A stretch of DNA of 39,124 nucleotides from a virus, in IMG/VR virus record IMGVR_UViG_3300042691_006067, positions 1 to 39,124 of that record, one strand, 5' to 3'. The notes beneath the pieces were generated by a model. That model did not search any database, had not been told where the DNA came from, and worked only from the letters and a program-made list of their open reading frames with translations. Positions 1 through 39,124 of the stretch are shown here, piece after piece (positions within the stretch are counted from its first letter, which is position 1; each line of letters starts with the position of its first letter). Both the position numbers and the translations under genes were made by a program.

Positions 1-41
1 TGCTTCTTAGTGGGGGCAGAATTTTTAAGTTTCAAACGAAA
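1..41. repeat. 41-bp terminal direct repeat, left copy
   Basis: Bases 1-41 are identical to 39084-39124. The simplest reading is the overlap left when a circular or circularly permuted genome is assembled and opened, giving a unit length of 39083 bp. The length of 41 is odd and short, like an assembly k-mer. A physical direct terminal repeat is possible but less likely, because the gene order around it (HNH endonuclease, gap, small terminase) is that of a cos-type phage. Confidence 0.9.
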
Positions 42-43
42 AA

Positions 44-466
44 TCACGGGTTTACCCTCACTCGCATGGCGTAGTCATCAATCGTGAGGTGTTCGACACC
101 CGTTGGCGTGTAGTGCTCAATCACTCCGTGTTTCTCCTGTCCTGTCTTGTATGAGTGGCAAGGCCCGCAAAGGCTTTGAAAGACGTTGTTGAGGAAAGCA
201 CCCTTGCCTACCTGACGCCACGGAAACAAGTGGTCAACGTGCTTGGCGGCTTCCACCCTTCCCCTGCTCAGGCATCCTTGGCACAAGGGCTGGATGCTCA
301 ACTGTCTTTGCCTGACGCTTCGCCATGCTGGTGTCTGGTAGATGCTGTCTGTTTCCCTTGGCGCGTAATTCCTCCCCCCGTGTTCATGGCAAAAGCTGTT
401 TAGCTTGGTCTTGGGGTTTGGGCATCCAAGGCTTTGGCACTTGGTGTACACGGGTGTTGACGGCAT
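44..466 (-). CDS. HNH endonuclease, terminase-associated
   Basis: 140-residue HNH nuclease. Zinc-binding cysteine pairs are visible at C62/C65 and C100/C103, the HNH core at H76-V-D-H79, the Asn at N93/N94 and the last His at H104 in the motif LCGPCH. A further N-terminal Cys cluster (C10, C15, C26) may bind a second zinc. On the circular map it is the last gene before the small terminase at 39005, with about 121 bp between, the arrangement of HK97 gp74. In that group HNH proteins work with the terminase in DNA packaging and cos cleavage. Role here is inferred from family and position. The ATG at 466 has only a weak ribosome binding site and follows the upstream stop by 3 bases. Confidence 0.88.
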   Translation of the reverse strand: MPSTPVYTKCQSLGCPNPKTKLNSFCHEHGGRNYAPRETDSIYQTPAWRSVRQRQLSIQPLCQGCLSRGRVEAAKHVDHLFPWRQVGKGAFLNNVFQSLCGPCHSYKTGQEKHGVIEHYTPTGVEHLTIDDYAMRVRVNP

Positions 467-469
467 AGG

Positions 470-1246
470 TCAATCCCAATGGTTGGCAAAGGCTTTGAGG
501 GGGTAAAACACAAGGCTGTTCCTGTATCCCCCTTCCTTGGTGGGCACGATAGGCGTCACCCCGTGGACGTTGCGCCATGCCGGGTAAACAAGCATTGAAT
601 TGTCGCGGCTGTCCATCGTGGCCCCGTAATCCGGCACAGTCGTGTTTCCGCCTCTGGCGTTGTGCTTCTTGGCGATGATGACGTTGGCGCATCCCTCAAG
701 GTTTCCAGCATCCCGGTGGAATGACGCGCTAATGTTGAAATTGCTGATGCTGCTGGTGAACAGTTCCCCAAAACGGAATTTTGGCGGGATTTTTTCTTCA
801 ATGATGGCTTTCTGTTTGTCGTATAGGGCAGGGGCAACGTCCTTGATTACCTTGGCTGATTCCTCAGCGGCCAACAGCATCGCTTTGATGAAAGTTGACG
901 CGGACGGGACTTGGTGAACGCTGCTGATTGACGGGTATGGCCGTTTCATGTGCGGCCTTGGTGGAACACTTCCCAAAATAGTGCTGAACTGTTGAACACG
1001 CTCGGTCAGCCCCTGTTCGCCGCTTGTGCGGTTCATCATGCTCTTGGGGACGCGCTCTGACAGGAACTCGGCATTGGCAACGTCAATCAGCTTGCGCAGT
1101 TTCTCAGGAATTTCCTTGAGGTAAAACCCTATTGGCTCCCCATTGACCGTGAACACCGTGTCTTCAGTAATGTTGGGCTGAATATCCCCGCACACGTCAC
1201 CCACTTTGACGCTGTGCTGGACTTGGAACAGTTCAACGTGTCTCAT
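470..1246 (-). CDS. TET/JBP-family Fe(II)/2-oxoglutarate dioxygenase (DNA base oxidation)
   Basis: 258-residue protein. The C-terminal half has the TET/JBP double-stranded beta-helix signature: FTSSISN, then H177-R-D179 as the HxD iron ligands, GNLEG, GGNTTVPDYG, the distal iron ligand H228 in VHGVTPI, and R242 (YRNS), the probable 2-oxoglutarate ligand. All catalytic residues are present. Known members oxidise the methyl group of thymine (JBP) or 5-methylcytosine (TET) in DNA. The start at 1246 was chosen because its ATG overlaps the upstream stop (ATGA) and has GAAGG 7 bases upstream; a reading frame open to 1312 lies inside the previous gene. The neighbours are a kinase, an amidotransferase and a helical protein of hypermodification type, so 5-hydroxymethyluracil is the likely product, although cytosine oxidation is not excluded. 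Confidence 0.85.
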   Translation of the reverse strand: MRHVELFQVQHSVKVGDVCGDIQPNITEDTVFTVNGEPIGFYLKEIPEKLRKLIDVANAEFLSERVPKSMMNRTSGEQGLTERVQQFSTILGSVPPRPHMKRPYPSISSVHQVPSASTFIKAMLLAAEESAKVIKDVAPALYDKQKAIIEEKIPPKFRFGELFTSSISNFNISASFHRDAGNLEGCANVIIAKKHNARGGNTTVPDYGATMDSRDNSMLVYPAWRNVHGVTPIVPTKEGGYRNSLVFYPLKAFANHWD

Positions 1247-2127
1247 GCTTTGCCTTCTTTCAGGAATTTCTGTTGGTAGTTGGTGCGCCGGAACTCGTAC
1301 AGGACTGACCAATCAACGCCCACAGGGACGTTTTTTTTCATTGCCTCAATTTCTGTCCTCATGCGCTCAATGTAATAGCCCACGTACCTCTTGCCCAGCT
1401 TGACCTTTTTGTAGGCGCACAGGGTTGTCTCGATGTTGAACAGGTTTTTGTGGCGAATCGCCATGCCGTTGATGCGTTGCTGAATGTCGCCAAACCCCTC
1501 ATCCAACGCGTCATAGTCTTGCCCCGTCAGTTCCTTGTCAACAAAATGCGTGAACAGGTCTTTGCGGCCCAAGGCCAAAGCCAGCCCGTTGCGGCAGCTT
1601 TCGGCTTCGCGCAGGGAAAGCGTGTGGGGAATCATTGGCGTGTCGGTCAGCACTGACACCAGTTCAAGGTAAATGAACATGGTGAACCGCCCGAAATAGT
1701 GGATGTTGTTCAGCCGCCCATAGGCTTTCACGTAGGTTTCCACAGGGTTATCCACACGAAACCCACCGAAATACTCTTGTTGGCTTGGCCCGACAATGTC
1801 CCGGTATGAGCGGAAGGCGTTGACGAACTCGTTGTTGCTTCGGACGCGGGCACGGTCTGTTTGGAAGACAAGGCGGTTGCGGTTGGCGTCCCACCAGCGT
1901 TGAAGCCGGTTCACGTCCACGTTTTCGTAGTCAGGAAATTCGTTGTAGATGTAGAACACCGTGGGTGCGCAGTAGCACGTCCCAAACAGGAATGCCAGCC
2001 AATATCGCTGTTCCATGCTCAGTTCATAGCGGTCTGCGATGTAGCTGAGGCAGTCATTTTGGGGGTCAATATCCCCCGCAAGACTGCTTGCCCGGTGAAA
2101 CGTCAGGAACTCGGTCACGCTGTCCAT
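1243..2127 (-). CDS. Helical 5-hmdU-kinase-associated / amino-acid:DNA transferase-like protein
   Basis: 294 residues, predicted mostly helical. Visible blocks are YWLAFLFGTCY (about 42-52), RWWDANR (77-83), FQTDRARVRSNNEF (about 87-100), YFGRFTMFIYLE and ESCRNGLALALGR. This pattern recalls the alpha-helical domain found beside or fused to 5-hydroxymethyl-deoxyuridine DNA kinases and predicted as an amino-acid:DNA transferase in phage hypermodification operons. I recognise the pattern rather than a catalytic motif, so the biochemical role (transfer of a nucleophile onto phosphorylated hmU) is inference. The ATG at 2127 has GAGGTG 7 bases upstream and overlaps the amidotransferase by 13 bases. 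It overlaps the dioxygenase by 4 bases, so the three are translationally coupled. Confidence 0.62.
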   Translation of the reverse strand: MDSVTEFLTFHRASSLAGDIDPQNDCLSYIADRYELSMEQRYWLAFLFGTCYCAPTVFYIYNEFPDYENVDVNRLQRWWDANRNRLVFQTDRARVRSNNEFVNAFRSYRDIVGPSQQEYFGGFRVDNPVETYVKAYGRLNNIHYFGRFTMFIYLELVSVLTDTPMIPHTLSLREAESCRNGLALALGRKDLFTHFVDKELTGQDYDALDEGFGDIQQRINGMAIRHKNLFNIETTLCAYKKVKLGKRYVGYYIERMRTEIEAMKKNVPVGVDWSVLYEFRRTNYQQKFLKEGKA

Positions 2128-2714
2128 TCGTGCACCTCATAGGGGTTCATCTGCGCGGGTTCCATCCGGCAACGCCTCAAAATGTCGGCAGTAGAACCAA
2201 TGAAGGTTGCACCGTAACGGTCGCCCCTGTACCCGGGCCTGCCCTCATTGCGAAAAAACGCAAGGCGGTGCGAACTGAGTGTCAGGCCACTGAACGTCAC
2301 TTTGGACTTGAGCAGCTTCATCCGGTCTTTGGCCTGAAGCATGATTTCACCGTCATTGTCGGAACTCATCTCAATGCGGTGCGCGGCTTGCATTTCCGCC
2401 TTGGTTCTCATGTCAATCACCCCGTTGAATACCAACCACTCATCGCCGTGGCGCAGGGGCTGGTTGTTGAGGTGGTTGCGGTAATCCCCGCTGGTGCTGT
2501 AACGGCAGTGACCAATCAGCATTGTGGGCGTCCTGATGCTGTCCAACAGGGGCTTCAGGGTGTTGCTCTTGTACTCAATCACCGTGCCGTCCTGAATGGC
2601 CGCATAGCCGTAGGCGTGCATGCCGCGAATCTTGGACTCAATGAAAAGCTGCTTGAGCGTGTCAATCGCTTCCTTGGACGGCTCAGGGCAAACAAAACCT
2701 ATGATGGCGCACAT
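2115..2714 (-). CDS. Class II glutamine amidotransferase
   Basis: 199-residue N-terminal nucleophile hydrolase. Cys2 directly follows Met1 (MCAIIGF), as required for the catalytic Cys after Met removal. Other family blocks are HCRYST at 69-74, NQP at 84-86, FNGVI at 96-100 (Asn-Gly oxyanion site) and SSDND at 117-121. The family frees ammonia from glutamine and usually delivers it to a synthase domain. None is fused here, so the partner must be another protein; the overlapping helical protein or kinase is the obvious candidate. ATG 2714 has GAGG 7 bases upstream and lies 16 bases inside the kinase gene. Inside a DNA-modification cassette it probably supplies nitrogen for the final base adduct; a host-directed metabolic role is the alternative. 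Confidence 0.8.
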   Translation of the reverse strand: MCAIIGFVCPEPSKEAIDTLKQLFIESKIRGMHAYGYAAIQDGTVIEYKSNTLKPLLDSIRTPTMLIGHCRYSTSGDYRNHLNNQPLRHGDEWLVFNGVIDMRTKAEMQAAHRIEMSSDNDGEIMLQAKDRMKLLKSKVTFSGLTLSSHRLAFFRNEGRPGYRGDRYGATFIGSTADILRRCRMEPAQMNPYEVHEWTA

Positions 2715-3157
2715 ATTTGCCTCAGTTCGGCTTGGACTTCCTCAATGCCACGGTTGTTGTCAACGATGTGCAGCTTGAAGGGGTAGTATTTTTTCATGGC
2801 GGGCAACTTCTTGATGAAGCTGTAATGCGCCTTGAATTTGTTGACGTTGTAATCGGCCGCACCACGGTGAATCGTCCGGGTCTTGACTGTCTCCGGCAGT
2901 GAGTGAAGCACGATGACGTGAAGGTCTGTCAGGCGCGTCAGCCGCACCATCATTGGCTCGGTCTGGAAAATGCACCCGTGAATCACCATGTCGGACTTGC
3001 TGGCCTTGACCTCATCCACAAGCTGTTGAACGCTTCGGATGGCATCAAGGCCCAGCTTGCCGCCGATGTAGTTGAACTGCGGGAAGGTCTGTTCAAGCAG
3101 GTTGGCTTGGGTGGTTTTCCCGCATCCGTGATACCCCACCAGATAAAAACACTTCAC
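2699..3157 (-). CDS. P-loop kinase, probable 5-hydroxymethyl-dU DNA kinase
   Basis: 152 residues with a clear Walker A motif GYHGCGKTT (GxxGxGKT at 8-15) straight after a short beta strand. A nucleotide/nucleoside-kinase-like layout follows: VIHGCIFQ near 58-65, VIVLHSLPETVKTR in the middle and Arg/Lys-rich lid residues. In TET/JBP and hmU phages, small kinases of this type phosphorylate 5-hydroxymethyluracil in DNA to create the leaving group for later substitution. That assignment rests on context; a nucleotide or polynucleotide kinase is possible. The start is GTG at 3157, and GTGA overlaps the ParB-like stop. Confidence 0.68.
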   Translation of the reverse strand: MKCFYLVGYHGCGKTTQANLLEQTFPQFNYIGGKLGLDAIRSVQQLVDEVKASKSDMVIHGCIFQTEPMMVRLTRLTDLHVIVLHSLPETVKTRTIHRGAADYNVNKFKAHYSFIKKLPAMKKYYPFKLHIVDNNRGIEEVQAELRQICAPS

Positions 3158-3774
3158 GCACTCAGCTTTTCTTTTTGACTGCGTAAATGATTGATAAGCA
3201 TCAGCCCAACATAGCCGCCCTGCTCACGCCACCACTTCACCAGTTCGTTGGCTTCCGGGTAATGCTCCGGCTCAAACTCAATCTGTATGGCCTTGCGGAC
3301 GCCCTTGCTCATCTCATCAAGCTGGTCGTCAATTTCCTCATCTTCCAACACGGAATAATCCACGTCAGCGGACTTGAGTTCAGACGGGTCAAAAGCCAAC
3401 AGGTCAATGTCAAAGCCCGCGTCACGCAGGTCTTGAATCTCCAACTCCAGCAGTTGTTCGTCCCAACCGCTGTTGAGGGCCAGCTTGTTGTCCGCAATGA
3501 TGTACGCCTTTTTTTGGCTGTCCGTCATATGGCCCAAGTCAATCGTGGGCACTTCGGCCAAGCCCAACAGGACTGACGCTTGCCAACGTCCGTGTCCGGC
3601 AATGATGCCGTTCTCACCGTCCAACAGGATGGGCTGTGTGAAGCCGAATTCCCTGATGGACGATGCAATCTGCGCCACCTGCGCGTCACTGTGAGTGCGG
3701 GCGTTGCGGGCGTATGGCAAAAGGGTGCTGACCTTGCGGTAGACGATTTTCAGCTTGCTGTCTTGTTTTGTCAT
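3154..3774 (-). CDS. ParB/sulfiredoxin-fold protein
   Basis: 206 residues. The ParB N-terminal domain spans about 8-110: LLPYARNARTHSDAQVAQIA, FTQPILLD, then the nucleotide-binding ENGIIAGHGRWQA (54-66) and the ADNKLALNSGW block (94-104). The acidic middle and a C-terminal domain ending in a KWWREQGGYVGL block have no known function to me. Free-standing phage ParB proteins occur beside DNA methylases and other base-modifying enzymes, where DNA recognition or nuclease activity is assumed. The start was set at ATG 3774, 11 bases after the upstream stop, with GGAA upstream; the open frame extends to 3861 inside the neighbour. First gene of the modification cassette. Confidence 0.83.
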   Translation of the reverse strand: MTKQDSKLKIVYRKVSTLLPYARNARTHSDAQVAQIASSIREFGFTQPILLDGENGIIAGHGRWQASVLLGLAEVPTIDLGHMTDSQKKAYIIADNKLALNSGWDEQLLELEIQDLRDAGFDIDLLAFDPSELKSADVDYSVLEDEEIDDQLDEMSKGVRKAIQIEFEPEHYPEANELVKWWREQGGYVGLMLINHLRSQKEKLSA

Positions 3775-3785
3775 GGTGGTTCCGT

Positions 3786-4196
3786 TCAGGAAAGTTCGCG
3801 CAGTTGGTAAATGGTCTGGCTGACCAACAGGCGGATTTCGTCCACCACGTTTTGCAGCCAAGAATCAGCCGGGAAGGTCGGCATTTGTCGTGTCTCGTCA
3901 ATGGACTGAGCCACCATCAGGAAGTAATCCAGCGGCTCACCCTGCGGGAACTCATAGCCCTTGGGGAACAGGGCCGGGTCAACTTTGCCGTATTTGCCCT
4001 GAAACCCCTCAGCAAAGGCGTCCACCAGCGGAACAATCTCCGTGTAGAACGATTCCAGTGCCTCATGGTCGCTTCGGCTTGGCGTCAGCCAATGCTCAAG
4101 CTGGGCCGTTGTGCGGCAGTGAAGCAAGTCAACCACCATCTGAGTGCCAGCCCCCATGCTGTTCGACTCTTGAACCCTGCCAATGAACTTTGCCAT
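3786..4196 (-). CDS. DUF5856-like ferritin-fold phage protein
   Basis: 136 residues. The pattern LLHCRTTAQLEHWLTPSRSDHEALESFY...VPLVDAFAEGFQGKYG matches the DUF5856 family seen in T4-like and other phages, which has a ferritin/Dps-like four-helix appearance with conserved His and Glu on the helices. The function is not established. It lies 11 bp upstream of the ParB-like gene and 12 bp downstream of the Ref-type nuclease gene, so it is in the same operon. Metal or DNA binding is suggested only by the fold resemblance. Confidence 0.62.
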   Translation of the reverse strand: MAKFIGRVQESNSMGAGTQMVVDLLHCRTTAQLEHWLTPSRSDHEALESFYTEIVPLVDAFAEGFQGKYGKVDPALFPKGYEFPQGEPLDYFLMVAQSIDETRQMPTFPADSWLQNVVDEIRLLVSQTIYQLRELS

Positions 4197-4208
4197 GTGA
4201 ATTCCTTT

Positions 4209-4475
4209 TCAGTTGCGCCCCATTGTAAGTTGTCTTATGGTGTCATTCAACACGCCCAACTCGGTTTTTTTCAACACGTTCCAAATTGACCTGCGCCCGT
4301 GGATGCCGTTGTGACTTCCTTGGTGGCAGTCTTTGCACAGCGGAATGCAGGTGAATTGCATGTGCTGTTCAACGTGGTGAGCGTCTGACGGGCCTGATGC
4401 GCCGCACACACCGCAGTTCATTTCCTTGATGCGGGCCAAGTGAACGCGCTCACTGGCTGAAATCTTGTTGTTCAT
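4209..4475 (-). CDS. Ref-like RecA-dependent HNH nuclease
   Basis: 88 residues. C21-x2-C24, the DAHH pair (H33/H34), C47-x2-C50-H51, H55 and H59 give the zinc and HNH-like site. The segment IPLCKDCHQGSHNGIHG is typical of the P1 Ref (recombination enhancement function) family, which cuts DNA within RecA-made D-loops. It is shorter than P1 Ref (186 residues), lacking the N-terminal extension, as is common among Ref relatives in other phages. ATGA overlap with the upstream gene at 4472-4475. It probably supports recombination or repair along with VRR-NUC and the ERF/YqaJ genes. Confidence 0.8.
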   Translation of the reverse strand: MNNKISASERVHLARIKEMNCGVCGASGPSDAHHVEQHMQFTCIPLCKDCHQGSHNGIHGRRSIWNVLKKTELGVLNDTIRQLTMGRN

Positions 4476-4930
4476 TTGAGGTTCACCACTCGGTGTCCGT
4501 TTGACTTGATGTAATCCGCTGTTTTTTTCACCATCCGTTCGTACTCTGCCCGGGTGATGCTTTGGCGTTGAATGTCGTGATATTCGTACACCCCACGGGC
4601 AAGCTGCAAACCCCGCCCTGTGAATCCCATTTTGCGGGTCTTTTCGTAACGCTCCGCCATGCCCGCCAGTTCCTCATTGAACGCTTCACAGGCTTCAAGG
4701 GCTTCCGGGCCAATGCCGTTTTCCGCCATTCGCTCACAGATGTTGAGCATATCTGCCAACAGCCGGTATTCCCACAGCGTCCCGCTTCCCTTGGTGATTG
4801 ATTCAATCGCGCTCAGTTCCCCAAAACGCAATTTGTCCAGTGATGCCTTGTCGGTCATCGCCGCACCCTCCATTGCCAACAGAATGGGATTCACTCTGTC
4901 ATAGATTTTTCGTCTGGTTGCTTTCCTCAT
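4472..4930 (-). CDS. Conserved phage protein of unknown function
   Basis: 152 residues, starting MRKATRRKIYDRV, mostly helical and charged, with no catalytic motif that I recognise. The open frame extends to 4978, but ATG 4930 forms an ATGA overlap with the upstream stop, as most junctions of this operon do, so it is preferred. The central region FGELSAIESITKGSGT and the repeated RM..NG spacing look like a conserved phage helical bundle. Its place between two nuclease genes suggests a DNA-metabolism or accessory role; that is position-based only. Confidence 0.75.
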   Translation of the reverse strand: MRKATRRKIYDRVNPILLAMEGAAMTDKASLDKLRFGELSAIESITKGSGTLWEYRLLADMLNICERMAENGIGPEALEACEAFNEELAGMAERYEKTRKMGFTGRGLQLARGVYEYHDIQRQSITRAEYERMVKKTADYIKSNGHRVVNLK

Positions 4931-5262
4931 CTGTGTGAACTCACTGTCATGCGCTCGGTGGCTTGCCGGGTGCGCCAAATCTCAATCTCAAGGCGTGCCG
5001 CCTCCAACTGCCAGCGCAGTGTTTCCTCATCCTCAATCGCCACGGCCAAGCCTTGTAGCAACTGCCGGTATTCCTTGTCAGCGTATGCCTCCCGCTCTTG
5101 CGCGTTGGCCGCTTCAATGCCGCGCATCAGCGCGTCTTTCATCAGCAGGGCTTTTTTGCTCTTGCGAAATTCCTCAAGGTGAACGCGCCGCCCTTTGGCG
5201 TTGCCATACGCGGCTGCGTTTTCCCGGATGAACTCAGCGGCTTTGTCTGGTAGGTCTGTCAT
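4927..5262 (-). CDS. Small helical phage protein
   Basis: 111 residues beginning MTDLPDKAAEFIREN, rich in Ala, Glu, Arg and Lys, with a long predicted coiled-coil helix from about 35 to the C terminus. The N-terminal KAAEFIRENAAAYGNAKGRR looks like a short DNA-binding or adaptor domain. The start at 5262 was chosen because it forms an ATGA overlap with the VRR-NUC stop; the frame is open to 5340 within VRR-NUC. No function recognised. Its tight coupling to the nuclease gene suggests a partner role, which is not demonstrated. Confidence 0.75.
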   Translation of the reverse strand: MTDLPDKAAEFIRENAAAYGNAKGRRVHLEEFRKSKKALLMKDALMRGIEAANAQEREAYADKEYRQLLQGLAVAIEDEETLRWQLEAARLEIEIWRTRQATERMTVSSHR

Positions 5263-5546
5263 ATCACTCCAATCACTTTCAGGGCATCTTCCGGGCTGTT
5301 GACCACGGTCAGTGAGCCACCTGTCCAATCCCTGTGCCAAACCACTTGGTCAGGCGTCAGGCGTCTTTCGCTTGGCGGCTTGCTGCCGTCCTTGACTTCC
5401 ATCAGGCAGGTGCGCCCACGGAAGCCAACCAGCAGGTCAGGGCAACCCCCGCCAATTGACGCAAGGGAATGAACCGTTGCGCCCACTTGCCTCAGCACGT
5501 CAATTACGGCTTGCTGATTCGCGTCTGTTCTTGCTGCGCGTCTCAT
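5259..5546 (-). CDS. VRR-NUC domain endonuclease
   Basis: 95 residues comprising almost exactly one VRR-NUC domain of the PD-(D/E)xK superfamily. GGGCPDLLVG holds the catalytic Asp37, MEVKD holds Glu50 and Lys52, and Q67 follows in the LTPDQ block. Stand-alone phage VRR-NUC proteins cut branched DNA such as Holliday junctions. It acts in the same operon as Ref and overlaps the next gene by 4 bases. ATG 5546 has AGAGG upstream; it overlaps the preceding small gene by 47 bases. Confidence 0.88.
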   Translation of the reverse strand: MRRAARTDANQQAVIDVLRQVGATVHSLASIGGGCPDLLVGFRGRTCLMEVKDGSKPPSERRLTPDQVVWHRDWTGGSLTVVNSPEDALKVIGVI

Positions 5547-5727
5547 TCATAAGCCTCTTGAGGTTTTCCAAGGCTGGCTTGCCCCGTTTTTTTTCAATGT
5601 CGCGGCAAATGTCATCCCACCACCCCCGCGCTTCCCCCGGCCCATATTCCCGTGCCCGTTTTTCGTATCGGGTCATCCACTCCCGGGCTTCGCACTCCGC
5701 CCGCCATTGCTCCGAATTGGTGCTCAC
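5500..5727 (-). CDS. DUF7696-like small phage protein
   Basis: 75 residues. EQWRAECEAREWM and the later VEKKRG-like block DIEKKRGKPALENLKRL resemble small phage proteins now grouped as DUF7696. Function unknown. The start is GTG at 5727 with a GGGGGA ribosome binding site 6 bases upstream. It overlaps the upstream reading frame (5612-5830) by 116 bases in another frame, which is unusual, and overlaps VRR-NUC downstream by 47 bases. Confidence 0.66.
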   Translation of the reverse strand: MSTNSEQWRAECEAREWMTRYEKRAREYGPGEARGWWDDICRDIEKKRGKPALENLKRLMNETRSKNRRESASRN

Positions 5728-5830
5728 TGATTTCCCCCGTCATAAAAAGTGCCCTTGTGATTGTGGCCTCGGAATAATCCCAACCATCACGCACCCTGTC
5801 AAGAATCGTCTTGGCTTGAACTGCGTTCAT
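5612..5830 (-). CDS. Small phage protein with overprinted C terminus
   Basis: 72 residues. The first 35, MNAVQAKTILDRVRDGWDYS and then an ITRALFMTGEIS block, look like a real small phage protein. The remaining residues are Gly-rich and read through the start of the DUF7696-like gene in another frame, so they may be overprinted. ATG 5830 has GGAGG 10 bases upstream and overlaps the preceding gene by 32 bases. Function unknown. The N-terminal part is well supported; the length of the product is less certain. Confidence 0.55.
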   Translation of the reverse strand: MNAVQAKTILDRVRDGWDYSEATITRALFMTGEISEHQFGAMAGGVRSPGVDDPIRKTGTGIWAGGSAGVVG

Positions 5831-6230
5831 TTAATGCTGCCCTCCACATCTTGCGTTGCACATCACTAAGGTGTTCCCCGGCCTGTTCCCGGGCCTTGAG
5901 GTTGCGTGCCCACTGCTTAGGGTCAAGCTGGTTGCCGCGCACAAAGGCTTTGAGGCCGTCACGCGCCTTGTTGACTTCCTCACGCGTGACTTTGCGGGGT
6001 GGCTCGGTGTTCTGCGGCCGGTTTGACCTTGAGGCCAAGTGCCGGTGTTGCTCGTCAGTGATTTGAGGCCATAAGTGCATTGGTGACCACGCGTGTGCTG
6101 AACAAAGCATGTCAGGGGCAACGCTCCATCGGTTTGGGCACTCATGCGCCTTGCACATGTTCGCCCGCTCTTGTCGGGCATCATCGTTTTCACGGTCGGC
6201 AAAGGGTTTGATTGGTTTGGCAAAGCTCAT
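5799..6230 (-). CDS. Phage protein with N-terminal zinc-binding-like motif
   Basis: 143 residues. CKAHECPNRWSV followed by MLCSAHAW gives a CxxxxC...CxxH arrangement near residues 26-46, typical of a small zinc-binding domain in phage proteins encoded beside DUF1376 replication genes. The C-terminal half is basic (KVTREEVNKARDGLKAFV) and helical. ATGA overlap with the DUF1376 gene at 6227-6230 supports the start. A helper role in replication, for instance as a helicase-loader-like partner, is a guess from position only. Confidence 0.72.
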   Translation of the reverse strand: MSFAKPIKPFADRENDDARQERANMCKAHECPNRWSVAPDMLCSAHAWSPMHLWPQITDEQHRHLASRSNRPQNTEPPRKVTREEVNKARDGLKAFVRGNQLDPKQWARNLKAREQAGEHLSDVQRKMWRAALNERSSSQDDS

Positions 6231-7003
6231 TTGTTGTACTTCCCGTCAATAATTTTTTGGAAATTGGTGGCGTTGACAATCCACTCAAGGTCAGGACGCC
6301 ATACGCGCCCGTTTGTCTCAAAGCCTTCCGCCAGCTTGGTGTCCTGTGCAATGTAGCCAAAGAACCCATCCCACCACTCAAGACCCTCTTGCGTGTTCGT
6401 GTACCCCTTCGGGCTGTATGCGGACGGCTTGGCCGCTTGCGCCCAACGCTGGCGCATGTTTGCTCTGCGGGAACCCTCCCACAGCCTTGGCTGACTGAGG
6501 TGCGGCAAGTGTTTTTTCCACAAAGCCAAAATTTCCTGATACGGGCAAGGCGGGAACGCAGTTCCTGACAAAGAGGCTTTAGCCTCTTTAACTTGGTTCT
6601 CGGTTCTCGGTTCTCGGTTCTCGGTTCCTATTGGCCCCTGATATGGGGTGGCATTAGGGGGGCTATTGGGGGGGCTATCCTCATTGGACTTTCCCCACCT
6701 TTTTTCGGCTCCCCTTTTCCCGGCTTCGGTAAACCAGCGGAACTTTTCAATCTCAGCATCGCACCGGGTTTTGTGCCAGCAGTCATCGTCCGACAGAGTG
6801 AAGAACTCTTGCAAGACTGAGGCGACAACCTCAATGTGCATGGGCATCCTGACTCGCCGGGCAACCCCGGTTGGGTCGTTGGGAATAGGGCATTCATTGG
6901 TGTAGTACAGGTCAAGCAGTCGCCTGTACGCAATGTCTTCCTCAATGGTCAAGTGGGCCGTGTCAGCAACGTAGTCACTGACATGGAAAGGGTAGTGGAA
7001 CAA
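6227..7003 (-). CDS. DUF1376 replication-associated protein
   Basis: 258 residues. The N-terminal DUF1376 domain (about 1-105) begins FHYPFHVSDYVADTAHLT and includes the AYRRLLDLYYTNE block. A low-complexity linker (about 106-150) rich in Pro, Asn, Glu and Thr joins a C-terminal domain with EILALWKKHLPHL and a WWDGFFGYI block. DUF1376 proteins occupy the place of lambda O-like replication initiators in many phages; direct proof is limited. The start codon is TTG at 7003 with GAGGTG 6 bases upstream. The linker DNA carries the palindrome, iterons and G-rich tract listed separately, as lambda ori lies inside O. First large gene after the Cro-like repressor. Confidence 0.82.
   Translation of the reverse strand: MFHYPFHVSDYVADTAHLTIEEDIAYRRLLDLYYTNECPIPNDPTGVARRVRMPMHIEVVASVLQEFFTLSDDDCWHKTRCDAEIEKFRWFTEAGKRGAEKRWGKSNEDSPPNSPPNATPYQGPIGTENREPRTENQVKEAKASLSGTAFPPCPYQEILALWKKHLPHLSQPRLWEGSRRANMRQRWAQAAKPSAYSPKGYTNTQEGLEWWDGFFGYIAQDTKLAEGFETNGRVWRPDLEWIVNATNFQKIIDGKYNK
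6570..6589. repeat. 20-bp inverted repeat next to iterons
   Basis: Arms AAAGAGGCT (6570-6578) and AGCCTCTTT (6581-6589) pair perfectly around TT. It lies within the DUF1376 coding linker, five bases before the heptamer repeats. On the minus strand the arm ends in TTT, so weak terminator activity is an alternative; a replication-origin element is my preferred reading because of its neighbours. Confidence 0.6.
6595..6628. repeat. Heptamer tandem repeat GGTTCTC x4 plus partial
   Basis: Four exact copies of GGTTCTC (6595-6601, 6602-6608, 6609-6615, 6616-6622) are followed by GGTTCC (6623-6628). Because seven is not a multiple of three, the protein shows a seven-residue period (ENREPRT). The repeat is in the linker of the replication gene and could act as iterons for initiator binding; slippage-prone low-complexity sequence is the alternative. 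Confidence 0.7.
6645..6674 (+). other. G-rich tract, possible G-quadruplex
   Basis: Plus-strand G runs of 4 (6645-6648), 6 (6657-6662) and 7 (6668-6674) are separated by 8 and 5 bases. The longest run can be split to give four G3 tracts. It lies in the DUF1376 linker 17 bp from the heptamer array. Fold formation is inferred from composition only. Confidence 0.45.
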
Positions 7004-7119
7004 ATTTCACCTCATCATGGTGTGCGGCATCACAAAGAACCAGCACGGCAGGACGGTGATGAAACGTCTTTTCAGGGGCTACCCTAGCCGGTGGCCTCTG
7101 TATTTTAAGCTGGCTTATG

Positions 7120-7278
7120 TCAGTTGGCAAACCACTCAGGTCGAATTACTCTGAGTTGCCATTCCCGGGCTTGAGGGATGGACTCGCCCCACATGCTGAT
7201 TGCGGCCTGACTGATGCCAAGCAGTGCGGCAAGGGCACTGACGGAACCGGCCTTGGTGATTGCGTCTTGTTTTTTCAT
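7120..7278 (-). CDS. Cro-like helix-turn-helix repressor
   Basis: 52 residues, starting MKKQDAITKAGSVSALAALL. The helix-turn-helix is SALAALLGISQAAISMWGE, followed by IPQAREWQLRVIRPEWF, the usual ending of small Cro/YdaS-type proteins that start with a Lys-rich strand. It sits at the divergence point of the two transcription units, as Cro does in lambdoid phages, so it probably binds operators in 7279-7583 to control one or both directions. ATG 7278 has only a weak GGG upstream. The product is the usual short size for this group. No CI partner was found nearby. Confidence 0.85.
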   Translation of the reverse strand: MKKQDAITKAGSVSALAALLGISQAAISMWGESIPQAREWQLRVIRPEWFAN

Positions 7279-7583
7279 GACCCGGATTGTGCCGCAAGTT
7301 GGCTTAAAACTTCAAATTTGCCCCAACACGAAATTGCGGGATGGTGTTTTCTGGCTGCGATTGCGTTTATCCGCACCCGGTTGTTCAAGCCACCCCCTCA
7401 AATTGCACCTGCATGCGATTTGCTGTGTTCTTGCGTGCCGACAAAAAGTGACACCAAATGTCGTTGACAAACATAACCCTTCGTTTTGGTTGGGATTAAA
7501 AATAGTTCTTTTAAGCCCGCTTAATTTCCGTCAGAATTCTTTTCATTCCCCGAACGTCTTGGGGTCTTTTGAAGGAAACTGAA
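7279..7583. promoter_or_regulatory. Divergent early control region
   Basis: This 305-bp gap between the Cro-like gene (minus) and the first plus-strand gene holds no convincing ORF. Candidate operators are imperfect palindromes: AAATTGC-N8-GCGATTT at 7400-7421, GACA-N5-TGTC at 7450-7462 and the overlapping TGTC-GTT-GACA at 7459-7469. A perfect -35 hexamer TTGACA is at 7464-7469 on the plus strand, inside the last palindrome, but no good -10 lies 16-18 bases away (AT-rich TTAAAAAT starts 27 bases on). A ribosome binding site GAAGGA at 7571-7576 serves the gene at 7584. Divergent promoters must be here; exact sites are uncertain. Confidence 0.55.
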
Positions 7584-7778
7584 ATGAGCAAGCCCACAAT
7601 CTCCCGCCTGTCTTCCGGCCTGTATTACTTCACCGGCCACATTGCTGACCAACTGGTTCAGTACAGCATCCTCAACACCGCTGGCGTCTGGACACTCACC
7701 AAGACATACGGCCAAGGCCCTGAGTTCTACACAGGCTTCCCCACAAAGCGTGCCGCCATTGCCGCATTGACCGCATAA
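7584..7778 (+). CDS. Small early protein, unknown function
   Basis: 64 residues, MSKPTISRLSSGLYYFTGHI at the N terminus, with no family I recognise. The sequence looks like a compact beta-rich domain (YYFTGH, VWTLTKTYG, FYTGFPTKRAAIAAL). ATG 7584 is preceded by GAAGGA with a 7-base spacer; an in-frame start at 7569 is disfavoured because it would place the ribosome binding site inside the gene. First gene of the plus-strand block, so likely expressed first after infection; small early proteins often interfere with host functions, which is not shown here. Confidence 0.72.
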   Translation: MSKPTISRLSSGLYYFTGHIADQLVQYSILNTAGVWTLTKTYGQGPEFYTGFPTKRAAIAALTA

Positions 7779-7788
7779 GGGGAACACC

Positions 7789-7998
7789 ATGAAATACCGC
7801 AACGAACCCATCATTGTTCAAATCGTCAAACTCGACATGCCGCTTGTTGAAGTTGGCGGCAAACGATTCGACACACTGCGTGAGGATTTTTATGACAACG
7901 CAGTCAATTTGGTGAACAACAACCGCAAGCCCACCCCAATTTTTTCCCCCTATGACATCGCCCTGTCCGGTGGCGAACCATTTGCCAACTGGCTGTGA
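7789..7998 (+). CDS. Small early protein, unknown function
   Basis: 69 residues, MKYRNEPIIVQIVKLDMPLV at the start, then the GGKRFDTLREDFYDNAVNLV segment. No family recognised. It starts 10 bp after the preceding stop and has AGGGGAA before ATG 7789. The composition is soluble and mixed alpha/beta with no membrane segment. Part of a run of three small early genes upstream of the DUF932 gene. Confidence 0.72.
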   Translation: MKYRNEPIIVQIVKLDMPLVEVGGKRFDTLREDFYDNAVNLVNNNRKPTPIFSPYDIALSGGEPFANWL

Positions 7999-8009
7999 AA
8001 GGAAGCACC

Positions 8010-8174
8010 ATGAAATACGTCTTTGTTGTCATCGCCAAAAGCGGCTTCATTTTCGGTGTGTACGCCAACCGGGCTGACGCACAAACTGTTTTCCACTCGC
8101 TGGCGGACATTCACCCTGACCTGCGTCTGTCGCAAGAACCCTTGTTGCAAAAAGCCGCTCATTACATGCCCTGA
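8010..8174 (+). CDS. Small early protein, 54 residues
   Basis: MKYVFVVIAKSGFIFGVYAN at the N terminus, then a RADAQTVFHSLAD helix and an acidic-to-basic tail ending in HYMP. ATG 8010 has AAAGGA 6 bases upstream and follows the previous stop by 11 bases. The alternation KYVFVVIAKSGFIFGVYANRADAQ looks like a short beta-hairpin plus helix, similar in style to many phage early proteins. No function recognised. It is short, but the ribosome binding site and tight spacing make it credible. Confidence 0.65.
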   Translation: MKYVFVVIAKSGFIFGVYANRADAQTVFHSLADIHPDLRLSQEPLLQKAAHYMP

Positions 8175-8184
8175 TGACCCGGCT

Positions 8185-8207
8185 CACAGCCTCTTACGGG
8201 GGCTGTG
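8185..8207 (+). other. Intergenic stem-loop
   Basis: CACAGCC (8185-8191) and GGCTGTG (8201-8207) form a perfect 7-bp stem around a 9-base loop. No T-run follows, so it is not a standard intrinsic terminator. It lies between the stop at 8174 and the ribosome binding site of the DUF932 gene at 8267, and may stabilise or process the message. Confidence 0.5.
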
Positions 8208-8266
8208 GGACGCGCCAACCGGAACGTCACAACCCGCCCGCAAGGGACTTTTCAAAGGAAATTCAA

Positions 8267-9262
8267 ATGGCTCACTTAATCGAAACCAACACCAACACCG
8301 GCAAGTCTGAAATTGCTTTCATTGGCAACGTGCCTTGGCACGGTCTTGGTCAAGCACTGTCCCCCAACGCCCCCATTGAGGTCTGGAAAACTGAGGCCGG
8401 TTTGGACTGGCAAGCTGAGGTGGCCCGCGCCATGTTCATCCCTGAGTTGGGTGGCGTGGCTCACCCCGTCCCCGGCCGCAACGTGGTGTACCGCAGTGAC
8501 ACGCAAGCCCCCTTGGGCGTGGTGACTGACCGCTATCGCATCCACCAGCCCGGTGAAATCTTGGACTTCTTCAACACCTTGGTGCAGTCTGCCGGGTTCA
8601 GCCTTGAGGTTGCTGGCGCAATCAGTGGCGGCAAGCGCATCTGGGCACTTGCCAACGTCAACCGTGAGGCTTGCGTGTTGGGCGATGACGCTGTGCGCGG
8701 CTACCTGCTTCTGTCCACCAGCTTTGACGGCTCAACCGCAACCGTGGGCCAGTTCACCAGCGTCCGCGTTGTGTGCAACAACACCCTGTCAATGGCTGAC
8801 CGTGAATCAGCCCCATCCCGCGTGTCTATCACTCACGGTGCGCGTTTTGACGCAAGCCTGATGCGTGACAAGTTGGGTCTGGTCGTTGGCGGCTTTGACG
8901 GCATGATGGACAACTACCGCAAGCTGGCCCGCCAAGGCGTCAGCACCGCGTTTGTCAAAGAGTACCTGACCACCCTGTTCCCTCAGACCAAGCAACTAGT
9001 CAAGGTTCCCGGTGTTGAGGTCAAGCAAGAGGTTTGGGCTGATTCCCGGGCATACAAACAAGTGCTGGCCCTGTTTGACGGCAAGGGCATGGGCGCAGAC
9101 CTGCCCGGCACTCACGGAACCCGTTGGGGCTTGCTCAACGCCATCACGCAGTTTGTTGACCACGAACGCGGTCACAACACCGACACCCGGATGACCAACG
9201 CTTGGTTTGGTGATGGCAACCGCCTCAAGTCACAAGCCGAAACCCTGCTGCTGTCCGCCTGA
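8267..9262 (+). CDS. DUF932 phage/plasmid-like protein
   Basis: 331 residues of the DUF932 family. Typical blocks are PWHGLGQ near residue 23, YRSDTQAPLGVVTDRYRIHQ, GFSLEVAGAISGGKRIWALA, SFDGSTATVGQFTSVRVVCNNTLSMA and the C-terminal GTRWGLLNAITQFVDH. Family members are common on phages and plasmids beside recombination or replication genes, without a proven activity. ATG 8267 has AAAGGAAA upstream; an open extension to 8174 lacks a ribosome binding site. It is the largest gene of the early block and may cooperate with the ERF and YqaJ proteins further downstream. Confidence 0.9.
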   Translation: MAHLIETNTNTGKSEIAFIGNVPWHGLGQALSPNAPIEVWKTEAGLDWQAEVARAMFIPELGGVAHPVPGRNVVYRSDTQAPLGVVTDRYRIHQPGEILDFFNTLVQSAGFSLEVAGAISGGKRIWALANVNREACVLGDDAVRGYLLLSTSFDGSTATVGQFTSVRVVCNNTLSMADRESAPSRVSITHGARFDASLMRDKLGLVVGGFDGMMDNYRKLARQGVSTAFVKEYLTTLFPQTKQLVKVPGVEVKQEVWADSRAYKQVLALFDGKGMGADLPGTHGTRWGLLNAITQFVDHERGHNTDTRMTNAWFGDGNRLKSQAETLLLSA

Positions 9263-9271
9263 ACTTAACCC

Positions 9272-9287
9272 GCCCCCTCCGGGGGGC
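9272..9287 (+). other. GC-rich stem-loop before a small membrane gene
   Basis: GCCCCC (9272-9277) pairs with GGGGGC (9282-9287) around the tetraloop TCCG. The ribosome binding site AAAGGA of the gene at 9301 follows within a few bases. No T-run is present, so an mRNA stability or processing element is more likely than a terminator. Confidence 0.55.
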
Positions 9288-9300
9288 TGAAAGGAACCCA

Positions 9301-9480
9301 ATGAACATCCTCAAACGCTTTGCTGTCTGGCTCATTCAAGGTCTGTTGAGTGCCGCCCTGCTCATCCTTTTCGTTGTCTTGGTTGCTGAGTGGGCCGCTG
9401 GCTGTGGCGAATCCTATGTTGACGCCAAAGGCAAGACCCACGTTGGTGAATGCATCTTCCTTGACCGGGGGAACAAATGA
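9301..9480 (+). CDS. Small single-pass membrane protein
   Basis: 59 residues: MNILKRFAVWLIQGLLSAAL then a hydrophobic run to about residue 31, giving one transmembrane helix, followed by a 28-residue tail with two cysteines (C35 and C51). The positive N terminus suggests the N terminus is inside. ATG 9301 follows AAAGGAACCCA, and its stop overlaps the next start (ATGA). Function unknown; superinfection or membrane-directed early proteins have this form, but no specific family is evident. Confidence 0.7.
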   Translation: MNILKRFAVWLIQGLLSAALLILFVVLVAEWAAGCGESYVDAKGKTHVGECIFLDRGNK

Positions 9481-9734
9481 CTGAGTTCAGCACACACGTC
9501 TGCGGCATCCCTTGCATTGTCCGGGTGCTGGAGTGGGAAGCCTTTGTGCCTATGTCCACACGCGGCCATCCCGACAACTGGATGCCAGAGGAAGGGGGCT
9601 ATGGCTCTTGGGAAATTCTGGACACCCGGGGACGCCCCGCCCCTTGGCTTGAACGCAAGATGAAGCAATCTGACATAGACGCCCTGTCATCTGAGGTCTA
9701 TGACCAGATGGAAAACAACCGTGACGATTTTTAA
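9477..9734 (+). CDS. Early protein of unknown function
   Basis: 85 residues, MTEFSTHVCGIPCIVRVLEW at the N terminus, followed by a Gly/Pro/Trp-rich central part (GHPDNWMPEEGGYGSWEILD). It looks like a small globular phage protein with no family that I can name. ATGA overlap with the membrane-protein gene couples its translation. Its last codons share a 17-bp direct repeat with the start of the ERF gene. Confidence 0.75.
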   Translation: MTEFSTHVCGIPCIVRVLEWEAFVPMSTRGHPDNWMPEEGGYGSWEILDTRGRPAPWLERKMKQSDIDALSSEVYDQMENNRDDF

Positions 9735-9773
9735 CCCTGAAGGAAAAACCATGACTGAAAACAACCGTGACGA
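9711..9773 (+). repeat. 17-bp direct repeat flanking the ERF start
   Basis: An identical 17-mer beginning GAAAACAACCGTGACG occurs at 9711-9727 and 9757-9773, 46 bp apart. The first copy encodes the end of the upstream protein (ENNRDD) and the second the start of ERF (ENNRDE) in the matching frame. A local duplication that reused one coding end as the next start is the simplest explanation. Confidence 0.8.
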
Positions 9774-10347
9774 ACAACCAGCAGACCCCATGCTGTTTGC
9801 CGCCTTCCTCCGCGCCCAACGCAAGTTTGGCAAAGCCCTCAAGACCAGCGACAACCCGCACTTCAAAAGCCGGTACGCAGACCTTGCTGAGTGCGTTGAG
9901 GCCGTGATTGACGCCCTGCACAGTGAGGGCTTTGCCTTCACGCAGTTCACAGAACGCGATGACAAGGGCGCATTTGTCCGCACCGTGCTGCTTCACGAAT
10001 CAGGCGAACTGCTGACCCTTGGTGAGTTTTGGGTTCCGTCCCCCAAGCATGACCCGCAAGGCTTTGGCAGTGCGCTGACGTATGCCCGCAGGTACAGCCT
10101 GATGAGCGCAATGGGCATGGCCCCGCAAGACGATGACGGAAGCATTGCCAGCAAGCCCAAGGCATACGCAGTGGACGAAACCGTGATGGCGGATTTGCTG
10201 TCTAGCATTGGCGCGTCCAGTGATGAGAAAAGTCTGCTCAAGGCTTACACGGACGCCTTCAAAGCAACCAAGGGTGACGCTAACGCGCAGAAACGCATCA
10301 TTGCCGCCAAAGACGCTAAGAAAACTGAGTTGGGGGTGTCCAAATGA
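9751..10347 (+). CDS. erf: ERF-family single-strand annealing protein
   Basis: 198 residues. The ERF signature is clear: NPHFKSRYADL (35-45), then HDPQGFGSALTYARRYSL (100-117) and MGMAPQDDDG. ERF proteins, known from P22, anneal complementary single strands and form rings, and work with an exonuclease in phage recombination, repair and concatemer formation. The YqaJ-type exonuclease at 10639 is the natural partner. ATG 9751 has GAAGGAAAA upstream; the earlier in-frame start at 9700 lies in the preceding gene. The C-terminal third is Ala/Lys-rich, less conserved and probably for partner contacts. Confidence 0.9.
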   Translation: MTENNRDEQPADPMLFAAFLRAQRKFGKALKTSDNPHFKSRYADLAECVEAVIDALHSEGFAFTQFTERDDKGAFVRTVLLHESGELLTLGEFWVPSPKHDPQGFGSALTYARRYSLMSAMGMAPQDDDGSIASKPKAYAVDETVMADLLSSIGASSDEKSLLKAYTDAFKATKGDANAQKRIIAAKDAKKTELGVSK

Positions 10348-10655
10348 TTAAAACCATCAATGCTTTTGTCGTTGCAACCCAAGACCCTTGGGATAAAAAG
10401 CCTGTGTTCATGCCTCTTGGGTTTGACCCTCAGAAAATGGGAATGGACCACTATGTTGTTGTGGCTCAGACGTCATTTGAGGTTCACATTGCGGATGACT
10501 TTGACATGCGCCCGCATCAGGTCGCCGCTTTGGAAAAGAAAAAACGCGATGCTCAAGCCGCGTTTGCGGCCAAAGTCAAAGAAATTGATGACCAAATCAA
10601 CAGCCTGTTGGCTATCGGAACAGCAAAGGTGGTGGACGATGGAACAGCGAACTGA
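10344..10655 (+). CDS. Phage protein between ERF and exonuclease
   Basis: 103 residues. The N-terminal half is beta-rich (INAFVVATQDPWDKKPVFMP); the C-terminal half (about 62-92) is a charged coiled coil with many Lys/Asp/Glu (ALEKKKRDAQAAFAAKVKEI). ATGA overlap with ERF and a 17-bp overlap with the exonuclease gene place it inside the recombination operon. No function recognised; an accessory or dimerising factor for the recombination proteins is a plausible guess. Confidence 0.76.
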   Translation: MIKTINAFVVATQDPWDKKPVFMPLGFDPQKMGMDHYVVVAQTSFEVHIADDFDMRPHQVAALEKKKRDAQAAFAAKVKEIDDQINSLLAIGTAKVVDDGTAN

Positions 10656-11259
10656 CGAATGGTTCAACGCCCGCTTGGGCAAGGTCACTGCGTCCCGCGT
10701 TACGGACGTGGTGGCCCGCACCAAGACAGGGTATGCCGCAAGCCGCGCAGACTACATGGCCCAACTCATTGTTGAGCGCATGACGCAACAGGCCGCAAAG
10801 TCATTCAGCAACGCCGCAATGCAGTGGGGCACTGACACTGAGCCACTGGCCCGCGCCGCGTATGAGGCTGAACGTCAGGTAATGGTCGATGAGGAAGGGT
10901 TTGTTGACCATCCCGAAATCGCCAACGCTGGCGCATCGCCCGATGGCCTTGTAGGGTCGGATGGGCTGGTTGAAATTAAGTGCCCGAACACGTCAACGCA
11001 CATCGAAACGCTGCTGACCCGGGCTGTTCCCAAAAAGTACCTTGACCAGATGATGTGGCAGATGATTTGCACAGGCCGTCAGTGGTGTGACTTCGCCAGT
11101 TATGACCCCCGGATGCCTGACCATCTTCAACTGTTCATCAAGCGCATCCCGTTTGACGCGGAATACGCCAACACGCTCAACACGGAAGTGTCCAAGTTCC
11201 TTGAGGAAGTGGACGCCACCATTGAAAAACTCAACAACCTGAAAGGCAACCATGAGTAA
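10639..11259 (+). CDS. YqaJ-family phage recombination exonuclease
   Basis: 206 residues. Starts MEQRTDEWFNARLGKVTASR, the YqaJ N-terminal block. The PD-(D/E)xK nuclease site is GTDTEPLARAAYE (E68), ASPDGLV (D102) and LVEIKCP (E112, K114), then YLDQMMWQM. It is a lambda Exo-like 5'-3' exonuclease that makes single-stranded tails for annealing by ERF. ATG 10639 was chosen because homology starts exactly there; the frame is open further upstream but inside the previous gene. Length matches the family. Confidence 0.92.
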   Translation: MEQRTDEWFNARLGKVTASRVTDVVARTKTGYAASRADYMAQLIVERMTQQAAKSFSNAAMQWGTDTEPLARAAYEAERQVMVDEEGFVDHPEIANAGASPDGLVGSDGLVEIKCPNTSTHIETLLTRAVPKKYLDQMMWQMICTGRQWCDFASYDPRMPDHLQLFIKRIPFDAEYANTLNTEVSKFLEEVDATIEKLNNLKGNHE

Positions 11260-11503
11260 AACACTGCGAATTGTCAAAGCCGCCACCGGTTCCTACACGG
11301 ACAAGGACGGCAAAACCAAATACCGATACCGCACCATTGGTAGCGTCATTCAAACGCGCACCGGGGAAATGCTTGTCATTGACCTGATGCCTTTGAACTG
11401 GGACGGCAAAGCATTCCTGAATGAACCTGAACAGGAAGGCGGCAACCGCTCACAAGCCCCCGGCAACGGGTTTAACGACATGGATGATGACATTCCATAC
11501 TGA
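11252..11503 (+). CDS. SSB-like small protein with acidic tail
   Basis: 83 residues. A beta-rich core (KYRYRTIGSVIQTRTGEMLVI) is followed by a Gly/Asn/Gln-rich linker and the tail NDMDDDIPY, very like the acidic C-terminal tip of bacterial single-stranded DNA-binding proteins, which binds partner enzymes. It overlaps the exonuclease stop by 8 bases. A single-strand DNA-binding function fits both the tail and the recombination operon, but the core is short and no OB-fold signature is certain. Confidence 0.65.
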   Translation: MSKTLRIVKAATGSYTDKDGKTKYRYRTIGSVIQTRTGEMLVIDLMPLNWDGKAFLNEPEQEGGNRSQAPGNGFNDMDDDIPY

Positions 11504-11514
11504 AAGGAACTGAC

Positions 11515-11664
11515 ATGAAAAAAGCACTGATTGGCGTGTACCTTGCAACCCTCGCAACCCTGACTTGGGCAAGCTGCACCACCCACACCTACATGCTCAA
11601 CGGTCGCACCGTGACCTGCACAACCTGCTGTTATGGCAGCAACTGCACTACCAACTGCTTCTGA
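11515..11664 (+). CDS. Small cysteine-rich exported protein
   Basis: 49 residues, MKKALIGVYLATLATLTWAS as a signal-peptide-like N terminus (Lys2-3, hydrophobic 5-18), then a tail with six cysteines arranged C-x13-C-x2-CC-x4-C-x3-C. The first Cys follows W-A-S, giving a weak lipobox, so lipoprotein processing is possible. ATG 11515 has AAAGGAACTGAC upstream. Disulfides could form in the periplasm. No family recognised; a toxin-like or envelope-directed early protein is possible. Confidence 0.62.
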   Translation: MKKALIGVYLATLATLTWASCTTHTYMLNGRTVTCTTCCYGSNCTTNCF

Positions 11665-11670
11665 CAAACC

Positions 11671-11686
11671 GGGGGCTTCGGCCCCC
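11671..11686 (+). other. Stem-loop with UUCG tetraloop
   Basis: GGGGGC (11671-11676), TTCG (11677-11680) and GCCCCC (11681-11686) make an extra-stable UUCG hairpin seven bases after the stop at 11664. No T-tract follows. The ribosome binding site AAGGA of the next gene follows about 6 bases after the stem. Confidence 0.65.
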
Positions 11687-11702
11687 ACATCAAGGACAAG
11701 AC

Positions 11703-12374
11703 ATGACACCACTTATCAAAGAAATGATTAAGCTGACGTCTGTTTCTGGGCTTGACCCAACACAGATGCAATGGTTTGACGTGACAGGCGCAGTCAAAAA
11801 ACACACGGGCATCAATGCGAAACATTATTTATTGCATCCGGCCCCATACAAAAACATGATGCTTTGTGTCAGAACTAACCAAGCTGACTTTATGCTGTCT
11901 GTGCTTTCTGAAACTCACGCAACAATCGTCACCGGATGGGCGATGTACTCTGACGGCTACCAAGCACTTGGTTCGTTTTTGTTTTCAGAACATGAAGGTG
12001 AGGCAAAAGCTGGCCCTGTTGGTGAACCAATAGACCCTCAACATCAGCATTCAATGGTGTCTATTGTTGCCATGTTTTACGCGTCATTGGATATGCCGGT
12101 TGAATCATATTCGCCAGTGCCCCGAAAAGGCAATGCAAGCCGAATCAAACGCGGTCTGAAGCCTGTGTATGACTGGCACACCGTTTTGATTGAGCCACCA
12201 AAACAAAAAAATGAACCGCAAGGCGGAACGCACGCCAGCCCAAGGCGGCATCAGGTTCGCGGTTACTGGCGCACATACAAATCCGGGAAACGCGGATGGG
12301 TGAAAGAATGCTGGAAAGGTGACGCCAGCATAGGCAATGTTTTCAAAGACTATGAAGTAAAGGACAAAATATGA
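11703..12374 (+). CDS. Conserved phage protein of unknown function
   Basis: 223 residues from ATG 11703 (AAGGA upstream); a longer in-frame extension to 11565 overlaps the Cys-rich gene and hairpin and is disfavoured. The N-terminal 150 residues form a mixed alpha/beta domain (QMQWFDVTGAVKKHTGINAK) with His-rich stretches. A basic C-terminal block, RRHQVRGYWRTYKSGKRGWV then KECWKGDASIG, recurs in other phage proteins as a short beta-rich tail. Function unknown; the basic end suggests nucleic-acid binding. AT content is a little higher than in its neighbours, hinting at separate acquisition. Confidence 0.78.
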   Translation: MTPLIKEMIKLTSVSGLDPTQMQWFDVTGAVKKHTGINAKHYLLHPAPYKNMMLCVRTNQADFMLSVLSETHATIVTGWAMYSDGYQALGSFLFSEHEGEAKAGPVGEPIDPQHQHSMVSIVAMFYASLDMPVESYSPVPRKGNASRIKRGLKPVYDWHTVLIEPPKQKNEPQGGTHASPRRHQVRGYWRTYKSGKRGWVKECWKGDASIGNVFKDYEVKDKI

Positions 12375-12727
12375 CAGACCTCATCAAGCTCATCCACAAA
12401 AACCGTGAACAGTTTTCTGCTGAGTTCGTGGACTGGTTCCCCAAGAACGAACACGTGTGGAAGGCGTTTGTGCGCGAAACCAACAAGGTGATTGCCGTTG
12501 GCTTCAAGCACTATTCCGCCCGCACCATCATCCACGTCCTGCGCCATCACTCAGCGATTGAGGAAAGGGGCACGGGTTGGAAAATCAGCAACAATTCCAG
12601 CCCGTACCTTGCCCGCTTGTTTGCGCTGGCGTACCCGCAATTTGCTGAAATCTTCCAGTACAAGCAGACGCCCAAGGCCGAACGCGACAACTGGATTCAC
12701 AAACGCAACGGGAACCTTTTCAAATGA
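12371..12727 (+). CDS. Conserved phage protein, possible helical DNA-binding
   Basis: 118 residues. FSAEFVDWFPKNEHVWKAFV, then HYSARTIIHVLRHHSAIEER and YLARLFALAYPQFAEIF are conserved blocks of a small phage protein family of unknown function. The SARTIIHVLRHHS segment resembles a helix-turn-helix but is not diagnostic. ATGA overlap with the upstream gene and with the small membrane gene downstream shows co-translation at the end of the early operon. Confidence 0.78.
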   Translation: MTDLIKLIHKNREQFSAEFVDWFPKNEHVWKAFVRETNKVIAVGFKHYSARTIIHVLRHHSAIEERGTGWKISNNSSPYLARLFALAYPQFAEIFQYKQTPKAERDNWIHKRNGNLFK

Positions 12728-12843
12728 AACAAGCCATCACCTACCTTTTTTCAACCCTGCTGACTTTGGCCTTTGTCGTGCTGCTTGGCCTCATCGCCCG
12801 CATTTATTGGCTGGCTTTTGGGTTGGGATGGGGGTTGCTGTGA
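12724..12843 (+). CDS. 39-residue membrane peptide
   Basis: MKQAITYLFSTLLTLAFVVL then LGLIARIYW and a short Gly/Leu tail. One transmembrane helix spans about residues 7-27. ATGA overlap with the preceding stop supports translation, since nearly every junction in this operon is coupled this way. Function unknown. It is the last plus-strand gene, directly before the convergent inverted repeat. Confidence 0.55.
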   Translation: MKQAITYLFSTLLTLAFVVLLGLIARIYWLAFGLGWGLL

Positions 12844-12847
12844 CCCC

Positions 12848-12894
12848 GGGGGCAATCGCATCACCTGCGCACGATTTGGTGTGCCCTTGCCCCC
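12848..12894. terminator. Inverted repeat between convergent operons
   Basis: GGGGGCAA (12848-12855) and TTGCCCCC (12887-12894) are perfect 8-bp arms with an inner partial stem GCGCAC/GTGTGC inside the loop. It fills the gap between the last plus gene (stop 12843) and the endolysin stop (12903), where both strands need an end. There is no T-tract in either direction, so a bidirectional structure-based or Rho-aided terminator is inferred. Confidence 0.55.
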
Positions 12895-12902
12895 TCCCGG
12901 TT

Positions 12903-13241
12903 TCAGACGTTGCGTTCAAAGTGCGGGCAGTCAACCAGTGACTTGAAATTCCCGCCCCAACGGTTCTTGGGGTGAAGGCTCTCCCAGTACGCGCCAACAG
13001 GGGCCAACAAGCCTTTGTCCCAAATGATTTTTCCGTCCTTGAAAAAATTGAGGTCGATGGCGCACCGCTTGAGGTGAATGCTGTTCATCGTGTTACTGCG
13101 TCCGGCATTAACGTGGATGGCTTGTTGCTCAGGCGTCCGGGCAAGTTCCCCGCCTGTGACCATGAAGCCCTGCTCAGTAGCAAACTGAATCAGCTTGCAA
13201 GCGTCCAACAGGAAGGCTGCTTGTTCTTGGCTCAGGCTCAT
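12903..13241 (-). CDS. M15-family peptidase endolysin
   Basis: 112 residues. The zinc-site motifs of the M15 (VanY/L-Ala-D-Glu) peptidases are present: TGGELARTPEQQ (R35), NSIHLKRCAIDL with H56 and D63, and DCPHFER with H107. It cleaves peptide cross-bridges of peptidoglycan for host lysis. There is no signal peptide, so export must depend on the holin. ATGA overlap with the holin gene upstream. Usual length for a phage M15 endolysin, and last gene of the late operon. Confidence 0.92.
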   Translation of the reverse strand: MSLSQEQAAFLLDACKLIQFATEQGFMVTGGELARTPEQQAIHVNAGRSNTMNSIHLKRCAIDLNFFKDGKIIWDKGLLAPVGAYWESLHPKNRWGGNFKSLVDCPHFERNV

Positions 13242-13762
13242 TCCTTGTTCCCCTTGCGAATGTCCATGATTTTCTCAACCGTGCGGCCACCAAAGTAGGC
13301 GGTCATCACCAGCATCCCCCATTGGCCCAACAGTTGCACGTAGGATTCTTGCACCTGAATTCCTGCCGCGCTGAGTGCCGCAAACAGCAGGTATGCCGTC
13401 AGGATGTACACCAGCGTCATGGGCCGGATGTTTTTGGACAGCCAAGAGTCAGACCCCATGTCAGATTTCCACCGGTCGCTGACGTTGTTTTCTTGGTTGG
13501 CTTGTGCGGCAAGCAATGCCCTCAGTTCCTCTTGCTCAATCCGCGCCTTCTCAATGCCCAACTCAAGCAACCGTTCCTCATGGTCATACTGCAACTGGCG
13601 CAGGGTTTCCACCTCAGCCGGTGTTGGGTTGTCGGAAATCTTGACACCCAACTTGTCCTCAACAATCTGTTTCCCTTTGGCCTGAATCGCGCTTGCCAAC
13701 AGGCCAAGGCCGTTTTGAGCAAGCGTTCCAAGCAACGCGCCAACTATTGGAATCATGTTCAA
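13238..13762 (-). CDS. Three-TM GTA-type holin
   Basis: 174 residues. An N-terminal hydrophobic segment (3-25) is followed by a charged coiled-coil region (about 50-95), then two transmembrane helices around MTLVYILTAYLLFAALSAA and the LLGQWGMLVMTAYFGGRTVEK segment. This matches the 'holin of 3TMs, for gene-transfer release' family. It forms membrane lesions that release the endolysin. Overlaps the endolysin by 4 bases and the upstream gene by 4 bases. Confidence 0.85.
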   Translation of the reverse strand: MNMIPIVGALLGTLAQNGLGLLASAIQAKGKQIVEDKLGVKISDNPTPAEVETLRQLQYDHEERLLELGIEKARIEQEELRALLAAQANQENNVSDRWKSDMGSDSWLSKNIRPMTLVYILTAYLLFAALSAAGIQVQESYVQLLGQWGMLVMTAYFGGRTVEKIMDIRKGNKE

Positions 13763-14214
13763 CCTTTCAATTCAAACTTCAGGTTTACGTGACGGGGGTA
13801 CTGGACAACCCGCTCCCCTTCCGGGCATTTGTATTTGATCGTGGCAAGCAACGTGGCTTTCCCGCTGGCAATTTTTTCTTTGCGAATCATTGTGAGTTCG
13901 TATGTGAACGTGTCAATTTCTGGCCCAGCAGGGCCGCTAAATTTGCTCGCGGTTGTGGTTGCCTCATGCACCATGCCCGAAGCATCGCGGATGCTTGGGG
14001 TAAAACTTTCAACAGAACAGTCATCGCGTTTTTTTATTCTTGCGACCGTCACGTTGATGGGCTTTCCCTCGTCAGCAACTATGCGGAAATGCTCTGGTGC
14101 CCATTCCAAAATTGCCCTATCAAACCAACCAAATTTGTCAGCAAGCGTGTATCCGCCACCCAAGGCGGCAACACTTGCGGCAACAGCACTGATTGTTTTT
14201 GTCACGTCAATCAT
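13759..14214 (-). CDS. Lysis-region membrane-anchored protein
   Basis: 151 residues from ATG 14214. One hydrophobic N-terminal segment (about 7-23, ISAVAASVAALGGGYTLAD) is followed by a periplasmic-type beta-rich domain ending LKFELKG. The frame extends to 14289 but that would overlap the neighbour. It could be a spanin-like or host-envelope component because it lies in the lysis cluster; no i-spanin coiled coil or lipobox is visible, so the role stays open. Confidence 0.7.
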   Translation of the reverse strand: MIDVTKTISAVAASVAALGGGYTLADKFGWFDRAILEWAPEHFRIVADEGKPINVTVARIKKRDDCSVESFTPSIRDASGMVHEATTTASKFSGPAGPEIDTFTYELTMIRKEKIASGKATLLATIKYKCPEGERVVQYPRHVNLKFELKG

Positions 14215-14219
14215 TGCTC

Positions 14220-14405
14220 TTACCGCCCGATGTGTGGCGTAATTGACGCCCAAATCACACCAGCCATGCCGACAAGCATCACGCCGCAAGCCTTGATGAT
14301 GACGCCCTCAAGCCGCTTGAGGCGGGCGTTGATTTGTTCATACCGCATGGCGCAGACTTCTTCATGCGTGTCCAGCCGTGCCTCTGTTGCGTTGATGGTT
14401 GCCAT
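14220..14405 (-). CDS. Small membrane protein of the lysis cluster
   Basis: 61 residues: an N-terminal coiled coil (ARLDTHEEVCAMRYEQINAR) then one transmembrane helix (about 38-54). This heptad-plus-TM form matches small phage membrane proteins encoded with holins (xhlA/hemolysin-like). It may be a second holin or holin regulator. It starts 2 bp after the preceding gene and is 5 bp before the next, in a compact lysis operon. Confidence 0.7.
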   Translation of the reverse strand: MATINATEARLDTHEEVCAMRYEQINARLKRLEGVIIKACGVMLVGMAGVIWASITPHIGR

Positions 14406-14407
14406 TT

Positions 14408-14656
14408 TTATTTACACCCGCCAAATGAAATCAATTTTTCTTTGAGTTCGTCAACGCTTGTTGCAATATCAATTTCCTGTTGAATGGTTTGATATTTGTC
14501 GCGAATAGCCTGACGTTGCGCTTCAACATCTTGCCCAGATGTTCCGGGAATTTGCTTTGCAATGAGTTCATCCAGAGGCGCAAATTCTTGTGCCCGCGTT
14601 TCTCTGCGAATGCGATGAGCAATCACTTTTGCTTTATCAATGTTGATAGAAATCAT
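14408..14656 (-). CDS. Fibre-downstream small phage protein
   Basis: 82 residues from ATG 14656, which overlaps the upstream stop as ATGA; the frame open to 14671 is disfavoured. MISINIDKAKVIAHRIRRET, an EFAPLDELIAK block and an IRDKYQTIQQEIDIATSVDELK helix are typical of a small protein encoded after tail fibres in many phages. It may be a tail-fibre assembly chaperone. This is position-based, with no experimental support that I know. Confidence 0.73.
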   Translation of the reverse strand: MISINIDKAKVIAHRIRRETRAQEFAPLDELIAKQIPGTSGQDVEAQRQAIRDKYQTIQQEIDIATSVDELKEKLISFGGCK

Positions 14657-14844
14657 TCTGTGTACTCCCAAGCATTGCGAAATGTCCGGTCACTCGGAAT
14701 TTCTGAAACGTCCACGATTTTGTAAGGCTTGCCAACCGGAACATCTTTGGCGGCAATTTCCTCAATCGTCAAGCCGCATTCAGCGGCAGGTACAACAACA
14801 GCAACACCGCCATCGTCATTTGGGTAAATAATTCGTTGATTCAT
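14653..14844 (-). CDS. Fibre-downstream small phage protein
   Basis: 63 residues, MNQRIIYPNDDGGVAVVVPA, then the AKDVPVGKPYKIVDVSEIPSDR block, a pattern common in phages directly after the fibre gene and before the protein above. Probably works in fibre folding or assembly. It starts 9 bp after the fibre stop and has an ATGA link to its partner. Confidence 0.76.
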   Translation of the reverse strand: MNQRIIYPNDDGGVAVVVPAAECGLTIEEIAAKDVPVGKPYKIVDVSEIPSDRTFRNAWEYTE

Positions 14845-14853
14845 TTTTTGGCC

Positions 14854-17766
14854 TCATCTAAAACACGCTACATAAACAGACGCTTGGTCAACAAATGTTG
14901 TGCTGCCCGGCAAACCCGTTTGCATCCTAAAAGAACCCACAAACTTTGTGTTGCTTTCTGGCGCAAGAGTTGGCGCGCCGTTTGCGGACAAACCAATTGT
15001 GACGTTGTTTCGTTGGTTGTCTGAAGGCGCAGCATTTGCCACGACAGCGTAATTCACGTCTGGCATTGCGGTAGTAAAGTTGGGCGTGTAATCGCCGGTG
15101 CCGTTATCCGTGATGCTGCTGACGTTGCCGCTTGCGCGAATCGTGACTGTGCCAGTTCCTTGAAAGTTGACCCATGCGCGCGCTGAGTAAGACGGTGCGG
15201 AACCGCTGGCCGTGGAAAGTGCCGCAACGCTCAAAGTTCCGCCAAGCGTCAAACTCCCGGATGTTGTGACGGTTCCTGACAAGGTAAGCCCGGAAACAGT
15301 GCCAGTGCCAGAAACCGATGTGACTGTGCCGGTGCCAAAGCCCGCACCGTTGGTCAACTGGTTCGTGTTTGTTGGAATTGTGAACACGCCAGTAGTGCTG
15401 TTGTACGCGCCGCTTCCCGCTGTAAAACTGACAGCAGACCTTGCGCCAGCGGTCGTGATGTAGCCGCTTGGGTTGCTTGCGGCATATGCGCCCAAGTTGG
15501 TCAAAGCGTTTGCCGCCGTTGTTGCGCCCGTGCCGCCGTTTGCCACGGCAACAGTTCCGGTCACGTTTGCCGCTGTGCCGGTGGTGTTTTGGTTGAGCGT
15601 TGGAACATCTGCGGCAACCATTGCTCGGAATGTAGGGACACCCGCCGCGCCGTTGGGGGCCGCAAGAAAAGTGTTTGCGGTCTGTGATGCAAAATTGGAT
15701 GGGGTGACAGCAAGGGTTCCGCCCAAGGTCAAGTTGCCGCTGGTCGTGACCGTGCCGCTCAAAGACAAGCCGCTGACGGTTCCTGTGCCGCCAACGCTTG
15801 TCACTGTACCCGTGCCGGGAGTGTAGGCCTCCCACGCCGTGTTACCCGCATTCACGCGAACAGATTGCCCTGCCGCTGGTGTAACCGTTGTGTATGTGTT
15901 TGCAGCGTTTGCAACTGAAATCGAACGGGCCGCAATGGTAGTCAACCCTGTACCGCCGTTGGCAACTGCCAAAGTTCCGGCCAAGGTAATTGTGCCGCTT
16001 GTGGTTATCGGGCCACCGCTCGTGGTCAAACCAGTTGTGCCGCCAGAAACCGCCACGCTGGTGACTGTGCCGTTGCCACTTCCTGTTCCCGCGCCAATGG
16101 CTGTTCGGAATGTTGCCGCGTCCAGCGATGACACTGTGTTGTCTGCGTTGAACCGGGGAAACGCGATTGCAGCCACGTTGGCAAGGGTGAACAGATTTCC
16201 GCCAAGAGTCGTGGCCCCAAGGTTTGTCCGCGCCGCCGCCGCCGTGGTTGCGCCCGTGCCGCCGTTTGCGACAGCGACAGTGCCTGTCACGTTTGCGGCC
16301 GTCCCGGTAGTGTTTTGGTTCAGTGTCGGAATGTCAGCGGCCACGATTGCCCGGAATGTTGGAACACCAGCTGCGCCGTTTGGTGCCGCCAGAACCGTGT
16401 TGGCCGTCTGACTGGCAAAGTCGGATGGCGTGACTGCCAGCGTGCCGCCAAGCGTCAAGTTGCCGCTGGTGGTGACGGTTCCGGTTAGTGTCAGTCCACT
16501 GACACTACCTGTTCCGCCCACGCTTGTGACTGTTCCGCCGCTGTTGGTATCCGTCCAAGGCACGTTGACCACGCCCTGACCCGCCGCGTTGACTTGCAAA
16601 GCGTAGCTGCGGGACGCCGTTGCACTTACTGCGTTTGCCGCCACGGTTTGCTGTGTGTTAGAACCCAACTCAATCAAACCAAGCACAGTCGATGTTGCAA
16701 GGCTGTATGTCGTGTTGACGCTTGAAATCGTGAAGTTGGGGTAAGTTCCGGTGATGGTTGTCGCGCCCGCCCCCGTCAGCGCAACCGTCTGGTCTGGTGC
16801 GGTGTTGGCAATCGTGATGCTGCCCGCGCCGTTGGTGACGCTGACGCCAGACCCTGCGCTGATGTTGGCGTTTTTCCAGACTGCTGTGGACGCGTCATAA
16901 ATCAGCGTGTTCCCGGATGCCGGGCTGGTGATAAGAACATCGTGCAGTTCGTCCAGTTCGTATCCGTTGTTGACCTTGATGTAAATGGAACCCACGCTTG
17001 CGTGAACGCGCTCAACAAATCCAACAATCACCAGTTGGTCAGGTGCTGCCGGTTTGGTCGTGGTGTATGCGCCCGCCGTTGTCGGTGACAGATACAGGGT
17101 TTGACCCGCCGTCAATGTGCTGGTGTCAATTTGCGGAATTGGGCCAGTGGTTTGAACCCATCCTTCTGCGCCGTTGGCAATGGCTTCCGCGACAAATCCA
17201 ATCGTGTTGGCCGATGTGGCTTCCGCGTTTGCTCTTGCCAGCCGCACGTCAATGCGGTTGCCTTGCGCTCCAACAATGTAGACCACCTGACCCTTGCTCA
17301 TGGCCGCGCCGGAACCGTTGTACACGCGGGCAAATTCCTGTTGGCCGTAGTAGTAGGTGACGTTGCCGCCCTTCAAACCCACGATGGGCGTGCCATAGCC
17401 GTCATCCCAAGCCTCACGCCCCACTGCGTTTGCGGGTGCTGTTGCCGCCGTGTCAAGGTCAAAGTAGTCCGCCTTGAGGCTGGCGGTGTCCATGTTGCCT
17501 GTGTCATCCAGCGTTGCGGTGCTGTTTTGCACCAGCTTGCCGGTTGTGCCGTCAAACCGCACCAGCGCGTTGTCGGTGGCTGATGCCGGGCCGACAACAT
17601 CCCCGGAACCTGCGCCGCCGCCCAACTGGACAACGGTTCCGCCCGCGTTCTTGGAATAAATTTTCTGGTCAGCAAGGTTGACCGCCAGTTCACCAACTTG
17701 CAAATCTGTGGACAGGGGCACTTTGCCCGCCACCGATGACCGCTTGACAATAAGTGTGTTTGCCAT
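14854..17766 (-). CDS. Large tail fibre with repeat modules
   Basis: 970 residues. N terminus NTLIVKRSSVAGKVPLSTDL with the GELAVNLADQKIYSK block resembles the virion-attached tip of many fibres. The middle holds long Gly/Thr-rich repeats (GTVTSVGGTG, SGNLTLGGTLAVTP, NGGTGATTAA). The C-terminal 120 residues differ: a WVNFQGTGTVTIRASGNVSS domain ending VYVACFR, probably the receptor-binding or trimerisation tip. RNA-level order suggests it is made with its small downstream chaperone candidates. It binds the host receptor by inference. Confidence 0.88.
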   Translation of the reverse strand: MANTLIVKRSSVAGKVPLSTDLQVGELAVNLADQKIYSKNAGGTVVQLGGGAGSGDVVGPASATDNALVRFDGTTGKLVQNSTATLDDTGNMDTASLKADYFDLDTAATAPANAVGREAWDDGYGTPIVGLKGGNVTYYYGQQEFARVYNGSGAAMSKGQVVYIVGAQGNRIDVRLARANAEATSANTIGFVAEAIANGAEGWVQTTGPIPQIDTSTLTAGQTLYLSPTTAGAYTTTKPAAPDQLVIVGFVERVHASVGSIYIKVNNGYELDELHDVLITSPASGNTLIYDASTAVWKNANISAGSGVSVTNGAGSITIANTAPDQTVALTGAGATTITGTYPNFTISSVNTTYSLATSTVLGLIELGSNTQQTVAANAVSATASRSYALQVNAAGQGVVNVPWTDTNSGGTVTSVGGTGSVSGLTLTGTVTTSGNLTLGGTLAVTPSDFASQTANTVLAAPNGAAGVPTFRAIVAADIPTLNQNTTGTAANVTGTVAVANGGTGATTAAAARTNLGATTLGGNLFTLANVAAIAFPRFNADNTVSSLDAATFRTAIGAGTGSGNGTVTSVAVSGGTTGLTTSGGPITTSGTITLAGTLAVANGGTGLTTIAARSISVANAANTYTTVTPAAGQSVRVNAGNTAWEAYTPGTGTVTSVGGTGTVSGLSLSGTVTTSGNLTLGGTLAVTPSNFASQTANTFLAAPNGAAGVPTFRAMVAADVPTLNQNTTGTAANVTGTVAVANGGTGATTAANALTNLGAYAASNPSGYITTAGARSAVSFTAGSGAYNSTTGVFTIPTNTNQLTNGAGFGTGTVTSVSGTGTVSGLTLSGTVTTSGSLTLGGTLSVAALSTASGSAPSYSARAWVNFQGTGTVTIRASGNVSSITDNGTGDYTPNFTTAMPDVNYAVVANAAPSDNQRNNVTIGLSANGAPTLAPESNTKFVGSFRMQTGLPGSTTFVDQASVYVACFR
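15215..16540 (-). repeat. Tail-fibre internal repeat modules
   Basis: Two nearly full modules of about 110 residues (about 16180-16540 and 15480-15820) and a partial third (about 15215-15340) share GTVTSVGGTG, then SGNLTLGGTLAVTP, ASQTANT, AAPNGAAGVPTFRA and NGGTGATTAA. The DNA has diverged mainly at synonymous sites while the protein is nearly unchanged, so the repeats are old and under selection. Boundaries are approximate. Confidence 0.75.
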
Positions 17767-17804
17767 GTGGCGTCCCCTTTCAGGCTATGTAGCCGGGTGT
17801 TGAA

Positions 17805-19010
17805 TCAGAATGTGCCGCCGTCAATCGTAATGCCGTCAAAGGTGGTCAGGTTCGTGATGCTGCCGCCAGTGATAGCAACGCTTGCCGCGTTTTGCGTTGA
17901 CATGGTTCCAAGGCCGGACACTTGCGTGTTGGCAATGGCAATGGCTTGTGCAGACAACGCGGTCAGTTGGCCCCGTGCGTTGACGGTTGCGGACAAAGTT
18001 TGTGATGCCGCGCCGTAGCTGCCCGCCGTGACTGCCGTGTTGGAAATACTGAACACTGTTCCAGTGAGCGTCAAGCCTGTTCCAGCACTGTAAGTGCCCG
18101 CGCCGCTGAACTGCGCCCATGTCACGTTGGTTGTGCCAAGCGTGCCGCCTTGGTTGACGGTACAGACCCAACCGGTGTCGGCTTGCGTTGTACCTTGCTC
18201 AATAAACGTGTATGCGGAAGGAAACTCAGCCCAAGCGTCCATGTCAGATGAACGCGCCCAAGCTGTTGCGCTTGCAACGTAAATGCCGTTGGCAGATTGC
18301 GTGGTTTGGTTTTTCACCAGCACTCGGTCGCCAGCCGCAACCGTGACGCCGTCAACGGTCAACAAGCCGCTCAGGGTCGCAATGTTGGCTGTTGTTGCTA
18401 CAACGCAAGATGCCTTTGTGTCCAGACCTTGTGCGGTGCTGTCCACATACTGTTTTGTTGCAGCATCTTGAGCGTTCACCGGGTCAGCAAGGTTGGTCAG
18501 GTTTTGGCTGTTGAAGCTGAACGCTGCTGTTGGCACTGCCAAGTCGCTCAGGCTTGCTTGTGAACCAGCGGTCGCCAAGCCTTTGGCGTTGATGGTTATT
18601 TTGGTGTGCGTGCCCACGTTGCTGTTGACGGTCGCCAGCGTACCAGTGCCGGTGACGTTGGCAGTTCCGTCAAATGAGCCGCTGGTGTAAGCCAAGTCAC
18701 CCGTGATGGCGATTGTCCGGCCTGTTGCCAGTGCCGTAGCTGTTCCCGCGTTGCCGGTGACGGAACCCGCAATGGTGTTGCTGAACGTCTTTGTCCCGCC
18801 AACGGTTTGGTTGGTTGACGTATCCACAAACGCGCCATTGCCCGCAATAGGGATGATGCTGGTTGCGCTTCCGCCCGCCCCGCCTGTGCCTGTGCCGTAG
18901 TACAGGATGTTCGTTTGTTCGTTGAACGCCAGTTCAGCGTTCTCAAGGGTTGTAGGTGCGCCAGCACCGCCACCGTTTGCTCTGCGCTTAATGCGAATCG
19001 TGTTTGCCAT
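17805..19010 (-). CDS. Tail fibre protein, shorter paralogue in style
   Basis: 401 residues. N terminus ANTIRIKRRANGGGAGAPTT, then a FNEQTNILYYGTG block, resembles the N terminus of the large fibre (both begin MANT...IKR/VKR). Thr/Gly/Ala-rich beta repeats follow, with a central domain containing AATKQYVDSTAQGLD and VAAGDRVLVKNQT, widespread in tail fibres. The C terminus FDGITIDGGTF is the usual short fibre ending. Probably a second fibre or a shaft segment attached to the large one. Confidence 0.85.
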   Translation of the reverse strand: MANTIRIKRRANGGGAGAPTTLENAELAFNEQTNILYYGTGTGGAGGSATSIIPIAGNGAFVDTSTNQTVGGTKTFSNTIAGSVTGNAGTATALATGRTIAITGDLAYTSGSFDGTANVTGTGTLATVNSNVGTHTKITINAKGLATAGSQASLSDLAVPTAAFSFNSQNLTNLADPVNAQDAATKQYVDSTAQGLDTKASCVVATTANIATLSGLLTVDGVTVAAGDRVLVKNQTTQSANGIYVASATAWARSSDMDAWAEFPSAYTFIEQGTTQADTGWVCTVNQGGTLGTTNVTWAQFSGAGTYSAGTGLTLTGTVFSISNTAVTAGSYGAASQTLSATVNARGQLTALSAQAIAIANTQVSGLGTMSTQNAASVAITGGSITNLTTFDGITIDGGTF

Positions 19011-19022
19011 GATGCTGACTCC

Positions 19023-19316
19023 TTAAAAATTGCCGCCGTCCGTGATTTCCACTTGAGGCACGTTTGTCCACTCGCTGCCCACAAACATCAAGGCGTCATA
19101 GTTGGACGGGGTTGTTACGTTGATTGGGTATCCGCCGATTGCGTTTGGCCCCGGTGGTCCAGCCACGCCGCGATTCAGGTTGATGACCTGCCTTGCTTGT
19201 GGCGTAACTTGGATGTTGACTGCCGAACCAGACTGAATGTTGGCAGTTATGTTGTTCCCGTCTTGGACGTTGACCGTGGTGCTGTTCGGGATGGCCTCAA
19301 CCGTAATTCGTGCCAT
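19023..19316 (-). CDS. Small fibre-associated protein with collagen-like stretch
   Basis: 97 residues. A beta-rich N-terminal part (ITVEAIPNSTTVNVQDGNNI) leads to a short GPPGP collagen-like stretch around residues 53-57 and a PINVTTPSNYDALMFVGSEW domain ending DGGNF, matching the ending of the fibre at 17805. It is probably a fibre-related connector or adhesin. Function is inferred from composition and position. Confidence 0.72.
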   Translation of the reverse strand: MARITVEAIPNSTTVNVQDGNNITANIQSGSAVNIQVTPQARQVINLNRGVAGPPGPNAIGGYPINVTTPSNYDALMFVGSEWTNVPQVEITDGGNF

Positions 19317-19327
19317 GTGGTTTCCCC

Positions 19328-19819
19328 TTACACCTTGACTATTGCATCAGACCTGACAATGAAGAACAGGAAAATGATGTTGTCCTCAGCCGGGATGGTT
19401 ACACCGACAGCCGGGAAGCTGATTTTGATGCGCCCGGAAAAACCCGCCCCGTTCACGCTGTCAATGCTCATTGCAGCTTCGGTTGAAATTAAACCCCAAG
19501 ACGTATCGTCAATGACCAGCGTAAATGTGCCGGATGCGTCCACCCTGTTGATAATTGAGAGTGGGACAGGGGTAGGTGCAGGGACGTAATCGGCAACGTC
19601 AAAAGACAGGCCGTAGCGCGTGTCCTTGACGTTGGAAAGGGTTCTGCGGACGATTTGAGCGTCAATCGTTGCGCCTGAAAGGTTGACTGGGGTGATGTTG
19701 TCATCGCCGGTCAGCGCAAGATTCCAGAATGTTTTTTGCTGCCAGACAAGTTCACCGGCAATGATAGGGTTATCAAAGCCCGAAACCTGCGTGAGCGAAT
19801 TTTTGTTGAAGACTGCCAT
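19328..19819 (-). CDS. Tail-associated structural protein
   Basis: 163 residues, FNKNSLTQVSGFDNPIIAGE at the N terminus, two immunoglobulin-like beta halves (FWNLALTGDD, GTFTLVIDDTSWG) and a C-terminal hydrophobic beta segment NIIFLFFIVRSDAIVKV. This is the BppU/baseplate upper-protein style of N-terminal fold, which joins fibres to tail tips. A ribosome binding site GGGAAA precedes ATG 19819 and a good promoter lies about 70 bp upstream. Role is inferred. Confidence 0.73.
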   Translation of the reverse strand: MAVFNKNSLTQVSGFDNPIIAGELVWQQKTFWNLALTGDDNITPVNLSGATIDAQIVRRTLSNVKDTRYGLSFDVADYVPAPTPVPLSIINRVDASGTFTLVIDDTSWGLISTEAAMSIDSVNGAGFSGRIKISFPAVGVTIPAEDNIIFLFFIVRSDAIVKV

Positions 19820-19891
19820 GACTTTCCCTGTTCTCAGGTGGTAACGCGCCCCATGAACTTACAGGGCACGGTCTTGTTTTGTCTTGTGTAA

Positions 19892-19921
19892 ATTATCTCA
19901 TGAGGGCAAAAATCTTATCAA
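19892..19921 (-). promoter_or_regulatory. Sigma70-type promoter for fibre and lysis genes
   Basis: On the minus strand TTGATA (19921-19916) and GATAAT (19897-19892) are separated by 18 bases. Each hexamer matches the consensus at five of six positions. The -35 overlaps the stop of the gene at 19918-20391, and the -10 is about 75 bp before the start at 19819. A hairpin with arms GTGCCC/GGGCGC lies in the resulting leader. It would transcribe the fibre, chaperone and lysis genes. Confidence 0.65.
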
Positions 19922-20391
19922 GATATTCGCACCCACAATGTTGTCAGGTTTTGAGAAACTGAGCTGTTAAGGGAATACCCCATACAACGCCAAGTTCCTG
20001 ATTGAGCCGAACCCACGTTGTTGCCTGATGCGTTTGAGGGTTTAAGGTCAACACCTGAAACGGTTGCGCCAAAAGTAATTGGGCCTGTTGCGCCATCGTA
20101 TCGGGCCATCATGTAAGTGCCAATTCCTCCTGCGGTTGTTGATATACCCGGTGGAGCCGCAGAAGTCCATGTTGTGCCGTTGCTGGTCAACAAATTGCCA
20201 CTTGCGCCCGGTGCTACAACTTGAGGGCTTGAGCCGCCGTTGCCAAGCAATACGTTGTTGGCTGTCAGCGTTGTGGTTCCAATCCCTCCGTTTGCCAATG
20301 GCAGGGTTCCAGACACGCCCGCAGTTAAGGAAACCTGCCCGCTGGTGTTGACGTTGTTTCCTAAAAGCCCAAGGTTAAGTGCTTGCGTCAT
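19918..20391 (-). CDS. Fibre-like protein downstream of the tail tip gene
   Basis: 157 residues with fibre-repeat composition: GLLGNNVNTSGQVSLTAGVS, PLANGGIGTTTLTANNVLLG, TSNGTTWTSAAPPG. The NGGIGTTT block is a relative of the NGGTGATT repeat in the big fibre. The C-terminal 70 residues form a compact tip (MMARYDGATGPITFGATVSG). It directly follows the tail tip protein and probably decorates it. Confidence 0.77.
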   Translation of the reverse strand: MTQALNLGLLGNNVNTSGQVSLTAGVSGTLPLANGGIGTTTLTANNVLLGNGGSSPQVVAPGASGNLLTSNGTTWTSAAPPGISTTAGGIGTYMMARYDGATGPITFGATVSGVDLKPSNASGNNVGSAQSGTWRCMGYSLNSSVSQNLTTLWVRIS

Positions 20392-23300
20392 TTACGCTGC
20401 TCCTGTTCGTTGATAAGTGGTTTGTTGAAGCACAGTGTTGTTTGTGTCGGGCGTGTAAGACAAAGCATAGACGCCAGTTGAGGTTGTGTAATCGGTTCCT
20501 TGGTCAATCAATGTTCCGTTCAGGTACAACTCAAAGGCGTTGACATCGTAGCTGAATGAATAGTTGGTTGTTCCTACCACGGTGTTTGTTGTTCCTGTCT
20601 GGGAAGCCCCGACTGGCGTGGTCAGGATATTTTCCGCAAATTGTATGGTTGTTACAAGCCCGCTTACATTCTGCAAGAAGCTCAATGTTGTAGTCAAGTC
20701 ATAGTCAAGGTCATTGACCGCCGCCCCGTTCAGGAACAATTTTTCATAGCCTGAGCGATATGCCCACTCTGTTGGCGTGTACAAAGATTCATTGGTCAAG
20801 TTTGACGTCCAACGGCTAAACGGTCTGTATGCTGACAATGCCGCCCGATATTGATACAAAGCATTGCCCGCCGTGACGCCACTCAATGTTGTTGTAAACG
20901 TGATTGTGCGCGTGACGTAATTGATGGTTGAAATTGTGTATTGCGTAGGTGTGCCCGTGTTGGCAAACGTGATTTTGTCCCCGGCATACATTTTTTGATT
21001 TGGCAGAGATGAATTGGTGTACACAATAGAACTGGCCCCAACAGTCTGAACAATCAGGCTTGTGTTGGCAAAAGTAATTCCGCTGGCAACTGCGCTCAAG
21101 CTAATGATGGTGATAATCGTTCCCGCCGCGCAAGCTGTGCCAAGAGTGATAGTCGTGGCCGCTTCTGTGTATTCCGTTTCGTCCAGCAACATCCCGTTGC
21201 GGAAGACAAAGCATTGACCCAAGATGTAGTTTGCGCTTCTTGCTGTTGGCGTGAACACGGTCTGTGACGCCGTTGCTGCAACCTCATACATCGTGTAATT
21301 GAAATCATCAGGCGAAACAAAGCCAAGCACGCGGCCATATTTGTCGATGGTCAGTTGTGCCACTGTACTGGTTTTTTGTGACAAACCATTGCCAAAATTC
21401 AGAAGCGTAGCAAGTTGCGCCGTAATTCTTCCGTCTGCGCTGTTCACAATTGAAAGGGTTCCGGCATCAACTTCAGTTGAAGACGTGCCGGTGGAAATAA
21501 GTTGCCCTGTGCGGGCGTCAAGGTCAATGGTGTTAGTTCCATCAGGCAATGCTGACCAAATTGTTGAGTCATACAAAGACACGGTGGTTGGGACAAACGC
21601 CGCTGTGCCCGCCGCATAATTAGCAAAGTCTGTTGCAAAGCTAAACTTGCGTCCAGTTCTGTTGCTGAACGCAAGAAACACGTTTGTTCCAAATGTTGGC
21701 TGCGCTAAATACCAAGTGTAGTTTGCCGGGTCGCTTGAGTATGCCGGTGTGGTGTCTGTGTTCCACAGGCCGAAATATGTCTTGCCCCTTGGGTTGTCAG
21801 AAATTGCTGTGCCCGTAATGCTTGTTGCGTATGCCACCACGATGTGCCGCCCGGTAAATTGGAATGTGGTTGGCCTCCACTGAAGCACTGAGCTTGCCGC
21901 GCTGAATTGACTTGTCCCGATACTGTTGACCATCCTGACAAAAAAATACCAATTCCCTTGTGGAATGTTTGTCAGAGTAACTAATCCCATGCTTGAGCCG
22001 GGCGTGTATGGATTGCCCGCCGCCTTAACTTCAGTTGTTCCAGCAAATATGCGTTGAGCATCAGAAGGTGTGCTGAATGCTGAATACCAGACTTCAGCGT
22101 ATTGACTCACGCCGCTTGATGCCGCCGTGACCGACACGCTGAATGACGGGTTGGCAATGGTTGGATTTAAATTGACCACCACTGGCGCATATACAGTTCC
22201 AAATACCAACGGTGAAGGAATACCGGTGTTGGGGGCTGGCGTGAATTGCGTAATTGGCGCATCGTCATACACGCTTGCGTTGTACTCCATTAACGTCAAA
22301 GCTGCTGTAATTTGCCCGTCATCAGTGAAAGTTTCTGTGACTTGCGAAATCCTGAACAGCTTGTTTGTCCAGCCGTAGTTGGGGCTGGTCAACGTCACAA
22401 TGTCGCCCGCCTCAAGTTGCAGACCGGCAAAGCTGATTGTTACCTTGACAATCAAATCTTCACGCCCCGCCTTCAATAGGCGTTGAGCAATGTATTGGGC
22501 GCGAACATCGTTGTTCACCAAAGGCAAAGTGACTGATTGTTTGTTGATTGGCTCGTTGGGGTACAGCAACGATGGCGCAACCTGTGACAAGCTGAACACT
22601 GCTGACGCAAACGTGTCCTTTTCGCTTCCGTTTGCAAACTTGGATTCAATGATGTTGGGTGTGCTGGACAAATCTGTTGGGTTGATTTGCAATGCCGAAA
22701 CCATGTTGCTGTCATCAATTAATAGTGCAACAGTGTAAGTCGGCGATTGGACAATGACACCCCACTTGGCAGTCAGTTCGTTGTAACGCAATAAACAGTC
22801 ACAGGACGCAGCAAGATTCTGCATATTCGTCATTACACTGACCCCGGTGTCAAGCACACCGTCAAACCGGAATCTTGTGATGGTTGCCGAACCACCCGCC
22901 GCAGGGGTGTAGGTGAACGCGCCCGCGCAGTACGCATTTAAAGCAGCAAGACTTGTCAAATCAATTTGCGATGCAGGGATGCCTGCGCCGTATCTCGTTG
23001 ATTGCAGGTAATCACTAAAACAATCACCCGGTGCTGTTCTTGGGTTGTTGACTTGAAATCGAGTTGGTTGAATACCGGTCAAGCCCGCATCTGCGTTGTA
23101 AACCAGCTTTACAATCGCAAAAGCGCAGTTGCTCATCAGCTTGGTGTTATCCCAAACGTAGTCCAAATCAATCGCACTCATTACAGTGACTGCGTTTGTC
23201 GTGCTGTTTGTTGGCGTGTATGAGCCGTTGCGGTACAAGTAGATGAACAAATTGCCATCCACGTTTGTTTGTGATTCGCCGGTGGACTCGTCAAGCAATG

Positions 23301-23697
23301 ACACAACGCGGGTCTGGTCTGTTCCGTCAAACACGCAACGCTTGCCGCCCCAATACACATTCCCAAAAGTGAACACATCACCAGAAGCTGTTTGCGTGTT
23401 TGTAACCTCTGCTAAAGACAAGCAGTAATACATCGTCTGGTTGTCGTTGCTGATTGTCAGGTCGGTTATCACCCCGCCCACAAACGCGCTTCCGTACACA
23501 ACAGGCAATTTGTTGCTTCCGGCTGGCGGGACTTGTTGTCTGTTGCCGGGGTTGTTTTGTTGAGTGTTTGAGTCAGGCGTAGCCGCGCTTGCAATGATGC
23601 GCGACACAACAAGGTTAATTGCGAATGCAGTAATTGCGGCCGCAGCACTTCCCGCGACAAGGCCAAAAACCTGAACAGCAATAATTGAACCGGCCAT
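20392..23697 (-). CDS. Tail tip / central tail fibre protein (gpJ-like)
   Basis: 1101 residues, the largest gene. The N terminus is hydrophobic (AGSIIAVQVFGLVAGSAAAA) and followed by the canonical phage tail-tip hub region: PVVYGSAFVGGVITD, GGKRCVFDGTD, VKLVYNADAGLTGIQPTRFQ. The middle part contains fibronectin-like beta domains (PSFSVSVTAASSGVSQYAEV) and the C-terminal third has repeated short beta domains ending in YQRTGAA. Hub proteins close the tail tube and start host contact. It starts only 1 bp after the GNAT gene stop, in the distal-tail gene order. Confidence 0.85.
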   Translation of the reverse strand: MAGSIIAVQVFGLVAGSAAAAITAFAINLVVSRIIASAATPDSNTQQNNPGNRQQVPPAGSNKLPVVYGSAFVGGVITDLTISNDNQTMYYCLSLAEVTNTQTASGDVFTFGNVYWGGKRCVFDGTDQTRVVSLLDESTGESQTNVDGNLFIYLYRNGSYTPTNSTTNAVTVMSAIDLDYVWDNTKLMSNCAFAIVKLVYNADAGLTGIQPTRFQVNNPRTAPGDCFSDYLQSTRYGAGIPASQIDLTSLAALNAYCAGAFTYTPAAGGSATITRFRFDGVLDTGVSVMTNMQNLAASCDCLLRYNELTAKWGVIVQSPTYTVALLIDDSNMVSALQINPTDLSSTPNIIESKFANGSEKDTFASAVFSLSQVAPSLLYPNEPINKQSVTLPLVNNDVRAQYIAQRLLKAGREDLIVKVTISFAGLQLEAGDIVTLTSPNYGWTNKLFRISQVTETFTDDGQITAALTLMEYNASVYDDAPITQFTPAPNTGIPSPLVFGTVYAPVVVNLNPTIANPSFSVSVTAASSGVSQYAEVWYSAFSTPSDAQRIFAGTTEVKAAGNPYTPGSSMGLVTLTNIPQGNWYFFVRMVNSIGTSQFSAASSVLQWRPTTFQFTGRHIVVAYATSITGTAISDNPRGKTYFGLWNTDTTPAYSSDPANYTWYLAQPTFGTNVFLAFSNRTGRKFSFATDFANYAAGTAAFVPTTVSLYDSTIWSALPDGTNTIDLDARTGQLISTGTSSTEVDAGTLSIVNSADGRITAQLATLLNFGNGLSQKTSTVAQLTIDKYGRVLGFVSPDDFNYTMYEVAATASQTVFTPTARSANYILGQCFVFRNGMLLDETEYTEAATTITLGTACAAGTIITIISLSAVASGITFANTSLIVQTVGASSIVYTNSSLPNQKMYAGDKITFANTGTPTQYTISTINYVTRTITFTTTLSGVTAGNALYQYRAALSAYRPFSRWTSNLTNESLYTPTEWAYRSGYEKLFLNGAAVNDLDYDLTTTLSFLQNVSGLVTTIQFAENILTTPVGASQTGTTNTVVGTTNYSFSYDVNAFELYLNGTLIDQGTDYTTSTGVYALSYTPDTNNTVLQQTTYQRTGAA

Positions 23698-23698
23698 A

Positions 23699-24145
23699 TC
23701 AAATCACCCAAAATTCTTCAAGTTTTGAAAATCCAAACCTGCTAAATTTCAGGTCAGGGCTGTTTGTCATTTTGCCAATGAACGCATTACAAATTCTCCC
23801 GGCATCTTTGAGCGCGATTGCCTCATCCAAGTATGCCCGCAACAGCCTATACCCGGCGGTGCTTCCACGATGTTCAGGCTCAACCCAGTAAGCAAACTCC
23901 GTCAGCACAAGATGTTTTGGTGACCATATGCTTGGCATCACAGCGGCAATCATCATGCCAACCGCTTTACCTTTGATTTCCGCCAACAGGACAAATCCGC
24001 GCCCGGCAATCAATTCATTAAGCATCTGCGTAATGTATTCCTCATCGTTTGCATCGCGCAAAAACTGCAACGGTGTTTCATTTCTGAATTGCCGCAGCAT
24101 TTCAAGCACTGCCGGGATGTCGTAACGGTTGGCCTTGCGAATCAT
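23699..24145 (-). CDS. GNAT-family acetyltransferase in the tail module
   Basis: 148 residues. The GNAT fold is visible: MIRKANRYDIPAVLEMLRQF, LLAEIKGKAVGMMIAAV, LTEFAYWVEPEHRGSTAGY, with the acetyl-CoA site near EHRGSTAGYRLLRAYL (R-G-x-x-x-G-like). GNAT proteins occupy this location in several siphophages; a role in modifying a tail or host protein is possible, but no substrate is known. Although GNAT-fold Mom proteins modify DNA, the tail location argues for a virion-related role. Overlaps the next gene by 4 bases. Confidence 0.85.
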   Translation of the reverse strand: MIRKANRYDIPAVLEMLRQFRNETPLQFLRDANDEEYITQMLNELIAGRGFVLLAEIKGKAVGMMIAAVMPSIWSPKHLVLTEFAYWVEPEHRGSTAGYRLLRAYLDEAIALKDAGRICNAFIGKMTNSPDLKFSRFGFSKLEEFWVI

Positions 24146-24735
24146 TCGCGCTTTCCAAACTGATAATTGATGGTTTCAATGAAGCTGACGCGGTTCATGC
24201 TGGTGTCACCGGGATTGAAAAACTGCCAACTGTCATCGTTGGTGTAGCGGCCAGCATTTGTGTTCTGCAACGTCAACTGCGTGCTGGACGCGCCAATCTG
24301 AATCGTGCCAACAAAACTGCGGGCTTCCTCCATCCAGTTTTCTTGAATGCTGAATGACGTGATGTAGCCGCTGAAAAACTGATACAGGCCACCAGTGCCC
24401 CCGGTTGTAATCAACGCGCCGCTTGTGTCAAAAAACCCGTGCCACATTTGAATGTAGGAACCCTTGACAGTGTTGCCCAACACAAACCCAAGCATGGCCG
24501 TGTCAATCCCGGTCAACGTCACCGATGTGTCATTGGACGTGCTTTTTATGTCTCGCTGTACGTCACCTACACGCATGAGCGCGCCAACTGCGCTGAATGC
24601 GGTAGCGTCAACCGCAGAAACAGTCGTGTCTGAGGCTGCGGTGCAAAACCGATAGATTTGTGCGCCGGTGTTGATGCGTATGAAATCCGCAATCCGGATG
24701 TTGTTTGTGTTTGCGACAGGTGCAATGACGTTCAT
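24142..24735 (-). CDS. Distal tail protein
   Basis: 197 residues, beta-rich: NTNNIRIADFIRINTGAQIY at the start, then SFSIQENWMEEARSFVGTIQ and a C-terminal MNRVSFIETINYQFGKRE. It sits in the tail-tip cluster after the tape measure, where distal tail or hub-adaptor proteins are found. Sequence alone gives no enzymatic motif. ATGA overlaps on both sides. Confidence 0.76.
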   Translation of the reverse strand: MNVIAPVANTNNIRIADFIRINTGAQIYRFCTAASDTTVSAVDATAFSAVGALMRVGDVQRDIKSTSNDTSVTLTGIDTAMLGFVLGNTVKGSYIQMWHGFFDTSGALITTGGTGGLYQFFSGYITSFSIQENWMEEARSFVGTIQIGASSTQLTLQNTNAGRYTNDDSWQFFNPGDTSMNRVSFIETINYQFGKRE

Positions 24736-25412
24736 AGAACAGCCTCAAATGCGTTGAACTCGCCAGACCACTGAATGAACGAATCATTGGTGATTGGTTG
24801 CAGTGTGTATGTTGGGTAATCGCGCAAGATGACCGGAAACGTCACGCCTGTGTAAGTGCTTCCACCCATGTTGATGGTTGTTCCAAACTGACCTGCAACG
24901 CAAGCCACAGGGGACGCAAGTGTTTGAATAAGATTGCGATGCACAGGCACGTTAACTGTTGCCCCGGCTCCGCGCAACACGTTGGTTGTGACAATGTATG
25001 CGTACCGCCCAACCTGAACAAAGTCGCCAATGCGAAACAAAAACGCAGCGGACGAAATGGAAGGCAAAGAACCCAACACAAGCACTTTGTTGGCCGATGA
25101 TGTTTGCCATTGGCAAGCAGCAATTTGACCGGAAGTCATGTCTCCCTGATACCGGATGTAGTTGAGCCAGCCGGTTGAACCAAAATTCAAATACTGCTCA
25201 AGGGCTTTGTCCGGGATTCGCAAAGCATTCAAGATGCCACGGCTCTGTGAATACAGCAGGTAATTCATTGGCCGCATCGTGAATTGAAACGGCACAACCG
25301 TGATGATTTCACTGGTCAGAATTTTTTGGTTGCGGCTAACCGTCTGCCCAACAAACCGTTGGTCATTGATTGTCACGCTCTCAGTGTTGATGAGGATGGT
25401 GTTGAGGCTCAT
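24732..25412 (-). CDS. Distal tail protein
   Basis: 226 residues, beta-rich: LNTILINTESVTINDQRFVG, QFTMRPMNYLLYSQSRGILN, and an end FIQWSGEFNAFEAVL. First gene after the tape measure and therefore likely the Dit-like distal tail protein that links tube to hub. Overlaps the next tail gene by 4 bases, as the others in this cluster. Assignment rests on gene order and composition. Confidence 0.76.
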   Translation of the reverse strand: MSLNTILINTESVTINDQRFVGQTVSRNQKILTSEIITVVPFQFTMRPMNYLLYSQSRGILNALRIPDKALEQYLNFGSTGWLNYIRYQGDMTSGQIAACQWQTSSANKVLVLGSLPSISSAAFLFRIGDFVQVGRYAYIVTTNVLRGAGATVNVPVHRNLIQTLASPVACVAGQFGTTINMGGSTYTGVTFPVILRDYPTYTLQPITNDSFIQWSGEFNAFEAVL

Positions 25413-25413
25413 G

Positions 25414-27480
25414 TTATCGGCTCACTGGCATTGAGCGTTGAGCGGACTGATTTGCCGCCCACACGCCTTGTTTGTTCTTCGCCAAAAATTGCATTGCGCT
25501 TTGTGTGTCGATTGCGCTCATGTTTGCAATGTATGGCCCGTTGTACGTCACCCCGCCGCCTCCGCCGCCCATAGCGTCTGCAAGTCTGTTGTTTGGCACT
25601 ACCGTTCCCGATGAACGCGGCACAAATAATTCCGGGCCTCGTTCTCCAACGATGTAAGGCGTGTTTGCGCTGGCAGGGCCACCTTCCGCCAAAAAGCCGC
25701 CAAGGTCTTGATTGCCAAAAGCGTTGCCCGTTCCGAATCCCCCGCCGCCCAAACTGCTAAACATTCCGCCAAGGAATTTCATGGCAGCAGCTTTCATCTG
25801 AATGGCAATCAAATCCCGGATGACGCTCAAAGCAAAATCCTTGAACGCAAATTTGCCGGTCTGAACAAACTTGTCGATGGCTGACTCCATGTTGCCCATA
25901 ACTGATTGGAACGCTTGTTGTCCACGCTCAAACTCTGTTGTTGCGTTTCGAGCCGCGTCTGCCATTGCTTTGAAGAACCCCTCAGACATGGTTCCTTCAC
26001 GCGTCTGCTTGGTTAACTCGTTGCGCCGCTTGGCAAGGTCAACCGCCTTCTCAGCCAATGCGTTTTCGCGCTTCAACGCCTCCGCTCTTGCCTCCCGGTC
26101 AAGGGCTTGGTCAGCATTGATTGCACGAATGGCGTCTTGCCGCTTCCATTCCACTTCTTTGAGTTCTTGGGCAAGCTGCAAATCCTCACCGCGCATATTG
26201 CGGCCTTGGAAAACAAGCTCAAGCATTTCCTTGGCCCGGTCAGCTTCCGTGGCGGCAAGGCTTTGGCGTTCAATCTGTGCAGCGTTGCCGCGCTGGTACA
26301 GGGTTTCCTGTTCCGCAATCAGGCGGTTGTTTTCTTCGCGCTCCGCCATTTCCACGGCTATGCCGCGCAAAATCAACGCCTGACGTTTTTTTTCTTCTTC
26401 CTCAGCTTTTTTCTTTGCTGCTTCGGCTTCTTTGTCGATGCCTTTTTTTACTGTACGCGCTGGTGTTCCGGCAGGTTTGTCTTTGGGTCGGTCAAGGCGT
26501 CTTGGGTCATCAAAGTCGCTGACGCCGCCGCCGCGCCCACCGCCGCCACCCATTACGCGCCGCTCAAATTCCTCCAGTTCGCGGGCCTTTTGCTCATTCT
26601 TGCGCTCATAGGCTTCATTCAAAGCGCGTGCGCCGGAAAAGTCAAACTTGGCAAGCAGCTTGGCGTTTTCAAACGTGTGCCCAATTTCCCTTGCGATGGC
26701 CTCAAACGTGCCCACCACTCGGTTGCCTAGCACCACAACGGTTTCAAACACCGTCCTGAATACGGTTCCCGCGCCTGACATGACTTCGCCCATTCCACCC
26801 ATGCGCTCAATGAGTGCTTTGATGGTTGGGCCAAGCTCAGTGACAAGCATCACGTTGAAGTCACGCCCCGCTTTTGCAATCGCGTCATAAGCCTCAGCCG
26901 CATCTTCAATGGCTTTGGCTTGTGCCGCCGTCACGCCCGCGCCGTTTTCAATTTCGGTGTTGAGGCTGGCAAAGTCAACGCCCTTGGCCGCTTTGCCAAA
27001 CAGTTCCATTGCCTTCGCGTTGCGCGTCAGCGGGTCTTCCATCTTTGCCAAACCGTCCAACGATTTTGTCAGCAGTTGGTCGATGCTCATCGTGCGCAGG
27101 TCTTGCAACGATACGCCAAGCCCCTTCAGGGTTTTCTGAACCTCAAAAGAACCTTCAGCCGCTTTGTCAATGTTAGCCGTGAACGTGGACAACAGCTTGC
27201 CCGCGTTATCGGCTTCACCGCCGCTCATAGCAAGGGCGTTGCGCAGCTTCAGGACGGAATCAACCGCAATGTCGTTGGCCTTGGCTGTGTCAACGATTTC
27301 GTCCGCCAGCTTCATTGCCTGATAAGTCATCGCCGCCAGTGCGGTCGCACCAACGGTAGCGGTCGTGCGTGCCTTGTCAACGAACGCATCAAGCTGACGG
27401 CTTGCTTGTGCCAGACCCTTCTGGAATTCCGCGCTGTCCAAGCCTAACAGCACGCCAAGTCTGCCAATGAAATTAGCCAT
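25414..27480 (-). CDS. Tape measure protein
   Basis: 688 residues. N-terminal ANFIGRLGVLLGLDSAEFQKG and a long helical body rich in Ala, Lys, Glu (coiled coils around 350-480, RQALILRGIAVEMAEREENN). The Gly-rich GGGGGRGGGVSD and GGGGFGTGNAFGNQ stretches interrupt the helices. The C-terminal part has GGPASANTPYIVGERGPELF, the classical tape measure ending. It sets tail length: at about 1.5 angstroms per residue, near 100 nm. It starts 8 bases inside the frameshifted chaperone gene. Confidence 0.93.
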   Translation of the reverse strand: MANFIGRLGVLLGLDSAEFQKGLAQASRQLDAFVDKARTTATVGATALAAMTYQAMKLADEIVDTAKANDIAVDSVLKLRNALAMSGGEADNAGKLLSTFTANIDKAAEGSFEVQKTLKGLGVSLQDLRTMSIDQLLTKSLDGLAKMEDPLTRNAKAMELFGKAAKGVDFASLNTEIENGAGVTAAQAKAIEDAAEAYDAIAKAGRDFNVMLVTELGPTIKALIERMGGMGEVMSGAGTVFRTVFETVVVLGNRVVGTFEAIAREIGHTFENAKLLAKFDFSGARALNEAYERKNEQKARELEEFERRVMGGGGGRGGGVSDFDDPRRLDRPKDKPAGTPARTVKKGIDKEAEAAKKKAEEEEKKRQALILRGIAVEMAEREENNRLIAEQETLYQRGNAAQIERQSLAATEADRAKEMLELVFQGRNMRGEDLQLAQELKEVEWKRQDAIRAINADQALDREARAEALKRENALAEKAVDLAKRRNELTKQTREGTMSEGFFKAMADAARNATTEFERGQQAFQSVMGNMESAIDKFVQTGKFAFKDFALSVIRDLIAIQMKAAAMKFLGGMFSSLGGGGFGTGNAFGNQDLGGFLAEGGPASANTPYIVGERGPELFVPRSSGTVVPNNRLADAMGGGGGGVTYNGPYIANMSAIDTQSAMQFLAKNKQGVWAANQSAQRSMPVSR

Positions 27481-27826
27481 TCTTCACCTTGAATAAATTT
27501 TCGTTGAACCCGGGCGCAGTCGTCATAAACAATTTGAGCGCATTGTTTGCCGCGTCTTTCTGCGATTCCGGGCTTGCCGGTGGCACGATGTAATCATACG
27601 CAACACCCAAAATTCTGGCGAGTTTGTAATCAGGCGTGTTGGCGGGCCTCATGTAATTAAACACCCCCGCCGTCAGTTGCCCAAGAATCGTCAGGATTTG
27701 AAAGTTGCCAACAACGCCGTCCGCGTACATCGTGGTGATGCGGGACATTGTGACTTCATCAATCTGCGCCAGCGATTCTTCCGTGTGCCCATTGAAGACC
27801 ATTGCGCATTCAACCTGCGCCCTCAA
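27473..27826 (-). CDS. Tail assembly chaperone C-terminal (T-like) part, frameshift product
   Basis: 117 residues when read from TTG 27826, but best understood as the second part of a fusion. The -1 frameshift at 27838-27844 moves ribosomes from the G-like protein to this frame, giving a product of about 283 residues. The reading frame is continuous from the slippery site (L-I-G-S then the encoded sequence). No convincing independent ribosome binding site is seen. It overlaps the tape measure start by 8 bases. Lambda gpGT recruits tail tube subunits to the tape measure. Confidence 0.8.
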   Translation of the reverse strand: MRAQVECAMVFNGHTEESLAQIDEVTMSRITTMYADGVVGNFQILTILGQLTAGVFNYMRPANTPDYKLARILGVAYDYIVPPASPESQKDAANNALKLFMTTAPGFNENLFKVKNG

Positions 27827-27834
27827 TGAGCCAA

Positions 27835-28323
27835 TCAGTTTCCCCGGTTTTCCTTGTAGGAAGGGCTGATGACTTCGGAAATTTTCTCAATGAGGGTCAG
27901 TTGAATTGCCAGCGGAAATTCGGCCTCAATGTCGGCATAGGTAATGTCCGCCATTGTGTCTGCCGGGTTCTCTGGCAACAACAGTTTGATGTACTCGGTG
28001 ATTTTGGCCTCTGTCATGGCCTTGGTGTTGGCCGCTTCGCGCATTGAACGGCCTTGCACCACAACATCGTCCTCAAGGAACTCAATGCCGGAATCAGGCG
28101 TTGCCTCGTGCTTGAACTTCAGAAGGTTTTCCGTCATGGCGTTGTAAAGCGCATCCACAACTTCGGTTGTCGGGTTCATCACGCGCTTGTAGATGCCATC
28201 TGATTCCGCCACGGAAGGGATGCGGACTTTGAACGTGTGCCCGCCAAGTTCAAAGGTGCGGGTGAAAATGCTTTCCCGTTTGGTCTGGTACTTTTCGCCA
28301 AGGGTTGCTGATAGTTTGCTCAT
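27835..28323 (-). CDS. Tail assembly chaperone (G-like)
   Basis: 162 residues: LSATLGEKYQTKRESIFTRT, then RIPSVAESDGIYKRVMNPTT, and a helical middle. Found directly upstream of the tape measure, with the canonical slippery heptamer as its last codons. Its stop TGA follows the heptamer at once, so a share of ribosomes will make the longer GT fusion. It prepares tube subunits for assembly around the tape measure and is normally absent from mature virions. Confidence 0.87.
   Translation of the reverse strand: MSKLSATLGEKYQTKRESIFTRTFELGGHTFKVRIPSVAESDGIYKRVMNPTTEVVDALYNAMTENLLKFKHEATPDSGIEFLEDDVVVQGRSMREAANTKAMTEAKITEYIKLLLPENPADTMADITYADIEAEFPLAIQLTLIEKISEVISPSYKENRGN
27838..27844 (-). other. 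-1 ribosomal frameshift site G GGA AAC
   Basis: Reading minus strand 27844 to 27838 gives G GGA AAC, a X XXY YYZ slippery heptamer, with the zero-frame stop TGA next (27837-27835). The -1 frame continues as CTG ATT GGC TCA into the T-like frame. Lambda G/GT uses the closely similar G GGA AAG. Downstream, GCGCA and TGCGC can pair with a 7-base loop, giving a possible stimulatory hairpin. Confidence 0.85.
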
Positions 28324-28326
28324 GTC

Positions 28327-28809
28327 TTATGCTTTCGTGTTTTTAGCCCGGAATGCTGAAATGCGCCGCGCCAGAATTTCCGCCAGCCGCGTCACGGTTG
28401 TCTGAGCGTTGTTTTCTAATGCGCCGCGCAGGTACGGTTGGCCCCCGGGCTGTTTGGCCGTCCCGAACTCTTGTGCGATTGCTCTGGCATCGCTTTTGAT
28501 GCCCATCTTTGCCAGCTTTTTGCCGGATGCCGTTGTGACGGCTGCAATCACCGTGTCTGTTTGTGTGATGTACTTGCTTCTCCTGTCACGCCTTGTTGGG
28601 CGTCTTGCCTCAACAATCAATGAGCGTTTCAGGTCGCCGCTGTCTTTAGGCGCGTTGGCCCGGGCCTGTTCAAGCACCGGGCGCATTGCTTCGCGCACTG
28701 CCGGGACAAGCACCTTACTTTGGGCCATCTTGTCACCGAACTCCCGCTCAAGTGCTTGGAGGGCTTTGTCAACCTCTCCAATGCCTTCCAGCTTGATGGT
28801 GACGCCCAT
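28327..28809 (-). CDS. HK97 gp10-family tail completion protein
   Basis: 160 residues. The family signature is clear: VTIKLEGIGEVDKALQALER, MRPVLEQARANAPKDSGDLK and a C-terminal QEFGTAKQPGGQPYLRGALE. HK97 gp10-like proteins join the tail to the head or complete the tail. Here the gene is displaced behind the duplicated tube genes instead of in the connector block, an uncommon position. It is separated by 1 bp from the next gene. Confidence 0.87.
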   Translation of the reverse strand: MGVTIKLEGIGEVDKALQALEREFGDKMAQSKVLVPAVREAMRPVLEQARANAPKDSGDLKRSLIVEARRPTRRDRRSKYITQTDTVIAAVTTASGKKLAKMGIKSDARAIAQEFGTAKQPGGQPYLRGALENNAQTTVTRLAEILARRISAFRAKNTKA

Positions 28810-28810
28810 G

Positions 28811-29041
28811 TCAGGCTCCCGGTTTAATCATCCTGTTGAAAATCTCGTTGTTGAGTTCCTTGACGTACTCAACGATTTCAACAGGCGTCATCTTGTCCGC
28901 GTGACGTGCTGCAATTTGATGAACCAGCGTGATGCCGGTCATCTTTTGCTGCATGAACCCAAACCAATGCTTGTGTTCTTTGGCCTGTTCCACAAGGTAA
29001 TCCAGCAGGTCATTTGTGTCTTGTATTGTGTTTTCTGGCAT
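28811..29041 (-). CDS. Small helical tail-cluster protein
   Basis: 76 residues from ATG 29041, which is placed 2 bp after the upstream stop; the longer frame to 29095 overlaps the neighbour. Helical: TNDLLDYLVEQAKEHKHWFG, a DKMTPVEIVEYVKELNNEIF helix. Function unknown; position between tube and completion proteins suggests tail assembly. Confidence 0.72.
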   Translation of the reverse strand: MPENTIQDTNDLLDYLVEQAKEHKHWFGFMQQKMTGITLVHQIAARHADKMTPVEIVEYVKELNNEIFNRMIKPGA

Positions 29042-29043
29042 GG

Positions 29044-29241
29044 TCAGGCTTTGGCCTTGGTAGGCTTGGGTGGGTTTGCCTCTGCCAACAAGCAAAGGGC
29101 GTAGTGGAAACCACTGCCGGGTTCTGCGGTCAGCAGGGCTTCCTGAATTTCAGCGTTGTCAATTTTGTAGTCTGCGGCAACCCGCTGTGGGTCGCCGTAG
29201 GTTGCCAAAATCGCCTCAGTTGCTTGTTCAATCGCGGTCAT
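29044..29241 (-). CDS. Small tail-cluster protein
   Basis: 65 residues from ATG 29241, sharing one base with the upstream stop in the TGATG overlap. Helical N terminus MTAIEQATEAILATYGDPQR and a Pro/Lys-rich end. No function recognised. It lies directly after the second tail tube gene and may be a tail assembly factor. Confidence 0.7.
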   Translation of the reverse strand: MTAIEQATEAILATYGDPQRVAADYKIDNAEIQEALLTAEPGSGFHYALCLLAEANPPKPTKAKA

Positions 29242-29759
29242 CAGTTGTTGCTCCAGCCGTACTGATTGCCCCGTGGGTGAATCGTGAAGTTGCATTTGGC
29301 TTCCGCGTTGGGCTGCGCATCAATCTGGAAGTTGCTGACGCGGGCGTTGAAAGCGTATGCAATGGTGTTTGCGCCGTCAACAGCGGCCACAACGAACGTG
29401 CGGTCAACGATGCCGCTTGTTGCGTCAGCGCGAATCTGCAACAGGGCCGCGTCAGACGGGTTCCATGCGGCAGTGATGCTCATGCTGGTTGGTGCGGCCT
29501 GTGTTGGAATCTTGTCAGACTGGCGCGAACCCGCCACGGAAAAGTTTGCCACCGCATCGTCTGAACCAAAAGGCGGAACCGCCTCAACAGGAACCAAAAT
29601 GCCAGCCGTGCCAGTGCCGTTTGCGGCAGTGCCCACGATGGTCGTGACCTGAGCAACCCATACGGACAAGTTGGCCGTGGTCAGTGGGGTGGGCGTGGCG
29701 GCAGATTGCATCCACAGGGACGCGCTGAAACCGGGTAGAACCTTTGCTGGAATAGACAT
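29241..29759 (-). CDS. Major tail (tube) protein, copy B
   Basis: 172 residues, a paralogue of the next gene. Both share PGFSASL, a VPVEAVP-FGSDDAVANFSV block, GSRQSDKIP, and the identical end IHPRGNQYGWSNN. The insert TIVGTAANGTGTAGIL near residue 40 is unique to this copy. Tube proteins polymerise into the tail. Two adjacent copies mean the tube may be mixed or one copy may replace the other in part. Starts 9 bp after the upstream copy. Confidence 0.85.
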   Translation of the reverse strand: MSIPAKVLPGFSASLWMQSAATPTPLTTANLSVWVAQVTTIVGTAANGTGTAGILVPVEAVPPFGSDDAVANFSVAGSRQSDKIPTQAAPTSMSITAAWNPSDAALLQIRADATSGIVDRTFVVAAVDGANTIAYAFNARVSNFQIDAQPNAEAKCNFTIHPRGNQYGWSNN

Positions 29760-29768
29760 GATTGCACC

Positions 29769-30263
29769 TTATGCGTTGTTGCTCCAACCGTACTGGTTGC
29801 CGCGTGGATGGATGGTGAAATTGCACTTTGCCTCAGCGTTTGGTTGCGCGTCAATCTGGAAATTGCTCACGCGCCCGTTGAAAGCGTAGTACACGATGTT
29901 TGCACCGTCCTCAGCCTCAATTACAAAGGTTCGGTCGATGATGCCGCTGGCCGCGTCAGCACGCATCAACAGCAGGTTAGTGTCGGCAGGGTTCCAAGCC
30001 GCAGTGACGCTGAGACTTGTTGGTGCAGCTTGCACTGGGATTTTGTCGGACTGACGCGAACCAGCAACAGAAAAGTTTGCAACAGCGTCATCAGACCCGA
30101 ATGCGGGCACAGCCTCAACCGGCAACAGGTTTCCCGTGACGGCCAATGGAGACACGCTAGCAACCAGCGACAGTTGCGCGATTGTCAGGGGTGTTGGGGT
30201 TGCGCCGGGTTGCGCGAACAGCGATGCGGAAAAACCGGGCAGGACTTTGTTTGGAAGGGCCAT
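29769..30263 (-). CDS. Major tail (tube) protein, copy A
   Basis: 164 residues, beta-rich, paralogous to the gene downstream. Blocks: LPNKVLPGFSASLFAQPGAT, PAFGSDDAVANFSVAGSRQS, then a NGRVSNFQIDAQPNAEAKCN block and the same C-terminal end. It is the first tail gene after the connectors and has a good GAGGAA ribosome binding site. Probable major component of the tail tube. Confidence 0.87.
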   Translation of the reverse strand: MALPNKVLPGFSASLFAQPGATPTPLTIAQLSLVASVSPLAVTGNLLPVEAVPAFGSDDAVANFSVAGSRQSDKIPVQAAPTSLSVTAAWNPADTNLLLMRADAASGIIDRTFVIEAEDGANIVYYAFNGRVSNFQIDAQPNAEAKCNFTIHPRGNQYGWSNNA

Positions 30264-30302
30264 TTTTCAATTCCTCAGTTTGGGTTGAACACTCTTGTCT
30301 TG

Positions 30303-30722
30303 TCAGGTTGGGATGTAGATGGTGCAATCCAAAAAGACTTGCGCCAAGTTTTCTTCATTGTCAAAACTGTTGTACAACCACATCACGTCTGCTTTGGAAA
30401 TGTTGAAGCCCCCGCTTGAAGGGTTCCCAAACATCCCGCTGTAACCGTGCAGTGATTGTAGTATTTGATTGGAAATCGTGAAACCGTCTTCAACCTTTTG
30501 CGTGAACACGGAAATCTGAAAAACAGGGGTGTCGATGCCCTTGATTCCCTGAGTTGAACCCGTGTAGACCGGCTGGTGGATGTTGCGAACATTCCACACA
30601 ATAAATTTCGGCTCAGTGGCAAAGTTCCGGTTGAATGAGGCATACACCGGCACAGGCGTGACGATGTTCGCCAGTTGGTACTGGATGGCTTGGCCGGTGA
30701 GGACAGGATTGAGTTGCGCCAT
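30303..30722 (-). CDS. Tail terminator / head-tail joining protein
   Basis: 139 residues: AQLNPVLTGQAIQYQLANIV, then the FQISVFTQKVEDGFTISNQI block and a MWLYNSFDNEENLAQVFLDC region. Such alpha/beta folds with this order belong to tail terminators, which cap the tube at its head-proximal end. The gene order (connector, stopper, terminator, tube) matches HK97-type phages. Specific family assignment is uncertain. Confidence 0.77.
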   Translation of the reverse strand: MAQLNPVLTGQAIQYQLANIVTPVPVYASFNRNFATEPKFIVWNVRNIHQPVYTGSTQGIKGIDTPVFQISVFTQKVEDGFTISNQILQSLHGYSGMFGNPSSGGFNISKADVMWLYNSFDNEENLAQVFLDCTIYIPT

Positions 30723-31067
30723 TTACACCGCCGTCACAGGGTCTGTTCGGTAGCACATCAGCTTCACGCTCATGCGGTCGTTGGATTCGCGCACGTCCGT
30801 GATGCGCCAATCGTTGCCGCGCCAAGTGATTGAATACAAGTTTTGGTTGTCCACAATCGTTTTGGCGTTGGGCGTGTACCTGATGGTCAAGTTCACCATG
30901 TCCTGATACAGCCGGTATTTTTCGCTGATGCGGACGCTGTTGGACACGTCATGGACTTCCGCCCGCGTCTTGAACCATTCCGCTTGAGCAGTGCTTTGCT
31001 CCCCGAACCCGTTTTTGCCAAAGGTCAGGTTGTTGACGGAAATGTTTTCAAATCTGCGGATGCTCAT
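30723..31067 (-). CDS. Head-tail connector/head closure protein
   Basis: 114 residues, beta-rich and resembling head-tail joining (SPP1 gp16-like) proteins: FENISVNNLTFGKNGFGEQS, then AEWFKTRAEVHDVSNSVRIS and a LTIRYTPNAKTIVDNQN block ending in RTDPVTAV. It closes the connector channel. Its stop and the next start abut, and it begins straight after the connector gene stop. Confidence 0.78.
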   Translation of the reverse strand: MSIRRFENISVNNLTFGKNGFGEQSTAQAEWFKTRAEVHDVSNSVRISEKYRLYQDMVNLTIRYTPNAKTIVDNQNLYSITWRGNDWRITDVRESNDRMSVKLMCYRTDPVTAV

Positions 31068-31736
31068 TTACATCACCAGCGGTTTGTAAGGGCGCAGCAA
31101 TGTCGCAACGCCAAAAGGGATTTCCTTGAGTTGGATTTCCGTGGTGTTGCTTCGGTTGTTGTAAAGGTGCGTGAACAACAACAGGCCAGCTTGCTTGATG
31201 ACCGGGTACTGCGCCAGCGGGTTGGCCGCTGTCACGTATTCGCAAAACACCGGGCTGGTCATGTCACTGTTCAAATCGGTCGGCAGTGATTGCAGCACGA
31301 TTTTGTTGCCAGAAGGGTCGTAATAGTATTGGTTGGGGGGTACTGTGACCAAGACCGGAATCGTTGCACCTGTCCAGTATTTAACTGCGCTAACGGTGAC
31401 GCCGGGTTGCCCCGGGTTCTGATTCTGGCTTACCTCCGGCAAATCCAACGTCAAGGGCGTGCCGTACAGACTCGCCGCGTTGTACCAAACCCGGTAGCTG
31501 GTGGGGAAGATGGACAAGCCAATGAAATCCTCAATGGCTTGGCGCACCGCCAGTTCCAACGCCTCAAGGAACCCGTCTTGCGACTCGTCCTCAAACAAGT
31601 TGAGTTGGTTGGCAAGTTCTTGGGTTGTGAGCCATTGGGTGGAAATGTCCCGCCCAATCTGCTCAAACTTGGCGTAGTTGAACGGGTTGCGCGTTGGCGC
31701 ACCGTAGCTGAGATAACCCAGTTGCTCAACGCTCAT
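31068..31736 (-). CDS. Head-tail connector (gp6-like)
   Basis: 222 residues. A helical N-terminal region (RQAIEDFIGLSIFPTSYRVW) and the QAIEDF helix are characteristic of HK97 gp6-type adaptor proteins, which bind the portal ring. The insert with PPNQYYYDPSGNKIVL is beta-rich. GAGGTG precedes ATG 31736, and the gene lies right after the second capsid copy. Length is greater than the HK97 gp6 (about 108), because of the beta insert. Confidence 0.8.
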   Translation of the reverse strand: MSVEQLGYLSYGAPTRNPFNYAKFEQIGRDISTQWLTTQELANQLNLFEDESQDGFLEALELAVRQAIEDFIGLSIFPTSYRVWYNAASLYGTPLTLDLPEVSQNQNPGQPGVTVSAVKYWTGATIPVLVTVPPNQYYYDPSGNKIVLQSLPTDLNSDMTSPVFCEYVTAANPLAQYPVIKQAGLLLFTHLYNNRSNTTEIQLKEIPFGVATLLRPYKPLVM

Positions 31737-31747
31737 GGTTCACCTCA

Positions 31748-32764
31748 TTAGGCTGCGGACACTCGGACGCCAGCAAACGGGTCACGCACGCTGGACACAA
31801 TCCGTTTTTCCGCGAACATGGTGATGAAACCGGGGGCTGTTTGCTCAAACCCTTGAATTGTCATCTGCTCTGTGTCGCCAATGGTCAGGAAACGCGGCCA
31901 GTTGCCAAGGTAGGCAGGGAAAGCATCGCTCAGGTACGGGTTGGCAATCACAGGGAAGCCAAACACGTTGCCCACGGCTGAACCGTCCTTTTCGCCAATC
32001 TCAAGGAACAAGGGCATGCCTTGTGTGTCCTTCAACTGACGCAGGGTCTTGATGAGGGTAGGGGTCATTTGCCACATAGTTCCGGGCATAGACCAGTATT
32101 GGGCTGGCAAGGCGTCAACAGTGTCAACAATCTTGTTGTAAGTCACGGTCACGCCGCCCAAGCTGACGTTGGCAATCGTGTGAATGCCGTTGGTCATGTT
32201 GACGCCGCTTGTGCCATACGCACTTGCCGCGCCGCTCAGGTAGCTGTTCAAACCGCGCAAACCAGATTCGCCACCGGTCGTGGTGGTGGTGGTTCCGCTT
32301 TGATCGTTGTTACGAACCATGCTCAATGCTTCTTGTTGAGCAAACTCAAGGGCAAGGTCATCAGCAATGGTTGGGTCAAGGGCATTAACGTCCGACAGGA
32401 CGGCAGTGCGAATCGGAAGTTGTGCCGTAATGACGCGGACAGGCAACTGCCAGATTGTGGTGTCTGTGTTGGGCGTACCGCTGTTGGGCGTGAAGGTGTA
32501 GCCCCAAGGGTTTGCTTGGTTGGTTGCGTTACCTGTCTTGGCAACGAACTGCATGTCAGAACCGTTCACTGGCACTTCGCGTGCAGCCATCCGCAAAGGG
32601 TTGGCAAGGCGCAGGGCAGCAAACGCATCGTCAAAAACAACGCGGCCACCGACATTGGAACCGGAACCGGTCAAGGCGGATGCTTCGCGCAGGTCTATGT
32701 TGACGGCAGTGTGCTCCATCAGGGCTTGCTTGATGCCGCTCAGGACTTTTTCGGTAGTGTTCAT
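31748..32764 (-). CDS. HK97-fold major capsid protein paralogue (no scaffold domain)
   Basis: 338 residues from ATG 32764. From residue 27 on it parallels the upstream capsid protein: REASALTG, FAALRLANPLRMA, IRTAVLSDVNALDPTIADDL, ALSMVRNNDQSGTT, the VFGFPVIANPYL region and the end SVRDPFAGVRVSAA. It lacks the roughly 105-residue helical N-terminal scaffold (delta) domain. The ribosome binding site is poor, and an upstream GTG start would put codons through the terminator hairpin. It could be a second capsomer subunit, a minor capsid protein or a decaying duplicate; all reading is intact, so selection is likely. Confidence 0.83.
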   Translation of the reverse strand: MNTTEKVLSGIKQALMEHTAVNIDLREASALTGSGSNVGGRVVFDDAFAALRLANPLRMAAREVPVNGSDMQFVAKTGNATNQANPWGYTFTPNSGTPNTDTTIWQLPVRVITAQLPIRTAVLSDVNALDPTIADDLALEFAQQEALSMVRNNDQSGTTTTTTGGESGLRGLNSYLSGAASAYGTSGVNMTNGIHTIANVSLGGVTVTYNKIVDTVDALPAQYWSMPGTMWQMTPTLIKTLRQLKDTQGMPLFLEIGEKDGSAVGNVFGFPVIANPYLSDAFPAYLGNWPRFLTIGDTEQMTIQGFEQTAPGFITMFAEKRIVSSVRDPFAGVRVSAA

Positions 32765-32789
32765 GGCGTGTGTCCGTATGTGAAAAGTG

Positions 32790-32817
32790 AAAAAAGGCAA
32801 GGGCCGTAGCCCCTGCC
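32790..32817 (-). terminator. Intrinsic terminator between the two capsid genes
   Basis: On the minus strand GGCAGGGGC and GCCCTTGCC form a 9-bp stem (one G-T wobble) around the tetraloop TACG, followed at once by TTTTTT (32795-32790). This is a textbook intrinsic terminator. It lies after the capsid stop at 32833 and before the second capsid start at 32764. It will lower transcription of everything downstream unless read-through or antitermination occurs. Confidence 0.88.
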
Positions 32818-32832
32818 AATGGCTCACTGCAA

Positions 32833-34182
32833 TCAGGTCGCAGTGCCGGTGGAACGATAGCGCACACCAGCATTGGGATCACGCACGCTTGTCGCAAGTC
32901 TTTTTTCCCCGAAAAAGGTTATAAATCCAGGGAGTGTCTGGTCGTACCTGCGCATGACCATGTTGAGGCGGTCAATGATGGTGTGGTAGCGGCTCCAGTC
33001 AGCAAAAAACATTGGGTACAAGCTGTTTGTGCCAGCAGCACCGGTAGTTGTTTGCGATGGAGTGTCAACGTACTTGTTCACCACAACGTCAAAGCCCAAC
33101 AGTTGGCCCACGATGCCCTCAACCGACAAACCTTCATTACGGTTGAAGATGGGTGCGCCGTTGTTGTCCTTTAGGCCGCGAATTGCGTTCAACAGGATGG
33201 GGCTGATGACGAACTTCGCGCTGTCTGTCCAGTACTCTTGCGGCAAAGCATAAATGAGGTTGATCACATCGTTGTAGGTGATGTTGTTCGCGCCCACGGT
33301 GTTGCCGTTGGTGGTCAACTGGTCATAGGTAGCCAAGTTGTGCAAGCCGCTGGTGGAACCTGTACCGCTGGAACCAAACGCCGACACGGAAGTTGTGCCG
33401 CCTGTGTAGGTTGCGTTTGCGCCGGGATATTGGTCAAGGCCACGCACGCCGTCCGCGCCACCTGTGGACACGGTAGTGCCGGAACCGGTCTGGTCATTGT
33501 TCTGAATCATGCTGAGGGCTTCAGCCTGTGCGAACTCTGCCAGCATGTCGTCAACCACGTTGGCTTCCAAGCCGTCAATGTCATCCAGCGCAGCAGTTCG
33601 GATGGGGAACTGCACGTTGATGTCCTTGAGGACGATTTGCCAGATGCTGGTGTTTTCCGTGGTGGGCGTACCGTTGTTCTGGATGCCATAGCCCCACTGA
33701 GCACCAGCGTTGCCGGTCTTGACGCGGAACTGATAGCTGGAACCGTCAGTTGCGACAGTGCGAGACACGCCGCGCAGGGGGTTAGCCAGACGCAGTGCGC
33801 GGAACACGGGGTCATACCCGGTGCGGCCACCCTTGCCATCACCGCCAGCGGTCAGGGCAGAGGCTTCCTTCAGGTACGCATCCATTTGGCTTTCGTCTGC
33901 AAAAATTTGCAGTTGCTTTTCAAAGGTGGACTTGCCAGCGGCCAACTCTTTCAGTTGTTCGCGCACATGACGGTTCACGTCAACACGCACGGACTTGGCT
34001 TGCTCTTTGTGGATGGCGGGAGTGCCCACGGCCGCAACTTTAGCTTCCAGTGCGTTCACCATTTCGCTGAATTCGGCCTTGATGGCTTCAACAGCGGCAG
34101 GGATTTTGGCTTCAACAGCGGTGATGCTCTCAGCTTGTTTGGCTTCGATGGCATCCAATTTTTCAATGATTTCTTTTTGCAT
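32833..34182 (-). CDS. HK97-fold major capsid protein
   Basis: 449 residues. The N-terminal 105 residues are a coiled-coil scaffold (delta) domain (EIIEKLDAIEAKQAESITAV to about residue 100), normally removed by the prohead protease. The mature domain begins near EASALTAGG and shows FRALRLANPLRGVSRTV, IWQIVLKDINVQFPIRTAAL, ALSMIQNNDQTGSGTT, GQLLGFDVVVNKYV and the end SVRDPNAGVRYRS. Main shell subunit. AAAGG precedes ATG 34182, directly after the protease gene. Confidence 0.93.
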   Translation of the reverse strand: MQKEIIEKLDAIEAKQAESITAVEAKIPAAVEAIKAEFSEMVNALEAKVAAVGTPAIHKEQAKSVRVDVNRHVREQLKELAAGKSTFEKQLQIFADESQMDAYLKEASALTAGGDGKGGRTGYDPVFRALRLANPLRGVSRTVATDGSSYQFRVKTGNAGAQWGYGIQNNGTPTTENTSIWQIVLKDINVQFPIRTAALDDIDGLEANVVDDMLAEFAQAEALSMIQNNDQTGSGTTVSTGGADGVRGLDQYPGANATYTGGTTSVSAFGSSGTGSTSGLHNLATYDQLTTNGNTVGANNITYNDVINLIYALPQEYWTDSAKFVISPILLNAIRGLKDNNGAPIFNRNEGLSVEGIVGQLLGFDVVVNKYVDTPSQTTTGAAGTNSLYPMFFADWSRYHTIIDRLNMVMRRYDQTLPGFITFFGEKRLATSVRDPNAGVRYRSTGTAT

Positions 34183-34185
34183 GGT

Positions 34186-34989
34186 TCAACCTTTCAGTCG
34201 TTGGTCAAGTTGTTTCAACAGTTCCCGCTGCTCCAATGCGGCAAGAATCTGCTGTGCTTCGGTCACTTCCGCGTCAGAATCGCTCTGTGCGGGCGTGTTA
34301 TCAGTTGGGAATTGGACAGCCTCACGCTGACTCAGAACCTTCCTGAAAACGGACGCGGAAGTGACCGCATCCTTCTTGGACAAGCCAGCTTCACGCAAAG
34401 CCTTTTCCAAAATCTTCAAGTCAGCAGTGCCATCTTCCCGGAAGAATTCCAGCTTCTGCACTTCTGCTTGGGGGTTGTTGGGGTACATCACCACGGACAC
34501 TTCGCGCAGACCGCCTTTGGTGATTTGAAAGTAACCTTCATCCCAGTATTCGCCAGAACCGGCAGGGAAAACACTGCCGTCTTCCTTGACCCACTGGAAT
34601 TCTTCAGCATACGCGCCAACAGACACGCCGCCAAACATCGCGGCTGATTCCGTCATCACGTTGTAAAGGTCTGCGCCTTGAGTGGTGTTAAGGTACAGAC
34701 GCCCTTTGGCGGTCATGCCCTCATCGTCAAACGCGAATTCTGTCCATTCGCCCACCGGGATGGCGTCAGCCGCATGATTCACGAACATTGGCAGGGGTCT
34801 GCCTGACTCGGTGAATTCTTTTGCCCAATCCATGAAGCCTTCGGGCTGATAGTAGAACTTGCGTCCATCAGCCCCTTCCCTTGGCCCCCATGTGGTGACT
34901 TTGGCTTCAATTCTGCCGGTGGGTGCGGTTCCCTTTGCGGCTTCCACCGCCAGTTTGGCCTCGCACACCAGCATCACGTTTTTTGTCAT
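34186..34989 (-). CDS. HK97-type prohead protease (S78/U35)
   Basis: 267 residues from ATG 34989, chosen over the TTG at 35019 because GAGG lies 8 bases upstream. Catalytic His72 in FVNHAADAIPVGEW and Ser123 in GGVSVGAYAEE match the U35/S78 His-Ser pair. The protease cleaves the capsid delta domain and itself during prohead maturation. The C-terminal 70 residues are Glu/Gln-rich and probably a self-cleaved tail. It overlaps the AT-hook ORF by 83 bases. Confidence 0.9.
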   Translation of the reverse strand: MTKNVMLVCEAKLAVEAAKGTAPTGRIEAKVTTWGPREGADGRKFYYQPEGFMDWAKEFTESGRPLPMFVNHAADAIPVGEWTEFAFDDEGMTAKGRLYLNTTQGADLYNVMTESAAMFGGVSVGAYAEEFQWVKEDGSVFPAGSGEYWDEGYFQITKGGLREVSVVMYPNNPQAEVQKLEFFREDGTADLKILEKALREAGLSKKDAVTSASVFRKVLSQREAVQFPTDNTPAQSDSDAEVTEAQQILAALEQRELLKQLDQRLKG

Positions 34990-35119
34990 AGATAACCTCA
35001 TCGACTTTGGTTGTGTCAATGTCGTGTATTGTTTTTGGTGGCCGTCCCCGTCTTTTTGGCGCAGGACTTGGCTTGATTGTTGCCAAGGATGCTACCATCA
35101 AACGAAAAATCAGCGACAT
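34907..35119 (-). CDS. AT-hook-containing small ORF between portal and protease
   Basis: 70 residues, with KRRGRPPK (23-30), a perfect AT-hook core, followed by TIHDIDTTKVDEVIYDKKRD and a basic Gly/Arg/Lys-rich tail. ATG 35119 directly follows the portal stop (TAAATG), so translational coupling is possible; the ribosome binding site is weak. Its last 83 bases overlap the protease start in another frame and may be unused. AT-hooks bind the minor groove of AT-rich DNA, so it could be packaged with or condense DNA. A chance ORF is possible. Confidence 0.5.
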   Translation of the reverse strand: MSLIFRLMVASLATIKPSPAPKRRGRPPKTIHDIDTTKVDEVIYDKKRDAGVRGQTGGGSRKGNRTHRQN

Positions 35120-36526
35120 TTATTTGCCGATGTTCATCTTGCGGGTTTGATTGCCCCCGCCACCGCCCGTGTCTTGCGGGCTTGTCCCGGGAATTGGCTC
35201 AACGCCTCCCTTGTCCCCCACCAGTTCGTCCGCGCCTTCCATCTTGGGCATCCCAAGGTATTCGCGCCCCTCATTGGGGGTCATCACGCCAGCCTTGACG
35301 CCTGAATTGACGAAATTCATCTGGTCAAGTGGTGCGCCCTTCAGGAAGTTCTTGGTGTCAAACTCAACGTACAGGTTGGGGTAATCGTTGAACAACGCTT
35401 GCTTCAGCTTCTGTTGGGCGTTCACCAGAATTGGGTACATGGTGGATTTGTAAAATTCATCCAGCATGGTCTGCGTGTTGTTGTACTTGGATTCGCCCAC
35501 GCCAATCATTGCCGCTGGCACGCCGTACAGGGCGCAGATGCGTTTCATGGTTTGGGTCTTGAGGTTGGCAAGGTCGGTGTCTTGCAACGTCAAGGGCTTG
35601 ACCGCCTCATAGCGCATACCTTGGTCAAGCAACATGGACTGACCGGGCTTGCTCAGGTCTGTGCGCTGGCTTCCAATCATGCTGCTCCACGCTTCCTTGA
35701 GGCGTGCGGAAATTTCCTTGAACTTGCTGTCCGGGATGACTTGCTCGGTCACAAAAATGCCAGACGGCTTGGCTCCGTTGAGCATCACGTAGTTGGCATA
35801 AATGTCAATGTCTTGGTCAAGGCCAACCAGTTCAGCGGCCAACATACCTTTGTTGAAACCAGCGGAACCCTGCCACGCTTGGTCTTTGCAGTGCATGACT
35901 TGGTAGTATTGCAGTGGCTCATCCTTGCTGAACCCGTATGAGGGAGTGGACAGCCTGTATGACGGGTAACGGGTTTCGGTGATGGTCACAGCAATCAGCG
36001 TGGAATCCAGCACGTACATTTCCAGCGGCAGTTGCGTCATCTTTTTTTGGTCTGCTCTCCACCAGAGGGTGAAGGCTTCGCCAAGCATTTCGTGCCACAT
36101 CATCCACTGATACCAAAACTCATATTGGCTTTGGAAATTGTTTGGGGCTTCCAGCAGTTTCAGTGCGGCCTTGGCGCGTTGCTTGTCGCGGACACCAACT
36201 TTGTCTGAGGCAAGCGCATCCACGTATTCGCCGTCATCGCTTCTGCACATAATCCTGATGGGAAGCTGCGAAATTGCACGCGCCTTTGCGGAAATGCACG
36301 ACATGACAGTGCTGTTGCGGGATAACAGGGAAGTGTCAACCGGGCGTCCCGCATCCGTGGCACTGGACGTGGTGACGTACAGGATTTGCGTGTTGACGGT
36401 GGGCCGCTTGTTGTCGCCTTGGTAGACGATGTTGTTGCCCAAAGCAGTTTGGCCGAAAAGCGTGTTGGCTTCGTTGGCTTTGGTTGCTTTCCGTTTGAAA
36501 ATCTCAGGGATGCCGCGCAGTTCCAT
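35120..36526 (-). CDS. HK97-family portal protein
   Basis: 468 residues from ATG 36526 (GAGG 6 bases upstream); an in-frame TTG at 36538 overlaps the terminase stop and is the alternative. Portal features are ALKLLEAPNNFQSQYEFWYQ, a long helical region (DQDIDIYANYVMLNGAKPSG), the AALYGVPAAMIG-like block ALYGVPAAMIGVGESKYNN and the helical tail. The C terminus ends in a Gly-rich and basic stretch. It forms the dodecameric DNA entry channel. Confidence 0.92.
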   Translation of the reverse strand: MELRGIPEIFKRKATKANEANTLFGQTALGNNIVYQGDNKRPTVNTQILYVTTSSATDAGRPVDTSLLSRNSTVMSCISAKARAISQLPIRIMCRSDDGEYVDALASDKVGVRDKQRAKAALKLLEAPNNFQSQYEFWYQWMMWHEMLGEAFTLWWRADQKKMTQLPLEMYVLDSTLIAVTITETRYPSYRLSTPSYGFSKDEPLQYYQVMHCKDQAWQGSAGFNKGMLAAELVGLDQDIDIYANYVMLNGAKPSGIFVTEQVIPDSKFKEISARLKEAWSSMIGSQRTDLSKPGQSMLLDQGMRYEAVKPLTLQDTDLANLKTQTMKRICALYGVPAAMIGVGESKYNNTQTMLDEFYKSTMYPILVNAQQKLKQALFNDYPNLYVEFDTKNFLKGAPLDQMNFVNSGVKAGVMTPNEGREYLGMPKMEGADELVGDKGGVEPIPGTSPQDTGGGGGNQTRKMNIGK

Positions 36527-36534
36527 ATCATTCC

Positions 36535-38202
36535 TCAAAAGGTTCGGAAGCCAAAACCACTCACTGCGGGATTGTCCAAAGAACAGTGCATGGCGATGAT
36601 AAGCGCGATTATGCCATCCACTTTGGCACTTTTGTCAGCTTCGTTCTTGCGCACCTTCACGTTTCCGTTCACATCCTCATACACCTCACAGTTCCCAAGC
36701 TGCCAGCCCACAAACGGGTTTCCGTCATGCTTAATGGCGTGCTGCATGATGAGTTTTTCGGTGTGTTTGGACGGGTTTGACAGCACGGCCATGCCTTGGC
36801 CCACCTTTTTGACAGGCAATCCGGCTTCGTGCAACCGGGCCACAAGGGACGCCGCGTTGTAGGCGTCATACCCAATTTCCTTCACATCGTTGCGGTTGCA
36901 CTCGGCAATGATGTAGTCGCTGATTTCCCGGTCATCCATCACGTTGCCCTCAGTGACGTGCAAAATGCCCGCCTGACGCGCCACACGGAAAATGTCCAAG
37001 TAGTGCTTAGGGATGAGGTCATACCCGGCTTCCGGCATGAAGAACTTCCAGTGCGCCTCATAGTCATCCTCAGCGTAACGCTTGAGGGTGCACACGGCAT
37101 TCAGGTCACGGACGGCCGCAAGGTCAAAGCCGATGAACACCGCTTCCGGCTCCCGGCCAAGGTTCGCCACGTTGCTGCATTTCGGGCTGTCCCAATAATC
37201 CCGGTCAACCCATGCGCTGTTTGCGCTGACGTAGATGTTGAGGGTCTTGCACAGGAACTCGTTGAGTGCCGCTGGCTTGTGCTTGGCTTCTTCCGCCCGC
37301 TGCGCGATGGCTTCCTCAAACACGCTGATGCCGTGCATAGGGTTAGCCTTGGCCCACGTTGAGGGTTCCCGCCAGTCATCCCCGGGGTCAAGGCTGTACA
37401 ACAGGCCAAACCAACGCGGGTTGTCCTCCGCTTCCCCAGACAGCATTGCCTCCAGCAACTGCATGTCTTCATAAAACTTGGTTTCCTTGGTGAAGCTGGC
37501 CGTGGTGATGTAAACCCTGAGCGGGTTCTGACGCGCCACCATGCCGGAAAACATCACCTCAATCGTGTTGCGGTCAACAATCTGCGCCGCTTCGTCAATG
37601 ATGACGCAAGACGGGTTCAGGCCGTCACCGGACTTCTTCGTGTCCCGGCTCAGGGCTTTGAACACGCTTTGGCTGTCGCCGCGCTTGACGATTTGGTAAC
37701 GGCTGACACCGTACAGGCCGCTGACGTCACCGGGCATGGCCTCAACAAAACCCTGCGCCGCGTGAAACACCAAGCTGGCTTGGTCACGGTTGGTCGCCAG
37801 CGTGTAGACCTCCGCGCCGGATTCGCCCCATTGAAGTTCATACAGGCCGATGACCGCAATCAGGGTTGACTTGCCCGCCTTCCGGGGGATGTACACGATG
37901 ACGTCCGTGACCATCCGCCGTTTTGGGTCTTTCTTGCTTCGGAACCCGTAGATGGCGCATATCAGGAAAATCTGAAACGGCTCCAACACCAAGGGTTTTC
38001 CCGCCTCCGGGCCTTTGGTGTGGCACAAGGTGGACGCGAACTCAAGGAAGTGCTCAACATACTTGACGTGGAACTCATACGCCCATGACCTGTCCTCAAG
38101 CTGGTTCAGGAACCGCTGACAGGCAAGCCGGATGTTGCGGCACACGGAAATTTCGCCCCGTGCCACTTGAACCGCGTACAGGATGCCATCTTGATAGTCC
38201 AT
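36535..38202 (-). CDS. terL: Terminase large subunit
   Basis: 555 residues. ATPase: Walker A PRKAGKST at 106-113 and Walker B CVIIDEA at 199-205. Nuclease: Asp360 in IGFDLAAVRD, Asp446 in IGYDAYN and Asp529 in SAKVDG. It translocates DNA into the prohead and cuts it at packaging ends. The sequence is of the HK97/P27-associated terminase group. It starts 3 bp after the DUF7694 gene and its stop precedes the portal start. Confidence 0.94.
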   Translation of the reverse strand: MDYQDGILYAVQVARGEISVCRNIRLACQRFLNQLEDRSWAYEFHVKYVEHFLEFASTLCHTKGPEAGKPLVLEPFQIFLICAIYGFRSKKDPKRRMVTDVIVYIPRKAGKSTLIAVIGLYELQWGESGAEVYTLATNRDQASLVFHAAQGFVEAMPGDVSGLYGVSRYQIVKRGDSQSVFKALSRDTKKSGDGLNPSCVIIDEAAQIVDRNTIEVMFSGMVARQNPLRVYITTASFTKETKFYEDMQLLEAMLSGEAEDNPRWFGLLYSLDPGDDWREPSTWAKANPMHGISVFEEAIAQRAEEAKHKPAALNEFLCKTLNIYVSANSAWVDRDYWDSPKCSNVANLGREPEAVFIGFDLAAVRDLNAVCTLKRYAEDDYEAHWKFFMPEAGYDLIPKHYLDIFRVARQAGILHVTEGNVMDDREISDYIIAECNRNDVKEIGYDAYNAASLVARLHEAGLPVKKVGQGMAVLSNPSKHTEKLIMQHAIKHDGNPFVGWQLGNCEVYEDVNGNVKVRKNEADKSAKVDGIIALIIAMHCSLDNPAVSGFGFRTF

Positions 38203-38205
38203 GGC

Positions 38206-38550
38206 TCAACCCACCAGCAACATGGGTGGCGTGGGCGCGTCACGCCCTTTTTCCCGCCAAAGGTGAAGGCAAAACGGGTGCAGATTCACATACTCGGACG
38301 CCGGTGGGTGGAACTGGATGACGCAATCCTGCGGCTCCCAAAACAACGCCTTGACCTGACACATTTCATCCCAAGTGGGGCAACGGTCTTTGCGGCTGAC
38401 GCTGACGTGTTCCCACCCCATGCCGTCACTGGCGATGATGCGCAGCTTTTGCTGATGCTTCAACGGCACGATGAAGTGGCCGTTGCCCGCATCGCCCGGG
38501 GGGTAGCCGGGAATCACAACCCGGTATTTTTCTGGCACTCGAAATGTCAT
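38206..38550 (-). CDS. DUF7694 phage protein
   Basis: 114 residues. WEHVSVSRKDRCPTWDEMCQ and QFHPPASEYVNLHPFCLHLW match a small phage family (DUF7694), generally located near terminase genes. Trp, His and Cys are conserved; no catalytic function known. ATGA overlap with the terminase small subunit and 3-bp spacing to the large one. Confidence 0.78.
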   Translation of the reverse strand: MTFRVPEKYRVVIPGYPPGDAGNGHFIVPLKHQQKLRIIASDGMGWEHVSVSRKDRCPTWDEMCQVKALFWEPQDCVIQFHPPASEYVNLHPFCLHLWREKGRDAPTPPMLLVG

Positions 38551-39005
38551 GGCCCGTTCAGCAGTTTGGAATACTTGCCGCCCTCTTGCTTGTTGGTCGC
38601 CAGCCGCCCGCGTGGGGTCAGGCCCAATTCGTTCATCAGGACGATGGCCCGGGCCAACGCCTTGTCACCGGCTGTCAGGAAGGGATTTGGCCCAATGGTC
38701 TGGCCGTTGTTGAACTGCGTGATGATGCCGCCCTTCTGGACGCCCTTCCAGCACCGGACGTAAATGTCCAACTGCGCGGCCAACGCCGCCAACACGTGCT
38801 GGTCTTGGTCGCTTCCAATCCCGTAGGTGTCCCACAGGAACTCACTGGTGTCCTTCACGAACTTGTCCCTGTCCCATGCGTCCGGGTCATCCAGCCAGAC
38901 GGCTTTGGGGATGCGTGAGCGGACGTTTTCCGGCAGGGGTTCCGCCTTGTGCGCCGCCCGGGTTCCGTGGACAAGGTGCAATTCTGGTGGCAGTCGGTTG
39001 GTCAT
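38547..39005 (-). CDS. terS: Terminase small subunit, P27 family
   Basis: 152 residues from ATG 39005 with GGGGAA upstream; a frame open to 39041 was not used. P27/Terminase_4 features are the TNRLPPELHLVHGTRA start, a helical core (HVLAALAAQLDIYVRCWKGV) and GDKALARAIVLMNELGLTPR near the C terminus. It recognises packaging DNA (the cos site) and presents it to the large subunit. First gene after the candidate cos region. Confidence 0.88.
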   Translation of the reverse strand: MTNRLPPELHLVHGTRAAHKAEPLPENVRSRIPKAVWLDDPDAWDRDKFVKDTSEFLWDTYGIGSDQDQHVLAALAAQLDIYVRCWKGVQKGGIITQFNNGQTIGPNPFLTAGDKALARAIVLMNELGLTPRGRLATNKQEGGKYSKLLNGP

Positions 39006-39083
39006 TTTTTCCCCTTTTCCCGGGAATTCCCCGGGGGACACCCCCCCTCCCGAACTCGACTTGCGCGTAATTCGGGACGCGCT
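39006..39083. other. Candidate cos / packaging region
   Basis: This gap between the HNH gene (on the circular map) and the small terminase holds dense symmetry: the palindrome GGGAATTCCC at 39022-39031 with outer CCC/GGG arms, GGGGG-ACA-CCCCC at 39033-39045, GCGCGT (39063-39068) pairing with ACGCGC (39077-39082), and the overlapping CCCGAA (39049-39054)/TTCGGG (39071-39076). HNH, cos and small terminase in this order is the HK97 arrangement. Exact cleavage positions cannot be read from sequence. Confidence 0.55.
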
Positions 39084-39124
39084 TGCTTCTTAGTGGGGGC
39101 AGAATTTTTAAGTTTCAAACGAAA
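39084..39124. repeat. 41-bp terminal direct repeat, right copy
   Basis: Exact copy of 1-41. It shows that the two window ends join; the unique genome is 1-39083. Confidence 0.9.

Follow-up and report, generated by a model that had tools for sequence, protein, structure and literature searches.

The window analyzed here spans an entire IMG/VR virus record (39,124 bases), and its 41-base terminal direct repeat indicates that the genome is probably complete. On the minus strand, from 3774 to 470, it carries genes for a ParB-like protein, a P-loop kinase, a class II glutamine amidotransferase (GAT), an amino acid:DNA transferase (AADT) and a TET/JBP dioxygenase, in that order (Table 1). Successive genes overlap by 4 (ParB/kinase), 16 (kinase/GAT), 13 (GAT/AADT) and 4 bases (AADT/TET). 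All five overlapping genes had been predicted, and each lies where it had been placed. When the longest reading of each frame was scanned with curated Pfam cut-offs, ParB_N, GATase_6, ADDT and Tet_JBP scored above them. The nearest relatives (L003–L005) keep all five genes at 91–99% identity, and dN/dS values of 0.01–0.13 against them indicate purifying selection, which rules out chance ORFs. An HNH gene lies directly downstream of TET, 3 bases off, and places the cassette one gene away from the terminase genes. The DUF5856 gene is 11 bases ahead of ParB; in relatives it can lie on either side of the cassette.

Table 1. Genes of the cassette and its two immediate neighbours in the window.
Feature	Coordinates	Strand	Evidence
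HNH endonuclease (neighbour, outside the counted pathway)	44..466	-	HNH 8.4e-7; phrog_144
TET/JBP 2-oxoglutarate/Fe(II) dioxygenase, 258 aa	470..1246	-	start ATG; Tet_JBP 5.5e-10
Amino acid:DNA transferase (AADT, Pfam ADDT PF18724), 294 aa	1243..2127	-	ADDT 3.6e-19
Stand-alone class II glutamine amidotransferase (GAT), 199 aa	2115..2714	-	GATase_6 4.6e-8
Small P-loop kinase, 152 aa	2699..3157	-	start GTG; Walker A and fold; overlaps ParB by 4 bases
ParB-like protein, 206 aa	3154..3774	-	start ATG; ParB_N 3.2e-7
DUF5856 protein (neighbour upstream of ParB)	3786..4196	-	PF19174 4.1e-15; phrog_858

Identity of the five proteins

The ParB-like protein consists of the N-terminal domain only, with no fused methylase; its PADLOC MTase_II match is confined to residues 8–150 and profile positions 8–154 of 436. 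ParB is present, and is the first gene, in 74 of the 80 GAT loci, and it would probably load or direct the enzyme complex on DNA. The TET/JBP dioxygenase is intact, as originally stated. It scores 39.1 bits against a Tet_JBP cut-off of 34.9, and its 2OG-Fe(II) motif HxD...H...R is complete, with H177, D179, H228 and R242 invariant in 24 alignment rows.

The Walker A motif of the kinase is GYHGCGKT, in which G8, G11, G13 and K14 are invariant across 14 rows. Its Pfam matches are to P-loop families only and fall below cut-offs (AAA_18, 2.2e-4), and its model (pLDDT 88.5) has an adenylate/gluconate kinase fold (Z 15.6, 148 residues, rmsd 2.4). The prediction of a 5-hydroxymethyluracil (hmU) kinase is therefore backed by the motif and by a nucleoside-kinase-like fold, but not by a match to named hmU-kinase families at threshold. 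With E values of up to 1 admitted, its Pfam matches did not include PF18751, and the hhalign match to the Tonitrus kinase, although 85%, covers only 32 columns around the P-loop. Kinases of the other cassette architecture match the Tonitrus kinase at 98%. Sequence homology to the Ackermannviridae kinase was considered and rejected (hhalign against the RPN242 kinase, 0.7%). Phosphorylation of hmU in DNA is the predicted activity.

The gene first described as encoding a helical hmU-associated protein is more sharply named AADT (ADDT, 69.9 bits against a cut-off of 26.2, residues 19–242), and the link to hmU holds by fold. The best solved match of its model (pLDDT 92.4) is 8z2m, the 5-phosphomethyl-deoxyuridine (5-PmdU) glycinyltransferase of phage PaMx11, with a Foldseek E of 2.6e-3; no PDB match reached 0.001. 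Comparison with 8z2m gave Z 18.3 over 250 aligned residues (rmsd 3.1, 13% identity), and the next fold, a DNA glycosylase, gave Z 9.6. The AADT sequence alone matched nothing significantly among solved structures (best E 0.6), so that PaMx11 gp46 was reached by fold search only; this enzyme in turn matches M6 gp51 by sequence. The fold match to a 5-PmdU enzyme ties the pathway to thymine. Structure prediction, proposed as a check on both proteins, thus bears out the AADT, and relates the kinase to known hmU kinases at the level of fold only. A conserved region of the AADT includes E233, T234 and C237. Weak VIA matches (Z about 2–3) were set aside.

The GAT, which has no fused domain, matches profiles of PurF, GlmS and asparagine synthetase, and C2, R71, N97, G98 and D121 are invariant in 23 rows. 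From GlmS and PurF, we take C2 to be the catalytic Cys, the Arg and Asp to bind glutamine and the Asn-Gly pair to form the oxyanion site.

Substrate of the TET/JBP dioxygenase

No match to ThyA-type TS (PF00303, a profile that does not cover ThyX) was obtained in the window or in any of the 17 relative contigs of at least 30 kb, and the same profile was present in four of four TS-type control phages. The cytosine-C5 methylase profile PF00145 had no match in the window, in 16 of the 17 contigs and in all 10 named phages. Among the seven named AADT phages, four (M6, phiW-14, RPN242 and VPALA) carry a TS homologue and lack a TET, and three (Tonitrus, CaiB and LilMcDreamy) carry a TET and lack a TS. 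Because of this split, and because TS is missing from the window and the 17 contigs, the TET appears to stand in for the nucleotide-level hydroxymethylase. Since neither a TS-type hydroxymethylase nor a C5-methylase was found in the genome, it most likely makes hmU in DNA.

Another possibility is that the TET acts on host-made 5-methylcytosine (5mC) and that the later genes decorate hmC instead of hmU. Animal TETs act on 5mC; the window TET matches human TET2 in profile comparison and retains its HRD..N stretch as H177-R-D179-A-G-N182. In addition, a TAGT-type relative (G005), with a TET 72% identical to that of the window, carries a C5-methylase, and TETs of this clade might therefore act on 5mC. 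We nevertheless consider this explanation quite improbable, given the missing PF00145 match in the window, the match of the AADT to a 5-PmdU enzyme and the occurrence of other AADTs in phages that encode a TS homologue. The genome has almost no CCWGG, which is a common site of host 5mC (1 against 76 expected), and Leu occupies the position of the base-contacting His1904 of TET2, although this is a weak cue. As judged by gene content, T is favoured over 5mC as the predicted TET substrate.

GAT–AADT pairing and the proposed pathway

The constant neighbour of the GAT is the AADT. A GAT is adjacent at 83 of 84 AADT loci and an AADT at 78 of 80 GAT loci (the two sets share contigs), and all three exceptions are at contig ends. 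The pairing is kept across changes of TET (about 30% identity), kinase group and gene order. It also occurs at three Bacteroidales loci from two MAGs in which no TET was found; PF12851 had no match in the two Bacteroidales genomes, and the control genomes of that search were likewise without match. In this clade the two genes prove inseparable, which is a new observation. GAT-partnered AADTs fall on one side of a tree branch with only 80/78 support, among long branches. The AADT-profile scan returned mostly contigs already in the set, and a scan with the CaiB AADT returned one locus.

None of the seven named AADT phages tested yielded a GAT. By tblastn, the GAT had no match in stretches of RPN242, VPALA, M6, CaiB, Margaery, Tonitrus and LilMcDreamy, and none of the 197 records with a GAT match came from Delftia, Gordonia, Rhodococcus or Mycobacterium. 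The GATase_6 profile gave zero in nine named phages, but it missed three of the eight genomes that hold a GAT by tblastn (G010, G015 and G016), and its zero is therefore weak evidence alone. Short, weak tblastn matches to the window, by a TAGT (E 0.003, 58 residues) and by the radical-SAM protein from Bacteroidales (E 0.008, 41 residues), were disregarded.

On balance, it is probable that the cassette acts on thymine in phage DNA after polymerisation, with ammonia supplied by the GAT and 5-aminomethyl-dU (5-NmdU) as the product. TET would hydroxylate the 5-methyl group of T to hmU, the kinase would phosphorylate the hydroxyl to give 5-PmdU, and the AADT would bind 5-PmdU in DNA and exchange its phosphate for an amino group. 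The GAT would hydrolyse glutamine beside the AADT and deliver the nitrogen as ammonia, so that 5-NmdU would be the simplest product. A route from T through hmU and phosphoryl-hmU to a nitrogen substituent was already part of the original prediction; it gains support from the AADT fold match and the lack of TS and C5-methylase matches, from which we infer the reactions themselves.

It is quite possible, and we suggest it tentatively, that the GAT and the AADT work as a pair with ammonia channelled between them and, after thymine hydroxylation by TET, displace the 5-PmdU phosphate and use glutamine to form 5-aminomethyl-dU with no amino-acid intermediate. GNAT-like proteins are the kind of enzyme that acylates amines, and with such channelling the product of a GNAT-like gene would cap the amine. 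The claim that the cassette lacks accessory enzymes holds for the window genes scanned, which are part of the genome, but 44 of the 84 AADT loci include a GNAT-like gene, with Pfam matches below cut-offs in phage relatives.

Alternatively, the GAT may not supply the AADT directly: as in M6 and ViI, the AADT could attach a free amino acid to 5-PmdU, and the GAT could amidate the adduct carboxylate or raise local glutamate. The solved relative of the AADT is a glycinyltransferase that, going by its name, uses glycine, which would count against ammonia as the donor. The usual partner of a class II GAT is ATP-dependent or activated, and a P-loop protein is encoded in the cassette. However, amidation would require an activation step of its own and the cassette encodes just one kinase, glutamate is already abundant in cells, and the TS-type AADT phages tested, in which amino-acid adducts are reportedly known, gave no GAT. 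We therefore consider this alternative unlikely.

If the ammonia-dependent pathway is correct, it would allow thymine in DNA to be given an amine handle by a short enzymatic route, wholly post-replicative and encoded by four catalytic genes (TET, kinase, GAT and AADT) in about 2.7 kb. It could be used in labelling and in studying what makes phage TETs prefer T to 5mC, and it makes testable the open question of whether TETs of bacterial viruses can hydroxylate thymine. Channelling, if true, would mean that glutamine-dependent amination takes place on a base within double-stranded DNA.

Restriction-site avoidance

Protection against host restriction had been proposed as the probable benefit of the modification. 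This proposal is weakened, and such protection is not clear-cut. In the window genome, 13 of 65 restriction-type palindromes have observed/expected ratios of 0.15 or less, compared to none of 240 non-palindromic 4-mers and none of 478 6-mers; GATC, CCWGG, CGWCG and GGWCC are nearly absent. Modification has therefore not relieved restriction pressure.

One possibility is that the modification is sparse or local (e.g., guided by ParB near the packaging site), or aimed past Type II restriction, and not a genome-wide shield. The avoided palindromes of the window are consistent with this, as are stretches of three of four TS-type phages with 0–1 avoided palindromes and the single HNH gene between cassette and terminase genes. 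However, 8 of 53 are likewise avoided in the stretch of M6, whose hypermodification is published, the avoidance may be older than the cassette, and 4 to 14 sites are avoided in all eight relatives counted, whatever the decorator. Sparse or local modification appears to us somewhat unlikely, and it does not conflict with the proposed chemistry.

Comparison with known systems

Like the window, podophages LUZ24, tf and phiEco32 carry a class II GATase domain. These three were examined closely from GAT match lists of 197 and 130 records, in which two of the cassette GATs reach about 25–33% identity with their best matches among named phages. Their domain is part of a protein of >500 aa in an amidoligase/RimK-type operon, whereas the window GAT stands alone, and neither AADT nor TET is annotated in the stretches viewed.

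Thymidine hypermodification of the M6/phiW-14/ViI type relies on AADT chemistry, with an AADT of the same family as in the window, and on additional sculpting enzymes, for instance of the radical-SAM or PLP kind. A DNA kinase acts on hmU in DNA, as predicted here, but hmU is made at the nucleotide level by a TS homologue with no TET. The window has a GAT, and none was found in M6, phiW-14, RPN242 or VPALA. Pseudomonas phage PaMx11 gp46/PUGT (PDB 8z2m, 8z2n) has its whole-length fold in common with the window AADT; to our knowledge, it has no GAT partner.

In cassettes that combine ParB-TET with a TAGT glycosyltransferase or an FkbM methyltransferase, the latter found in Prochlorococcus phages MED4-184 and MED4-117, the TET is 50–75% identical to that of the window. 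ParB is upstream and TET directly downstream of the decorator, as in the window, with a sugar or methyl transferase where the window has kinase-GAT-AADT. This points to a modular logic of ParB-TET with interchangeable decorators, seen in the 80 TET relatives examined of 195 found.

Closest in content are the ParB-TET-AADT (pyrophosphorylase)-kinase cassettes published for Gordonia phage CaiB and Rhodococcus phage Tonitrus. Like the window, these phages have a row of short, contiguous genes ahead of terminase, for ParB, TET/JBP, an AADT of the ADDT family and a P-loop kinase, and no TS homologue. Unlike the window, they follow the order ParB-TET-AADT-kinase, and their kinases belong to Pfam Ploopntkinase3, which the window kinase does not match. 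Their last genes, CaiB gp5 and Tonitrus gp8, found nothing in the window by tblastn (E no better than 2.6 and 0.4, respectively). This last gene, with weak NAD-binding-type matches, is annotated as an oxidoreductase in CaiB and as hypothetical in Tonitrus, whereas the window has a GAT. The set of genes is thus less novel than the original prediction held, and the GAT is what sets the window apart.

Cassette genes and their predicted enzymes

The window, a viral IMG/VR record 39,124 bases in length, carries a direct terminal repeat of 41 bases and is therefore probably a complete phage genome. The five overlapping genes of the original prediction are present on the minus strand (see table), successive genes overlapping by 4, 16, 13 and 4 bases, and the terminase small and large subunits and the portal lie at the opposite end, across the join. 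Four of the five exceeded curated Pfam cut-offs, and dN/dS was 0.01 to 0.13 for all five against the nearest relatives (loci L003-L005).

The TET/JBP dioxygenase had been described as intact, and its metal and 2-oxoglutarate residues H177, D179, H228 and R242 are all invariant in 24 rows that include cyanophage and actinophage TETs; the family profile also matched human TET2. The stand-alone class II glutamine amidotransferase (GAT), whose profile matched PurF, GlmS and asparagine synthetase, has C2, R71, N97, G98 and D121 invariant (23 rows), with functional roles that we presume from GlmS and PurF. The kinase Walker A is invariant (14 rows), and its model (pLDDT 88.5) has a predicted adenylate/gluconate kinase fold (Z 15.6, 148 residues, rmsd 2.4).

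The helical protein was expected to be related to enzymes of 5-hydroxymethyluracil (hmU), and its predicted structure (pLDDT 92.4) bears this out. The best solved match was the 5-phosphomethyl-2'-deoxyuridine glycinyltransferase gp46 of Pseudomonas phage PaMx11 (VIA: Z 18.3, 250 residues, rmsd 3.1, 13% identity), followed by 8-oxoguanine DNA glycosylase as second-ranked fold (Z 9.6). Foldseek against the PDB gave no match at E 0.001 or below, gp46 itself scoring E 2.6e-3 (TM 0.59/0.60); among predicted viral structures there were 11 matches at E ≤0.001, and three of these carry the name amino acid:DNA transferase domain protein. By sequence, PaMx11 gp46 matches gp51 of phage M6, and the solved structure 25qc is of a protein near-identical to M6 gp51. 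Given the fold match and the gp46-gp51 sequence match, the protein is, judged by its model, a DNA-glycosylase-like member of the family acting on phosphorylated hmU in DNA, the amino acid:DNA transferases (AADT; Pfam ADDT).

Coordinates of the cassette, of its counterparts in relatives and of neighboring features
Locus	Position	Strand	Content
Window, cassette	3774-470	minus	ParB-like, P-loop kinase, GAT, AADT, TET/JBP dioxygenase
Window, phage recombination module	8174-11259	plus	DUF932 protein, ERF-type annealing protein, YqaJ-type exonuclease
TAGT-type relative (L147)	G005:31678-32355		cytosine-C5 methylase, ~3 kb upstream of ParB
Prochlorococcus phage MED4-184, cultured (L143)	8959-9744 (NC_020847.1 17129-17914)		phage has ParB, FkbM methyltransferase, TET in that order, ahead of terminase
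Prochlorococcus phage MED4-117, cultured (L144)	8959-9744		as MED4-184
Mycobacterium phage LilMcDreamy (L146)	1-3759		ParB, TET, AADT, aspartyl/asparaginyl hydroxylase-like gene
Microbacterium phage Margaery (L152)	1-2161		ParB, TET, Ploopntkinase3
Bacteroidales (L156)	5881-11127		ParB, GAT, AADT, kinase, GNAT, radical SAM
Bacteroidales (L154)	6587-11171		ParB, GAT, AADT, kinase, GNAT, radical SAM

Pairing of GAT and AADT, and decorators exchanged on a ParB-TET base

Once six duplicate contigs were removed, 84 AADT loci could be compared. GAT adjoins AADT in 83 of them, the exception (L138) starting within the AADT gene; 82 have a small Walker-A gene nearby, the exceptions (L044, L097) being cut at contig ends. 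In a reciprocal set built from GAT (170 relatives found, 80 kept, on contigs that overlap with the AADT set), AADT adjoins GAT in 78 of 80 loci, the other two ending directly after GAT; TET is found in 75, ParB in 74 and the kinase in 78.

The pair occurs in the order of the window (ParB-kinase-GAT-AADT-TET), in six loci as ParB-kinase-GNAT-like-GAT-AADT-TET, as ParB-TET-GAT-AADT-kinase, where AADT is mostly preceded by a GNAT-like gene, and as ParB-GAT-AADT-kinase-TET. In the third arrangement the TET is mostly ~30% identical, and the kinase resembles that of phage Tonitrus (98% probability) and, remotely, that of the window (90%). Two Bacteroidales MAGs hold three loci in which GAT also adjoins AADT, and neither the flanking sequence nor the two MAG genomes gave a TET match; two of these loci continue with a kinase, then a GNAT and a radical-SAM-like gene (Pfam testing covered all three genes in L156 and the kinase in L154). 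Such loci may use another source of the reactive methyl, or a different start. Because the pairing holds across the arrangements and in loci where no TET was found, TET and kinase are exchangeable while GAT and AADT stay paired. In a tree of 38 AADTs that contains long branches, a branch with 80/78 support (not starred) sets apart the 31 that are partnered by GAT, which adjoin the AADTs of RPN242 and VPALA.

Searching from TET gave 195 relatives, of which 80 were kept, and 30 of these carry AADT with GAT. The ParB-to-TET gap was readable in 47 of the other 50 (L006, L013 and L081, with ParB unreadable, were left out) and was classed by clustering its largest gene: an FkbM-type methyltransferase in 29 (PF05050 tested in L014), a family including TAGT glycosyltransferases in 17 (PF20691 above cut-off in L075; Pfam matched nothing in L016, another member of this cluster), and several genes, one a TAGT, in L041. 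The FkbM form is also found in two Prochlorococcus phage isolates. Since AADT with GAT, FkbM or TAGT occupy the cassette in different relatives, ParB-TET is a base carrying exchangeable decorators.

The TET of MED4-184 and MED4-117 bears the annotation queuine tRNA-ribosyltransferase, apparently a mislabelling that PHROG 6059 has in common with it. The ADDT search gave no match in MED4-184 or Margaery (MED4-117 lay outside that search), and the Margaery end product is possibly phosphorylated hmU. In LilMcDreamy no kinase is annotated beside the cassette, an exception to the AADT-kinase rule.

Source of the hydroxymethyl group and a proposed route

PF00303, the thymidylate-synthase homologues that include the dUMP hydroxymethylase of M6-type phages, was matched in M6, phiW-14, RPN242 and VPALA but not in any of the six TET phages, one of which, Margaery, has an annotated ThyX, a family outside the PF00303 search. 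Tet_JBP matched all six, with E-values no worse than 2.7e-5 although short of the curated cut-off, and none of the former four; ADDT matched those four plus Tonitrus, CaiB and LilMcDreamy. PF00303 had no match in the window and 17 relative contigs of at least 30 kb (0/18), and a cytosine-C5 methylase was found in one of these 18 (G005, a TAGT-type contig) and in none of the ten named phages. As PF00303 and Tet_JBP are mutually exclusive among the named phages and the methylase is near-absent, the simplest reading is that TET replaces the hydroxymethylase by oxidising T in DNA. The TET of G005 is 72% identical to that of the window, and because this contig carries the methylase, some TETs of this clade may act on 5mC.

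With T as substrate, TET would produce hmU, the kinase would convert it to 5-phosphomethyl-dU, and AADT, with ammonia from GAT, would yield 5-aminomethyl-dU (5-NmdU). A bare glutaminase with no synthase domain, GAT needs a partner bearing an electrophile, and the AADT substrate, judged by fold, is such an electrophile. The near-constant pairing suggests AADT as user of this ammonia, as does a search for GAT in the seven named AADT phages, which found none (its Pfam profile part is insensitive). An amine product is proposed because GNAT-like genes, with Pfam scores under cut-off, occur in 44 of 84 AADT loci (six of one kind and 38 of a second, wherever in the locus they lie) and could act on an amine. 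5-NmdU is reportedly a hypermodified DNA base (Wen et al. 2024), which in that case would be reached via a glycine adduct.

Restriction-site avoidance and published cassettes

Palindromes were scored as avoided at observed/expected ≤0.15, with a maximal-order Markov expectation of at least 12. The window avoids 13 of 65 testable restriction-type palindromes, namely CCWGG (1/76 observed/expected), CGWCG (0/43), GATC (4/105), GGWCC (2/59) and nine 6-mers, and none of the controls (0/240 non-palindromic 4-mers, 0/478 sampled non-palindromic 6-mers). Eight relatives avoid 4 to 14 motifs each, regardless of decorator. Related phages avoid palindrome sets of their own, such as GCWGC, observed 0-2 times against 34-69 expected in seven of eight relatives counted. 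Corresponding counts were 8/53 in M6 and, in shorter stretches, 1/46 in RPN242, 0/50 in VPALA and 0/41 in phiW-14. Because palindromes are avoided in the window and its relatives, Type II restriction seems to press heavily on these phages and to leave them dependent on site avoidance. This counts against the predicted protection from host restriction as a simple shield; modification may be incomplete, limited to some contexts, of recent origin, or directed at other defences.

Our literature search found no paper on a GAT-AADT pairing, though Iyer 2013, Lee 2018/2022, Wen 2024 or a 2021 PNAS paper on phage TETs (Burke et al.) could mention it. The cassette is real and coherent, and it belongs to a published kind: a thymine hypermodification system of five genes is described for Rhodococcus phage Tonitrus (PMC11955845), and the hmU-kinase route is supported by a study on hmdU-derived phages and type II restriction (PMC6449724). 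The set was thus less novel than in the original prediction, to which it seemed little described, but the consistent GAT partnership in this kind of cassette is apparently undescribed so far, and it yields a concrete, testable prediction.

Follow-up and report, generated by a model that had tools for sequence, protein, structure and literature searches.

The window analysed here is the whole of a 39,124-nucleotide stretch of viral DNA (IMG/VR record IMGVR_UViG_3300042691_006067), which carries on its minus strand a head module in the order TerL, portal, S78 protease, MCP1, MCP2, head-tail adaptor and tail genes. The features around the two capsid genes are the following.

36535..38202, minus strand: terminase large subunit TerL (PF20441 and PF03354)
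35120..36538, minus strand: portal protein (PF04860, E 9.2e-61)
34186..35019, minus strand: S78-type prohead protease, the presumed processing enzyme (PF04586, E 5.9e-09)
32833..34182, minus strand: MCP1, HK97-fold major capsid protein with a putative full-length N-terminal scaffold (delta) domain, 449 aa (PF05065, E 6.9e-31; PHROG 10, E 1.4e-33)
33865..34182, minus strand: MCP1 propeptide, residues 1-106 (low-confidence AF2 model)
32796..32817, minus strand: terminator-like hairpin and T run in the MCP1-MCP2 gap (GGCAGGGGCTACGGCCCTTGCC TTTTTT), conserved among the gaps of relatives
31748..32764, minus strand: MCP2, second HK97-fold capsid protein, 338 aa (PF05065, E 4.1e-22; start common to relatives; fold match)
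32684..32764, minus strand: putative spoke/PDAR-like MCP2 propeptide, 27 residues (AF2 model, structural alignment, helical moment, conservation)
31068..31736, minus strand: head-tail adaptor, directly downstream of MCP2 (PHROG 40, E 8.9e-11; PHROG 442, E 6.2e-09)

MCP1 and MCP2 score 108.1 and 79.3 bits, respectively, against the Phage_capsid family PF05065 (curated cut-off 24.2), and both match PHROG 10, major head protein. MCP2 is taken as the 338-aa product of the ATG at 32764, a start shared by relatives, rather than the listed 359-aa ORF, whose GTG start lies 21 codons earlier and whose extra codons fall within the intergenic hairpin region. In the relatives, the MCP2 N-terminus reads M-x-x-T-E-K-I-L-x-G-I-K-x-A or a close variant. 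With this start, the gap between the two genes is 68 bases. The best fold match of the MCP2 model is the RcGTA MCP (Z 18.5), and HK97 Prohead I (Z 15.2) and the D3 MCP are matched as well. The Rhodobacter capsulatus GTA capsid Rcc01687 is also the closest solved sequence to both copies (E 4.1e-09 and 2e-04), yet the matched RcGTA entries name one capsid protein and a second paralogue is not seen there.

Paralogy and retention of the capsid gene pair

MCP1 and MCP2 are 40% identical over 379 columns in pairwise BLASTP (E 2e-81), and their profile-profile alignment (probability 100, E 1.9e-87) covers residues 22-336 of MCP2, beginning just before the EASAL motif. Sixty-six positions are conserved in both proteins, including motifs of the junction and the P-domain. 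The common ancestry of MCP1 and MCP2 is far beyond chance, and the preliminary description, which had read the two ORFs as adjacent paralogous HK97-fold genes homologous from EASALT on, was right on both counts. In a maximum-likelihood tree of 38 pairs and three outgroup capsid proteins, whose long branches leave the root soft, all 38 MCP1 sequences lie beyond one branch (97/96) and all 38 MCP2 sequences beyond another (81/83). Because MCP1 and MCP2 fall on separate sides of the tree, the topology is consistent with one duplication that predates the diversification of the group. Additionally, a check of substitution ratios, proposed in the preliminary description, reveals purifying selection on both copies, with median dN/dS of 0.14 for MCP1 and 0.13 for MCP2 (282 informative pairs).

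The distribution of the tandem was followed in more than 350 loci, obtained from viral-contig scans with MCP1 or MCP2 as query (best 80 matches each) and from one bacterial-genome scan. Of the listed loci in which MCP1 is complete and followed by 1500 bases or more, 329 of 329 have MCP2 next to it, and all 325 listed MCP2 loci whose upstream sequence spans 1700 bases or more have MCP1; some of these loci are overlapping fragments of one contig, and the distinct complete pairs number 244. A search for the same tandem in relatives had been proposed in the preliminary description, and every such locus carries both genes; loss of the second frame in close relatives, named beforehand as evidence to the contrary, was looked for and occurs in none of the 329. 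Among the best 80 matches of each of the five viral scans and in the genome scan, no sister lineage with a single-copy MCP was found. The tandem is an old, fixed trait of a widespread freshwater-type phage group. Taken together, paralogy, purifying selection and universal presence uphold the view that MCP2 originated as a duplicate and was retained as a functional gene.

The window contains a second tandem, of tail-tube-like genes (29769-30263 and 29241-29759, minus strand; PHROG 158 major tail protein; 74% identical). This duplication is kept in 69 of the 238 loci able to show it (~29%) and the others are single copy, which argues that fixation of the capsid pair is not just the usual fate of duplicates in this group.

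The same pair, in the same gene order, is found in an isolate that infects Methylophilaceae bacterium IMCC19250, Methylophilaceae phage P19250A, where the two proteins are 57.7% and 52.8% identical to those of the window. Its MCP1 (KX815270.1, 4600-5988) is annotated as a gene transfer agent capsid protein, and its second capsid gene is annotated only as a hypothetical protein. Contig JAHEYD010000010.1 (L230), binned as the archaeon Candidatus Nitrosotalea, carries the tandem and is probably a misbinned viral contig. At L004:4491-5840, the halves of MCP1 are separated by one in-frame stop, and in L031 MCP2 is split across two overlapping frames; each case is a single contig in which a sequencing error is likely.

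Propeptides, junction and intergenic hairpin

In both proteins, a near-invariant E-A-S lies just ahead of the glycine-rich mature start. Specifically, the junction is E106|A107 in MCP1, where E106 is invariant in the alignment, and E27|A28 in MCP2, where it is conserved. The pattern [LIVMY]-x-E precedes the junction in at least 87-89% of pairs, a lower bound since the pattern search misplaced some sites. HK97 is cleaved at K103/S104, and the prohead protease of giant phages cuts after E at A-x-E. By its motif, the shared E|AS site would be where the S78 protease cuts both MCP1 and MCP2.

The two propeptides differ in length. Counted through the E, they span 97-113 residues in MCP1 and 23-56 in MCP2, with a mode of 27 (99 pairs), and the MCP2 of the window has 27. 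MCP1 has a putative delta domain: its first ~106 residues are modelled, at low confidence, as helical, and its gene adjoins that of the S78 protease; MCP2 has 27 residues only. In the AF2 model of MCP1 (pTM 0.43, too poor for structure search), the propeptide is predicted to consist of tower-like long helices 2-25 and 27-51, a helix 65-82 and a strand 89-92. In the AF2 model of MCP2 (pTM 0.64; block pLDDT 63, 66 and 51), it is predicted to comprise a helix 3-17, a turn and a strand 21-24, and the helix is amphipathic, with a moment of 1.73 versus 0.76 in shuffles.

This arrangement recalls the end of known delta domains. The delta domain of HK97 Prohead I finishes in a spoke of 28 residues (76-103), a helix-turn-strand that lies on the P-domain, with the helix at 76-88 and the strand at 92-97. 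In D3, the first 70-80 residues form coiled-coil towers and the PDAR comprises residues 81-113. In structural alignments, the MCP2 model first aligns at its residue 2 with HK97 Prohead I (residue 76) and at its residue 1 with D3 (residue 81). Because length, predicted secondary structure and alignment position agree, MCP2 appears in these models to keep a segment like the HK97 spoke or the D3 PDAR and to be without the coiled-coil tower only; sequence gives no support, as no homology between the MCP1 and MCP2 propeptides was detected (hhalign probability 0.4). The preliminary description had MCP2 lacking the 105-residue delta domain altogether. This holds for the coiled-coil tower, which appears to be missing, but not for the conserved 27-residue propeptide and the E|AS junction, both of which are kept. 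Its corollary that MCP2 cannot self-scaffold is a reasonable prediction.

A GC-rich hairpin with a T run directly follows the MCP1 stop (32817-32796). Hairpins of -10 kcal/mol or lower occur in 116 of 155 distinct MCP1-MCP2 gaps versus 22 of 775 dinucleotide shuffles; of the stretches that follow MCP2, 4 of 143 have one, and of those that precede MCP1, none of 146. The stem sequences vary among loci, and the hairpin itself is retained. If it stops part of transcription, MCP1 would exceed MCP2 and the following genes in amount, and MCP2 is probably made in smaller amounts than MCP1. Terminators after the major capsid gene are common in phages, for example in T7, and lower every downstream gene, not MCP2 alone. 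The Shine-Dalgarno sequence is slightly stronger for MCP1 (median -5.4 versus -4.2 kcal/mol), a difference too small to weigh.

Some gaps also contain additional ORFs. A homing-endonuclease-like ORF (PHROG 314, E 6e-15 for the tested L073 copy) lies past the hairpin in some of them, and some relatives carry between the capsid genes a small ORF of PHROG 2859, function unknown (E 1e-26 for the tested L129 copy).

L073:7348-7995, L027:5666-6242 and L112:1507-2082: homing-endonuclease-like ORFs in the gap
L129:5623-5967 and L071:5768-6109: PHROG 2859 ORFs in the gap

Possible role of MCP2 in the shell

We propose that MCP2 is a minor, co-assembling second subunit of the shell, most likely its vertex (penton) protein, and give this reading an even chance of being correct. 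The suggestion in the preliminary description that MCP2 is another type of subunit or builds pentons is supported in general terms. We infer a lower dose of MCP2 from the hairpin and its placement at the vertex by analogy; co-assembly with MCP1 and cleavage are likewise inferred. In the proposed scheme, one ancient duplication of MCP1 would have given rise to MCP2, which would have lost the tower of the delta domain but not the P-domain-clamping spoke. As its transcription would have to pass a terminator just behind MCP1, MCP2 would be made in fewer copies and would co-assemble with MCP1 to form the pentameric vertices, with ~55 copies of MCP2 to ~360 of MCP1 if T=7, as assumed from the ~39 kb genome. 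MCP1 would build the hexamers, its towers serving as internal scaffold and holding the portal, and the S78 protease would cut both proteins at E|AS. Such a split between hexons and pentons predicts an excess of MCP1 (360:55 at T=7), which the hairpin would fit, although any minor role is also compatible with it. No feature of the sequence bears directly on penton as opposed to hexon placement.

In HK97, 30 scaffold domains of the surrounding hexons contact the portal, and at ordinary penton vertices the scaffold domains have no substantial interaction with the penton subunits. Because those domains have little to do with pentons, a penton subunit could do without a tower, and one that has the clamp but not the tower would be well suited to that position. 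Most well-studied tailed phages use one protein for pentons and hexons, T4 being presented as the contrary case in a recent review of that phage. The T4 vertex protein gp24, whose gene was probably copied from that of the major capsid protein, has a propeptide of 10 residues versus 65 in gp23 (PMC9958956). Both systems comprise a paralogous HK97-fold pair, with the long propeptide on the first protein and the short one on the second, together with a prohead protease, and MCP2 shares with gp24 the shorter propeptide and the position adjoining the major capsid gene. The genes of gp23 and gp24 are themselves adjacent. On the other hand, the scaffold core is separate in T4, which also has an inserted I domain, whereas in MCP1/MCP2 phages the delta domain appears to be fused to the capsid protein and the genome is 39 kb long. 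Because MCP1 and MCP2 are ~40% identical and gp23 and gp24 ~20%, the MCP2 duplication would be separate from that of T4. MCP2 groups with the MCP1 of its own genome, apart from the three other phage MCPs compared, and no descent from the gp24 family is claimed. By analogy, MCP2 is most likely a convergent counterpart of gp24. That the labour of the delta domain is divided, with spoke and tower in the hexons and the spoke only in a dedicated penton subunit, an independent T4-like vertex protein, has in our view slightly less than an even chance.

Alternatively, MCP2 may join MCP1 in mixed capsomers beyond the pentons, taking a fixed place in skewed hexamers or standing round the portal. The common core fold, with conserved positions that include the junction and P-domain motifs, would allow such mixing, and the universal linkage of the two genes agrees with it. 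However, HK97 hexons rely at the portal on trimeric towers, which a towerless subunit would disrupt, the intergenic hairpin favours a minor component, and no precedent from tailed phages was found in the literature searched; we regard mixed capsomers as unlikely.

Two further roles appear more doubtful still. Family 2B encapsulins (9bje and 9bix, matched by the MCP2 model) place two HK97-fold paralogues in one shell, and the D3 paper ties the MCP scaffold domain to capsid geometry. Along these lines, MCP2 might regulate capsid size, its missing tower altering curvature upon incorporation, or might form an alternative smaller shell. Family 2B encapsulins, however, are cellular compartments with no portal and no scaffold domain. 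The window, moreover, holds a single terminase/portal set and no second genome to package, and universal retention better suits a basic structural role; size control or a smaller shell is quite improbable. Of similarly low probability is an assembly-only factor that acts in nucleation, protease recruitment or at the portal vertex and is absent from the virion. The short conserved propeptide beside a protease cut motif would suit it, and attachment of T4 gp24 is thought to trigger the protease; in a mirror-tree analysis, the MCP2-protease partial r of 0.34 is the highest among the pairs tested but weak, and the co-divergence of MCP1 with MCP2 (0.28) is no stronger than with other head genes. 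Nevertheless, a transient factor would not need the entire capsid core, all of which is conserved in MCP2.

A decoration-like role, also considered in the preliminary description, or one as outer cement would agree with the minor expression suggested by the hairpin. Known decoration proteins are small and, as a rule, not HK97-folded, whereas MCP2 has the full fold, a propeptide and a cleavage-like motif, all traits of a shell subunit, and its P- and A-domain core and junction motif are conserved with MCP1, so that this role is very unlikely. Finally, MCP2 has changed more quickly over time (median identity 65%, as opposed to 76% for MCP1), but a redundant or decaying paralogue is hardly credible given its low dN/dS, its presence in all 329 listed loci and the patchy retention of the tail tube duplication in the same window.

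The fold and the phage architecture are known: the apparently fused N-terminal delta domain, the S78-type protease and the order TerL-portal-protease-MCP are shared with HK97 and D3. In those two phages a single capsid protein serves pentons and hexons alike; the present group differs by an ever-present second capsid gene whose delta domain appears to have been trimmed of its tower. From T4 it differs by the probable separate origin of the pair, within a self-scaffolding head module of siphophage type. In the open literature searched, no prior description of the MCP1/MCP2 pair was found and T4 alone was comparable; the genome description of P19250A (Environ Microbiol 2017, 19:4714) lay outside that literature.

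If MCP2 is indeed a vertex protein that keeps the spoke, the pair would constitute a natural deletion experiment in which clamp and tower of the HK97 scaffold are uncoupled. The purpose of the tower as distinct from that of the spoke, and the way in which penton and hexon identities are assigned, could then be tested in a system of 39 kb that has a cultured representative, P19250A, and a function would be assigned to a gene that is called hypothetical in this phage, the only isolate found.
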